Positions 1-64,000 of a stretch of 64,000 nucleotides of DNA are shown piece after piece. The notes under the pieces were generated by a model, which was not told the origin of the DNA, made no database searches, and saw only the letters and a list, made by a program, of their open reading frames with translations. The DNA lies in contig OX463781.1 of assembly GCA_949825025.1 (NCBI GenBank), forward strand, positions 47,008,317 to 47,072,316. Direction: 5' to 3'. This stretch comes from Siphlonurus alternatus. Lineage: Eukaryota; Arthropoda; Insecta; Ephemeroptera; Siphlonuridae. The stretch's first letter is position 1, and the number at the start of each line of letters is the position of its first letter. Both the position numbers and the translations under genes were made by a program.

Positions 1-1110
1 CAATAGAGAGCAGGTTATTAGGCTGAAAATACGAGCTTTTTGTTTTGCGCCTAAACAGAAGTCGCAACTTATATTTTTAGAAAATAAAATTTAAAAAAAA
101 ATGCAATCGCTTATTACTCTACTTTAAATGTTTGGAAGGTGATATGAACACAAAGGTACGTGTATGGCAGACACTAGTGTCGTTTTCTTCCGATATATTT
201 AAAATAACAGTGCTTATGTATTTTCTGAGTGAAGACAGCAGAGGCTATAAGCCATCAGATCATGCCATGGAGTTATCAAATTAAATAATTCGTCATTTTA
301 TATTTTGAATGTGAATCTTACTAAACTAGTTTCTGAAATGTTCAACTTATCTATGGGTAGATGTCAGCACCATACCATTGCTTGATAATATTTTTTATTT
401 TATTTTATTTTTTTTTTTTTTTTTTAGGCTTTTACAGCTTCACAGTGCATAAAAAGATAACATATTACTATACAAATAACGCAGTAATAAAAATCACTTT
501 ATCTCTGGTTCTGAAATTTTTAAAAAAATTAAATATTGAAAAAAAAAAGAGGTTCTCACTGTGAGAAAAAGGTATAAAAGAAAAATTAGCTTATAAAATT
601 TATATAATAGATATAGTGCACCTATTTGAAAATTGTAGAAAAATTTCCTGACATCATATATGAAATTAATTTCCGTAAAAAAAAAAAAAAAAAAAAATAT
701 TAAAGTTTGCAAATTTTTCGATTAGCATTAAAGATTAATTAACATTATTTTGAATGGGGACTGCATGCATGCTGCGGCTTTTAGTAAAATCAGTACCATT
801 TTCAAACAAATTATAATTATACTCAACAATCTATACTGATTTTTTTTTTTCCAAGGGGAATCAACAGCTATTTTGTCCCTTATTTGATAGACTACGAATA
901 TTTCCAATTCACCATACAAAATATTGAGCAAAGATTACATTAATTAATATTTTTTCATTTATTTTTAAGAATCTTTTTACAGTAACAATTACGCAGTAAT
1001 AAAAATCACTATTTCTGATTCTGAAATTTTTGTAAAAATTAAACATTTAAAAAAAATCGGTCCTTAGAAGATGGGAAAATTGGCTTGTATATAGTAGATA
1101 ATGCATCACA

Positions 1111-1330
1111 TTTTGGGGGGGGGGGGTACCCCACAGGCACGTGGACTGTCTACTAGACACGCGGGCCTGTCACAGACCACCACAGCAACGACTGCTAGCT
1201 GAATCATCGTTCGGCGGTCCCGCGTCTATCCTCCACATCATCAAGGGGCAATGTTTGTCTGTGTGATAAAGTACACGCCGAGAGCTGCTGTGCTGTCATA
1301 TCCCGCCGCATTTCCCCGCACTATACTCAC
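1111..1330. other. GC-richer island, no gene recognised
   Basis: Begins with a 13-base G run and TACCCC, then CpG-bearing unique sequence (ACACGCGGGCCTGTCACAGA, GTTCGGCGGTCCCGCGTC). No ORF or splice pair is convincing; it could be an enhancer or distal exon. Confidence 0.3.
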
Positions 1331-3940
1331 TGATTATTATTTCCTTTCCGTCAAAGATACAAAACTTGATAGAAAACATCTAGAGCTTCTCAACAATGTT
1401 TAGAACAATATTATTAAATTATTTTTAGCAATGTTTCTCTCATTTAACTTGGTTTTGAAAATAACAAGATGATTTTTTTTTTTCGAGTGCGTAAAAAATT
1501 GGGAGCAGCAAGTCAAGTAAAAAAAAATCAGTTCAGAGTTCACTTCCTTAATTATACATATAAGGAAATCGCAAATGGTTCACATGTGGTTGAATTATAT
1601 ATACAGACCAATAGTTTATACGTTCAATGATGGAGGGTTTGGAGGGTTATAAGCTGAAGAAATTGTGTTATCTTTTATTTATTTCCGAAGTAAATTTTGA
1701 ACCTGACTCGACTGCATGGCATATAAATATGAAGAAACCAATTTTAATGTGTGTTAAATTGTATGTGGGAAATAAAGGCTATTCATATTCTTGAAATACA
1801 CTGCAGTTTTTATAATGTTGGGGCGACTTTGTGGGTTCCTGAATTATTTAAGTGATATATTTAATTGGACCTCAGAGGGGTGGGCTACTCTATAGCAGGG
1901 GTGTTTTAGTATTATAATTTCAAAAAAAAAATACCACTCTGCCAAGAAAACTTATTTATGGTTCAGTGGGTTGTTTTTAGCACATAAATTAATATAATAT
2001 TATTATATTTATATATAATATAATAGTAAAATATGCATAAATGTATTTGGAATTGGACGAATAAAAAGAATTTGAATTTGACTTTAATTTTGTAAAATCC
2101 TATTTCATTTACAAATAAAATTATCACTGATACTTATAGCTTAATTAATTTCTTTTGCTATACCTAGCAGAATTAAGTGTCTTTTCCCGAAACTACCATA
2201 ATAGTCTGCGTGGTGGAAGTACCCAATCGTACCTCTTCTCCCCCCCCCCGCCATCTTTATCAGTCATGGACAGTATACGCAATGATAACGCTTACAATGA
2301 TGTAATTATAATGTAATTATGACTTCTGGAGCCGCCGCTACCAAATGATTTTTTTTTCTTGGCAATAATCGCCTCGACTCTTAAAATAAAATTAAATTGT
2401 TTACAACCTTACAACATAGTATATATTTACTATATTATCATTTTATTGACGTTCTGGTAGCTTCGAAAAGGCTTATCAAAATATTATAGAAAAAACAAGC
2501 TTAAAAATATCAAATCTGTTGGACACATGATCTATAGACATATTATTTAAAATAATGAAATATCGTTACGAAAAATTTTCAATGTTAGGTTGGACTTTAA
2601 AAATAGACCCTTTAAATAAAAATAACTTCCATACGTAATACTCTCACTTCGAGCATGACAACAAGATTTTTTTGCTTCACTCAAAATAGCAGCCAGACAA
2701 CCACACGAGTGTATTATTGTGCATGTTGGCTGGCGAACTCTGGGTTAATTATATCTTTTGTAATTAAAGTTCGCGGATTAATTAAACATTGAATCAAAAT
2801 TATAATTGTCCTGTTTTTAACCTGATTTCTCTATATGATTTCATAATTTCTCATAAATTTTTGTGACTTTTCTTTTTGAATAGTTTATTGCGTCCTTTTT
2901 TAAATTTTATATATTTTTTGGCATGAATTAAATGTTTTTTTATTAAAGTATGTATTTTAGAAGTCCTCCAATCAAAACTTATCAGATATTTTGCATTAAG
3001 AAGGTGGAATGAAAACTTTTGGAAGTGAACTCTCAAACTTCATTATACAATAAATTTATTTTATTATATGTTCATTGAGTAAAAATAAAGGATACGATAA
3101 TAAATTATGGATTATAACGCTAATAAAAATTAATTAATGGTTTTGTGATCATAATTTATGATATTGTAATGTACTATTTTTTATTACATTATAAGACAGC
3201 ACGCTGTACCAGGTCAGAGTATATACTATCAATTATAATTAACTGGATTCATAGTTTATACATTTAAAAATACATTTGGCAATCTTGAACCGATTTGCTA
3301 TTACACAAATCACGAAGTAATATGTTTTTTTAATGATACAGTCTGCAATGGTGCTATTATAAAATATACTGTAGTACACACTGCATGTACAGTACGTCGA
3401 TTATCATGTTCAGTTTATAATTATTGGATTATCAAACTGCTTGCTGTCTTGTAGAATCTCAAGATCGAAAGCCGAGCTAGGAAGCTTGAGAACTTGAACT
3501 GCCCCCCCTCCCCCCCCCCCACTAAGGAATGTTGATTTTAACATCATTTGGCAATATAGGCATTTGCTCTTCCAATTTTTTTTAAACATTGGCCTTATAA
3601 AGGAAGCCCCCCGATTTTTTTGTTTTGTTTTTTAATTCACGCTTGTGGACTTATAAATTACATAAATCTCTACATTGATAACAATAGTATGAAGCGATTT
3701 ACGAAAGGGTTAATCAATAAATTTATCAACGTTTCTCACTAACCGCGCCAGCCTAACTCAACGACATTAAACGTGTATGGTTAGTGAGAACCTCTTTGTG
3801 AATCGTGCCTATTAATTATGTTCTGCAACTGTTGATAAATAAATAATAATTTTAATATAAAACTAAATATTTTTTTGATAATTGTAATCTTATTATTTAT
3901 TGATACCAAAGAAATTTGTATATAATATATATTTTTACAT
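1331..3940. other. AT-rich desert
   Basis: No gene, splice pair or transposon family recognised; short C runs near 2241-2250 and 3502-3520. The first 1.1 kb of the window is the same, with T and A runs. Confidence 0.6.
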
Positions 3941-3994
3941 TGCTCTGACTGTCTTTAGTTAGGTTAGTGCTCTGACTGTCTTTAGTTAGGTTAT
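3941..3994 (+). repeat. 27-nt direct tandem duplication
   Basis: TGCTCTGACTGTCTTTAGTT plus AGGTTAG occurs twice in a row (3941-3967, 3968-3994), differing only in the last base. Confidence 0.85.
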
Positions 3995-3999
3995 TGTTC

Positions 4000-4145
4000 G
4001 TGCACACCTAGTCCTCAATCTTGCATATTCCAGCGAGGGTCCTGGAGACCATGTGATCCTCTCAGTGGACCGCAAGCCCCCGCGGGGACGACTGCGGTTG
4101 AGTAATGAGGTTACAGTGAGCAACCACGTGATCTCTGTAGGTGCA
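4000..4145. other. GC-rich island with CACGTG E-box
   Basis: Contains CCCCCGCGGGGACGACTGCG and CACGTG (4125-4130). No coding pattern supported. Confidence 0.3.
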
Positions 4146-5094
4146 GCAGCGATAATATATCAAGAACTGATAACATGGTATCTATAAACTTCAATAAATC
4201 AAAATTGTAAGAGCAAAACAAATTATTATAAACTGACATAATATTATAACTTCTTAATCTTTTCACGAGAATTTTAAAACTATAAAAAATATTGCAATGG
4301 ATAACAAAATAAAATATTAATTAATTTTATCAAATTTTATAATAATTATTATATAGTATATGAAAATAATTTATTATGAATATATATTGCATATTTTCCA
4401 TCTTATTTTAGGATAAATGACGTAATTAATGAAATTTTGTTTTGCTTTATTTATTTTTATGTTTTACAGTTTTATTTTTCATATTATAATTTATACATAT
4501 CTGCGTGTACTTTATACGAATTATACGTATTATTTTTATTTGTAAGAGCTTGTAATTATATTTTTTTCCACGTATAAAAGATTCAAAGTGCATATAACGT
4601 ACTGTATTTTTCTTTTGCGGTAAATAATGATGTAAATATGTAAAGTAAATCTGTATGACATGAATCAATGAATCTACATGAGAAATCTATCGATGCAGCT
4701 GACAGTGTAAGAATTTATGTACACAATGATCACGTACATAAAGGACAACATATTATTGTATTGAATGAGTTACTGTATCATTGTAAACATTACGTCGGTT
4801 AGATGAAAGAGAAGTGTATAGGAACATATTGCTACTGTAAAGAACATTAAAAATTATTATGTAATTGTACACATGGTCCAATTTTATATATATTTACATT
4901 ATTCAGAGTATTTTAGTCATAATAACTTAATGACTTGAACAACATGGTGTATATTTATGTGTGCATAATTATAAGTGATATTGTGTGTGTGTAAAAAAAA
5001 AAAGAATGAATGACTAAGTTACTATCGTAGTATTAACAAAGCTATAATGTCTTTTTTGAATGGAGTGTTAATCGATTTGCATGAGGAGCAGTGT

Positions 5095-5400
5095 ACAAAT
5101 GGAGAGACAGTGCAGAAATAGTCTTTTAGTGTCGTCTCAGCTCGTTATTATAGCCCAAACAGAGTTGGCAATGGAACCCTTTGTCCGGGGCCATATGATC
5201 AGCTGACTTGACTTATCTGGCTTACGAGAATACACAGACTTCCTTTGAGACGATGGCCAAATACATAAGCAGGCGTCATACATACACACGCCTTTACCGT
5301 AACTCTACCGGAAGAAAAAACTGACGACGTAAATAATAATTATGATGCTGCACGTGACATCTGAGTCAGCATTTTGGTGCTCATGGAGTAGAACATTATT
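5095..5400. other. GC-richer block with E-boxes
   Basis: Moderately GC-rich unique sequence with CAGCTG, CACGTG and GTGACATC. A minus-strand frame around 5225-5305 is open and ends near GTAAGC, but without a recognisable product. Confidence 0.25.
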
Positions 5401-5594
5401 TACCGATAAAAAAATTATAAATGTTACAAAATTTAAAAGAGTGTGTTGAAGTTGTTAAAAAAATGTATTTAAAAAAGAAATTTCATTGAAATAATTTATT
5501 AATTAATATTATAAATTTTTACGAAAAGTTGAGATAGTATGTTCAATTCGATAACAAAATAAAATAGTATAATTTTTTCATTCTCGGGGAATAA

Positions 5595-5685
5595 AATTGT
5601 TATGTAATTGTATTTTTATACATGTATGAAATGTTTATATTAGCTGTTTTTTGCTAAATAAAAAAACTATTTTATTCTATTCTAA
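5595..5685 (+). mobile_element. Possible LINE 3' tail remnant
   Basis: TTTTTATACATGTATGAAAT, then GCTGTTTTTTGCTAAATAAA and TTTTATTCTATTCTA have the look of CR1/Jockey-type 3' ends with a short simple-repeat tail. No coding remnant is visible upstream. Confidence 0.25.
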
Positions 5686-6534
5686 AAAACAAACAAAAAA
5701 AAAATATACAAATCACCATTTTCATGTAGTTTCGAGTAGCTGTAATAATAATAAATTATGGCTTTAAATCTATCAGAATATTTATTAAAATAATAAGCAA
5801 GTAGAGAATTAACGAGTATTTTGTAAAGAAAAAAAAAATAAATTTACTGTAGTACGTTTTTTATGGTTAGCAATTAAGATAACTGTGATCGTGTAGGTAT
5901 TAAAGTTTTGGTTGCTTTATGTTTTAAATACCAACAATAAATCTGTCATCAAACTATCGATCACCATAAATATAATCGAGTAATACATAATACATCGATA
6001 TGTAACATAGTTAGTGGGTGGATCTCATACGTTTTATTACGTTGAATATTTTCTTTGTAATTTATTTCACAAAGTTCATTCGATTCTTTTGTTTGCGTAA
6101 TAATTTATGATACTTTGTTACAAAATTCTGTTATTTTTTAAATTATAAACATCTGATCAACAATGGATCATATCTTTTTCATCGTACTATTTTACAATGA
6201 CATAAAATTTATTCGTAGTTTAATTGTGTATTGTACTTATTGTATATTTATTTACGTAAAATGTACGTAAATTAATTCATATAAACAGAATATGCAGTAT
6301 ATCATGTCATAAATGTATATAATCGTATTTGTATACATATATTTATTATCTGATTCTGATAATCATGATGAAGTAAATAATTATATATATATATATATAG
6401 TATAGTACATAAAGCTCATTTTCGGTTTATATCATCAAAATAAAACGTTTTATTTAATGCTGAGTCAGGTAACATTGTTAAACACGTAAGAATGTTGCTG
6501 TAATATTGTAAAAAGAACCAGTAGTCAAGCGTGC

Positions 6535-6760
6535 GTGATACAGACAGCTAATAAGATCACAAGGCCGGCCGATCACAAATTCCCGCGTAACTCGCGCCGC
6601 GTCTTTCATTATTTGAGTTGAAAGTACCCTCAGTAGAAAAAAAAAATTATTTGTGACGTCATAGTAGTGACGAAATCGTGACATCTCATTTCGTAGTCTT
6701 CGTCTTTTTTTCTAAAAAAGCCGTTCGTGTGCCGGCTCGGACCGGATCAATTTGCATCTC
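6535..6760. promoter_or_regulatory. CpG-rich island with CRE octamer
   Basis: GGCCGGCCGATCACAAATTC, CCCGCGTAACTCGCGCCGCG, TGACGTCA (6654-6661), CCGGCTCGGACCGGATC and ATTTGCAT. Looks like a regulatory region rather than coding sequence; no gene start was identified. Confidence 0.35.
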
Positions 6761-7849
6761 GCATATTATTATAACTTTATACTGACTTGTTAGTAGATAA
6801 AAAGTCAGTAATATTCGCCGGATACCGGTCTAATAATGATGGTAATAATGCTTGAATCTTGCTTAACCTCATTCCATTACTTGTTGAATCTAGTATTATG
6901 ACAAATTGATTATTTCTTTATCACTCTATTTTATTTTGAATTTATTTAATTCTAGTTTTTATAAAACTTGTATGTTTATAAGTGAAAGTTTTGTTAAATA
7001 TATTATTATTTTTTTTTTTTTTAGCAACAGTGCTTTTATTCCTTACCTTGAATTTGTATATAAAGTAGTAATAATAATATGTTATACTGGTAGAAGTAAT
7101 GTAATAGTAACTTTCATTCAGAAATTGAGAATTAAATCAAGTTGAAATATTAAATATTTTGCCTATAATCTCACCAATATGCTCCTATAGTTACGCCAAA
7201 ATTACTAATTTTTTTTCAATATTATTAGATGTTTCAAAATTCTTCTTTTTTTGTCCTAAACAACATGAGCAGAGAAGTATTTACAAAATAATTTTATATG
7301 CAAGGAAGGAGTGAAAAGTATTGTTCATTTATTTCACTTGACTGTTATATGATATAAAATTTTAATAGGGTGGCACAAGGTTAAAAAAAATATATATTTA
7401 TTTCTTTAAGGATTATTGTCACTGATCTTAGGAGATGGTGAATCACTCTGAAAATTATATAGCAAATCTTCCTTACATTATAACATAAATATTCAGCCAA
7501 AAAAAATGGAGCAATAATCGATCTATATTTTTAGATAGCACAAACAAGTAGATAGTTAGAATATCATTGGAAATCTGGCGGCCATTATATAGTCAAATCA
7601 AGTCAAATCAGCATCTTTTTCAAATAAAAAATTAATATCTCAAAAATTGAACCGAATAATAATTACTTTTTTTTTACTTCAGAAAGTGAACAGTCATTTT
7701 GTTCTCTATGTTCTGATCTAAATTTTATATTTTTTTCCCATAAAAAATAATTATCATAGTGACAATAATCCTTAAAAAAAAAGAATCCACCAAAGAAAAT
7801 AATGCACGTCTCGTTCAATTTTTGGAAAACTGTACTGTTGTACAGTGAC

Positions 7850-7925
7850 CGTCAAGTAAACTGAGCCATGACATGAGCTAATTTTACGGTAGTGACGTAG
7901 TGACGTCATTTGTCAGTACGCGGAA
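7850..7925. promoter_or_regulatory. Short block with CRE octamer
   Basis: GTAGTGACGTAGTGACGTCA (CRE at 7901-7908) beside CAGTACGCGGAATATC, in otherwise AT-rich DNA. Confidence 0.3.
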
Positions 7926-8743
7926 TATCAACAACTCATTGTTGTCCAGAGCCGAGAGATTTCAAGTAGTATTGTTGTTGCAGCTATTTATAGAGTGCAA
8001 AAACTTCATTGTACTGCAGTTTTTTACCAGAACATTTTAATGACATAAACTTTACTGATTTACTGATTTATTTTTATTGTCAGGTTGCGAAACATGTGCT
8101 GTAATTACGATTTCAGTGGAATTTCTTAAACATTGTACATTATGTCTATATTATTACTCTGAATGTAATTGCACGTACAAGGTATCACGTGCATTATATA
8201 ATTCAAACTCCTCTCTCACACATTCATTTTAATAATTATTTTAATGCAGTATCATTTTAGATAATTGAGCAACATCTAAATATTTATAGACAGTAAATAA
8301 TTTTCAATATCAATACATCAAACTATGGAGAAAAAAAAATACTAACATTTTTTGTGTGTTAAATTGCCACGTCGCGAGGAAAAAAATACTGTAAAATATA
8401 TAAAAATTCAGAGAAGCAATTAAAGCATTGCTGAAGAATATGATAAGAAAAATGTTTTTATTTAACATTACTATTTTCAGCAGCAGTTTTTAGTCGTTTA
8501 GTGTAACTATATAGGTTTATTGTCAGTGCCAAAAAAATGTAGTAAATAGTGAACCTCTCTGAAAATTGAAGAAACAACATGACTTAACTTTCGTTCAAAA
8601 AATCTGTCGAACAAATATTCGATTTATAAAGCATTGAAAAATTGTGTTATTTTAAATGAAGACTATGGGCTGACATATTGTCAAGTTAGTACATTTTTTA
8701 TACGAAAAGAATTAAATCTCAAAAACTTCAAAATCGCAAAAAT

Positions 8744-8777
8744 TTTCCCTCGATTTTGCCGCAAAATCGAGGGGAAA
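8744..8777. repeat. CG-containing hairpin
   Basis: TTTCCCTCGATTTTGC and GCAAAATCGAGGGGAAA are complementary except for one extra G, with a 1-nt spacer. It is followed at 8785 by a TGACGTCA octamer. Confidence 0.6.
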
Positions 8778-8921
8778 GACGCTGTGACGTCATGTTCATG
8801 TGACGTCTTTTCCCTATGCTTGTGTGTTAAATATTCGCATGGCTATGACGTCTCAGCCTTTTGCAGCACGATTTTAAGGGTGTTAGAGAGAGTTGAAAAA
8901 AGTTGAAAAAATTGACAGTTC

Positions 8922-9128
8922 ATAACTCGAGGTCTAATTATTAAGCTTCCATGTTAAATTAGTCAACTTTAAAAATTAATAACTCGAAAACTAGCTCGTT
9001 TTTGTATACCTGATATTTTACCTACTGATAGGGGATGTAGAGGAGAACATTTTAATTTTTTTTTTTTTCAAATTTTTATGAATGGGATTTTTTTAACATT
9101 GGGCCAGCTGATCTGTATTATCTCTACC
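8922..9128. mobile_element. Foldback element, TTAA family B, right half only
   Basis: From TTCATAACTCGAGGT to CAGCTGATCTGTATTATCTC and CTACC, followed by TTAA (9129-9132). The left arm is missing, so the copy is truncated. Directly beyond it (9134-9180) is a lone terminal piece of the GCAGAAATGGATAGAG-type family. Confidence 0.65.
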
Positions 9129-9133
9129 TTAAT

Positions 9134-9180
9134 CCAAATATGCAATAAAAAATTTCATGAAGGTTGTCCATTTTTTGAGT
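9134..9180. mobile_element. Solitary end of the GGACAACTTTCATG-type foldback family
   Basis: TCCAAATATGCAATAAAAAA then TTTCATGAAGGTTGTCCATT matches the outermost tip of the 15.5 kb element. No partner arm is present. Confidence 0.5.
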
Positions 9181-9715
9181 CTATAAAAAACATTTTCAGT
9201 TTACCATCAGAAAACAATGAGCATAATAGAATGTTGTGCAAATTTTAAATATATTTTGCCAATTAAGTGTCAGAGCATAGCGTTCTGAATTCTAGAATGC
9301 TATGGTCAGAGAATGATATCGCTTTATGATTGCATTTACATGCAGAAATAGACTAATTAAATGACTCCTCCAAAATATTTTTACTATTTATTTCATATAA
9401 TTTTTAATAAGATATTTTGAAATAATGTTTAAAAAACTTCAATCTTTAGCACGATCAGTTTAAAGAAAGTATAAAATATTACACTGTAAATCGAGATAGC
9501 CAAAATGCTGAAACCTTATTCTTGCATGGCATCATATAATAGCTGAAGTAAAGTGATTTATTTTAGTCATAAAAATGTAGTAATGAAGTATAAGAAAAGT
9601 ATATGTAATTTGAAACCTTGATCATTATTTTCGAATCATTGTACAGTACGCAAAACTTGTTTCAAAACAAAATTTACATAAATCTAACTGATGTAACTTT
9701 CTCGGGTTATAATTT

Positions 9716-9729
9716 TGACCTTTTGACCT
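9716..9729 (-). promoter_or_regulatory. Perfect DR2 nuclear-receptor-like site
   Basis: The plus strand reads TGACCTTTTGACCT, i.e. AGGTCA-AA-AGGTCA on the minus strand, a direct repeat with two-base spacing. Such sites are bound by RAR/RXR and Rev-erb/E75-type receptors. No gene is firmly tied to it. Confidence 0.4.
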
Positions 9730-9741
9730 TCGTCCACTTAC

Positions 9742-9807
9742 ATGAGGGTCAGCTACATATCCTTGCTCCTGCCCCTGCGCATATCCAAGCGGCAACCCGT
9801 GTGGCAT
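9742..9807 (-). CDS. Possible short coding exon, Gly/Gln-rich, unidentified
   Basis: Minus-strand ATG at 9807 opens 22 codons (MPHGLPLGYAQGQEQGYVAD then PH) that end at a consensus donor GTAAGT (9741-9736). An in-frame stop lies just upstream of the ATG, so this would have to be a first coding exon. It sits inside a GC-richer island that also holds a nuclear-receptor-like direct repeat. It is not linked to any neighbour. Confidence 0.25.
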
Positions 9808-9969
9808 CGTTCAAACTTTGTCTTCTTCAGATTTCATTTTTGTTTGGATTCATATCTATGAGATCTTTATAACTTTGATGCACTCGCAATTGCAGATTGC
9901 ACGTAACTGCAAGTAGTGCAGTAGCTAGGGGGTGTCGCCGTGAGAATTTATTCCTGGCCATTCTATCAA

Positions 9970-11280
9970 TACCACTACCATCTAACGTCTAGTTACACGC
10001 GCTAGACTAGAGCAACGAACTTCAGGTGACCCAATAAAATTTAGAAACACAAAATGTATATTTTTAAAATTTTAGGATTTTAATAAAAAGTTTATAATAA
10101 AAACACATATTTTAATTTTATATTTGTAACATGTAGCAAATTAAATTGATTTATTAATCAAATTTTAAATTAAAATAATTTTATGCCAAAACATTTAAAA
10201 TTGTGTTCTTTTGATGTTTTATTTATTTATTTTTTTTTTACTTCTATTTTTCTCTGTTATGATTTTAATGGATTTTGTATAAAAATAAATTTAGCACTTT
10301 GTAATTTAGTGAAAAAAATTTTCAATTTGTAATTTCTTAAATTTCTGTATTTTTTTTACTCTAATTTTTCTTTATTTTGTAAGTGTATTGAAAAATATTC
10401 GTTGGTTCATTATAGATAAATGGTTGTCTGGAAGAAGTCCATGGTCGGTTTTGATTTTAATTATAAGATTGATAAGCAATATTTATAAAACGTTAACGAT
10501 AAACTGGTGTGTTTCCCAAGCTTTCTACTAGTTTTTAAACCATTTTAAATGAAGATTACTGAAGTTCAGTGGTCTCTTTTGCTAGCTCTGTATTAAAATA
10601 ATTTGAAATGAAAACAAGAAAACAGAGCATGGCTGACACTAATTAATGATAAAAAAAAATATTCGGAGCAATTTAAATAATTCTCCAATATTTTCATGCA
10701 ATAAAGTTCCTTTTTAACATAGCTGCGTGTCTTTCAAATACCATAATTTTCAATTTTTCTGTCGTTCAAAATTTTATTTAAAATTATATACAATATAATA
10801 TAATATACATTAAAAAGATATGACAATGTTAGCAAATTTAATAAGAACAAATATTAATTGAAATCATCGATAAGGTTATCTTCAATTTAAAAAAAAAATA
10901 CAAGCTACTCCAAAGTACAAGTCAAACTATCTGCGCAATATAAGCCTGCTTAAGCTTAAGAGACTCTTCCAAGCAACAAAATATTGTAATATATGTTATG
11001 ATACATTTTGGTACTCTGCCAAATTCAACGTTTTTTTTTTATGAGTTTAAGGTTTTATTTTTATGGACGTGTTTCTTGATTATCTGTAGGAAATAATAAT
11101 TACTAAGTAGTGAAAAAGTTTTTAGAGCTTATTATACAGTTTGCAGTTTTTAGAAAGGTTTGCAAAGAAATGCACAACTTTTGGTACGGTCTTGATATAT
11201 AGAAATTAAAAACTACGTGATAATAATTATTACTCGGTAAATTTGATGTATCAATTATGTGAATAATGCATGGGGTGGGA
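9970..11280. other. AT-rich desert
   Basis: Nothing recognised apart from homopolymer runs. A small GC-richer block follows (11290-11450) with a plus-strand GTGAGT donor at 11366 but no acceptor or product. Confidence 0.55.
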
Positions 11281-11838
11281 TTTCCGAACTAAAATAATTT
11301 TGGCACCCACGCTGCGCGATATCTTTCTCAATTCTGCGACAGAAGGAATTAAAAGCAATCTGCGATGTGAGGTGAGTTGATTTTGGCTCGCTCACAACTC
11401 CACGTCGAACCAGCCACGTTCAATCGTGCTCTTGGAAGCTAATTTTATCTCTCACGCACATAATATAACAAACTTTACTGCCATATTTTAATGCTATTAA
11501 ATTTAGAAATAATAAATTTTGTTACAGTTAAATTATTATCTATAAAACAATGAGTCCCATTCATAGATACTTAAAACATTTAGTAATCTTCATAAGAATA
11601 AATCAACAACATAATTAAATTTGACTTGCATATAATCTCAAGTTCTCTCGTTTTATCACACGGCTATGCTTCAATGTACAATAATTTAGTCATCAACGAT
11701 GACGTTAAGATTATTAATTAACATCCTTCATCATGCGCGCTGTTAAAAAAAAACATATCATGTGACTTCAAGCTTCATCCTAAAATAATTGAAATGGTGA
11801 TGTCATGGAAACTCATGAATGTATTGGGCATGACATCC

Positions 11839-12083
<245 letters not shown>

Positions 12084-12530
12084 TTATATATATACACACC
12101 ATAATATAATTTTTAAACTATTAAATATAATTATTTAATTAATAGAGCACTGCGCATGAACATTTGTCATTATCAACCATTTCAAAACAAAAACTGTTTC
12201 TCACTTCATTAAAACGAGAGAGAAAACAAAGTTTTAATTTAATTATAAATTAATAATTAATATCAAATGTAATCGTTCATAAAAATTGCGATATATATAA
12301 CTGTATAAAATATTGTATAACACGGAACTTCACTGCAGAAATAAAAATACTTTTTCTAACATATAAATGTGGAAATTCAATCGGGTGATAGTATCGACAT
12401 ATGATCGGGGACATCGGGGTTAAAAAATGTATAAATATAATGCAGTCATGTAAAATCCCAAATGACGTGTAACTAGACGATCCATTTTTAAATATTATCG
12501 AGTGAATTTTTTTGTATCTGGGAGTGTTGC

Positions 12531-12700
12531 CATGTCATGGTACGTGCGGGTCATCGTGACGTCTGCATTCGTGATAATGAGAAGCGCACGCCGAGACGTC
12601 AAAATTACACTCACTCGTTAGGTGAGACGACGTCAACAGAGCAACTGCAGCTTCTTCTCGTAAACAGAGTGTTGACTTGCATGATCCTGTTTTCTCATTT
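12531..12700. promoter_or_regulatory. CpG-richer island with repeated GACGTC
   Basis: Contains GTGACGTCT, GAGACGTCAA and GACGACGTCAAC plus GCGCACGCCG. The plus-strand frame starting at 12537 is mostly chance. No splice sites convincing. Confidence 0.3.
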
Positions 12701-13127
12701 GTGTCCGGTAATTAATTCGTTCTCATTAATTGTTTTCAACTTAACATCACTAATTTTTTCTTAATGTAGTTAATTGTTTACAAGTTTGAATACACGATGC
12801 CGATACAGTATTGCCTCAAAAAGTTATTATATAGTGTATACATAATGACTTGGCGGAAAATAGTATAGAAAACAAATTAAAGAGGAGGAAAATGGATTTA
12901 AAAATTAAAGTGGCTCGATTATATTCAAGAGGGAATTCTCCATGATTCATTCACGTTTACAAATAAATCAAAGTGTCATAATTTTGAAACGAGGAATACA
13001 ATTTTGTTTTAATAAATTTTGTTATGCAAATATTTCAGTGATGAAAACTGTTGTTCTCAAATTAAACAAATTAAAACAACACACCAAGGTTTTGATTGTG
13101 GATTTAAGTACGTTCTTAAATTAGCAA

Positions 13128-13130
<3 letters not shown>

Positions 13131-13205
<75 letters not shown>
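13131..13205 (+). repeat. (GA)n microsatellite
   Basis: 75 bp of pure GA dinucleotide, the only GA array in the window. Confidence 0.95.
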
Positions 13206-13206
<1 letters not shown>

Positions 13207-15489
13207 CTATTTTGATTAGATTTGATGGCCCTAGTCTATATAGACAGCTTGCCTCCACACAGAAATAGCGCAGTTACAGTATACATCAACCCGACTAATG
13301 TACATTTTACCTAGAAAAAGTCATAAAAGAGTTTATGATAAAAAGATTTTGTTGGCAAACTTTAACATCAATTTATGTATGACTGATTCATTGATCTATT
13401 TATGAATATTGAAGAACAGAAAATCTACATTAAAATAAATTTTAAATAAGAATAAATGGTATTGTGATCATCACCAACCTATTCTTACTTGTCAGAAAAT
13501 GCTGTGGAATTTTAAATTTGTTTATTAACAAAGTCAAACTTTCGGATTCTCTCAGCAACAAAAAATGTACACTCCATTGAAATAACGTCAATTAAGGACC
13601 AAAAGTTTAAAAGTTTACCTCTTGGACAACTCTACTTGTTGGGCATTGTAACACATAAATATAAAAGTACTGAATTTAAACCAAAATGGGATGAATAAAA
13701 TGAAAAAATTCCTCCAGTCCTGTTTTCTTAGAGCTGTAGCAAATCAGCTGCTAAGTTATAAAAATAAAAGTTCATGCTAGCCCTGGGCCAAAGTGCCTGA
13801 CAGCTAGCATATTTCCGCATTTTCAAAGCAGTTTTCATCGCTTTATTTATTAATAATTAATACTCTTTTTTTATTTGACATTGTATGGATGCCTTTGTTA
13901 AATCCTCATTATCTTTACTGTATTTCATGTTTCTCATTTCAATATTTTACATTTTGTACAAATAAAATATTTAGCATGAAGCTCATCAAGCCGATCGTTC
14001 CCCTCAATATTTGATGTAATCTTAGTTTGACTCCGAAGATATGAGATAACAAAGTTCCAATTAACCATAAGATTGATGTTGATATTATTTATGAACACCA
14101 GATATTAGATGGAAAGAACGCTTTATAAAAGCTGAGACAAATCTGGTGACATTTTTATCTATAGCTGAAATATTAATCAAGTGAAAATATCAGTGCGCTC
14201 AATTTTTATCATTTTGCATCAGAAAGTTTACAATAAAAAAAAGTACTACTTCGATTGATGGATTTTTTTTTATGAGTCTAATATTTTATTTCGCGCTTCT
14301 ATATAACCTTGCTAAATTGATAAAATCAGAATTGCTATAAGGTACCGTAATATCAGAGGCAATACCATTGCCCAATTTTTACTTCTTATATAGCTGAGTT
14401 ATATACTCTAGAGGTATTAGATAATAATATATGTATCCATTTACTTATAAAGTTCATATCTATAATTAAATAAATTTTGCTAATCAATTTTTTATTGGCA
14501 TAATTAAAAAATTCCTCCTTTGCTACGCAGATTTCTATATTGATATATAATTATATTGACTAGATTTTTTAAACATTTGTGATGGTATTTTTAATCTAAT
14601 TCAGAAAAGAAAAAGACTTTGACAAAATAACTTTTATTTTATTGAATGAAACAATTCAAATTACCAAAAAAAAAATAATATAAATAAATTAATTACAGAA
14701 ATATTGGGTTATTATTTTATTTCATGTTGCTTTCAATTTTAATATAAAAATAACAAAAAATGACGCTTTAAAATATTTTATCCCAAATAAAATAAAAATT
14801 ATCAAATTTTATACAAACATAATGCATTTAGATAACATTGTTTATCACTCAATTTTTTGTTTTAACTTTATCTTCAAGGTATTTGACATAAATTACAAAA
14901 TTTACTGACAAAAACAAAGCATGTTGTACCTCTCACTAAGTAAGTTTAAAAAAAGAATGATAAAAAAGATAATGAATTCCAAGAAAACACAGTATGTACT
15001 GAATTGTACGAACTTTCTGCGATAGTAAATGGTTCAAATTTTTTTGTTTTAAATAAAAAAAAATGCTATGTTAATTACAGTTCATTGGAAGAGCAGCGAT
15101 ATAAGGAGTTTATTAGTTAAAACTATGGGAATGTAGGGCAGAGTGTGCTTGGTAAACCTTATCACTTCCAGCTGGCTGACTTGTGATAAGCTCAGCTCAT
15201 GCTCTTGTCGCAATACTCCAATCAAAATAACATTCATCTTTATTAACACATTTATTTGAAATAACATCTTTAACACATGACAACTATTTATATTTATTTG
15301 AAATACAGTTTAAATGACAAAATAAATTATAGTGAGCATAAATGAGTATTGCTATAATGGAGCTTTATCTAAAATTTATGAACATATATTCTTTTTCTTT
15401 AAAAACAGAAAATAGTCTGTTAATTAGAAATAAAATAATATATTACTTAGTTTTTTTATGAAGATTTATACGTGCAAATTTTATATAGA
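13207..15489. other. AT-rich desert
   Basis: No supported gene. A minus-strand frame at 15082-15276 is open but has no splice sites or family resemblance. Confidence 0.55.
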
Positions 15490-15841
15490 AAAAGTGGACA
15501 ACTTATGTAATTTTTTTATTGCAGAAACAAATAGAGGGCACCAAATTATGCTACTCTAATTTTGTTTTTTTTTTACATTTTTAGAGCTCGGTAAATACTG
15601 CTAATATAAAATGTGAGACAAAGTTCAGGTTTGAACCCACACCCCTTTTATTCCCTACCCTTTTATTAAGAACTGACACCTCTCTCTGTACTGTCAATAT
15701 TTTTTAAAAAATAGTTTCCGGGCTGTAAAAAATATGCAAAAAAATCACAGAGTGACATAATTTGGTACTCGAGTATCATAATTTGATACCCTCCATTCAT
15801 TTCTGCAATAAAAAAATTTCATGTAAGTTTTCCATTTTTTC
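15490..15841. mobile_element. Foldback element, same broad family, AT-rich core
   Basis: Left arm AAAAGTGGACAACTTATGTA, TTTTTATTGCAGAAACAAAT, AGAGGGCACCAAATTATG; right arm CATAATTTGATACCCTCCAT, TCATTTCTGCAATAAAAAAA, TTTTCCATTTTTT. The centre includes CAGGTTTGAACCCACACCCC. It has no TGACGTCA. Confidence 0.7.
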
Positions 15842-17298
15842 AGAAATAAAATTTAGAACTACTATGTCGCACTTGAAGTAAATTTTGCAGCACAAACAAA
15901 AGACAGTAGATATTAAAGTGATCGTTATTCTGGTCGGAGTGTAGCGGTACGACGGGTGGTGGGTGCGTGACGTCCCTGACCTAGCGCAGACCCCCTCCCT
16001 CCGTGACAAGGGACAGAACACGAGTTACTGCTTTCGCTTTTTGGTAATAGCCCATGATAACATTTATAGTCACGAATTTACACTCGTTTTTCTAGTATTT
16101 CCACGTGTAACCTCTACAAAAAAAAAAAAAAATCATTCACAATATTCCTATATAAAATTATTATAACAATTAAATTTCATTCCTTAAATTTTCTATCTGA
16201 ATTTATCGTAAGGATATAACTGTAATAATAAGTAATATCCCTGAGGCCTTGCTCAAGTAATCTTGATACTTTATATGGAGGTGGAATCTTATCCATTATG
16301 TGGCCTTACCTAAGAGAAAATTAGATAATAGGGAAGGGATGAGGTAGCAACAGGCTCTTTGCACACGAGACATGCACGTGCTTGTAGATTGGTTGAAGAA
16401 ACAAAACATCAAAATTACAGTTCTCTTCGAGTTCTTCGTAACAAGAGAGACTTTTTACCGGACCGTTTATTAGTGATTCTTATATAATATCACGAATTAT
16501 CATTACTGGAATAATATTAATGATTTAATTAATATAGAAATCATGTCCTATACAGTCATATTTAAGCAACATATTAAAAATAGAAAAAGTAATGGAAAAA
16601 TTTTCGAGAATTAGTGAATTTTAAAATGTAAAATTTCACGATTTTTTTTCATTCATGCAATATAATATATTGTATGAATAGCAATTTATAAATTTCATTG
16701 TGAATTTTAAGATCTATATATTTATGGGCTTGTACTGTCCCTTTAAAGAGTCCCTTTAAGTTTAAATTGAGCTTCAATTTGAGATTAAAGAGTATAAAAA
16801 TTACTCGTTAGGAGTCGTGAGATAATAAATAACAAAATTTACGTTATACTGGTAAACAGATTTAACTTCATTTTTTATACAAATCAAAATATGTAGTAGC
16901 GTAGCAACTTTAAAATAAATCTAAAATACAGGTTTTATTCACAGTATAATTCTGTTGACAGAATTTTTAATAATGTTATCTAATTAATTCTTCATCTAAT
17001 TAAGATTGACTCAATTAAAATTACATTATAATATATTTATTAAAAAAAATACATTATAATGTTGATAATTTTTAATTGGTTTCGTCGTTCTGTTTAGTTT
17101 ATTCGCGGTTTGCTTTTAATAAGAAGTATATAAACAGTTATAAAAGCTGAGGATTTTTTTTATGTGTAGTTTCATCATAAAAAAAAAAGGTTCAGAACTT
17201 CTGTAGGTAAGAAGTCCTCAAGTAAGCTGGCTAATCACACATGGTAAGTCGGGCAACTAAAATCTCTGTCCAGCCTCTGTTTTACCCGCCTGAGTTAA

Positions 17299-17708
17299 GG
17301 GCATTGGGTGTAGCACCGGTAGTTGGCAACACTGACGTATCTTCACCATGTTAATTTTTGATCATTGCTCCTCGGAGTAATTTTTATGCTAGAGCTAAGC
17401 TGATTGCTGTAGTATCAAGATAATTAGTAGCCCAAGTGCACAATTGGGGTAAATAAAGCCTGATTTAAAGAAAAGTATTTTTTTTATATTTTAGAAAAAT
17501 GCATGTAAATTTAAAAAATTACTAAAAAATACTTTTCTTTAAATCAGGCTTTATTTAGCCAAATTGTGCACTTGGGCTACTAATTATCTTGATACTACAG
17601 CAATCAGCTTAGCTCTAGCATAAAAATTACTCCGAGGAGCAATGATCAAAAATTAACATGGTGAAGATACGTCAGTGTTGCCAACTACCGGTGCTACACC
17701 CAATGCCC
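17299..17708. mobile_element. Foldback element, TTAA family A, copy 1
   Basis: 410 bp near-perfect inverted repeat: each arm is about 180 nt, starting GGGCATTGGGTGTAGCACC and ending with its complement, flanked on both sides by TTAA (17295-17298 and 17709-17712). TTAA duplications are the hallmark of piggyBac-type transposition, so this is probably a non-autonomous derivative. It encodes nothing. Its transcript would form a very long hairpin. Confidence 0.8.
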
Positions 17709-18414
17709 TTAACATATCATATGATATCACATAGAGTTGCAAAGCTCTTAATGCACTTTCCAATATATATTTCACTTCGAGGTCAATCGATCAATTATTT
17801 TACATAAATAAACGACTAATCATAATTAATTTACATAATTATTATAATAATAATCACTTTATATGGAGTTCATCAAGAAAATAATGAAATTATCATTTTA
17901 TTGGTATTATTGAATTATATAAGTAACAAAATTCTTTAAATACATGATAGAATTTTTTTGTACTAATACTCTAATGTTCTGTGTAATAAAAGCCCTCAAG
18001 GGACAATTATACGTATAACTTTCCCTGCAAGAATAATAATGATAAAAAAACATTTTACTACAGAATCGAAGAAATTATATATGTCCAGTTGTACGAATAT
18101 TGTATTTATTTACATTTTACTTGGTGTTTTCTAGAAATAGATATGTGAGTTATATATTTATACATTTTTCATAAATACATACTAATGATAATTTCATCAT
18201 TCATAATAAAATTGGAGGCTCTCATCACATGTAAATGAAGTTATTAAATTATAAATAATTATATGTGACGAAATTGTAAACAAAAAATAATTTGTGGACT
18301 TGACATTGATGCTAAGCAGCTGACTCGTGAATCATTCAGCTTATGTGATGAGAGATTTATATGCCACGTGGGGATTCCCAATCATCAAAATTAATTATAA
18401 TTAATTATACTTAC

Positions 18415-18492
18415 AAGAGTATGTTGATAGCCGAGCTCATCTTGATGTGTAGGAATTTTAGCAAAACTTGAACGATGACCATTTTCAGACAT
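18415..18492 (-). CDS. Possible first coding exon of an unidentified minus-strand gene
   Basis: On the minus strand, ATG at 18492 opens 26 codons (MSENGHRSSF...ELGYQHTL) without a stop and runs directly into a consensus donor GTAAGTAT, phase 0. The residue make-up is protein-like, and a CpG-rich island (18780-18975) sits about 300 bp upstream, as a promoter would. I do not recognise the protein and could not find a convincing second exon in the remaining 18 kb, so the rest may lie beyond the left edge. A chance ORF is possible. Confidence 0.45.
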
Positions 18493-18779
18493 GATGATAT
18501 AATTGTTTTAAAACTAAATTATTTTCTTCTCAGTTAATATATAAGTATTTTACACCGACTTAATTAACGTCATTCATATGTTAATATCACACATAGCTCT
18601 TGCATCATCTTGATTATCACTTTAACACTAAAAGTCATAATTGTATTAATAAATGACTAGAATAAAAAAATTAATATAATTTCTACATTTTTAAAATTAT
18701 ATATAATTTTTTTTTTCTAAGAATTTTATAATTACATTCACAATTTCCCACGCATCTACAATATATCGCGTACTTGCTG

Positions 18780-18975
18780 CAGTATAATATACGTTCAAAG
18801 TGCAGCAACACAACAACACCACCCACGGGTCTCTCGAGTGTCGCTTACACGCCTCTTGCAGCTGCTACCGCCGACAAGTGACTGTGAGCGCGCTCTCACA
18901 CTGCTTCTATCCCCGCGACTGCCAGTGAGCCGGCAAACTACCGGCTTGAGTACCTGTGCCCCTCCACCAACATAA
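18780..18975 (-). promoter_or_regulatory. GC-rich island upstream of the 18.4 kb exon
   Basis: A sharp 200-bp rise in GC content with CTGTGAGCGCGCTCTCACAC and several CpGs, about 300 bp 5' of the minus-strand ATG at 18492. Probably the promoter/5' UTR of that unidentified gene, if the gene is real. Confidence 0.35.
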
Positions 18976-19254
18976 AAAATATTATAATGTTTTTTAAACA
19001 AACAACACCTCTTAATCTTAATCTAATTAGGATTATAATATATTTACGTCATATTTTTTATTTAAAGTATGATGTAGTATTTTTTTATATTATATACAGT
19101 AGCTTGTATAAATATAATAAATGTTTATAAGTATTTTAAATTAGGTCTATATTATAAAAAATAATATAATCTTTTATTATAGTAATTAATATTTTAAATA
19201 AGATTGCATGTGAATATGGTACAGAGATAATCTCATAAAAGGTGGTGTATGTAA

Positions 19255-19425
19255 ATATTAAGTCGTTAAGGACAAAGGGCCTGAGAAGTTGCCACGAAGG
19301 CAGCTCGTCTGAAAATATGAAGAGGTGATAATTACAGTGAACTGCTTCAATGTTTGCAAAGACGCCCTCGCCACTCTTTCTTACGCCCTGTTGGAGGAGT
19401 CTAATTTGCACGACATATGATTTAC
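19255..19425. other. GC-richer block, possible exon debris
   Basis: A plus-strand frame after AATTACAG (19337) reads NCFNVCKDALATLSYALLEE then SNLHDI and stops; a minus-strand frame is also open. Neither is recognised, and both may be chance. Confidence 0.2.
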
Positions 19426-19706
19426 ATAAAGGATTACACAATACTCTAAATATTAACGTATATAGAGTTTGTACTTACCAGCAAAATAATTTAATTTAAG
19501 TTTTTCTTCTTTGCATATTAAATTTAAAAACGTACATATGCTAGTCTAGTTAATTATTATTATGTCTGACAGTGTGTTAAATTTTATAACACGTGCATTT
19601 GAAAAAAAAAAAAAGGCTCTAAAAACAGGTTCGGATTGAAGATAAATAATTAAGAGGCTGAGGTCAAGATAATGCCACGTGCTAGGGTGAAAATTCTGCT
19701 GGTCTT

Positions 19707-19985
19707 AACGGACACTTGACGCAGTGGTATGCTCGTCTGATTCGTAATCGGATGGTCGTGAGTTCGATCCCAGGTCTCGCCAAACTTTTTACAAGTGGTG
19801 GTTGCTAAAAATCACCCACTCGTACATCCAGGAGGTGATTGATGGCATCCTCCATCAATTGCCGACCATCCTGACTGAGGTTTCCATAGTTCCCTCAGTC
19901 TCAACCAGGCAAAAATACTGGGATGGATTACCAAGGTTTGGTTTGGAAAAGACCCACAAAAACCCTTGAAGCAATATATTCTAGG
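19707..19985 (+). mobile_element. tRNA-derived SINE (tRNA-Thr-CGT-like head)
   Basis: The head has a pol III A box (TGACGCAGTGG, 19717-19727) and B box (GTTCGATCC, 19762-19770). The anticodon arm TCTGA-TTCGTAA-TCGGA folds with a CGT anticodon loop, so the source was probably tRNA-Thr. The body contains the same central domain as the 5S SINEs (CCTGACTGAGGTTTCCATAG, from about 19869; then ACTGGGATGG). The 3' end is uncertain; no long A tail is present. It is too diverged and has too long a body to be a functional tRNA gene. Confidence 0.8.
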
Positions 19986-20284
19986 TTGGGTTCACAAAGA
20001 GCCTGAAAGTTAAATTCAAGTACCCTCTACAAAACATATAGTTCATTTAAGAGGGAAATAAGTGAAAATATTAATGGGACCACTTTTTCACATAGAGTTG
20101 CGTGCTAATATATAAATTGTAAAAAAAAAATGCAATCTATAAATTCCAACAACGTTATAATAATTAATATAATGACTTATAATTTTAAATATATAATTTA
20201 TATAAACTATTTTTTTTTTTAATTGTTATCGTTTGAATTATTTAACTCAGGTATAAAATACCCTGTCATTACAGTTTATCTCTT

Positions 20285-20575
20285 ACAGCGACTTATATAC
20301 TCCACTCTCATTGTGTACGCCGCTCACATTTAGACGCCATCAGACGCAAGCTACAGAATTTCAATGAGGCTTCTTCTGCCTCAGTGTTTTCTCCTCGAGC
20401 GACAAATTGTGGATTGTGTCACTGCACGCGGCCTCGGATCAGAATGCGGCAAGTGATCAACGTGATTTAGATCGATCGTGATTTTCATTCAATCTTCGTG
20501 ACGCGTGCCGCATTGACGCAATATTACGGAGAGGATAAACGACATTTGTGGAAACGAGATGCCACTGAGAATGTC
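20285..20575. promoter_or_regulatory. CpG-rich island left of foldback copy 2
   Basis: About 290 bp with GTACGCCGCTCACATTTAGA, TCCTCGAGCGACAAATTG, GCACGCGGCCTCGGATC, CGTGACGCGTGCCGCATTG. No coding frame stands out. The TTAA foldback inserted at its right edge. Confidence 0.3.
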
Positions 20576-20581
20576 TTTTAA

Positions 20582-21386
20582 GGGCATTGGGTGTAGCACC
20601 GGTAGTTGGCAACACTGACGTATCTTCGCCATGTTAATTTTTTATCATTGCTCCTCGGAGTAATTTTTATGCTAGAACTAAGCTGATTGCTGTAGTATCA
20701 AGATAATTAGTAGCCCAAGTGCACAATTTGGCTAAATAAAGCCTGATTTAAAGAAAAAGTATTTTTTAATAATTTTTTAAATTAACATGCATTTTTCTAA
20801 AATATAAAAAAAAAATACTTTTCTTTAAGGTAGAGATAACGCCGAACAGCTGATCGACGTAATGCCCTTTGATTAACATGTAAACCTTAGCAAATTGACA
20901 AAAATTCTGAAATTATTTTGAGAGGCAGATATTAGTGCCTAAAAGCCATAGAAAAAATTTCAAAACGATTTAACGAGCCGATTTTTTTTAATTAATTTTT
21001 TTAATTTTCAGCATAGGGCTTTCCCATGGAGAGCCAAACTAAAAAATTGATTTAAAAAAATCAGCTCGTTAAATGTTTTTGAAACTTTTGCTATGGCTTT
21101 TAGGCACTAATATCTGCTTCTCAAAAAAATTTCAGAATTTTTGTCAATTTGCCAAGGTTTACATGTTAATCTAAGGGGATTACGTCGAACAGCTGTTCGA
21201 TGTTATCTTTACCCTAAATCAGGCTTTATTTAGCCAAATTGTGCACTGGGCTACTAATTATCTTGATACTACAGCAATCAGCTTAGCTCTAGCATAAAAA
21301 TTACTCCGAGGAGCAATGATGAAAAATTAACATGGTGAAGATACGTCGTCAGTGTTGCCAACTACCGGCGCTACACCCAATGACCC
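20582..21386. mobile_element. Foldback element, TTAA family A, copy 2 (split by a nested insertion)
   Basis: Same termini and arms as the copy at 17299-17708 (GGGCATTGGGTGTAGCACC ... GGCGCTACACCCAATG). TTAA is intact on the left (20578-20581) and degenerate on the right. A second foldback of another family (20829-21213) is inserted at a TTAA in its right arm, near the loop. Confidence 0.8.
20829..21213. mobile_element. Foldback element, TTAA family B subtype, nested in family A
   Basis: Starts GGTAGAGATAACGCCGAACA after TTAA at 20825-20828 and ends TGTTATCTTTACC before CTAA (mutated TTAA, 21214-21217). Removing it restores the arm sequence of the host element (CTTTTCTTTAAATCAGG). The arms are about 150 nt long and imperfectly complementary. 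Confidence 0.75.
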
Positions 21387-21574
21387 TAATTGTCAGTGAA
21401 ACGATTATATAAGTGCATTGTATAAAAAATTAAAGTTAATTATTTAGGTAGCTATTAAAGACATGTCACACGATACAAATTTTCTAATTATTGTATAATA
21501 ATTTTCATTACAAGCAAATACATTTGTATGAATTTTCTTTTAAGGGATCCGAAAATTGTATGCAAAATTGTATC

Positions 21575-21700
21575 GTGTAAAACCGGCTCTGCTCTGGGGA
21601 ATTGGGACGGGAGATAACACCTCCATGTATTACGGGACCCAAGGGGACGCGATTGCCCCCTTTGTGGCTTTGTGGAGTGAAGTGGACTAAAACGGCTAAA
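21575..21700. other. GC-richer block, unassigned
   Basis: CTGGGGAATTGGGACGGGAG, CCCAAGGGGACGCGATTG. Unique and non-coding as far as I can see; could be part of an old transposon. Confidence 0.2.
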
Positions 21701-23151
21701 ACATAAACATACGGAAAAGCGGGGAAAGTAAATAAGGAAAAGAAAAAAATAGCAAAATTTGAAATTTCTGAGATTTTACGGCCGGCTTATTTCCATTATT
21801 ATGTGCAACCAATTCGGATGTTCTACATCCCAGTAATTTTTTTCTTCTTGCTTTGTTTTAACACTTTGTTATACCGTTAAACTGCTGGGGTATTAATTGA
21901 CATTAAAAATTTAGATAAGATACAAACTTAATTAATTAGGATGAGTTTGGGATAACATATAATTATAAGTAATAAGTTATTATATAACGATTGATAACCA
22001 TTATAAAATATTAATCCTTAAATTCGTTGTCTAGCTAATACGTGATTATCTCACTAATATTTTAACAAAGCCGATGATAAAAAAAAAAAATAACGCAGTC
22101 GGTTGATGATAATTAAAGTTGATTGACACAACGAATGTTTATTTCTCGTTTATTTTTTAATAATTAAATGTAATAATGGCTGTAACAATGAAAATAATAA
22201 AAAATAATGAAATTTAAAATATTAAGGTATATCATTAAAAGATATAATACCACTCCAAGAAAAAACATATTGAGTATTGTATTTTATATAGCAGTATTGT
22301 AATCAAATATTTTAATATTCCTGGACGTCATAGATTTTATAATTAATTCATTTTCAAAGAAAAAACACCAATGACGTCACGCTTCTCTGAATCCGTTTTG
22401 GCAAACTTATGAATTTATATTTTTCACTCGAATTACTTTATAATACCTGTGGCCCGCCTGCATGGACGAATACAATTGACAAAAAATTAATGTTGCAATA
22501 TCAATTAAAAGTCGTCGTTACAGTAGTTTTGGCCTTGTGTTGGCTACCTAGATCTCTTCAGAATATTAATTTTTATATCCACACATGCAGAAAATATATA
22601 ATGACCGGAATTTTAGACGGATGTATAATATATATCCTTTAAATATAATCATTTCTTGTCATGGTTGTATGAACTTATTATTTTTAGCATGAATATGATA
22701 ACATTGCAAACTTTACACATATTAGGTTGTTCATAATAATGCATGTTGTGATATTATAATATTACTTTGACTCTGCTATGAAAATACTCATTATTTTTTT
22801 TTAATTTTATAATATATGAAAAACATTTTTTTTTTTTTTTTTTTGTAAAATATATTTAATTTAATCTTCTATATTATACACCTCTTATAAGTATGCTGTT
22901 TACATCATTTTATTGTATATATAGAGATATGTTGAACTCGAATTTTGAAGGGTGAAGTCTAACTTCTTGCGATTTTAAAACTGTAAATCTGCATTTCTTT
23001 CTTCGTCTTTTGGAGCTGCAGTTACAACTTTCCAGTAATTATCAAGTTGGTAATACTAGGGTACACCATGAAGTAATATTTGCTTAATAAATGCTGTAAA
23101 ACACATTTATATAAATATTGAATCTTCAATCTTTATAGTGGAGTATCTACT

Positions 23152-23808
23152 GCAAAAAAACACAAAAACGAGTTAGTATTATATGGAACCGAATTCCAAA
23201 ACATTCTATCTCACATAGGTTCTCCAGAAAAAAATATATATTCAAAATTAGAGAGAACGCGTCATTTACCATGGGGCCTTATCTGACAAATTTCGAACAT
23301 CTCGAAAAAATACAAAATACACCGTTATGTTCTATGGTTCAATTAAACTTTAACCAAAAAATGTGTTTTCGAATCCGTTTTCCCGCTATAAAATCAAGAA
23401 AAATCTTATGGGAATTAACTGCACCATGCAGGAGATAATTTTCTTAATCCTTTTACGGAAAAATGGATTTGCATAAGCGTTTTTTTTTTTTTTTTTTTTT
23501 TTTTTGTTCTTTTCGTTTTTCTTGTTAACGCTTGGGTCATAGAGCATCACCATATTTTTGTCATACCACCTAACGTTTTTTTTTTTTTTTTATATATATA
23601 TTCAAGGGTCTTTGTCAGATAAGGCCGGTAAGGCCCCCCCCCCCTCCCGGCCATGTTAAATGACGCGTTCTCTCTGAATTTCGATTTTTTTTTCTGGAGA
23701 ACCTATATAATATATGTCAGAAATTTTTTTGGATTTCGGTTCCATATTTATATATAGGAGCACAGGAACTATTTTTAGAAAATACTAATTCAGTTTTTGT
23801 TTTTTGAC
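23152..23808. mobile_element. Long foldback element
   Basis: Arms: GCAAAAAAACACAAAAACGA, GTTAGTATT, ATATGGAACCGAATTCC, TTCTCCAGAAAAAAA, AGAGAGAACGCGTCATTTAC. These read complementarily on the right as TAAATGACGCGTTCTCTCTG, TTTCTGGAGAACCTATA, ATTTCGGTTCCATAT, ACTAATTCAGTTTTTGTTTT. One arm has an extra ~30 nt. The interior has T runs at 23481-23505 and 23577-23591 and a C run near 23637-23644. No coding capacity. Confidence 0.7.
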
Positions 23809-23849
23809 AACAAATGATAGACCCTTTATTAATAACCATAATTTTCCGA

Positions 23850-23995
23850 TTGTTGTTGGCAGCGAGCGGCGGGGGCGGTGGACATCACCGTGACTGCATA
23901 CGTTACGTGCTCCTGTCCGTGATGACGTCATTCTCCGGATCAAACCAGCTGACCGTCAATATTGACACTTCGCTTGATCATACCATCGTAATAAA
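23850..23995. promoter_or_regulatory. GC-rich island with CRE octamer
   Basis: AGCGAGCGGCGGGGGCGGTG, CGTTACGTGC, TGACGTCA (23923-23930), CAGCTG. Sits directly right of the long foldback at 23152-23808. Confidence 0.3.
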
Positions 23996-24249
23996 TAATC
24001 AAACTGTCCCGTTGAAATAGAACTGAGGTACGTAAGAAAAATAACTTAATGCCTGCAATAAAAAAGGAAACAAAATTACACATAAAAGTTATTTTTATAT
24101 TTCAGTGGAGTTGACTGTACACTAGCTAGCTCCGATTATATTTTTCATGTAAATATACTAATAGCTATTAAAAAATTTATATAATTATATTTCTATAATT
24201 TTTAATATAAATTTGTTTATAAATTTTTAATAGCTATATATAATTATAT

Positions 24250-24643
24250 GAGGTCGAGCGTGGCGCAGTGCATTGACCGGTTCTCGTTAGATCACCGAAG
24301 TCAGGCTACGTCGAGCGTGGTTAGTACTTGGATGGGTGACCGTTTCAAGTAAAAAATACGCTGCTTCCTCCCTGGGGTAAATCCGTCTCGCTTTCCACCC
24401 AGTGCAGTGATGCACTTGTGTGTGGTTTTCCCCAGGCTTTGGACATCGCTTTGGTCCATTGAGAAAAAGTAGAGGTTTCCGTCCTGACTGAGGTTTTCCA
24501 CGGTTTCCTCAGTCTCACCTCAGCGAATGCTGGGACGCGTAAGCATGCAGGCCGTGGCCACTATCCGTTCCCTACCTTATCCCTACCCAGTACCCCGCCG
24601 CGAGCTGTAAGCTCTTAGGGGTGTATCCTTGTAAAAAAAAAAA
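24250..24643 (+). mobile_element. 5S rRNA-derived SINE (SINE3 type), copy 1
   Basis: The first ~95 nt are recognisably 5S rRNA: ACCGGTTCTCGTTAGATCAC (24277-24296), then CGAAGTCAG, ACGTCGAGC, and TTAGTACTTGGATGGGTGAC (24321-24340), which includes the internal box C promoter. A unique body follows, then a central domain (about 24473-24535: CTGACTGAGGTTTTCC ... GAATGCTGGGA), and the element ends in an A run at 24633-24643. No protein is encoded; such elements are moved by LINE proteins. Confidence 0.85.
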
Positions 24644-24771
24644 TATATATATTATATATAGCATATATTACTATATTATATATTGTATATATATAATTAT
24701 ATAAATAAAAATATAGATTTTCAAAGTATATATTATATATATAATATTTAAAACTTAATATACATTATACA

Positions 24772-24773
<2 letters not shown>

Positions 24774-24803
<30 letters not shown>
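24774..24803 (+). repeat. (TA)n microsatellite
   Basis: First of a cluster of TA arrays following the 5S SINE at 24250-24643. Confidence 0.9.
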
Positions 24804-24807
<4 letters not shown>

Positions 24808-25004
24808 CTGTATAGTATACACGCAAAGCAAAATTGATCACATGATATATCACATTATATAATTTATACTTATGTATGCATTAAAAATAACAATAAATGA
24901 CGTTACATATATGATATTTTTTAAGTTTTTTTTCTGTACTTGTTAATGCAAAAAGATTGTGCATCGTCTCAGTGTTTTTGGGAAAAAGAACCTTTTTTAA
25001 TTCC

Positions 25005-25011
<7 letters not shown>

Positions 25012-25045
<34 letters not shown>
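25012..25045 (+). repeat. (TA)n microsatellite
   Basis: 34 bp pure TA. Confidence 0.9.
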
Positions 25046-25049
<4 letters not shown>

Positions 25050-25368
25050 TGCTTCTCGGTAATAATTATATATTATGTTTTAGTTAAACTATATAATAAC
25101 ATTTTATATTTCAATTTTATTGCAATATATATCTCCGGCGGGCATCATGCTAACCCTCTCTCGATCGCCAGCTAACTTATTTTAAAACCTGATGGCCCTT
25201 TAAATTTGAAATATAATAATAAAAACATAAAATGTTTATGTTTAAATATACACTATTTGTGTTCAATAAAATCAATTACATATATGATATATATTTAACA
25301 TATATATTTATATTGAATGATATATTATTATATAGTATATTGTATATATATATATATATATTATTAGT

Positions 25369-25371
<3 letters not shown>

Positions 25372-25428
<57 letters not shown>
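25372..25428 (+). repeat. (TA)n microsatellite
   Basis: 57 bp pure TA; another 35 bp array follows at 25489-25523. Confidence 0.9.
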
Positions 25429-25432
<4 letters not shown>

Positions 25433-25483
25433 CGATTATATTTATAATATATAATCTGAAAGTCATGCAATTTCAATCATATA

Positions 25484-25526
<43 letters not shown>

Positions 25527-25574
25527 AATTAAGTTTATAAAATACATTATTTTTTAACTTATAGCAGTATATTA

Positions 25575-25770
25575 TCAAAAGTAACCGCGGACCAGCTGAG
25601 ATTTGTAAAAGTTTTCTGGAAAGAAGTTTGGTGGAGACTGGTTGGTGCTACTTGTTTACGCGACCGGAATGCTCTATCCTCTGGCCGCCGTGTCGCAAGA
25701 TATATAATTACAGAACCACTTCTCCGACCGCTCAATTTGTTTTCGAGCGCTCTTCTCAACATTTTCTTAC
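25575..25770. other. GC-richer block within TA-rich DNA
   Basis: An island of unique sequence (CCGCGGACCAGCTGAG, GCCGCCGTGTCGCAAG). The minus-strand 67-residue frame is Arg/Ser-rich and unrecognised. Confidence 0.2.
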
Positions 25771-25862
25771 TCCAATTATATTATGATCTCGAAGCTTCAT
25801 GTCGATCGAGATTAGTGTTTTTCTATACATATATAATATGAAATAAAACACGAAAAAAAAAA

Positions 25863-26150
25863 TAAAATATTCTCCTCTACATCCCCTATTAGTAGATAAA
25901 ATATCATAGGTATACAAATTCGAGATAGTTTTTTAGTTAATTATGAATTTTTAAAGTTGACTATATTATATACTTTATATATAATATAAAGTATATAATA
26001 TATACTCCATATTTTTAATTAATCAAAAATTTAAAAATTCATAACTAAAAAAACTATCTCGAATTTGTATACCTGATATTTTAGCCACTAAGCTGATAGG
26101 GAATGTAGAGGAGAACATTTTAAATTGTTTTCATAATTTTCATGTGTCGA
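25863..26150. mobile_element. Foldback element, TTAA family B, tips lost
   Basis: Contains the family core on both arms (TTCTCCTCTACATCCCCTAT and ATAGGGAATGTAGAGGAGAA) around a TATATTATATAC centre. The GGTAGAG tips are absent on both sides. It is an old copy in (TA)n-rich DNA. Confidence 0.6.
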
Positions 26151-26487
26151 ATTTTTTAAAATATAATAAGATATATGCGTTTACCTTACCCTTAATTAAT
26201 TATATTATAATAAATTTTGTCAATCAGCATTAAATCTACATAAATTATAAAAATATGCAAGTCAACATATATAATATTATTCCTATATCATAAATTATAG
26301 AAAAAAATATGTAATATAAATTAATAATTCTAAATAATTACGTATCATGCAGTATAATTATGATATATATTATTGTTATAATATAAGTAACTCATTATTT
26401 TCCAAATTTAGTGTGTATAAAAAACAATCTAAATATTCCATATTTAGAATGCTTTAAAATTATTTTTCATTCAAAATATAGTTTAAT

Positions 26488-26836
26488 AGGGTAAGGTAAC
26501 GCCACCAATGTTAAAAAAAATCCCTCTCACAAAAATTCTGAAAAAAATTTAAAATGTTCTCCTCTATACCCCCTATCAGTACCTAAAATATCAGGTATAC
26601 AAATACGATCTAGTTTTTGAGTTATAAAATTTTAAAGTTGACTACTTTAACATGGAGAAATGAAACTCCCATGTTAAATTGGACAACTTTAAAAATTCAT
26701 AACTCAAAAACTAGATCGTATTTGTATACCTGATATTTTAGCTACTGATAGGGGGTGTAGAGGAGAACATTTTAAATTTTTTTCAGAATTTTTGTGAGAG
26801 GGATTTTTTTTAACATTGGTGGCGTTACCTTACCCT
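26488..26836. mobile_element. Foldback element, TTAA family B variant
   Basis: AGGGTAAGGTAACGCCACC ... GGTGGCGTTACCTTACCCT. It shares the CTCCTCTA...CCCCTATCAGTA core with family B but has different tips. The flanking TTAA sites are degenerate (TTTAAT and TTAGG). Confidence 0.7.
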
Positions 26837-26877
26837 TAGGCGTAATATCATGATAAAAAGAATGGCTTTTTGCTTTA

Positions 26878-26893
26878 AATATATATATATATA

Positions 26894-26959
<66 letters not shown>
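26878..26959 (+). repeat. (TA)n microsatellite
   Basis: About 80 bp of TA with one ATAATTAT interruption, 40 bp beyond a foldback element. Confidence 0.9.
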
Positions 26960-26960
<1 letters not shown>

Positions 26961-27431
26961 TGTACTAAATTTTAATTCCTGTCCCTGAAAATAAAATTAT
27001 GATACCTCTAAATAGTGGAGTTAGACTGGAAACAAATTAAAAACAGAAATAAGTTAGGGAAACAATTTTAATGCACACAAATAGCATTATTAAATACATA
27101 CACTTTGGAATGGAGCATGGTTATTTTTGCAAAATAGTTAAAAATATTAAATATATTTTTATAATTAAAAGGCGACTTCAGCAGCAATATACCCATATAT
27201 GGACAAAAATAACTTTTACTACCTTTCCACCAGACTTGCTACAAAAGGCCTCAACATTCAATTTTCAGACCAAGAAAAACATACAAGTGAAAAACATCAA
27301 TGCAAGTATGTTGCATTTTAATTAAATTTGCTGTAAGCATTGGACGTATCACCAGCATAAAATTTGTAACTTGTAAAAATAACACACCTGCATTGATGAG
27401 AAGTGATAAGAATTAACAATAAACATTACAA

Positions 27432-27895
27432 AATGGACAATTTGCATAGTTTTTTTACTAGCTCAATCGAAAGAGGTCAAAAAATACACCTGTGAATTTT
27501 ATGAGATTTTTATTCCTACTGCATCATGGCTAAAAGAGAGATGTAAAGAGGTCACATGACCTAAAGGCGTCGCCCGCGTCGCCTATGACGTCATTGAACT
27601 GTTCGATCAAACAAACAATCGACTTTATAACACTTGTAAACAACCACGTTGCTATGGAAACAAGCAACAATTAATTTATTGTTTACAAGCGTTATATAGA
27701 CGATCGTTTGCTTGACCAGACAGTTCAATGACGTCAAAGGCGACACGGGCGCCGCCTCCAGGTCACGTGACCTCTTTACATCTCTATTTTAGCCATGATG
27801 CAGTAGGAATAAAAATCTCATAAAATTCATAGGTGTATTTTTTTACCTTTACTTTCGATTGAGCTACTAAAAAAATGTGATGCAAATTGTCCATT
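27432..27895. mobile_element. 464 bp foldback element with paired CRE octamers
   Basis: AATGGACAATTTGCAT ... ATGCAAATTGTCCATT. Each arm carries GAGATGTAAAGAGGTCAC or its complement, TGACGTCA (27586, 27729) and ACAATCGACTTTATAAC-type sequence. The centre is GTTGCTATGGAAACAAGCAA. It resembles the other CRE-bearing foldbacks in layout but not in detailed sequence. Confidence 0.75.
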
Positions 27896-27999
27896 AATGC
27901 TAAATTTTCTAGTAATTTTTTGTTTGCATATCTGAGGCACAGTGGTAATTTTGGTCAATTTTAACAATACTGGTTTTAAATTCACAATAAATTCCTGAC

Positions 28000-28880
28000 A
28001 TCATGCAATATCCCTACTTTATATAGAGATCTTTATAGGCCAATGTACAATTTTTTCAAAAATATGAATATTTCCTAGGAACATGCATCACTAAAATTTT
28101 GATAGAAAGAAATTTAAAAAATGCTTACAAAAGTTGAACATTGTCTCCATACATTAAAAAATGTAAGCATTTAATAATTTATACTTTTTATCAATAAACC
28201 GATTATGTGCGTAGTTATAATATTTTCCAACAGAAAAAAACCCACATTTATACACTTAGAAAAGTAAAATATAGTACGAAGAAACAATAAACTATGTATA
28301 ACTTAAAATGTTATCAATTATTTACTAAAACTACTATAGTATAAATATTTTACGTTTATTTTTAACTGAGGGGGGGGGGGGCGGGGATTTATCATTTTTA
28401 GTTAAATTATAGACGTGGTTCCGTCAATCTAACAAGGTTAATCTGATTTCTAGGAATTTCAACAACACATCATTAACTTGTCCGTGTCTAGACAAGTTAT
28501 CAGCGTCTAACACTGCAATCAACAGAAGGAGGAATTACAAGAAACCCAAAATAATAATATACTATATTTAACACAAAAACTAAAATTCAATTAAACAAGT
28601 CACACCACCAAAATAATTATTTCACAAGCTGTTTGATTTCAACATTAAAAAAATACATGCACTTAAATAATAGTCAAAACAATTTTTGGAATTGATGGTG
28701 TTAGCTTGAAAATGTTACTTCAATTCTCTAAATTTTTACTTTAAAAATTTATACCAACGTTACTGCAACTGCATGAAAAAAAAAAAACACAAAATAGAGC
28801 TCAGAGCTTTTTAACTAGAGTTTTCATACAATTTTAGTGTGAATTTTTTAATTTTGTTTTATGTTAAGATTAAAGTAAAT
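28000..28880. other. AT-rich intergenic DNA 3' of synaptobrevin
   Basis: Only a G run (28371-28380) stands out; no gene or repeat recognised. Confidence 0.55.
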
Positions 28881-28890
28881 ACTAAATAAT

Positions 28891-29304
28891 TTTATTAATT
28901 AACAATCTTTAATATATTTATTGTAAATAAATATTTTATGAAATTTAAACATTTACTAGTAATTTGTTACAGAATTATGTTGCACACTCAAATGAACAAG
29001 CAGTTAAAAATATATAATTTTTTAATGCATTTGTTTTGCTTCAAATTTAAGAAAACATTTTAACAAAAATAAGATAGCTCTTACAATTGAGCTTATAGTG
29101 ATAGAAATTTCTATCTCACATTGATTTCAAAGATACTCTTACATTAGTTACGAGGGATTTGATTCCTTGTGCATTTCAGTGTTACATAGTGGACTCTAGT
29201 CAGAAAGCTCGGTGCAAGTTTAAGTCCAGGTAGGATTGTCATCAAGGCGGCTCCACAGGCCTGCTGGAGTCAGGCCTTGCGTGCCGAGGCGGTATATTGG
29301 GAGG
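28891..29304 (-). other. 3' UTR and candidate poly(A) signals of synaptobrevin
   Basis: Reading down the minus strand from the stop codon, AATAAA appears at 28922-28917 and again at 28896-28891. The first ~160 nt are GC-richer than the rest. The real cleavage site is unknown because AATAAA is frequent in such AT-rich DNA. Confidence 0.4.
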
Positions 29305-29393
29305 CTATCCACTGGACTGCGCCGGCGTTGGCAGAATTTCAGGTGTCTTTGTGGGTGCTGGGCTGCTATCATCACCACCAGACGTGGCCCACA
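29305..29393 (-). CDS. Synaptobrevin exon 6: end of anchor and lumenal tail
   Basis: Begins after TTTGCAG, completes the Val codon and encodes [18 protein letters not shown], then [11 protein letters not shown] and the stop codon TAG at 29307-29305. VW closes the membrane anchor. The remaining 27 residues are a Ser/Pro/Thr-rich tail inside the vesicle lumen, as in several invertebrate synaptobrevins. An alternative last exon elsewhere in the intron cannot be excluded. Confidence 0.88.
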
Positions 29394-32300
29394 CTGCAAA
29401 CAAAATAACGAGTCCCATCAATTAAGTTGAAAAGTTGTACAGAACACCAATTTTAGTTCTTACAAGATAGGGAAATTACCAACACCTTCAGTTAAAAAAA
29501 CATATAAGAATATGAGAACCTGATAAATAATTGTGATTATAAGAAAATGCACATTCAGGTTGATTTTTCTATCCCAATTGATAATGAACTGTATAATATA
29601 TAGTGAAGCTACGTTTTTATATTCCTAAAGCAAAAACCTATTTGCTTCCCCCACCACTCCTAATATTTGATGATATTGAGAATACAACTCTGACTTCTTC
29701 AAATATTGGAGGCAGAGAGACGCTAATTGAACAGCAGGTGAAGGGATTCGAAGGAATATCTAGAGAATCAGCTGTTGAGTAAAAAAAATGCAGCCTGAAT
29801 TTCAAACAATTTGAAACAACTCATATATTTACATAAACAAGTGAACAACAAAAAATTACACAAGCTGCCAAAGAACCAGTAGCAGAAAATGAGACACAAG
29901 CTGCAAGCGGATAACATTGAATTTTCAGTATTATCTGTGGTAACACCGAGTTGCACACCATTCCCTAGGACCACTGTTATTAAAACACTGAACATCTTAA
30001 TTCTTAATACAAAATTTCACAGATTAGATACTAGTACCATTAGTCTCTAGTTTGATTGGGATAAATTGAACTTTAAACCTGCCAGATTTGCTGGCTCCAA
30101 GAGACAGATGGACAGAATAAAGTAATTTTGGGCGATGTAAGAAGAGGACATTCCCTAGTAATCTTAAAAACTACTTTACTGTTCTAGCTGTTCCTTCATT
30201 AAGAAACAGATGGAACGGAAGTGATTTTAAGTTTGATCCCAGCAACCATAGACTGCTTGGTGTCTAGACACAGCCAGGTAAAGTTTGTACTGTGCCTCGA
30301 GGTATAAGTCTGCATGGATCTAGCTTGGGTCAGGCACATCGGCAGCCTACAAAAGCCTTGCTAAGCCTTAGATTTATAATGAAAGTTTTTCTATTTGTTT
30401 TTATCAAGGGAAAACAAAAAGAGGGGGGGGGGGATAAGAAAAAAAAAAAAAGAATATGAAAAAACGACTTTGTTGTCAGTTTTATAATGGGTTGTAAAGC
30501 ACTAAAATAAAAAGGAACACATTGAGTGAACCAAGTTTGAACCACGGACGGGTCCCGGGCCGAGCTTAAAAAATACAGCCCATGCAGACCTCTAGCGTGG
30601 AGTATACAATGCACATTTTTAATTAAATTAATAATTATTAATATCAAAAAATAATATCATACTCAAATTTTTGTTATCCTTAATTTTAATAGTTAATTAA
30701 TTTATTTTTATATTTTCAAACTCTCTAAATTTTTTTATTCAACAATTTTTGTTATACTACTTCACAGTTTTTCAATGTTAGTAAAGGAAAGCAACATAAA
30801 ATGACATACACCATAGAAAAGCCAATTCAAGACACCATGCACATCTGAAAGAGTTAGTGAAGAACTGAGAAATGTTAGTGGACAGAAGAAAGACAAGTTA
30901 GGAGAAGACAGCAACCACCAAAGCCTGGAGGAACATCAAATCACTCACCGATGATAATAATGAGCAAAACTGCTGCAATAACACCCATAATCAGCATCAT
31001 CTGAAACCATTCAGTTCATGAGTACAACACGTCAATTGACGACTTGGGAATTGATAAAGTACTGGGACAAGATATGCCTAGTACCAAAATTAATAAGCCT
31101 TCACATTACCGTAAGACTGATACAGTAACTTATGGAAACATAAAGATGACATTTAGTTATGATATTAGGCAACTTGAACATTCTAATCTATACTCTAATA
31201 TAAATAAAAACAAAGTATATATGTACCAGTTTGTCTTGACTATATTTATATACAGTATTTAACGAGGACTCCATTACAACTATAAAAAGATAAACCCAGC
31301 GTAAGAAATTAAATTTTCTTTGTTAAATGTTAGTCACAGTAACATTAAAAAAATATATGTAATGGGTTATCATGCATCAGTAATAACATAATAGAAGGTA
31401 CTCTTACTGTACAAGACAATTTGGTAAATAAAAAAAGTTAAAATATTTTAACAAATATTCAACAGAATGGGTTGACTCTCTGTTCCAAAATGTACTCTCA
31501 AAAGCTATCTCTTGATTGCAGATAAATCTCACCTTCAAATTCTTCCACCAGTACTTCCTCTTGAGCTTGCCGGCCTGTTGTTCGAACTGGGACGCCCCCT
31601 GCTGAAGAGCATCTGTGCCAAGGAAACACAAATTGTAAACAAATGCATTTCCATGGCAACAGTGCACCTTGTCAAGGTTATTGTTAAGGGGAAAGTGGTA
31701 AACTTGAAAGACTGCTGATAACTCTTGGCTTAACTCTAGCTTTAAGATAAGTTGTGTTGTTTTCATTGATTATTGATTTGAAGGTGGGTTTTAATTTTGT
31801 TTTCTGTACTAGCTGCTACAAAGAGTAAGTTACAATAACATCACCACTCGAGCTATTTCCAATGACATTTTAGTAATTGACAGAGCACAACTTTTGGAAT
31901 TCATTGTAACTATTATCTAAGTAGCCTCCATACTTAAGGTTTTCTGTATATTTCTAATATTACTGCTTCATTATGCAGTAATTTGTTCCAACATACAAAG
32001 ATTGATTAACTAAAAATTATCCTTTAATAATTATAATGCTTTAACAAAAATATAAATTTAGTGTCACTGGTAATTTATTATTATAATTATTTCTAATTAC
32101 ATGATTATATGTCAATCTAGCAAAGACATCTTAACATTACAGTGCTTAATATTAAGCTAACAATTGTAAGCTTAATTTTGCTTAATTTTCTATGTTACAC
32201 CATCTAAAATAATCAACATTGAACCTACGGTAAGCTTAAGCAGTATCTATGCAAGTGGGTGTGATTATGAGAGGAAGAAGATACTATTGAATGAATATAA

Positions 32301-34193
32301 CAATGAATATGAATATTTAACAGATATATTTTACATTGAAAAACCTAGCATTTTAATTAATCAATTACCAGTATCATATAAAAGAAATATTTTTAAAGTA
32401 ATAGAAATAATAAAATCTTACATGCAAATATTAAAATCATTAAAAGTGGCAAAAAAACAAACATAGAGAAGCTGCTAAAGGTAAAACTAAAAGACTGGGT
32501 TTTATTATTGTTTGTTTTAATTTCCAGCACAAAGATGGAAGTACAATATTGAAGGCAGGCAAAATACACTTTGAGACGCAGACCCACAAGTACAGAGAAA
32601 TGAAGAATGAAGAGTACATAAATACAACAAAACTATTTTTTATATTCATGCTCTATGCAAATTTAAAGAAGACTAGAGAATAAATTATCAGATGCTTTTA
32701 ATCAGTGAATTAAATTGCTTACATTTCTGACCCTCTTATTTACAATCCACTAAAAAAAAAAAAAAATCAATGACATTTACAAATACAAAATCTTTTGAAG
32801 CTTAAGTTACAGCCCACAGATAAAACAAACTTCTTGTTTTTAAAGATGCACAATTTAGAGTTTTCAGTAAAGAGAAAACTTGTCAATTCAATTTTACACT
32901 GATATTTAGGTTTGAATCTTAGATTGGTGGACTCGTGGGTCTGCCGCCACATTTTGCTCACCTGCTCTGTTATCCAACTCTGAGAGCTTCTGGTCTCGCT
33001 CCAGCACCTTCTCTACGTTAGTTCTCATGATATCCACAACCTGCGTGGGGCATGCATAGCAGCGAGTTAGTGACAGCAAGGGAGAAAGAGAGAGGGGGTG
33101 GGGGTTGATGCCGCATGCCGCCTCGGTCTGAAACACTCTCACCTGCCCGGTCATCGAGCTCTGACAGCTTCTGGTCTCTCTCCAACACCTTCTCTACGTT
33201 GACACGCATGATGCCTACCACCTGGGGGCAAATCTTGTCAATTCAAAATCGCCTACTAGTGGAGGAGTAGAATAATTTTTTACTTTTTTTTTACAAAGAT
33301 TTGTATATTTTTTTAAATGTTAACAAGAAACTTCCACTTCCAGAACTTGACACTGGACCATAATCTCATTCCATACTGTAAGGGAAAATAAAACTCATCA
33401 ACATAGAGAACAAAAAAAATAATATACTAATTTAATGGTACGGGTACTGTATAGTGTTGTTATAAAAATCAGAACATTTAAAGCATCAATAACACAAATA
33501 CAGGTTTTTCTAAAAAATCTTGTTCCACACATTTTTATTTAACACAATATATTCTTTTCAGAGCTAATAAAATATAAATAATTCAATGAGAGTACTGTAA
33601 TGTATGTTTGAACAATTCTATAATGGAGTATCGTCCTCAATTTTTTTTATTGCAGAAATGGATAGAGGATGCAAAGTTATGCTACCCTGATTTATTTCAG
33701 ATTTTTTTGAGACCTGGAACTATTTTTAAAAAATTATTGAAAGTCCTTTTTGTGACGTCACGCGGCGGCAAGTCCTATCTTTTTCTTAAGGAGCGGCGTC
33801 TCGTGACGTCACGAAAAGAACTTTCAATAATTTTTTAAAAATAGTTCCCGGGCTCTAAAAAATCTGAAAAAAATCAGGGTAGCATAACTTTGCACCCTTT
33901 ATCCATTTCTGTAATAAAAAAAAATGAGGACAATACTCTATTTAATCATTAATTATATGAATCCATTGCAAATTTACAAACAGAGCTGTTGATAAGATTT
34001 TTCAGTGAAATTACCAAAAAAGATTTTAATTCATCCTAACACTTACAAAGTCAGCTGTTGACCAAACTGTCTACACATGACTCACCTCGTCCACCTTGGC
34101 CTGCGTCTGCTGCAGTCTCTTCTGGGCAGCCGTGTTCTGAGAATTGCGAGCGGGGGCCTCGCCCACCCCAGAATACGAGCCGTCGCCTTCCAT
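29305..34193 (-). CDS. Synaptobrevin/VAMP (R-SNARE), with tandem alternative exon 3
   Basis: Vesicle R-SNARE that pairs with syntaxin and SNAP-25-type proteins to drive fusion of vesicles with the plasma membrane. Coding exons (transcript order): 34193-34086, then either 33221-33143 (3a) or 33040-32962 (3b), then 31612-31533, 31000-30949, 29393-29305. All introns are GT-AG and all phases match, giving 135 aa. Residues 1-26 are a variable, hydrophilic N-terminus. The SNARE motif runs about 27-86 with zero-layer Arg51 in LERDQK. A juxtamembrane [12 protein letters not shown] precedes a single membrane anchor (about 90-108), followed by a 27-residue Ser/Pro/Thr-rich lumenal tail ending PAQSSG. 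The length fits invertebrate neuronal synaptobrevins. ATG at 34193 is the first in-frame Met inside exon 2; splicing to exon 1 would create one more Met immediately upstream. Family assignment is very secure; orthology to a particular paralogue (Syb or n-Syb) is not, because the alternative exon carries features of both. Confidence 0.95.
29394..30948 (-). other. Intron 5 of synaptobrevin
   Basis: About 1.55 kb without a supported second gene. It contains a G run at about 30423-30432 and some moderately GC-rich unique sequence (30210-30350, 30520-30600). The open frames here have no family resemblance or splice support. Confidence 0.6.
30949..31000 (-). CDS. Synaptobrevin exon 5: transmembrane anchor
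   Basis: 52 nt between GGTTTCAG and GTGAGTG. It encodes [17 protein letters not shown] plus the first base of a Val codon: nearly the whole C-terminal membrane anchor (residues 90-106). The MM start and the beta-branched C-terminal half are typical of synaptobrevins. Confidence 0.93.
31533..31612 (-). CDS. Synaptobrevin exon 4: C-terminal half of SNARE motif
   Basis: 80 nt, entering in phase 1 and leaving in phase 0, flanked by TTGGCACAG and GTGAGA. It completes the split Asp codon and encodes [18 protein letters not shown] followed by RKYWWKNLK (residues 63-89). This gives layers +4 (Leu65), +5 (Ala69) and +6 (Phe72) and the basic/aromatic juxtamembrane stretch that touches the vesicle lipid surface. 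Either version of exon 3 joins it in frame. Confidence 0.95.
32962..33040 (-). CDS. Synaptobrevin alternative exon 3b (ubiquitous Syb-like version)
   Basis: Lies 102 nt downstream of 3a in the transcript, is also 79 nt and has identical phases. It encodes [18 protein letters not shown], then LSELDNRA plus one base. Its acceptor CCCACGCAG has a consensus branch-like CTAAC with the branch A at about 33067. Upstream of that is a long C/T tract of the kind bound by PTB proteins (33075-33105). It ends GCAG before GTGAGCA. Including 3a and 3b together adds 158 nt and shifts the downstream frame. The Asp and Thr states at residues 39 and 43 match fly Syb as I remember it. Confidence 0.93.
33066..33105 (-). 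promoter_or_regulatory. Pyrimidine tract and branch-like site between exons 3a and 3b
   Basis: On the minus strand CCCCCTCTCTCTTTCTCCCT precedes TTGCTGTCACTAAC, whose branch-like A (33067) is 26 nt before the 3b acceptor. CUCUCU/UUCU tracts are classical PTB sites. The donor of 3a is about 75 nt from this branch point. Confidence 0.5.
33143..33221 (-). CDS. Synaptobrevin alternative exon 3a (n-Syb-like version)
   Basis: Preceded by TTTGCCCCCAG and followed by GTGAGAG. It is 79 nt long, enters in phase 0 and leaves in phase 1. It encodes [18 protein letters not shown], then LSELDDRA plus the first base of the next Asp codon: core SNARE residues 37-62 with zero-layer Arg51. It differs from 3b at residues 39 (Gly versus Asp), 43 (Val versus Thr) and 60 (Asp versus Asn). 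The acceptor has a poor pyrimidine tract (purine-rich GACAAGATTT just before it), suggesting a regulated, weak exon. From memory, the Gly and Val states match fly neuronal n-Syb; this should be checked against databases. Confidence 0.93.
33621..33943. mobile_element. CRE-bearing foldback element in synaptobrevin intron 2
   Basis: Near-perfect inverted repeat, TAATGGAGTATCGTCCTCAA ... GGACAATACTCTATTTA. Each arm has TTATTGCAGAAATGGATAGA, an AACTATTTTTAAAAAATTAT block and one TGACGTCA octamer (33753 and 33804) around a central TTCTTAAGGAGCGGCG. It sits between exons 2 and 3a and is on average GC-richer than the intron. Confidence 0.8.
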
Positions 34194-34194
34194 C
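34086..34194 (-). CDS. Synaptobrevin exon 2: N-terminus and start of SNARE motif
   Basis: Starts after TTGCAG with G then ATG (34193-34191) and ends GACGAG before GTGAGT. It encodes 36 residues beginning [17 protein letters not shown] and ending [10 protein letters not shown], in phase 0. The acidic/Gly/Ser leader is the variable, unstructured part of the family. Leu27 and Thr30 match the -7 and -6 layers of the SNARE helix by alignment to vertebrate VAMP2 (offset of five residues). Codon third positions are GC-rich compared with the surrounding introns. Confidence 0.95.
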
Positions 34195-35384
34195 CTGCAA
34201 ACACAAGGAGTCAACGTCTTGTGGAAATATCATAATGTTACAGCTCTATCTAATAATGGATAATTTTCAACAATGAGACTAGACCTCATGGATTTGCTTG
34301 TTAAAAAAGGAATTTTAAAAGAGCTAGCTTTGATTTTAGTGTGTTTTGTTTCTCATTCTTCTTATACCAATGTTCTTGAAACTATTGAAAACTGTACAGA
34401 ATTATGTCATGTACAGCATTAATTTTCCCATACTTTAAAAGAAGGTAAAAATACCAACTTTGTACTGGTTAGTAAGAACAACTTACAAACTTACATTCCG
34501 AGATGACACTCTGTAAAACTTATTATGAACACTTTATTTCTCCCCTCCAGAAGAGTATGTATGTAAATAAACTTCCTAAATACAATATGCACACAGTGTA
34601 AGGTCTCTATGACAGAGAGAAGATAATTTAAGGAACAATCTAATAAGCAAATACACAAATGTCAATAATAATGCCAGTATGCATTGCATTTATCAAGAAC
34701 CTACCAGTCTACTTTACTGGCTTAAGTGAGTGTCATTTTAACAACTGTAATAAGCCCTACAAAAATTATCTTACCTCTCTAGGATTCTTTACAGTTTTAC
34801 ACTCAACTGTAATGTACAGTATGAGACTTTGATACATAGCTAGTATGCATAGTGAATATTGTTCAGACAAAAATAATTAATCTCAATAGAAGTAATAAGC
34901 TGTTGCAATAAAAAAGGTAACACAATGAGAAAAAAAATACCCCAGATTAGCCTCTTTAATGACGCATTGTGCTATCAGCATTCTCTTTCTAAATTACTTT
35001 ATCTGAAAATCTCAAGCTGTCTTATCTCTTATGACAAAGGTAGTGTTATAATTCGCCATTACCGAGAGAATTCCATTTTATTTTTTATTAATAAAACCTA
35101 CACAATTATTAAGTTATCGTAAAAATATATTTTTTTTAATTATGAAAGCCTAGTTGCAGTTAAAAATAGGTATGTCATCAGTGTGTAAGTTGCTTATATG
35201 TAATAATTAGAGCATACAAAAGGAGTTCCTGCTTCGTCCTACGGTCTTGTAGCCTACTTGTTAACGCTTATCTAAAAAGTGCAATATTTGCAAAACGCTT
35301 ACAAATTTAATACCATATTTTTGTTTAGTACATAACAATTAGTTTAAGAACATTTAAATAACATAATTACACTTATAAACTTAC

Positions 35385-35480
35385 ATTTTATGGCTTTTAT
35401 GAAGAGGTTTCGATCAAACACAAACGTCAAGCAGATGATTAGGTTAGTGACCTTGATGAGTAAATTCTAACATGGCGTCT
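35385..35480 (-). other. Probable 5' UTR exon 1 of the synaptobrevin gene
   Basis: On the minus strand this segment ends ...CCATAAAAT followed by a consensus donor GTAAGT (GT at 35384-35383). The next exon begins G|ATG after CTGCAG at 34195, so this is the natural non-coding first exon. The 5' limit is a guess: no TATA box or initiator decides it. Splicing AT to G makes an ATG across the junction, in frame with the ATG of exon 2. Upstream (35485-35600) is moderately GC-rich, and a TTAA foldback element begins at 35629, only about 150 bp from the presumed promoter. Confidence 0.55.
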
Positions 35481-35628
35481 GTGCGCTACATCCTGTTATT
35501 AAAAAAAAGCGCCAGTCTTTTAAGACCGGTGAACCCGGGTGAACCTTTGTCCACGAGACCTTTAAACTTTAAATTTTTCTTGAATTTTCTTTTATACCCG
35601 CGGTCTGTATATTTTCAAAAGAACTTAA

Positions 35629-35993
35629 GGTAGAGATAATACGGATCAGCTGGCTCAATGCTAAAAAAATCCCATTCATAAAAATTATGAAAAAAATTTA
35701 AAGTGTTCTCCTCTACATCCCCTATCAGTAGGTAAAATATCAGGTATACAAAAACGAGCTAGTTTTCGAGTTATAAATTTTTAAAGTTGACTAATTTAAC
35801 ATGGAAGTTCCATTTCTCCATGTTAAATTAGCCAACTTTAAAAATTAATAACTCGAAAACTAGCTCGTTTTTGTATACCTGATATTTTACCTACTGATAG
35901 GGGATGTAGAGGAGAACATTTTAAATTTTTTTCATAATTTTTATGAATGGGATATTTTTAGCATTGGGCCAGCTGATCCGTATTATCTCTACC
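35629..35993. mobile_element. Foldback element, TTAA family B, intact copy
   Basis: 365 bp inverted repeat, GGTAGAGATAATACGGATCA ... CTCTACC, flanked by TTAA on both sides (35625-35628, 35994-35997). The arms contain CTCCTCTACATCCCCTATCA and its complement. It lies about 150 bp upstream of the presumed synaptobrevin first exon, so it may touch that promoter. Confidence 0.8.
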
Positions 35994-36507
35994 TTAAGAA
36001 TTAAGAATAATGTCCTCTGTTTTACCCTGATGAATAAATAATGAATAATAACGAAAACATTTTTTTTTTCAATAATATAAATACTGCAATATTTTCACAA
36101 AATAGCTCTTATATATACAAAAATAGCTATAATAATTAATAATTAATTAAAATCGTCAAACAAAATCTATATTAACGTTACAGCACTCTGATTTTCTATA
36201 AGGACGTGTCAGCCTATATTATTACGAATCAAATTTTTTCACAGAAAAATATTGTATTTTAATAAGTTACGTTTTTATTAATTTCATCATAGTATTGTTA
36301 TATAGTGCTGTTACGCAGGCATATTATAGCCATCAGGAACTATAATTTTATTATCTTATGCATTATAATATAATAAAATAGATAATGCATTCAATGAAAA
36401 ATCCAGACAATTTAATGAAACAATATAATTATGCACTTCAAATTAATTTAATGTCAAATTCACTTATCGATTAAACGTTTTATTCTATGTTAAACCGAGG
36501 GCAGGCA

Positions 36508-36782
36508 TACACTAAATTTTTAGATGCTGAATTGGTTTCAGTACTTTATGTCAGTACAAAATTGCTCCAGTTTCGTCTTACATCCAGCACTTTTGACCCA
36601 TAAAACACTTAATCCAAGTACAAATTTGGTACTGAAAAAAGAGAGTCAATTTTTCATACTTTTTTTTACTCTTTTTTTTCAGTACCAAATTTATACTTGG
36701 AATAAGTGTTTTATAGGTCAAAAATGCTGGATGTAAGACGAAACTGGAGAAATTTTGTACTGACTGGAGCACATAAAGAACT
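36508..36782. mobile_element. Foldback element, CACTAAATTTTTAGATGCTG family, copy 1 (right end lost)
   Basis: Left tip TACACTAAATTTTTAGATGC, inner blocks CTTACATCCAGCACTTTTGA, CAAGTACAAATTTGGTACTG and their complements. The right arm stops within GTACTGACTGGAGC, so its outer ~40 nt are absent. A near copy lies about 550 bp away at 37327. Confidence 0.7.
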
Positions 36783-37326
36783 TCATCTACTAGTAAATTG
36801 TGTACAGCTTGCTTGAAACTTTTTATAGTTACAGAAATATTTCAACGTTTATATGAGTGAAAATTTCTCATGGTGTTATTATATAGTAGGGATGTAAAAT
36901 ACGTTCAAAATTAGATTAAAATCATATGATATCATAAATATAAATTTTATTCATGCAATGTTAATTTCACCACACAAATATTTTTATAGCAGGGAAATTA
37001 ATTTAAATGGAGATAATAATAAATATAATATAGTAATAATAATTTTAATAAAATGGACTTTATTTAGTAAACGTTGTAGTCATTCAAGTTTGTATTTATC
37101 AAGTAAACGTAAAAATCATATAAATATAATAGGATAATTAATTACATAAATATCAATAATAAAAATAATATATAAAATAAATTGAGACTTAATGCAATTG
37201 AAAAATGTATAAACATAATAATTAATAAATATAATTAAAGATAAATTACAAAATATCAAAATAATATACTCGTTCATTTCAATTTCGTTACTTAAATATA
37301 TTTATTTTATAAAACTAACAAACAAA

Positions 37327-37647
37327 TCACACTAAATTTTTAGATGCTGAATTGGTTTTCAGTACTTTTTGTCAGTACAAAATTGCTCCAGTCAGTACAA
37401 AATTTTCTAGTTTCGTCTTACATCCAGCACTTTTTACCTATAAAACACTTATTCCAAGTACAAATTTGGTACTGAAAAAAGAGAGTCAAAAAAAGTACAA
37501 AATATTGACTCTCTTTTTTCAGTACCAAATTTGTACTTGGATTAAGTGTTTCATAGGTCAAAAGTGCTGGATGTAAGACGAAATTGGAACAATTTTGTAC
37601 TGACATAAAGTACTGAAACCAATTCAGCATCTAAAAATTTAGTGTGA
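37327..37647. mobile_element. Foldback element, CACTAAATTTTTAGATGCTG family, copy 2 (intact)
   Basis: 321 bp, TCACACTAAATTTTTAGATG ... CATCTAAAAATTTAGTGTGA, with arms matching nearly base for base; part of the left arm (CAGTACAAAATT) is doubled. No open frame longer than chance. Confidence 0.75.
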
Positions 37648-38252
37648 TGAAGTTACGCATTTTGATGATAACGCGTTGCCATAACAACAAGCCGTAAGTT
37701 ATTTTTACCCTCCTGCTGATGATTATTTATAATAATACATAAGACACGATGCCATTGACCCTGCCCTGGGGTGCGTGCCGAGGTCATTGATTATTTGGTG
37801 CACGGAGCGAGGGGTGAATGACCCCACACAAAACAGGTGTAACAAAATCACCCCCGTCGTGCGTGTGTCACCGCTCACAGCAAATATATATTTTGACGAT
37901 GATTCAATTGAGTTGATAGGGAGGAAATTAAGTGTCCGCCATTTAATAGTTATTAATCTTCATCAATCTTATATAAATATATTTTATGCAAGTAAATTTG
38001 AATTATTAATTAATTGAGATACTCTGTTTTCATTTCTAAAATGTTCTCTATATTTTTGAGTAAAAAAAAAGAATAATATATAGGAATTTATGTTGGAACG
38101 TTTAAAGTTGAGTTCTAAAATAGTTTTGTTTCAAATATTAATTCCTTATTTTCACAGTAATGTCAGCTACGCCCTTTCCCCCTTGTATATTAATTCAGGC
38201 AAAATTTACTTATTGTATTTACTATGATTAACATATATTTATATAACTTATT

Positions 38253-38361
38253 GTCATCGCGGTGCGTATAAATCCAATTGTAAGCATGTCGAAAGAAAAG
38301 AGTGGACTTGGCCATTCTTTCGAACGATTATAATTGGATTCATTTGATACACACCGATGAC
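38253..38361. repeat. Short foldback (109 bp)
   Basis: GTCATCGCGGTGCGTATAAA, TCCAATTGTAAGCATGTCGA pairs with TCGAACGATTATAATTGGAT, TTGATACACACCGATGAC, with a centre AAAAGAGTGGACTTGGCCAT. Probably a MITE remnant. Confidence 0.6.
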
Positions 38362-38417
38362 GGAAAAAGCAAATTCGAATTAATAATTAATAAAACATCA
38401 TCTGATAACATTTTGTA

Positions 38418-38475
38418 TTAATTTCTTTTTAAATTTTTATTTCGTATACGAAATAAAAATTTAAAAAGAAATTAA
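38418..38475. repeat. Perfect 58-bp palindrome without a spacer
   Basis: Centred on GTATAC (38444-38449). The left half TTAATTTCTTTTTAAATTTT continues as TATTTCGTA and the right half is its exact reverse complement. It can extrude as a 29-bp cruciform. Nothing nearby explains it. Confidence 0.9.
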
Positions 38476-38817
38476 AGCATTTGAAAATAACTTAACTGTA
38501 TTCTTGGCAGCGGCACTACCTATAACCTATAACCAGTAGTCTGTACTGAATTTTAATAAAAAAAAAAACATAAGTTAAAGAATCTTACAAGTTATAACAT
38601 TAGGAAATTGCTTACATAATTCACCAGGTGCAAATAAGAAGCCCGTATTAGTGACGATGTATACTAACGCATTACATCACATGACAGCTGCATGGTGGCC
38701 TTCAGCACGATCCTGTTTACATGAAACATTAAACAATAATTATATCAAGAACGTGCTAATATAATAACTATAATAAGAAGCTAATTATGATTACTATAAA
38801 TTATGATAAATAATTTC

Positions 38818-38972
38818 TCAAAAACGACCAACTCGTTTTATCGCGAGCCGAGATGGTCGCTTTTGCACTCTATGGGTTTCCACTTTCCAGGAATACATTT
38901 TTTTATACCTAGAAACCCATAGTGCAAAATCGACCATCTCGGCTTGCGATAAAACGATTTAGTCGTTTTTGA
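38818..38972. repeat. Foldback (155 bp), CAAAAACGAC tips
   Basis: TCAAAAACGACCAACTCGTT, ATCGCGAGCCGAGATGGTCG, TTTTGCACTCTATGGGTTTC pairs with GAAACCCATAGTGCAAAATC, GACCATCTCGGCTTGCGATA, AGTCGTTTTTGA. Unusually CpG-rich for the region, so it may be fairly young. Confidence 0.7.
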
Positions 38973-39519
38973 CGGAACCGATGCCAAATTTTAATTAATT
39001 TATTTATTTTTTTATTTAAGAATAGAAAAGATTTAATAAACTTATAATTTTAGAAGAATATAATACTCCACTATATATAAAATTTTACATTACCTGTCTT
39101 AACAATAACACGAAAACATCTCCTGTTAGTTATATACAGGTGGCTCTAACACCTTATTGCCTACATAACATGCTGAATGATCAAAAATTAAAGAGATCGA
39201 GAAGAGGTATAAATATTTATACTAAACTTACCCCCTGCCTCCCGAATGAATTATGGTTTAGAGAACACTAATTTCTTCTCTGTGGGTCTCCTTTTTTTCC
39301 ACCCACTTCTTATATATGGCACCTCCACCCTCTTTTGATTAAAAATACATCCCCAAAAAAATTGAGATATGCATTATATTATTTGTGATTCTATCACTGA
39401 TCCACAATGATGAAGTTATGGCTTGATTGACTACGATTTGCAATAAGAAATTGTTACTATACTATATATAATAGACATTCCTTGGATGATGTATCAATTT
39501 TGTTTCATCTCTTCACTTG

Positions 39520-39730
39520 CACCAAAACATCGATGCAGCACACAGACAACTGGGATCACCACCGGAGTACCAGAAGTTCAATGAACCGGTGGAGAAACGC
39601 GGAAGTCGGGGAATCGCTGGAGAACAAGAGGATTGTGTCACCTCCCCTCCATGATCACAACAATGGTACAGGAAACTTCGGAAACTTTGATCCATCTTCT
39701 CTATTTCACGTGCGCCAGCTTATAAACCTT
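39520..39730 (+). other. Possible coding exon, unidentified
   Basis: The plus-strand frame runs MQHTDNWDHHRSTRSSMNRW, then RNAEVGESLENKRIVSPP and LHDHNNGTGNFGNFD. Third codon positions are clearly GC-richer than first positions, as in the two real genes here, but the flanking splice sites are weak (ATGCAG| and AATG|GTACAG). No family recognised. Confidence 0.3.
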
Positions 39731-39990
39731 AGCTGTAATAAATCATGAAACATAATTGGTACTCATGTATAATAATAATTGTTATATTAAAGGAAGATTA
39801 TATTGTATTGTTTTGCGTTTTAACAAAATATCTATAAAAAAATAAATAGCAATATATAGAGAACTATTGGACTTGAATCTATAATATGATGAATTCCCTT
39901 TTAATTATGTCTTAACTTATTAAAATTATGATTTAGTACTATGACGTCATTTTGAAAATTCAAATTACATGACTCGAAAATCTCTATATA

Positions 39991-40035
39991 TATCCAAATA
40001 TGCAATAAAAAAAAATCCTGAAAGTTGGTCATTGC
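39991..40035. mobile_element. Solitary foldback tip next to a (TTTA)n array
   Basis: TATCCAAATATGCAATAAAA then TCCTGAAAGTTGGTCATTG resembles the tip at 9134-9180. The microsatellite begins about 30 nt further on. Confidence 0.45.
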
Positions 40036-40065
40036 CACGAATTCCATATGGAGAAACGCAGTGTG

Positions 40066-40066
40066 G

Positions 40067-40165
<99 letters not shown>

Positions 40166-40168
40166 TTT
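40066..40168 (+). repeat. (TTTA)n microsatellite
   Basis: About 100 bp of pure TTTA units; the open frames through it (repeated Leu-Phe-Ile-Tyr) are artefacts. Confidence 0.95.
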
Positions 40169-40614
40169 CTCATGTGGCTGTACATAATACAACATAGAGA
40201 CAAAAACACATAAAAAATACCTTAAAAATTAAACATGAAATTTTAATTTTGAGGGGATGAATAAATTGAGTGCTTTTCTAACCTTAATTTGCATATCAGC
40301 ATCGTTTTTTTTTTTTTTTTTCTCTTGAATCGAGCTGTAGGTCCAGATTATTGGATGATGATGGAAGTGTTAAATTTAATGCTAATCGAAAGTGCAATTA
40401 CATTTTTTTAACACCATGCGCATATATAAGATATACTGTTAAATATTTTGTATGTATTAAGTATTAGAAATATTTATTTAATTAATACAATTTAACTATA
40501 TAGGAATAGAGTACATGTTGAATTGCACTTGCATGCACTATTATACGTATGCTACCTCTGATAGTATATTATATATAAAATTTCAATATAAATTAAACAA
40601 AACGAACAATTTGT

Positions 40615-41048
40615 CATAAGAGGTTGAGCTTGCCGTAATGCATTGACCGGTATATACTCTTTACATCACCGAAGTCATGCGTGCCGTGGTAAAAGTGCTT
40701 GGATGGATGACTGTTTCAAGTAAAAATTACCTGTGGTAAATTCATCTCGCTTCCCAGTCCAGGGCAGTCTGCAGGAGCTAGACTGCCCTGCCCAGTCTCA
40801 CCCAGTGCAGTGATGCACTTTTTTTTGTGTGTGGCTCCCAGCTAGGCTTTGAATATACTTATTTGGTCTATTGATAAAAAGTAGAGGTGACCGTCGGCCC
40901 TGACTGAAGTTTTCCATGGTTCCCTCAGCCTCACCTCAGTGAATGCTAGGACGCGTAACAGACCGTGGCCACCATCCTTTCCATCCCTTAATTATCCCAA
41001 CCCTTGAACCCTTACCTCGCCTAGCTCGAGCTCCAAGCAAAAAAAAGG
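40615..41048 (+). mobile_element. 5S rRNA-derived SINE, diverged copy 2
   Basis: Same order of parts as the 24.25 kb copy but with more substitutions: GCATTGACCGG, TCACCGAAGTCATGCGTG, GCTTGGATGGATGAC; the body with CCCAGTGCAGTGATGCACTT; the central domain CCTGACTGAAGTTTTCCATG (from about 40899); and a terminal A run (about 41039-41046). It carries an extra inverted piece around 40756-40800 (CCAGTCCAGGGCAGTCT ... AGACTGCCCTGCCCAGTCT). It lies immediately upstream of the presumed tetraspanin promoter. Confidence 0.8.
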
Positions 41049-41159
41049 GGGCAGAGCTGCCGCTATAATATATATGATATTACAGTACACTCTTCATTAA
41101 GAATTAATAAGTTTTAAATTTTGTTATCCTTAATATCAAATTACAATCCTGCTAATAAC

Positions 41160-41456
41160 AACTTGTAGATGCCACTGATGCCAGCTCAGATTATGCCTGC
41201 GAGGGTCTCGTTTCCATGGTTACCAAAGACAAACAGAGCTGTACTGGGCGCATGCGCGACTCTCTGGCGGCGGGAAGTTGGGTGCAGCTGCAGTGAAAGT
41301 TAAAAGACTTTAGTTTGGATTCAACTTCGCGATCGAGCAAAGCTACATTGAGAAAGTTGTTATAGTGTTGTGCAGTGAGAATTATAAGCAGCGTGTGCTA
41401 ATAGATCAGCAGCCATTACCCCTTGGGTATATAACAGCAGTCGTATTTAAATATAG
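41160..41456 (+). promoter_or_regulatory. Candidate promoter and non-coding first exon of the tetraspanin gene
   Basis: A block clearly GC- and CpG-richer than its surroundings. It contains a perfect NRF1-type palindrome GCGCATGCGC (41248-41257), a GCGG/GCGGG stretch and several CAGCAG and CAGCTG motifs, and ends ATATAG|GTAAGT, a consensus donor at 41457. The next plus-strand coding start (52284) needs an upstream UTR exon, and nothing between fits better, so I link the two by inference. The first intron would be about 10.8 kb. Confidence 0.5.
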
Positions 41457-42200
41457 GTAAGTAAATTATTTAATATAATGTGAAGTAATAAAATAATAAT
41501 ATAGCGTCAATCAGTAGATGATTTAATGGTCTATTTTAAAATATCATGTATCACATGTATTTTTTTTTAAATAATATAAAGTGGAATAATAATTATGCAT
41601 TTTGAATTTCTTAATTTAAATTCATGCATTTTATATTTAAAAAAGTGACTCCAATCCAAGCATGCCTGGTGGATAAAAGTAAAACTTAATTTATTACTAA
41701 CGCAACAATAACCAGGTCTATATGGAAGGTTCGTTAGGCTCTAAATTAATGGTGTAAATATTAGATGATGAAAGATTAACTTTCTATAGTTATATTCCAG
41801 TGCGTGTGAAGTGTGATCTCCTAAAAAGCTAGTCAACCCCAAGTTAGAAGTTTTGGGTGAAAGTGCCAGCATATGCAGTTACATAAATTTAATTTGCATA
41901 CCGTCATGTCATGGTTACGTGAAAATGTTGCTGCATTTGTAAGAAATTCCTTAATTAAATCTAACTTGATTGATAACTTTTGCATACTCTAACATTACAT
42001 AAAATTATGAAATTTGACATAAACGCTTAAAAAGTTCCAACTATGCAAAATTAGTTGAAGTTGTATATATTTTTTAAAAAAAATATATATAGATAAAATT
42101 ATATATAGGTGCGCGAGTAACAACTTTTTGACTCCGATAAATTTGAAGTTCGCAATGTATACAAATATATTTTTCAATTTTTTCAATATCTAACCCTTAA

Positions 42201-42551
42201 GGTATAGAGATAACACGGATCAGCTGACCCAATGCTAAAAAAATCCCATTCATGAAAATTATGAAAAAAAATTGAAATGTTCTCCTCTACATCCCCTATC
42301 AGTACGTATAGCTAAAATATCAGGTATTCAAAAACGAGCTAGTTTCCGAGTTATTATTAATTAGTCAACTTTAAAAAATCATAACTCGAAAGCTAGCTCG
42401 TTTTTGTATACCTGATATTTTAGCAACTGATAGGGGATGTAGAGGAGAACATTTTAATTTTTTTTTTTTTTTTTTCATTTATGAAAATTATAATTTTCAT
42501 GAATAGGATTTTTTTAGCATTGGGGGTGAGCTGATCCGTATTATCTTTACT
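42201..42551. mobile_element. Foldback element, TTAA family B
   Basis: GGTATAGAGATAACACGGAT ... ATCCGTATTATCTTTACT with the same internal blocks as the 35.6 kb copy. TTAA remains on the left (42197-42200) and has decayed on the right. It lies in the presumed first intron of the tetraspanin. Confidence 0.75.
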
Positions 42552-43160
42552 TTATTATTAAAAAAATTAATAAATATCAATGTATTTCATGATATTAAAA
42601 TATGTACTCTGAAAATTAAAGCACAAAATCTTCAAAATCGAAAAATTAAAGCACAAAGCCTAACTTTTTTTCCTTGCAGACAATTCTCAATGCTGAATTG
42701 TAATTGGTAATTGTCCTTAATTCATTCTCGTTGCATGGAATCACGACTGCCAGATAATGCCAGATTTTGAAACAATATTGTTATACTTAATTCTGATAAG
42801 AACTATTTTTTTTTTACCTCAAAACATTAAAAGTAGCCTTTATTGAAAATTATTTTTTTCTGGTGATTTTGATTTTATTAAATTTCAATGCACAATATAA
42901 TTGTATATACCTGCAAAGTTGAAATTTATTATTTATATTAATTTGTAAAGTCCATCACGGAGCAAGAAAATTTTGGGGAGCAGATTATGCATACAGCATG
43001 GGTACTATAATTTGATAATTTACCACCATTAAATGATATTAGATCTTCTTTCCCTTAAAATTTCCCTCTTTGTTTCTCTGAGCTACAGTTTCTCTGAGCT
43101 ACAGTTTCAGAAAATCAGTCTTTTTCGTTAAGTTTGAGTTGCTCCAATATTATGAATATA

Positions 43161-43276
43161 CACTACGTTTATTATACTTGACGGTGTTTAATGCGTATTC
43201 GTTGACAACGGATAATGTTATTCTTATGAGGCGTCGTCAACGAATACGCATTAAACACCGTCATGTAAACGTAGTG
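43161..43276. repeat. Foldback (116 bp), CACTACGTTT tips
   Basis: Arm 1: CACTACGTTT, CTTGACGGTGTTTAATGCGT, ATTCGTTGAC; arm 2 is the complement (GTCAACGAATACGCATTAAA, CACCGTCATG, AAACGTAGTG). A 93-residue open frame through it is a by-product of the palindrome. Confidence 0.7.
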
Positions 43277-43600
43277 TTTAGTAAAATTAAATTAATTAAG
43301 CGCTGCAACCAAAATGCAATAAATGTAAATAAATATTATGCTTGTTTTCCTATCATAACGAATGTTAATATTTTAAATAATAGAAATTTAATAATTAATA
43401 TTGTATTGAAATATTTATAAGAGACACTCATAGAACATTAAGGAGCCAATCAGGGAAAATTCTCACAATGTGAGAGCGGCATAACCTCGGTAACACAAAG
43501 GATCTTGTCCTCGCTTATTCAGCCGAGAGTTACCTTGGTGGCTAATTTCTTGTTGATGAATGAAAAATTAAAACATACGAAATCTGAGCTCTAATATTAT

Positions 43601-43768
43601 ATATCGTCCCTTGTCCGGAATAATGGGGGCTATTTGATGCCTACTGTGATCTCGTTGCATGCAATAATGAGCTATCTGCTATTATACCAATTTACAGCGC
43701 GCTGCGCTAGCAAATAGCAAGTAACGAAATCGTGGTGAGCAGATAGCTCACCGGACGAGGGACGATAT
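43601..43768. mobile_element. MITE with ATATCGTCCCTTGTCCGG ends, copy 1
   Basis: Terminal inverted repeat ATATCGTCCCTTGTCCGG / CCGGACGAGGGACGATAT with inner AATAATG, GAGCTATCTGCT and its complement. Flanked by TATA-rich sequence, so a TA duplication is possible. Shares its ends with the 49.4 kb copy. Confidence 0.7.
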
Positions 43769-44230
43769 AGTATAGTCTCTTTCTTTAAGTTTTACAGGTA
43801 AAATTGTTTTGATTATTCAAATTACACGTATAATTTTTAATTTCTAAGACAGAACAAACGTGGTAAATCATCCTAAACTGTTGAAAGATATAGGAAATTT
43901 TCTTATGAGTGGTTTTAATTCTCACTATAAAAGTATATGTGTTATTATAATGCAAATATTGTCATTATTTTTTTTCTTTTTTACTGCAACATATTATTAT
44001 AGATTATGCATTTTATACATTACTATATTTACTGTACAGTTACATGCAACCTTAAAATAACATAAAAACATGATAAATACATTAATCCTAGGAAGTAGGC
44101 TACCCTCAACACGCAATAAGTTAAGGGCTTCTTTTATAAAAACATGAATTGCAACATCACTTTGGCTTAGTAAGATAAAAAAGAAATGTAAATTTTGTTA
44201 AGGTCAGATAATTATTTTTAGATTATGCAG

Positions 44231-44322
44231 GCTCTTATGACCCAGAGAGGGCGGTGAAGCGTGTTCTGGTTAGGGCTGATGTCATGCACACGCCAAGTCT
44301 GATTTACATACCCAAGAGATAA
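44231..44322 (+). other. Possible terminal exon, unidentified
   Basis: After TTTTTAGATTATGCAG the frame reads SYDPERAVKRVLVRADVMHT then PSLIYIPKR and stops with TAA at 44320. Composition is protein-like, but nothing upstream connects to it. Confidence 0.2.
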
Positions 44323-44329
44323 TAACACA

Positions 44330-47300
44330 AAGTTAAATATAGCATCTAGAGCACGAGACGATCGGGTTATTCAACCACGATAATGTATGCCGCAATTTTG
44401 ATGAAGTTAAAAAAAAAAAATGAAAATACGTCCTGGGCATAAAGGGGGTTGTTTTTAGGATTTGTCTTTTACTAACCTTATTGGAATCCAAAGTTCATAG
44501 GGAATATGAGTTTGTGTCTCCTGCACCCCTCACAAACCTTATACCCTCTTTACTCCGAAGGCTTATTTTATTATTATTATTATTATTATTATTTTTTTGA
44601 AAAATAACTCTTTGACTCTATTAAATTTTTTTACTGAATAAAAACCACTAACATAAAAAAAAAGTTAAAATTTGGAATAAATGTGTTAAAATGTAATCCA
44701 TGTATTCCAATTTTTAATTAAATTTAAGAACTGCACAACATTATTTCCTTTGGTTGCATTGCTTCATCTTGAAAATTTAACCTATATTGATCAAACTCTC
44801 GCATGTTCCGAACCAATCTAAGCAATAATAAATAGATGATTTCAATTAAAAATAACAAACTTTTATGTTCTCAAATTACATAATTGATAACCCTTTCATC
44901 AACTAATTACAATGATTAGTTTCCTGCTTTGATTTTCTCATCCTGTGTAGCTGTATATAGAAAGAAATAATTGCGGGCTATATAATATGGGAAATACGGA
45001 TATAAATAGTAAAAAAAAAAAAAAATAATAATGAGTTTACAGATTTTAGGATTTTTTTAAATTAATGAACAGAAGAATAAGAAGAACAAGAAGAATTGAA
45101 ATTGAACAAGAAATGATTAAAGATTTTTAATGTAACGCTTATAATAAAATACCTTAAGCTCCTGTATGGCATGTGAGATTAATCAAATTATAATAAAATT
45201 TATAAAAGCATTATAGCATTTAATGTTGAAAAGATTTGAAATAATTCTACACCATTAAACTTCTTTTCCCTGTTTTTTTTTTTTTTTTTTAAATCAAAAT
45301 TCTTTTAAAATCGTCACACTGTTGAGTTAAAGGAATTTATTCTTGTGAGAATTCATTTAAAAAAAGAATGGAAAAAGAAACTGTTAAATTAGTTAACAGC
45401 ATTGTGTTTTAATATGCTGAATAGAGCAATATAGGGCAAAAAAATTATAGTATGAGTCAGTGGGAAAATAAGTGAGTGTTACTTTTGATATACATACGTC
45501 ACTGTTAGATTTAGCATTGACAATAATATATATAACGTGATAACAAAGTTAGCATTGAAGGTCTTAATACAATAGTAAATAATGAATGTAAAAAGACCTC
45601 GATAGAGACACAAAATGTGACTACATCATGGGATACAACAATTGCGGTCCACATGGTGTTGTCATTACACTTCCTTATTACGATATACATTACATGGCAT
45701 TCTGGCTGCTGCACGAAAAAAATACAGAGGATGTAGATGAGAAAAAACACACATGAAAATAATACAAATTATAATTCGTGGAATCATTATATAGTTTTAA
45801 TTGATTACAGATTTATTTTTTCTCGGTAAAAAGAAAAAAAAAACGTGAAACATAAACTTGTAAAGTCTAATGTTATAATTACGTCCATAAGCTCACCATG
45901 CTATACACATTTTCATTAATTTGACTATACCAAAACCTGTATTAATTAGCTTCATTGTTTAAAAGGTTCACCCACAATGGTCGACCTTTTTCACCGTCTG
46001 CCATTCTAGCAAGTAATTTTCTCATTTATGTATGTGGCATTAATTATGAAATATTTTAATAAACACGACATCATACAAAAAGGTTGTGCACAAAATAAAC
46101 TAGCTCATGAGGATAAATAATATATAGCTAGAAAAGCTAATGAGACACGCTAGCATTTTGATAAACAACAAATGTTTTCTTTTTAAATTCATTTAAGAAA
46201 TACTAATAGTTAAATATTTTAGCAGCTCAATTGAAAATTGTATTTTAAAAAGGAAAATTAAAGTTGTTACCATTTTTTTTAACGTAGAGAGTAATCTTTT
46301 TCTGCGTGTAAAATAAAAAAAAAAAAAAAATTGAGTTTAATTTGCTCAAAATTAATTTCAGTTGAATATAGTGGATGATATATTTTTTTTTTTTTAATAT
46401 TTGTTTGAGTGTGATTATATGGCTGTAAGTGAGTTGCCTATATATAGTTTCAAAACCGGCATTTTCGGTAAGGGTCATTTTTCTAGTAAAAATATAAAAT
46501 TATGATTTTAGTTGAAACTGCAAATTGACGGTTTTGAAACTAGAGATCTCAAATATTAATCAAGATACAAATGGGATATTGGAATAAGAATTGTCTACGA
46601 ATGTTAACTAAAACCTGAAAGTTTTATCGCAGCAACAACAAAAGAGTTTTCTTATGAATTATTCTCCGTCAACAAAGTCCCATAAGTTGAAACTAGCGCA
46701 AGAGAAAGCGAAATCATACACAAAAGAAAAGAAAATACAAACACTTTATTATATGAATGTTACTTTTGTTTAAATAAATATTTTAATGTTAGGGCAGCTA
46801 TTGCTCAATATTTTACGATAATAAACTGAAAACATTTCCATAAAATAAAGGACAAAATAATTATTAGTTTGCTAAAAAATTCAACAAATCGGTGCAGATT
46901 TTGATTAATTATTTTTTGTGTGTAGAAAAGATGCTGTTTACTAAACGCTACACATGAGCAGTGAACAGTCCCTATTTACAACAATCCTAATCTTAAATGC
47001 TGAATATCTTGAAAATTTCAACGATTTAGGTCTAAATAAAGGTCTAATTTTTTTATGAAAAATAATTTCACTGTCAGGAAGGTTTGTTACAATTTACCAT
47101 CTCTACTAAGTCTATTTTTCTTACCACATTAATCCTTAAAATATTTTTTACACCAACTATAACTGGAACACATCAACAATATGTATAAAAATAGAACACA
47201 CATAAAATATTTGTTTTGTGTTTCGTCCTACGAGTTTAAGGTGATAATTAAAGAATTAAAAAATATATTTTGTTTGAAATTAAAGAACTCTCGCATGCCT

Positions 47301-47424
47301 CCGATGATTCAAATTAATTTCATGGGAATCAACATAATCTCGTCGATCCTCAAGCCTTACTATGAAAACGACAAACGCTCTAATTTGGAAAATAAATTTT
47401 ATCATTTATAGGTGTCCAGAAGTG
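44330..47424. other. AT-rich DNA, presumed tetraspanin first intron
   Basis: Homopolymers and a short (ATT)n run (44567-44593). No gene or foldback recognised. Confidence 0.5.
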
Positions 47425-47745
47425 AGGGTGTATTATTGACCTCAAATTTTTTTATTACAGAAATGGATAGAGCGTGCAAAGTTATGGTACCCTGATTTTT
47501 TTCAGATTTATTAGAGCCTGGGAACTATTTTTAAAAAATTATTGAAAGTTCTTTTTGTGACGTCACGCGGTGGCAAGTCCTATCTTTTTCTTAAGGAGCG
47601 GCGTCTCGTGACGTCACAAAAAGAACTTTCAATAAATTTTTAAAAATAGTTCCCGGGCTCTAAAAAATCTGAAAAAATCAGGATATCAAAACTTTGCACG
47701 CTCTATCCATTTCTGCAATAAAAAATTTTGAGGACAATACTCTAT
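47425..47745. mobile_element. CRE-bearing foldback element, second copy
   Basis: Very similar to the 33.6 kb copy, including the two TGACGTCA octamers (47558, 47609) and the AAGGAGCGGCGTCTCGTGAC centre, so both amplified recently from one source. It lies in the presumed first intron of the tetraspanin. Confidence 0.8.
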
Positions 47746-49378
47746 TGTTGCTATAATTGTTTATAATTATAATTTTTTTAAATATTTTATTATGTGATTA
47801 ATGCTGTACAGCCTTTAATCGAAATAAAAATTTGAATTTATGTACAAAATTACGAAAAAGGGTTTGATTTTTATTAAATATACATTAATTACAAATCAAT
47901 TTAATTTTCAAACGTTTTATAGTAATATTATATAGATTTCTTTTTCTAAGTCTAACAACACAGTTCAGTATGTCACGGTCCTTGCCTTTAGGTCGAGTAC
48001 CCTGATTGACTAAAAAAAAAACAACAAGGGCCAATATATATAGCAACAGGTTTGAAAGTCACATATAAAAAAATCCTTGATCACGATCACGACAACCACC
48101 AAGGCTAAGTGGAAAATTTGCAGCACGATGTTCTCACCTTACAGGAATGTACACACGACGTAAGAAATGTAACGAATTATCATTCATGACGCATAATTTA
48201 CATGCATGGTGGTAGCCATAAAGGTGCAATGAAAGTCATGCATAATGTTAAATGCTCTTTATTGTGTTTTTAATGTAATTATAATTCATATACATAATAA
48301 TTATTATTTAACCTTAATACAATTCAAATTTATCCTAAATGCATATTTTTAATAATTATGAAGGTTACAATAAATTTAATATACTCTACTGAAATTAAAA
48401 GTATATAATAAATAAAGGAAACAAATATGTAAAGTAAATAATGAGAGAAGGAAATTATTTATAAATATTCCCATATGATAAGAAACACAATACAATGAGG
48501 TATGAGGTCTTTATAATAACAAAAAAAATATGATGTTGTTGTGGGGAGAGTTTTTCATTTAAATAATTTTTAAAGTGACTGAAAAAGTTTTTAAGTAAAA
48601 ATCCAATTTCAAAATTGCCATCTCATGTTTTGATAATTACGTCTCGTGTGATTTTGGGTTGTAAATGTCCCAGTATAAAAATTGACTGGCGTGACTGCAG
48701 TTGTAATTAATTCTAGTGAACAGGGTGTACATTGCCCTTAACTCGTGAACACGCTCACTTCGCTGTGTGATACGATCAAATTGATATTTTTTTAAACATG
48801 ACAAAAAGTTGAGATTATATACGTAATATTGCAAATGGATATTTTCTCAGTACAGAATTTTTTAACGACAAAAATATCAAACAAAAAACAAAAACTCCAT
48901 CCTGTTTGTGATATAAAATGAGCAACTGATGAGCTGCTTACAAAAACTCATCAAACTTGTACCTTGATTTTTTTTCCCTTCATCAATTTTTTTCCTCTTG
49001 TATATACAAAATATATAAAAGCTCTTCCTACTCTTTTGTTTTTTGGACTTTGTGAAACTTTTTTGTGTAATGTGGTGCGAACTCACACTTCATAAACACA
49101 GTAATTTTCAAAGGATTTTTTTCCAAAGAAGAGAAATAAAAAATGCTACTTCAATCGATAAACCATGCTTAGTGACTGCATGAGCGTTCATATTACGTTA
49201 GACTGGTATATAATACATGATAGAGGGGTACACGACAGTACACCAGTATAAAATATATTTTATGGCGTTTATCATTTAGACAAATCTACTAATTATTATA
49301 GTATAATTTATATGAGCATTGGTGTAATCTGTGAATTATTTTGGGGGCTCCCCCCCCCCTCTCCCTTGAATGGCTCAC

Positions 49379-49560
49379 GATATCTCGTCCCTTGTTCGGA
49401 ATAATGAGCTATCTGCTTACAACGATTCCTTTGCAATAATGAGCTATCTGCTATTTCAGGTAAGCGCAATTATGAGCTGTAAATCCGTATAAAGTAAAGC
49501 TCATAATTGCTTCACCACAGAAATAGCAGACAGCTCATTATTCCGGATGAGGGAATATTA
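49379..49560. mobile_element. MITE with TATCTCGTCCCTTGTTCGG ends, copy 2
   Basis: CGATATCTCGTCCCTTGTTC, GGAATAATGAGCTATCTGCT on the left; AGCAGACAGCTCATTATTCC, GGATGAGGGAATAT on the right. The GAGCTATCTGCT unit occurs twice on the left. More diverged than the 43.6 kb copy. Confidence 0.65.
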
Positions 49561-50639
49561 TATGGGGGGAAAATACATGGACTGTGATGGATGGGGTTGC
49601 CTTTTTCCTTTCCTTAACTTCACTCTCCTTCCAATAACCCCACCTCTTAATATTGGTAATTTAATTAATTTATTGTGTGTACAGTGAAGCTATCACAGAC
49701 ATTTATAATATTATTAGTGGCATATGATTATAGTACTAAAATAGAAACATCGAGATAATTATACAATGCATGTTAGCAAAAACAGAACGTATTTATTTAC
49801 GTTTTTTTAATTACGTGCTTTGTCAAAATATATCATCATAATGTTTACCCTAGAGAGAAGGATCTCGCCACCACGCCCATGGGTAATAACATAGTTTACA
49901 TTTGTTTACATGCGTACAACAGAAACTTGGGAGAATGCATATTGAAATAAAAATAAAAATATAATAATTACATATATACTTTTAGTTAATTAAATTAAGT
50001 GAGTTCATGAACTTAATTTTTTTATAATAGTAAAATGTCATCGTTTCATAGCACTGATGTCAAAAAGTTAGATGCATAACTGACTCGGTTATGTTGTTAT
50101 TGATTTATGCTTCATTTTTTTTTAATTAATTGTTTTGATTAATTAACTGATGATTTTTTATACAACAGTTTTCCAAACTCTTGGGGTGTATATTGTAATA
50201 TTCCATGTAAAGGGTCATATATACATTTTTCGGAATAAACAATTAAAAAAATAGTATTCTTAATTTTATCAGCATAATTAATTATTACCCAGAATTAAAT
50301 AAAATTTATTATTGTTGAAACTTGATTAGTGAACCTGAATGAACTAGAACTATAAGAATCTGGCAAGATATTACACATAGTTTATGATTGTATTTGTTTC
50401 ATTATAGTTTTTTTTTTTTTTGGGTTATTCATATAGCTCTAAGGCAATTTTACAATAACCAAATGAAAATGAAACCAGTATAGATGGAGAAAGTATAAAT
50501 ATATAGTAGATAAATAGATAAAAGTGTAAGTAGATTATTATTGTTAAAAGGGAAAGTTTATAAAAAAAAAATATTATTATTTAACTACGAAAATGAGTCA
50601 AAATATAATTTTTTTTTATGCAAGAGGGTTTTTCCTTAC

Positions 50640-50820
50640 AAAGTTTCTGACTCTCATGCTCCAACAATGGTGTTTTGCTCCGGTGAGCAACAATGGCCGT
50701 GAAGACTAACGCACGGGAGGAGGGACCTTGGAGGACCCGCCGTGACCCACTCGCAGACCCTCATGCGGTGAAAGCGGCGGTGCCCATTACGTCATACCAT
50801 AACGTCACCAACAAAAATTC
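50640..50820. promoter_or_regulatory. CpG-rich island in the presumed tetraspanin first intron
   Basis: CTCCGGTGAGCAACAATGG, GGACCCGCCGTGACCCACTC, GCGGTGAAAGCGGCGGTGCC. A possible donor (GCTCCG|GTGAGC) is present, so this could be an alternative first exon about 1.5 kb before the tetraspanin start. The Arg/Ala-rich frame from ATG at 50693 is not recognised. Confidence 0.3.
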
Positions 50821-52278
50821 TAAACCACTTTAATTTTTAACTCAATTTAACAGGAGGAAAATTATATAATAAATTGTTAATTTACAAATGATACGGAAGT
50901 AGATATTTCCATACTTACAATTTATTATTTATATTACACAGACATAAAAGTAATTAATTTAATTATATAGACAATTGTTGTCAATTTTAATATTAGGAAG
51001 TACTTAAAATAATTATTAAATATTTTACAAAAATTATTATTATTAATGTATTACAAAATAGAGATTACAATATTTCCATTGTATTTTTTTAAAATTATAT
51101 TTGCAAATATTGATAAAAAGTATAAAAACATATTTTTAAGATTATTTTCTGGCAATTCATTTATTTAAACGCTATTAAATGAACACAAAAGTTGTCTTTT
51201 CAAAGTGACCTTAAAGAGAAGAAAAAATTTGACTTCCTCCTTCGTTACTCACAGCCTTGAATAATTCATGAAGTAATTAAGCATAATGTTTTGTTATCAA
51301 AAACAACGTAAACTTTCGTGTGCATTTAAAACGGTAGCATCAACAACAGTCTTAATTATTATAGTGCAAATTATTATCTCACCAATATCGATTTTTATTC
51401 GATTTTTGTAACTATATTGATGTTATAATTACCAAGGGATTATACTTTGCCATAAAGTGCTAATGTATTAAGTTAGAATACGATGGACTATACGGTTACC
51501 CACTATTTATGTATTTTATCCATGCAAGATCCCACAACGAAGGAAATCGCGTCATAACAACAAGTATATGTTCGTAATAGATAGTTTCTCTAATTAATTT
51601 CTTAAAATTATGCAATTAAACAATATATAAGGTAGATTAAAGTGCAGAAATTGTTCATTATTTAAAATTTTTGAACTAATCTCTAAATTTGAATCTAAGC
51701 TTAATTCTCATGAAACTCGGAAAAAAAATCAGATTCAAAGGAATAGCCTTCCCTAAAAAAGTTCCTCGATAAAAATAGTGCTGCACAGACTTGTCTCCCC
51801 TCCCTCCCCCAAATCTATATAACTAACTTGTCATTATAATACATTATTGGGAAAGAGCAATCATCGCACTCCAGAAAGCGAAGGCTTTCTCTTGCAACTG
51901 AGAATCTTCAATATAACTGTGCTACACGTTGATTCATCCAAGCATTCCACAATTATTATTATGTAATTATAATATTGTAGCATTTTTGTTGTTGTAATTA
52001 TAAATTATATACAATTAAGTGGGACTGTACTACTACTCATATATGCATAGTTATTCGTCGCTTCAGAATATATAATAAGTGTCGTATAATCTAAGTTTTG
52101 ATGCAACTTTAGACCCTAGTTACATGAAACGTAAGTTGTCTAATTGCATCAAAACTTCGTGGTTTATTCTGAGGCGTCGAAATTTTTAATTGTTTACGTT
52201 AACCCAATTTAATAATTTAGAGAAAAAAAATGTTCTAATATGATTGTGTAATAAAACGGTATTGATGTAATGTTTCAG

Positions 52279-52361
52279 CAGCCATGGGGAAAGGAATGGA
52301 TATGGACGGCTGCGGCCAGTTTATGAAGTACAGCATGTTCGTAGCCAACTTCATCATCTTC
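52279..52361 (+). CDS. Tetraspanin coding exon 1: N-terminus and first half of TM1
   Basis: Acceptor TGTTTCAG ends at 52278; five UTR bases CAGCC precede ATG at 52284, so a non-coding exon lies upstream. Encodes MGKGMDMDGCGQFMKYSMFV, then ANFIIF, ending before the consensus donor GTAAGT. If the intron is retained, the frame stays open to a stop at 52566, predicting a 94-residue protein with only TM1. Confidence 0.93.
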
Positions 52362-55300
52362 GTAAGTGTTATTGTGGTGCGTCCATTTAAACCCATAAGG
52401 TCTGTGCTCCGAGTGCTGCCTCCTCGCTGTGTGCTGCTGCATATTGACAGGCTCGCTATACCGCCAGCATCGCCCGCACGAGTCGCAACTACCCCCATGA
52501 CACCCAGAAACATTGCAGGACATAACTTTTTTATGATAAACATGGCCCGGATCTATACTTGTCATTAAAGATTTACTAACTTTATAATTTATTGGTTTCT
52601 CTGTAAAAAAAATAATAAGGTCTGTTCGTAAACACTGCCCAAAGTACAACATTTTCTGCACCCGATCGACCTTATGTCCAAGTACATAAGGTCGATCGGG
52701 TGCAGAAAGTGTACATCAAGGAAGGTTTATCAACAGACCTAAATTATCTTTAAACTAGACGAATTATAAATTAATGAAATAAAAATTAATAGATTACTTT
52801 CATTACTTTCTCGTTTAGACGTATTATAAATAATAAGATAAATTATTTTTAAGACTTTGTGATATGCTTGAAGCTTGACTCCCCTTTTTTTGTGAGACAA
52901 TTTGATTTACTGAAAAGTTTGACGCTTATTACTTGCATGGATTGATCAATTATTAAATAAAGAATGTGAAGGCTCTTTAAAAAATGGAAAAACAATTTAG
53001 AAGCAAAACCAATAAAATTATTTTGAATTCTTTTTCCTATATTAATTAAATAAGAACTATTGCAGTGATGTTTTGGAAATCTGAAAAGAGCATTTTCATC
53101 AGTTTGACTTGATATGTGTGATTCAAATATTGCATCTGATTTGTTTTGTGTTAATTTTTTTATGCCATGCACGTCAATTTTCAGGATTATATTTTACAGA
53201 AATATCATTAGTTAATTTTTGATTCTGTTGTAAATACGAGGCGTAGATAAATTATTGTAAAATGTCGAGGTATCCGGCAGCTTATATGAAATAATTAATC
53301 CTGCGGTTACTCAATTTGTTTATAACACCTAGAGGCAATGACTGCTACATAATTACTACATTATTATATAGATTATATAATTTATATTATTAGATTATAT
53401 AGTTCAACAAACTTAAAATTGCTTCCGAAAGTAGCCGAAAGTGAAACTTTTTATTTGAATGTTTGCAGAAAAATTATATATTGAATTTCAACCTCTCTGC
53501 ATATATAGTCATAGTCCAGTCGGAATCTTCCCACTTTCGCGAATTCCAGTGGTAATCTCGTACTTTTTGAACTGTATCATTCACTCAACAATTAACTCCA
53601 TTTTAGTGCTGAATAAGTCGATGAAAGCAGAAACTTCTCTTACGAGTGTAAAATAACGTATGACAAAATGTATGTAACGAATACGTGTTGTGTGAGTTTG
53701 TATCCAGGATTATTGTAAGCAATTTTGTTGAAATTCAATTCAGGGTGATAATAATAATACTCTAGATCGCTGATGATAGTCTACGAATAGTATGTAATTA
53801 CTGAAAAATGAATTGCTTTTATTACAATTTTTTTTAAAACTGTAATTTAATAAAGTAATGTAACACCATAGAGTATCCATTAATTGGAGTATCCTCGATT
53901 AAAATATACTATATGATCACATTACAATAAAAATTTCCTGCCCTTGCATTTTTATAATCTTGGTCATAGCTTGAACAGGAAAGAGATAACAAACTATAAC
54001 ATTTTCATTTGGGAATCAGAAGCCAAAAATTATTTCGATGGTCAATTTCCTTTCACTAAGGTCGATATTATGCATGAATTTTGCCAAATGATGGCCCTTG
54101 TATACATTCGAGTTACATTGCTGACCTTTATAATGTTCTTCCACGATGATGAAAGGGCAGCGCAGACGGAGGTGTGACGTGTTTATGCGCAGGTCGGCGG
54201 TATCACGGTGCTCGGTATCGGCGTGTGGACGCTCGTGGACAAGGCGTTCATCAACGAGCTGCTGGGGACTAACCTCTTCATGGGCGCGGTGTACATCCTG
54301 ATCGCCACTGGAGCCCTCGTCGCAATGCTCGCCTTCTTCGGCTGCATCGGCGCAGTCAAGGAAATCAAGTGCATGCTTCTCTTGGTGAGTTTTACCATGA
54401 TAACTTTCGCCAGATTATACACCAATATTATTTACACAAGCTTTTTAATTCAAACATAAAAGACATAAAGAGCGTAGATTTTAGCCTAAACATTTATAGT
54501 ACTGCAATTTGATGTAAAATGTTTTAGGGGGGAAAAGAAGCCTAAAATGTATATATGTTAAATTTTGTGTAAATTTCCTTTGGAATTTTTTAACTCAATC
54601 CATCTCGGTATATAATTAAAATATACTATAGACTATCTGCTGAAAACTCTTGCTTATATAATGGTTTTTCTAATTTACACTAAATCAATAGACAATAATG
54701 GTTGCATTTTTTTATTTCATAATTAGAAAATATACCTAAAATTATGCTTTTCTGAATTTTTTCAGATTTTTTGGAGTGCGGGAACTAATTTTAAAAAAAT
54801 ATTTAAAATCTCTGAATTAGGGTGGTACACCTGATGGGACAACCATGACGTCATTTGTCGTGCTGTGATTGGCTATTGATGACATCACGGTTGCTGTGAT
54901 TGGCTATTGATGACGTCACGGTTGTCCCATCAGATGTACCACCCTAATTCAGATTTTTTAAATATTTTTTAAAAATTAGTTCCCGCACTCCAAAAAATCT
55001 GAAAAAATTTCAGAAAAGCATAATTTTATGTATATTTTCTAATTATGAAATAAAAAAATGCAACCATTATTGTCTATTCAATTTTATTTTATATATTTAC
55101 TTTTCCATATCGAATTACTGGTGAACCCCAGTCTAAATTCTAACTATAATACATGTATATTTAAATATTTTAAATTCAGATACATTGTACATTTAAAACA
55201 TAATTATGTATTTCTTTTACACAATATCCCTCGATATTAAGATAAATTATAAAACATCTGACAGAGATTAACAGTTTCTCTTCCTCCTGGATTGTGCCTT

Positions 55301-58300
55301 TCTTGATCAGTCAAGCTTCCTAGTAAGTAACAATTCCAGATGACCGCACCTCTCACGTCGATCACCAAAAACAACAATACGTAATAAAGAAGAAACACAC
55401 TTATTACAAGAGCTTCCAATCTATTGTTTTCACTATACAAATTGCATGAATACATCACGCTTTCACAGAAGATTATTAAAAAAACACATAATGAAATGAA
55501 TTTTAATAGGGGCTATTTCATAGACGATTAAAATTATATGTTTAATTTGTTTTTCCGTAATAGGTTTTTTAAATATACTTTCTGATCGATCGCCGAGATG
55601 ACTTGAAAGCATCATAAAATTTACCACTGCGGTCGTGCATGTTACAAACACAGAGTGAAGGAGTGCACTTTTTATTTGCATTAGAGTGCAGAGTCGTACA
55701 CGTACATTATATTTCTTAAAAAAATAAAATTTTGATATAAATAATAAAAAATATTCACTGAAGCGTGTGAAGCATATTATATAGATATATTATATGCATG
55801 ATTGAAAGCATGGTTTAAAGCAACAAAAAGCATATATATAATAAATTCAAAGGGAAAAAAATAAAGTATTGCGTAAGGACTCGGGAATGTCAGAATAAGT
55901 ATAGACTTTTTATTTTATCAGAAGATCAAAAAATGTTGGAAATTGTCCGAGTTCAAAAACCTTAAAATGTATAAAGACTGGTCACGCTACGGTTTTATGA
56001 GTTTTAGTCGATAACACGCACGTGGGTGATTTTATATTTCGTATTATGACGCAAAACAGATCATGTATATTTGTGTAATTTCAAAATTAGCTAGTTTAAA
56101 GTGCCATGTGAAGTTTGCATGGGGAAATTTTCAGCAGTGTGTTCAATTGTTATTTATTTTGTTTGCATATTTTTTACGTTAAAGCTTGAATTCAAATTCA
56201 AAATGCTTTTTTTTTTCAGAAAACACATTAAAATAAAAGCTTTATTTTAATTCAGTGCAGTTCTGTCACGTGTATTAATACGACACCTGATGCATGGATT
56301 TGCAATTTTAGTTACAACTTTTATCCTCGCCAAAGAGTGTGTGTTATTTTTTTAAGCCAGTACCAATTTTTGATAAACACATTGTTTAAACACATTTATT
56401 TGTTGTACACCCTTCAATAAATTTTTAGTTTGTAAAATACCAATTTTTGTTTTGAATTAATTTTGATATACTTTTTAATTTTATTTTACTGTATAAATAC
56501 TATTATAAATAAATAATAATAGTTTAAATTTGAAGTCTAAAAATACATTTACGTATTTTTTTTTAAAATTGATGAATACAGTTTATAATATGTTAAAAGA
56601 AAAGAGTAATGTATGATCAGTATGATTAACAAGGCTGAAAAAGGGAACTTATTGTTCAGCCTGCATAAGTTTGAACGCAACCCGCTATGCACAATAAGTT
56701 GCATAACGCCAGTCAACATTTAAAAAATTAACTACTAAATTAAGCCAAATTACTCTTTTTGAATTAACAATCATATATCATCTTAGAAATAAGTGACGTG
56801 TTATTTCTCTGCACGCACTTGTCATCTTCATCGTCAAACTATAACATTATGATTGACGAGCACCACAATGCAATACAATAAAATTATAGTTAAAAATTTT
56901 ATCGAATCATTTTTAAATTCAACACGTCTTAATCTTCGATATAACTTAATGTATTTCCTAGTTTCTAAACTCTGTTCTATATTTTTGTTTACAAGCATAT
57001 ATTATATAACATAAGAGTATATTTTTTTTTATTGAAATGCACACACCACGGTATATCACAATGCTGACTTGAATATATAAATATTTACAATACACCACAC
57101 AAATACACTCACATTTGCATATTAAAACAGCAATTCTACTTTATAATGACACTTTGGACACAACTAGAGTCAAATTAATTTGATATTCCCACCGGAAGTA
57201 GCCGGAAGTTGAGGGTTTCTGTCTTTCCTCTTCATATTTGAAGTTTGAAACTTTGCAAAGAGGTTTGTAATAAAATTACAGAGTTTTTACAAAATTTCTG
57301 AACGCAGACATGAACAGGAAGGTAAGAAAACACTTCCGGCTACTTCCGCCAATAATTTAAAATCAATACAACTGTTTGTCATGTATACATGTATGAGTTT
57401 GCTCAGAGCCCTCAGAGAGCACGCTTCAACTATATTTTATTGTTTGAATTAACAAATTTCTCACTATATAGCAGGAAAATGGCAGTAAAGCAATTCATGA
57501 AAATTAAATTTAAATTTTGATCTTTTAAAGATTTCAGCATTGTGAGAAATCAAATCATAATTTATTTCGCTACAAATGTTGAGAACGCGATTTCCCACAG
57601 TACGCATCTTGTGACGCCTCTGGCGGGGTGTTTCAGTACTTCCTGCTAGTCCTCGTGGTATTCGTGGTGATGCTGGTTGGTGGAGTGCTGGGCTACGTCT
57701 TCCGAGAAACGGTGCACAACTCCATGGAACAGGAGATGCAGGCCTCTCTGAGATTGTACGGCGAGAACCGAGCGATCACCAACGCATGGGACTCCACTCA
57801 GGAAACGGTGAGTTTTCAAACTTTTAATACAAACTATACTGGAGATTTGTGTAGCAGCGTTCTATATAATATGTCCTTTTTATGGACTGTTTTAGTGTCT
57901 CCTACCTCTAACTTGTTTTTTTTTTATGTATCCATGACGGAAATATAATAAATTATTATAACATACACTTTTCTCCCCATTTTATAATTTGAAGAGAGGA
58001 TATCTATAGTTCAGTTTGCAAATTAATAATTAATTAAAATCCTTGTAATTAATTATTTTGTGATTGTGTATTTATATACGAACTGACCTATTGAGGTTTA
58101 TAAAATGTATTATAATAATATTCGTTCTGTTCGGTACGCACTCTAAAAAAAATAAAAAAAAAAATAAATAAATAAAAAAATTACGTATTTTGCAGTTATA
58201 TAAAAAATATATAATTTTATTATATGGAATTGTAATTTTAAATTAGTGCCCAGCGATCAAACGGTAATAAATGTCATATTCACAACAGGTATAATATAAC

Positions 58301-59670
58301 GAGATAAGAAACTAATCTAGCTTTACCTGCAATGGCTTTTATCCCCATTTGATCGCCATGCTCTTTAATATTCTTAATTATTATTATATTCCTCTATTGA
58401 ATTTGAACTGTATATGGTATAAAAATTTTCACACAAATTTTTGGTACCCTCTAATTTTTTATTATATAATGGATAACCTGCATGCATTGCATGACAATTT
58501 TTTATTGCAGAAATGAATAGAGGGTACTAAATTATTCATTCCGCTCTGATTTTTTTTTTCAGATTTTTGTGAGTCCCAGAACTATTTTTAAATAATTATT
58601 GAACGTTTGACCACGCCCCCTGGAGGCGTCAGTAGGCGTCTAGGCCCTATCCTTTTTATTAAAGATTCAGGGGTGCCAACTTAACATACAGAATTTTCAA
58701 TAATTATTTAAAAATAGATCAGGAAATCAAAAAAATATGAAAAAATTCTAGCATAATTTGGTACCCTCTATTAATTTCTGCATTAAATTTTTTCATGCAG
58801 GTTGCATATCTTTAATATGTGTCTGATAATTTTTCAGCTTCACTGCTGCGGAGTTTCTTCGTACTTGGACTGGCAAGACCGAGTTCCTGAGAGCTGTTGT
58901 ATGCTGGGAGACGAGGGACAGGTATGCGACATTCAGGGAAGTATGTAATTAGAACTGACCTGACTCGTGCTTGCAGCGAACATCATGTCGTTACAACGCC
59001 GAACTTATCTACCCTGACGGTTGTCTGAGCGTAACGGAGAGTTTCGTGAGAGACCACGCGTCGATCATCGGGGGCGCGGGCATTGGCGTGGCTTGCCTTA
59101 TGGTGAGAACCGTCTTATTCACTTCAGATGATGATATCAAAAAATTAAGATTTCTTAATAGAAAGGTTCAAAATGAATAAATTAATAACAACAACATAAA
59201 AAAATTTAATTGCAGCAATGGATTGGCAGTGCAAAGTTATATGCTGCTCAGATTTTTTTTCAGAGTTTTTAGAGTCCAGGAACTATTTTTTAAAATGTTT
59301 AAAAGTTCATTCTATATTAAACGTCACGAGATGTGCCTCCATAGTATAAGACTTTGCCTCCGCAAAAAGAGGTGTGATCATTCATAACATTTTTTGAGAT
59401 CGATATACTCAAATGTATGAATTAAATTATATTTATATAATAAAGATAATATATTCAACATTTTTCGATCCTATTTCTTAGCTATTTTAAAATAACTTCA
59501 ATTAATTAAAATATTATAATTAACCTCTGTTACGTGCAAGTTAAAGTAGATAAATATTTTTTTAATAATATAATTGTGATTTCTTGTCTAACTTTACTAT
59601 AAAAACATTTCCTTTGTTGCAGGTCCTGGGGATGATATTTTCTTGTGCACTCTTCAAATCTATTGAATAG
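52284..59670 (+). CDS. Tetraspanin, six coding exons, 232 aa
   Basis: Four-pass membrane scaffold protein that organises receptors and adhesion proteins into tetraspanin microdomains. Coding exons: 52284-52361, 54193-54384, 57637-57807, 58838-58921, 58977-59102, 59623-59670. All junctions are phase 0 and GT-AG. TM1 is about 16-38 with the conserved Asn22; TM2 about 55-79; TM3 about 88-111; TM4 about 203-228. The large loop (about 113-202) has the hallmark CCG at 150-152, PESCC at 164-168, Cys179 and Cys191, making a six-cysteine loop with three likely disulfides. Juxtamembrane Cys10, Cys77 and Cys86 are candidate palmitoylation sites. No N-glycosylation sequon is seen in the large loop. It ends FKSIE with no obvious C-terminal sorting tyrosine motif. 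The sequence resembles arthropod CD9/CD151-like tetraspanins (the fly Tsp66E type comes to mind), but the exact orthologue is not settled. Confidence 0.95.
52619..52739. mobile_element. Harbinger-like MITE with a 25-bp perfect stem, tetraspanin intron 1
   Basis: Ends GGTCTGTTCGTAAAC / GTTTATCAACAGACC, flanked by TAA on both sides (52616-52618, 52740-52742), the three-base TWA duplication expected of PIF/Harbinger elements. Inside, 52653-52677 and 52684-52708 are exact reverse complements (centre CCAAGT). A related element is at 60719-60850. Confidence 0.7.
54193..54384 (+). CDS. Tetraspanin exon 2: end of TM1, small loop, TM2
   Basis: 192 nt from acceptor GCGCAG to donor GTGAGT, 64 residues. 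It starts VGGITVLGIGVWTLVD (end of TM1), contains the short extracellular loop KAFINELLGTN, then TM2 and FFGCIGAVKEIKCMLLL with the conserved Gly/Cys turn before TM3. The exon is sharply GC-richer than its introns. Confidence 0.95.
54688..55077. mobile_element. Foldback element with CCAAT and CRE boxes, tetraspanin intron 2
   Basis: About 390 bp inverted repeat, ATAGACAATAATGGTTGCAT ... ATGCAACCATTATTGTCTAT. The centre holds a 31-nt direct repeat (54862-54892, 54893-54923), each copy with ATTGG (inverted CCAAT) followed by TGACATCA or TGACGTCA. A further TGACGTCA is at 54846. It shares the TTTTTTCAGATTTTTTGGAG-like inner block with the CRE foldbacks. Confidence 0.8.
57191..57350. promoter_or_regulatory. 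Inverted pair of double ETS-like sites
   Basis: ACCGGAAGTAGCCGGAAGTT (57191-57210) and, about 120 nt on, CACTTCCGGCTACTTCCGCC (57331-57350), the reverse complement with one change. Four GGAAGT cores in total. Lies in tetraspanin intron 2, about 290 nt before exon 3. A weaker relative (CCGAAAGTAGCCGAAAGTG) is at about 53427. Confidence 0.5.
57637..57807 (+). CDS. Tetraspanin exon 3: TM3 and start of large loop
   Basis: I placed the start at 57637 (after GTGTTTCAG) because YFLLVLVVFVVMLVGG follows CMLLL directly, as in family TM3 segments. A second acceptor, TTTCCCACAG at 57600, is exactly 36 nt upstream and in frame; its use would insert the 12 residues YASCDASGGVFQ into the start of TM3. The exon continues through GYVFRETVHN and ends DSTQET before GTGAGT. 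Confidence 0.9.
58470..58818. mobile_element. Foldback element in tetraspanin intron 3
   Basis: Arms run from ACCTGCATGCATTGCATGAC and TTATTGCAGAAATGAATAGA to the complementary ATTAATTTCTGCATTAAATT and CATGCAGGTTGCATATC. It belongs to the same broad family as the 33.6 and 47.4 kb elements but has a different core (GACCACGCCCCCTGGAGGCG) without TGACGTCA. Its right end lies about 20 nt before the exon 4 acceptor. Confidence 0.75.
58838..58921 (+). CDS. Tetraspanin exon 4: CCG and PESCC motifs
   Basis: 84 nt between TTTTTCAG and GTATGC. Encodes LHCCGVSSYLDWQDRVPESC then CMLGDEGQ: the tetraspanin CCG signature (150-152) and the second cysteine pair (167-168). The following intron is only 55 nt. 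A foldback element ends about 20 nt upstream of the acceptor. Confidence 0.95.
58977..59102 (+). CDS. Tetraspanin exon 5: end of large loop and most of TM4
   Basis: 126 nt, from acceptor CTTGCAG to donor GTGAGA. Encodes RTSCRYNAELIYPDGCLS (fifth and sixth loop cysteines), then VTESFVRDHASIIGGAG and IGVACLM, the first part of TM4. Confidence 0.95.
59197..59330. mobile_element. Half foldback element in tetraspanin intron 5
   Basis: Only one arm of the GCAGAAATGGATAGAG-type family is present: AATTGCAGCAATGGATTGGC, AGTGCAAAGTTAT, AGAGTCCAGGAACTATTTTT. The matching right arm is missing. Confidence 0.6.
59623..59670 (+). CDS. Tetraspanin exon 6: end of TM4 and C-terminus
   Basis: Acceptor TTTGTTGCAG; encodes VLGMIFSCALFKSIE and the stop TAG at 59668-59670. 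The cytoplasmic tail is very short. No AATAAA follows closely; ATTAAA variants occur at 59678 and about 59710, the latter next to an A run and a T/G-rich stretch. Confidence 0.93.
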   Translation, partial: VLGMIFSCALFKSIE

Positions 59671-60283
59671 AGAAGAAATTAAAATAGACCTGTACATATT
59701 TATAACAAAATTAAAAAAAAAAAAATTCTGTTTTTGTAAATATTTTCACAAACATTTAATATTAATACTTCATTTGCTGACCCTCGTATAATATATGATA
59801 TATTTTTTGTAATTTCAATTGTCATAAAATGAGACGGTGGGGTTTACTTGGGGATAATGGAAATCTAACAATGTACTGCGCTCTGCCATTATCCCTATCT
59901 TTTAACCCAGGGCCAGAGGTATACTCGTCGCCTTTGCAGCCTTGTTGATCATGATCACCATACCCTGTGTTATTCTTACGGGGCATGGTGATTAATAAGG
60001 CCACAAAAGAAAAGTTTCCAAAGCGACAAACTGTAAAACCATGTTTTTTTTAATTTTTTCGTCATTTCTCTTGAAGGATACATTCAATATTTCAATAACG
60101 TTTAATTGAGCCGCAGCAGCCAACGTACACTATATATAACTTTAAAAAAAATGTTTTGTAAAGCTTCAAGAAAAGCAAACAGATTTTCTCCGATAAACTT
60201 AACGGATCGCTTTTGTTAAGCTTCTAATATTTTGTGAAATTATTAATTTTTATCATAGTTATATTTTACACTTTTCCTAACAG

Positions 60284-60620
60284 TTTATTCAAGAGGAGAA
60301 AGTAGATGAGTTCCAACGACTATACACTGGAGGACGGCCTAGAACAACTTATTGAAGAACCTCGATACTCGACATTTCTCGCCAACCTTCGGGGAAGTCC
60401 GCTAAATGAGCCACGTACTCGGGCGGTTTCTTTGAAGACGTCAAAGATTTGACAGCTTGACAGATTTGACAGATATATGGCTAATAAAGCGGCATCTTTG
60501 ACCGCGGTATCTTTGTAGCTGACTCTAGACCAATCAAATGCGCTAGAAAAGTCAACGTCGTGACGTCACTGGGTTAAGGAAATGTCAGCCGGTTGGCGGC
60601 AAAACAGTTAGGTCGTCCTC
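60284..60620. promoter_or_regulatory. GC-rich block with CCAAT and CRE, and an open frame
   Basis: After CTTTTCCTAACAG (60284) the sequence is GC-rich to 60620. It contains GACCAATCAAATGCG (60529-60543), TGACGTCA (60561-60568), and a 48-codon frame from ATG at 60306 (MSSNDYTLEDGLEQLIEEPR...). The ends around 60322-60355 and 60590-60645 are imperfect inverted repeats, so a mobile element is an alternative. Confidence 0.3.
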
Positions 60621-60718
60621 TTAGTAAATAGTTCTTGGATGAGTTCTCTTTGTTTATTATAAAATTGTAAACACAATCATGTAAGAGCTAGTTTTTAAAA
60701 AAAGAAAAATTATTAATA

Positions 60719-60850
60719 AATCTGTTCGTATAAATATATACACAATCAGAAAGAATTGATTTTTATTGATGAACCGCCTTCTGTACATTGAACATAATAT
60801 GGATCATCAATAAAATCGATTCTTTAATTTTGATTATTTACGAACAGACC
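60719..60850. mobile_element. Related GGTCTGTTCGTA-ended element
   Basis: Left end AATCTGTTCGTATAAATA, right end ATTTACGAACAGACC, with inner GATTTTTATTGATGA and TCATCAATAAAATCGATTC. One terminus is decayed and no clear target duplication remains. Confidence 0.6.
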
Positions 60851-60859
60851 TTTTTATTT

Positions 60860-62518
60860 TTTCTTATAAATATATAAACATTAGAATTACAATGCAAAAA
60901 CAAAGAGAATATTACCTAATTCATACATAACGTTGTTGCTGGTGTGTTAATTGCGCCCAGTCTAAATTATAATTCTATATATTATATCTGCATGATGTAC
61001 GTAATATGCATGCAATGTTTAATATTTTATAACTGATATAATATAATAATGAATATTATTTGAATTTAACTATCTATATGGTTAAAATGAATTTAATCAT
61101 TAAAATTTAAATAAAATATGTTAGGAAGATAAAACATGTTTAAAACATATGACATATCTGTTGTTGTTTTTAATTGGATTAAATATTAAATGTATGTATC
61201 AAATATATAATTGTATATTATAATATATATTAATTAAGGACCAAAGAAAATTTATTGCACTTTTAAAATTAATGTCATTTAACTTCGTGTTTCATAAATG
61301 TAAATGTGTTTATTTATATTGATAAAAATCTATAATGTAATAAAACAATAATGCATGTCGTTATGTCATTACTTTGCGTAATTTTGCTTTAAATGCCAAT
61401 ATTTGTATCAAATAAAAGCTGCAATAAGTATCTCAATTATCAATAGTAATGTAGAATTTACTTATTTTATATAGACATAAAAATTACCACATTACGCTAA
61501 ATTAAAACAATAAAAAAAATCACCAGTTTACAGTCACTGTATTTTTATCATTTTATCATAAATATATAATTATGTATTTTCTCAATAATTCTGAAGAAAT
61601 AATTTGATTTTTACGGAATAAATATCCAACATAATATAATATATTTGTGAATTTTTTAAATAAAGAAAAGATGAAACAAAATAATATTTTAATTATTATT
61701 CTTTGTGTGTCATCATACCCCTTTTAAAAAAGTTTTAAAAATGTTATAAATGTCATGTTTATATTTTATATTTATTTTATTATACACGAAAGTAAATAAA
61801 AAAATGTAATTTTGAGGAGTTCATGCAGCGTAATTTTTGTGCAATATGATCCCGGATGATTGTAAATTAGTTTATCTTTATATATATAATAGATTAATGG
61901 GATTTATAATAATTAATAATGTTTTATTTTTTTACTGTATAATAAATTTAAGTTAAGTATATATTAACTTGTATTTTAGCTTTTTGTTATATAATTACAA
62001 GGTAACCTTTACATTATAAATTATAAAATTTAGGGATTCTCCGTTAATTCAGCATGCAGATATATTGCAGATTTGCCAATGCATAATAATGTATATAAGT
62101 ATATGAAATATATATATGCAATAATTCTATAATATAATATGTGTCAAATATAAATGCCAAAAGGATGTTTAATTTAATTACGTCAAAATTGCATTATATA
62201 AATATGTATGTTGCTTTTTTACCATGCAATGTATAATTAATTAGCGCAAGCTATATATTATATTAGTAAAGAATTTAATTTAAATAAAATTATGTAATAT
62301 ATTTACATATTATATAGTAGATAATAATATAAATAATGTAAAACAATTAATATATATGTAAAATATTTACAATAATAATTAATTAAACTACTGAAATTAG
62401 TTGTAAATTAATTTTATTAATTAAATATAATATAATGAATAAATTGTGGTTATATAATAAAAATGTAGCTACGAAAAGTTATGAAGTGTTATTCCTCTAG
62501 AGGAACTTTGCATATTAA

Positions 62519-62520
<2 letters not shown>
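60860..62520. other. AT-rich desert
   Basis: Extremely A+T-rich, with no open frames or repeats I can name. Confidence 0.55.

Positions 62521-62522
<2 letters not shown>

Positions 62523-62609
<87 letters not shown>
62523..62609 (+). repeat. (TA)n microsatellite at LINE tail
   Basis: About 87 bp of pure TA merging into the A/T-rich tail of the minus-strand LINE fragment. Confidence 0.9.
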
Positions 62610-62612
<3 letters not shown>

Positions 62613-63110
62613 TATTTTTATTTATTTTATTTATTTATTCACATTAAATACCAGTTGGTACATTGTGACTACATTATACAGTTATTTAATATCTGAAAAC
62701 ACAAAAAGAAATTAGTAAAACAATACATACATACAATTTATAATATACAAATAATTCCAATATATATAAAACAAAGATTATAAGAAATAAGAATTGACAC
62801 GTTCATTATTAATATTTTTCTTGTGAATAGAATAACAATTCTTTTTAATAAGATAAGTAAACAATTGTGTCTTAAAAATTGATATACTTTCAATTTGTTT
62901 TAAAGAATCAGGAAGTTTATTATACAATAACGAGCTCAGAAGGAAATGATCTCTTTTAGTTTGCTCGTAAGCTCCATATTTTTTATGGATTAGGTTTGAC
63001 TGCCTAGTATTATGTCCAGTAATATTTCTATTAATTTCAAACATAGAATAGTTTCTTTTAACATACATTATCATAAAAAAAATACAAATACTTGGAAAAT
63101 TCAATATATT
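62610..63110 (-). mobile_element. 5'-truncated LINE insertion
   Basis: Full extent of the fragment: truncated 5' end near 63110, beside a small (TA)n/(TG)n run; RT C-terminal coding remnant; 3' UTR; and an A/T-rich simple-repeat tail at 62610-62640 that continues into a (TA)n array. The orientation is minus. No clear target-site duplication was found. Confidence 0.55.
62778..63104 (-). pseudogene. 3' end of a non-LTR retrotransposon (reverse transcriptase C-terminus)
   Basis: A 108-residue open frame whose layout matches the region after the RT domain in many CR1/Jockey/RTE-type LINEs: GHNTRQSNLI, then LLYNKLPDSLKQI and IFKTQLFTYLIKK. It has no RT catalytic YXDD block or endonuclease, so the copy is 5'-truncated, near 63110. 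Downstream of the stop (towards 62610) the minus strand ends in AATAAATAAATAAAATA-type repeats, typical of LINE tails. Confidence 0.65.
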
Positions 63111-63299
63111 AATATATATATATGTGTGTGTTCTTCGTTCGATCGCGCGGTCTCTGTTTTGCGTGATAGCTAGATGATGGTTTTTGGTCTCCGCAACTTT
63201 ATTGCTCTCAAAAAGAACTAAAAATTAAAAGATACTATCTTTGACTGCTCTTTTTATTTGACTGTTCCGGTGTTCCCTGCTTTAATTAATATTAATTTT

Positions 63300-63960
63300 T
63301 CCAGCAGCTATAGGGCGGTCTCTGTCTGTTAATTAATTCTCAGTCACTCGATCGGGTCCGCTCGGTTCTGTCCCCAAGACATTTTAAAATTTCCCTCGTA
63401 ATTTCGCCATAAAAAGTTGAAAGACGTCTTCCGTCCGTTTCGTGACGCAGAGCGAACTTCATCAAGTACGCTCTGCGTGACGTTTCGTCGGCGACTCGGC
63501 GATGCACGTCGGCGTGACGGTACATACAGTATCACAAACCTTAGTTTACGTATGGAAGACATTTTGAATAGAAAATAGTACCGTTTTGCGTTACGACCTT
63601 CATTTTTTAACGATAGGCGCTCGATTAGAAAAAAACATCACATCCCTAGTTTAGTTTGCCGGTTTATGAGAACGCCACGGCCGTGGGCGCGGCAATCCGC
63701 TTGCCTAGCGGCCATCCCAAGTATCTAATATACTTTTAACCCATTATTAGTACTGACATCATGGTTTAATGTTCATTAATTTAGCGAACTTTAAAACCAG
63801 AACAGAAAAGGCACGCTGCCATGATTTTTGTTATAGTGACGTCACAGGAGCTCGAAATCGATTAATTAAATCGAACCGAATCGAACTTAACCGATCAGCT
63901 GAGCTGAAAAAAGGCGTTCGTTTTAAAATAAAAGACAGATCGGAATATACGTCTATATAC
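63300..63960. promoter_or_regulatory. CpG-rich region at right edge
   Basis: Several CpG-dense blocks: GACGCAGAGCG ... CGCTCTGCGTGACG hairpin (63442-63482), CCACGGCCGTGGGCGCGGCA (63676-63695), TGACGTCA (63837-63844). Likely the promoter neighbourhood of a gene beyond the window; no exon was identified. Confidence 0.35.
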
Positions 63961-64000
63961 GCCTCCAGAAGCTGTAATAAATCCAGAATGTTACTTTTAA

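What the first reader, a model, noticed from the sequence alone, without database searches (positions are those of the whole stretch)
32962..33221. Synaptobrevin with two tandem, frame-enforced alternative core SNARE exons
Exons 3a (33143-33221) and 3b (32962-33040) are both 79 nt, both phase 0 to 1, each with its own acceptor and donor, separated by a 102-nt intron. Skipping both or using both shifts the frame, so one must be chosen. The duplicated segment holds the zero-layer Arg and the middle of the fusion helix, so splicing would swap the centre of the SNARE bundle. I do not know of this arrangement in a described synaptobrevin.
Basis: partly seen in the sequence, partly recalled or inferred. 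Interest (0 to 1): 0.88.

Follow-up and report, generated by a model that had tools for sequence, protein, structure and literature searches.

The report
Ancient exon choice in arthropod synaptobrevin
A mayfly-like gene for synaptobrevin, the vesicle protein that drives transmitter release, carries two interchangeable versions of its middle exon of which only one fits per message; the same pair turns up in gene models of another mayfly, four spiders, an isopod, a springtail and a thrips, so the choice looks very old, although no RNA could be checked here.

Summary
On the minus strand, exons 3a (33221-33143) and 3b (33040-32962) are both 79 nt, both phase 0 to 1, with GT/AG borders and a 102-nt intron between them. 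Either one gives an open 135-residue synaptobrevin; none or both runs into an early stop. They are old and constrained: 62/79 nt identical, dN 0.11, dS 1.37.

The interpretation needs two corrections. First, the SNARE core is not swapped: all eight layer residues, the zero-layer Arg included, are identical in 3a and 3b. Only outward positions change (VAMP2 numbering 44 G/D, 48 V/T, 65 D/N). Second, this is not a mayfly oddity. Eight gene models from a mayfly, a thrips, a springtail, an isopod and four spiders hold both versions in the same order, joined by variable, intron-like linkers. In insects with two genes, the G/V version is typical of Syb and the D/T version of nSyb.

Best reading: an ancient, frame-enforced mutually exclusive exon pair, older than the insect Syb/nSyb split and later divided between those genes. 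The effect probably lies at accessory-protein surfaces (inferred). No transcript evidence could be obtained. Ten literature searches (listings capped) showed no description.

The parts
34086..34193 (-). Exon 2 (coding part): start codon and first 36 residues, [36 protein letters not shown]; ends in phase 0
   Evidence: tblastn with Ephemera danica P0001
33143..33221 (-). Exon 3a, 79 nt, phase 0 to 1, [26 protein letters not shown] (G44/V48 'Syb' type)
   Evidence: type shared with fly Syb genes
33041..33142 (-). 102-nt intron between the alternative exons; GC 0.60 against 0.30 for the window; branch-point-like CTAAC about 76 nt from the donor and 26 from the acceptor
32962..33040 (-). Exon 3b, 79 nt, phase 0 to 1, [26 protein letters not shown] (D44/T48 'nSyb' type)
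   Evidence: type shared with pterygote nSyb genes
31533..31612 (-). Exon 4, 80 nt: C-terminal half of the SNARE motif and linker, [27 protein letters not shown] (the D is a codon split with exon 3)
30949..31000 (-). Exon 5, 52 nt: transmembrane segment, [17 protein letters not shown]
29305..29393 (-). Exon 6 (coding part), 89 nt: lumenal tail [29 protein letters not shown] and stop
   Evidence: tblastn match of Ephemera danica P0001, E 0.009

Best explanation
This is a Syb-type synaptobrevin gene of a mayfly-like insect with a mutually exclusive exon pair. Shown from sequence: two homologous 79-nt exons with complete splice signals, under constraint, only one of which keeps the frame; both versions, in the same order, in gene models of four spiders, an isopod, a springtail, a thrips and another mayfly; and the two versions in separate genes (Syb and nSyb) of many winged insects. 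Inferred: the pair arose by exon duplication in an early arthropod or before, each transcript takes one exon, and wrong products (none or both) are truncated and removed by nonsense-mediated decay. When the gene duplicated in the insect line, nSyb kept 3b and most Syb genes kept 3a, while mayflies and at least one thrips kept both in Syb. Most likely action, inferred: the choice leaves SNARE zippering as it is and changes an outward stripe at residues 44 and 48 (and 65 here), which tunes binding of accessory proteins such as complexin, synaptotagmin or Munc18.
For: Structure and frame. Constraint: dN 0.106, dS 1.37; 8 of 11 differing codons are synonymous. Conserved pair: 8 gene models carry a G44 unit followed by a D44 unit, in that order 8 of 8 (G44/V48 in 7 of 8 first units, D44/T48 in 7 of 8 second units), with linkers of 2 to 37 residues; 6 of 8 linkers start GE or GK, which is what a donor G|GTGAG or G|GTAAG reads as, and the other 2 end in Q, as a CAG acceptor reads; beyond that they have little in common, though two spider linkers share GE.LN. 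Same flanks, different exon: in decapods, proteins with 93-97% identical flanks carry version a (Homarus isoform X1, P0082; unnamed P0043) or b (Procambarus X2 P0187, Panulirus X2 P0100, Petrolisthes P0108); in Armadillidium one model holds both and another (P0125, labelled UNVERIFIED_CONTAM in the database) b alone, with 99% identical flanks. Split between genes: 69 of 69 proteins with the nSyb marker FWLQN are type b, and 26 of 26 with QWWAN or HWWAN (dipteran Syb where I looked at a name) are type a; these markers cover 95 of the 213 proteins with an exon-3 unit. Of 223 exon-3 units, 108 are D/T, 102 G/V, 13 other. PMC9811660 (passages) places synaptobrevin residue 44 near helix HA of the synaptotagmin-1 C2B domain in the proposed tripartite interface.
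Against: No RNA was examined. The double-exon models are automatic predictions; genomic DNA of those species was not seen. The decapod comparison is between genera, and 'isoform' labels are the database's own; in no species did I see an a-only and a b-only isoform of one gene as separate listed proteins (the database is clustered at 90% identity, which would hide such pairs). The rule a = Syb is not clean: four Syb-like hymenopteran proteins (Chelonus P0036, Microplitis P0078 and P0121, Orussus P0152) are D44/V48. The exon-free tree rests on about 85 residues, its support values were not printed, and it does not resolve the deep branches. PMC9811660 itself could not detect the tripartite interface in solution. 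The 76-nt donor to branch-point distance does not suggest steric exclusion, and the RNA fold of the region is no better than shuffles (z +1.75), so no exclusion mechanism is seen. Drosophila Syb and nSyb were reported to be interchangeable (recalled; paper not held), which argues against a large functional difference.
Confidence: 0.75

Rival explanations
1. The pair is a real mutually exclusive set, but the two proteins are equivalent; its use is regulatory (tissue-specific splicing, or lowering output through out-of-frame products), and the residue changes are tolerated rather than selected.
For: Only three outward residues differ; recalled report that Drosophila Syb and nSyb replace each other in vivo; in insect Syb gene models that keep both, 3b has drifted more than 3a (Ephemera 4 against 0, Frankliniella 7 against 1 changes from the reference peptides).
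Against: G44/V48 and D44/T48 stay coupled in 210 of 223 units, and 3a is identical between the window and the spiders Argiope and Larinioides, which is hard to explain without selection on the difference.
Confidence: 0.3
2. The exon pair arose separately in several lineages, and G/V and D/T are convergent.
For: The species sampled are scattered and the deep tree is poorly resolved.
Against: Same exon, same order (8 of 8 models and the window), the same two residue states in most units, and synonymous divergence of 1.37 in the window.
Confidence: 0.1
3. One exon is a dead copy or an assembly error.
For: Tandem duplications are a common assembly fault (general knowledge).
Against: 17 differences with dN/dS near 0.08, intact splice sites, unlike introns, and both versions in the Ephemera danica model.
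Confidence: 0.03
4. Both exons are included together to give a longer SNARE helix, as the automatic models have it.
For: Eight deposited models join both.
Against: Direct joining shifts the frame to a stop; the models keep the frame only by reading 2 to 37 residues of variable, intron-like sequence.
Confidence: 0.03

Closest known systems
SNAP25 exons 5a/5b of vertebrates (PMC2581893, passages read)
   Same: Tandem duplicated exon of a neuronal exocytic SNARE, one used per message, few residues changed, ancient duplication
   Different: A different SNARE (Qbc, not R; recalled); vertebrate; that paper dates it to early bony fish and says it was not described in Drosophila
Dipteran Syb and nSyb genes (names from hits)
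   Same: The two proteins carry the same two exon-3 versions (G/V and D/T)
   Different: Two separate genes, each with a single exon-3 type in the proteins seen, instead of one gene with a choice
nSyb C-terminal splice variants of Drosophila (PMC6025963, passages read)
   Same: Alternative splicing of a synaptobrevin in neurons
   Different: Changes the C-terminus, not the SNARE motif
Arthropod N-cadherin exon pairs ME-7, ME-13, ME-18 (PMC2655722, passages read)
   Same: Mutually exclusive pairs kept in arthropods for over 400 million years, with later loss of one member of two pairs in the honeybee line
   Different: Adhesion protein; no link to a later split between two genes was seen in the passages read

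Membership tests
Synaptobrevin / VAMP (R-SNARE) | Synaptobrevin domain | tested here: met
   PF00957, E 1.9e-32 for residues 1-106 of each isoform, 111.4 bits against cut-off 26.4
Synaptobrevin / VAMP (R-SNARE) | Zero-layer arginine (VAMP2 R56) and conserved core layers | tested here: met
   Both exons carry VLERD; alignment to VAMP2 chain 2kog_A for the 3a isoform; layer numbering is recalled
Synaptobrevin / VAMP (R-SNARE) | C-terminal hydrophobic segment and short N-terminus without longin domain | tested here: met
   Full 135-residue translation, read by eye; Pfam listed no longin domain
Mutually exclusive exon pair | Homologous neighbouring exons of like length and phase, each with splice sites | tested here: met
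Mutually exclusive exon pair | Skipping or double inclusion breaks the frame | tested here: met
Mutually exclusive exon pair | Transcripts contain exactly one of the two | not testable with these tools
   No RNA data; indirect only: single-type proteins with 93-97% identical flanks in related decapods
Mutually exclusive exon pair | Exclusion by intron too short for splicing or by paired RNA elements | tested here: inconclusive
   102-nt intron, branch-point-like site 76 nt from donor; fold z +1.75

The most novel reading that the evidence does not exclude
The fly division of labour between cellular Syb and neuronal nSyb began as a splice choice inside one ancestral arthropod synaptobrevin gene, more than about 500 million years ago (age of the arthropod lineages, recalled); gene duplication in the insect line then fixed each splice form in its own gene, and mayflies still carry the original choice within Syb. 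The choice acts through residues 44 and 48 on the outer face of the SNARE helix.
Probability: 0.5. Interest if true: 0.78.

Novelty: new member of a known kind. Interest (0 to 1): 0.62.

Why it matters
Synaptobrevin is among the most studied synaptic proteins, yet the fly lineage appears to have lost the splice choice by turning it into two genes. If right, spiders, lobsters and mayflies choose the middle of their v-SNARE by splicing, and residues 44 and 48 mark the surface that separates 'cellular' from 'neuronal' synaptobrevin. That makes a specific, two-residue test of accessory-protein control of fusion possible.

Tried and rejected
RNA structure as the exclusion mechanism: the 319-nt region folds no better than shuffles (z +1.75, 98 of 100 shuffles at least as stable). 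A TGCATG (Rbfox-type, recalled) site at 33056-33051 ends 10 nt before exon 3b, but the motif is more than twofold enriched over the whole window (70 against 30.8 expected), so it is not counted as evidence. A second synaptobrevin in the window: none convincing by tblastn with nine relatives. DNA of relatives in viral contigs: 11 pattern matches, none confirmed. Gene models of Ditylenchus (P0158, P0159), Rotaria (P0161, P0184) and Anopheles dirus (P0160) have repeated units, but as tandem whole SNARE domains (linkers of 92 and 86 residues in the two measured, P0159 and P0184); they were set aside as gene, not exon, duplications, but their units stay in the counts. In one search, 2 of 215 proteins (P0068, P0099) showed no exon-3 unit by the pattern and were dropped; the pattern itself required N at 49, A at 67 and M or I at 46, so the lack of variation there is partly by construction. 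The proteins are the listed top 120 of each of three searches (of 3565, 3214 and 3425 hits), so they lean to close relatives. For the tree 58 of the 215 proteins were chosen by hand, plus the window and VAMP2. The reference peptides used were chosen by me and equal the versions in the spiders Argiope and Larinioides, so 'changes from reference' is relative to those. Two of three dN/dS methods failed; only NG86 gave a value, rough for 26 codons. Literature searches that showed no description of this pair; one search was aimed at residues 44/48. Listings were capped (20 of 91; 12 of 16; 12 of 33; 15 of 652). Passages of PMC8626913 and PMC4946901 held nothing on it.

Full report
What is there. 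The minus strand from 34193 to 29305 encodes a complete synaptobrevin of 135 residues in exons 2 to 6 (the coding start is in exon 2; a 5' leader exon was not determined). Exon 3 exists twice: 3a at 33221-33143 and 3b at 33040-32962, each 79 nt, phase 0 to 1, with its own acceptor and donor, 102 nt apart. Using either gives a 408-nt open frame; skipping both gives 329 nt with a stop near the end of exon 4, and using both gives 487 nt with a stop inside 3b. The first 106 residues of both isoforms match Pfam Synaptobrevin at 111.4 bits.

Not chance, not an artefact, not recent. The exons share 62 of 79 bases; the next best match of 3a on either strand of the window is 37 of 79. Similarity stops at the splice signals (87-nt repeat; intron flanks 11/40 and 16/40). 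Eleven codons differ, 3 of them in meaning; NG86 gives dN 0.106 and dS 1.37, a rough value from 26 codons but far from a fresh copy; two other methods failed. Codon identity among the 23 shared residues (15 of 23) is a little above what the gene's own codon usage predicts (11.6), so there is no strong case for gene conversion.

What changes in the protein. 3a reads [26 protein letters not shown] and 3b [26 protein letters not shown]. By alignment to VAMP2 (2kog_A) the exon spans residues 42 to 67 (numbering and layer assignment recalled: layers -4 to +3 at 42, 46, 49, 53, 56, 60, 63, 67). All eight layer residues are the same in both, so the core of the bundle is not swapped. Differences are at 44 (G/D), 48 (V/T) and 65 (D/N), heptad positions f, c and f by spacing, all outward. 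Across 223 exon-3 units found in 213 of 215 related proteins, the layer positions are fixed or differ in one unit each, though the search pattern itself required N49, A67 and M or I at 46; positions 44 and 48 fall into two coupled states: D/T in 108, G/V in 102, others 13. These proteins are the listed best hits of three searches, so the sample leans to close relatives.

Whose genome. The best hit is Ephemera danica B566_EDAN002767 (P0001), a mayfly, whose exon-2 part from MEGDG on differs from the window at 3 of 36 residues and whose model contains both exon-3 versions (its score is raised by having two). In the exon-free tree the window pairs with it, beside the mayflies Cloeon and Neocloeon. 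The window is therefore probably from a mayfly, not E. danica itself; the species was not determined.

How wide and how old. Eight gene models contain a G44 unit followed by a D44 unit: Ephemera (mayfly), Frankliniella fusca (thrips), Orchesella (springtail), Armadillidium (isopod) and the spiders Argiope, Larinioides, Trichonephila and Caerostris. The order matches the window in 8 of 8. Seven of 8 first units are G44/V48 (Orchesella has M48) and 7 of 8 second units are D44/T48 (Frankliniella has E48). The linkers between units are 2 to 37 residues; 6 of 8 begin GE or GK, as a donor read through in frame would, and the other 2 end in Q, as a CAG acceptor would; beyond that they have little in common, except that two spider linkers share GE.LN. 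I read these as automatic models that forced two mutually exclusive exons into one frame, which points to the same exon borders as in the window. Genomic DNA of these species was not seen. Further support: with exon 3 left out, Homarus isoform X1 (type a) and Procambarus isoform X2 (type b) are 96% identical, Homarus and Panulirus X2 (b) 95%, Homarus and Petrolisthes (b) 93%, and Armadillidium's two entries (both; and b alone, the latter flagged UNVERIFIED_CONTAM) 99%. Among mayflies, Cloeon isoform X2 is b-like (D44, but D48) and Neocloeon isoform X2 is a. The damselfly Hetaerina isoform X2 is type b with Syb-like flanks.

Split between genes. In many winged insects the two versions sit in different genes: 69 of 69 proteins with the FWLQN marker of nSyb are b, and 26 of 26 with QWWAN or HWWAN are a; the named ones I looked at are dipteran Syb. 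These markers cover 95 of 213 proteins. The rule is not clean elsewhere: four Syb-like hymenopteran proteins (Chelonus, two Microplitis, Orussus) are D44/V48. Lucilia and Hermetia have the two types on contigs of different length, whereas Schistocerca, Venturia and Microplitis mediator have a Syb-like and an nSyb protein on contigs of the same length. In Gryllus longicercus they bear consecutive locus numbers on one contig (R5R35_003568 b, R5R35_003569 a), which hints at tandem gene duplication. The lineages outside winged insects with both versions in one model (spiders, isopod, springtail) suggest that the exon pair came first and the gene split later; the tree is too shallow to prove it. 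In insect Syb models that keep both, 3b differs more from the reference peptide than 3a (Ephemera 4 against 0, Frankliniella 7 against 1, window 1 against 0). In the four spiders, the isopod and the springtail 3b shows no change (six of six) and 3a 0 to 2; the reference peptides were chosen by me and equal the versions of two of these spiders. That fits relaxed or altered duty of 3b once nSyb existed.

How it probably works. Shown: only one-exon messages keep the frame. Inferred: splicing picks one, and failures are degraded. The intron is long enough to be spliced and its branch-point-like site is 76 nt from the donor, so simple steric exclusion is not evident; the region's fold is not unusual. 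The protein effect should lie on the outward stripe. PMC9811660 (passages) placed a probe at synaptobrevin residue 44 because it is expected near helix HA of synaptotagmin-1 C2B in the tripartite interface, though that work failed to detect the interface in solution. Complexin and Munc18 are further candidates from recall. PMC12595502 (passages) reports that deletions of V43 and I45 in this stretch lower binding to syntaxin, SNAP25 and complexin, so the region matters, but those are deletions, not surface changes.

What is known. SNAP25 exon 5a/5b (PMC2581893, passages) is the nearest precedent in the SNARE set. Drosophila nSyb has C-terminal splice variants (PMC6025963, passages). Arthropod N-cadherin shows that such pairs can last over 400 million years (PMC2655722, passages). 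None of the ten searches of open papers brought this synaptobrevin pair into its listing; four listings were capped, subscription papers are not covered, and annotated isoforms already exist in databases, so the exon choice may be known to annotators or described elsewhere.

Limits. The mutual exclusion itself is therefore predicted, not shown.

Noticed in passing
window 52266-57945, + strand: A tetraspanin gene: stretches 54178-54456 (PF00335, E 6.6e-9) and 57583-57945 (E 4.2e-7, just under the curated cut-off). A first exon near 52266 is a guess by eye; Pfam found nothing there.
   Followed up: partly
window 35624-35998: Near-perfect foldback element: 182-nt arms, 97% complementary, 11 nt between them, upstream of the coding exons.
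   Followed up: no
window 33622-33942: A second foldback element (146-nt arms, 90% complementary, 29 nt between) inside the intron just upstream of exon 3a.
   Followed up: no
whole window: TGCATG occurs 70 times against 30.8 expected from shuffles, a bias over the whole window that would mislead a search for Rbfox sites.
   Followed up: no
window 32962-33221: The alternative exons and the intron between them are much richer in GC (0.48-0.60) than the window (0.30).
   Followed up: partly
P0158, P0159 (Ditylenchus destructor), P0161, P0184 (Rotaria), P0160 (Anopheles dirus): Gene models with two or more whole synaptobrevin domains in a row, probably fused neighbouring genes, distinct from the exon pair.
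   Followed up: partly
P0031 and P0170 (Gryllus longicercus): Syb-type and nSyb-type genes carry consecutive locus numbers on one contig, which suggests that the two genes are neighbours.
   Followed up: no
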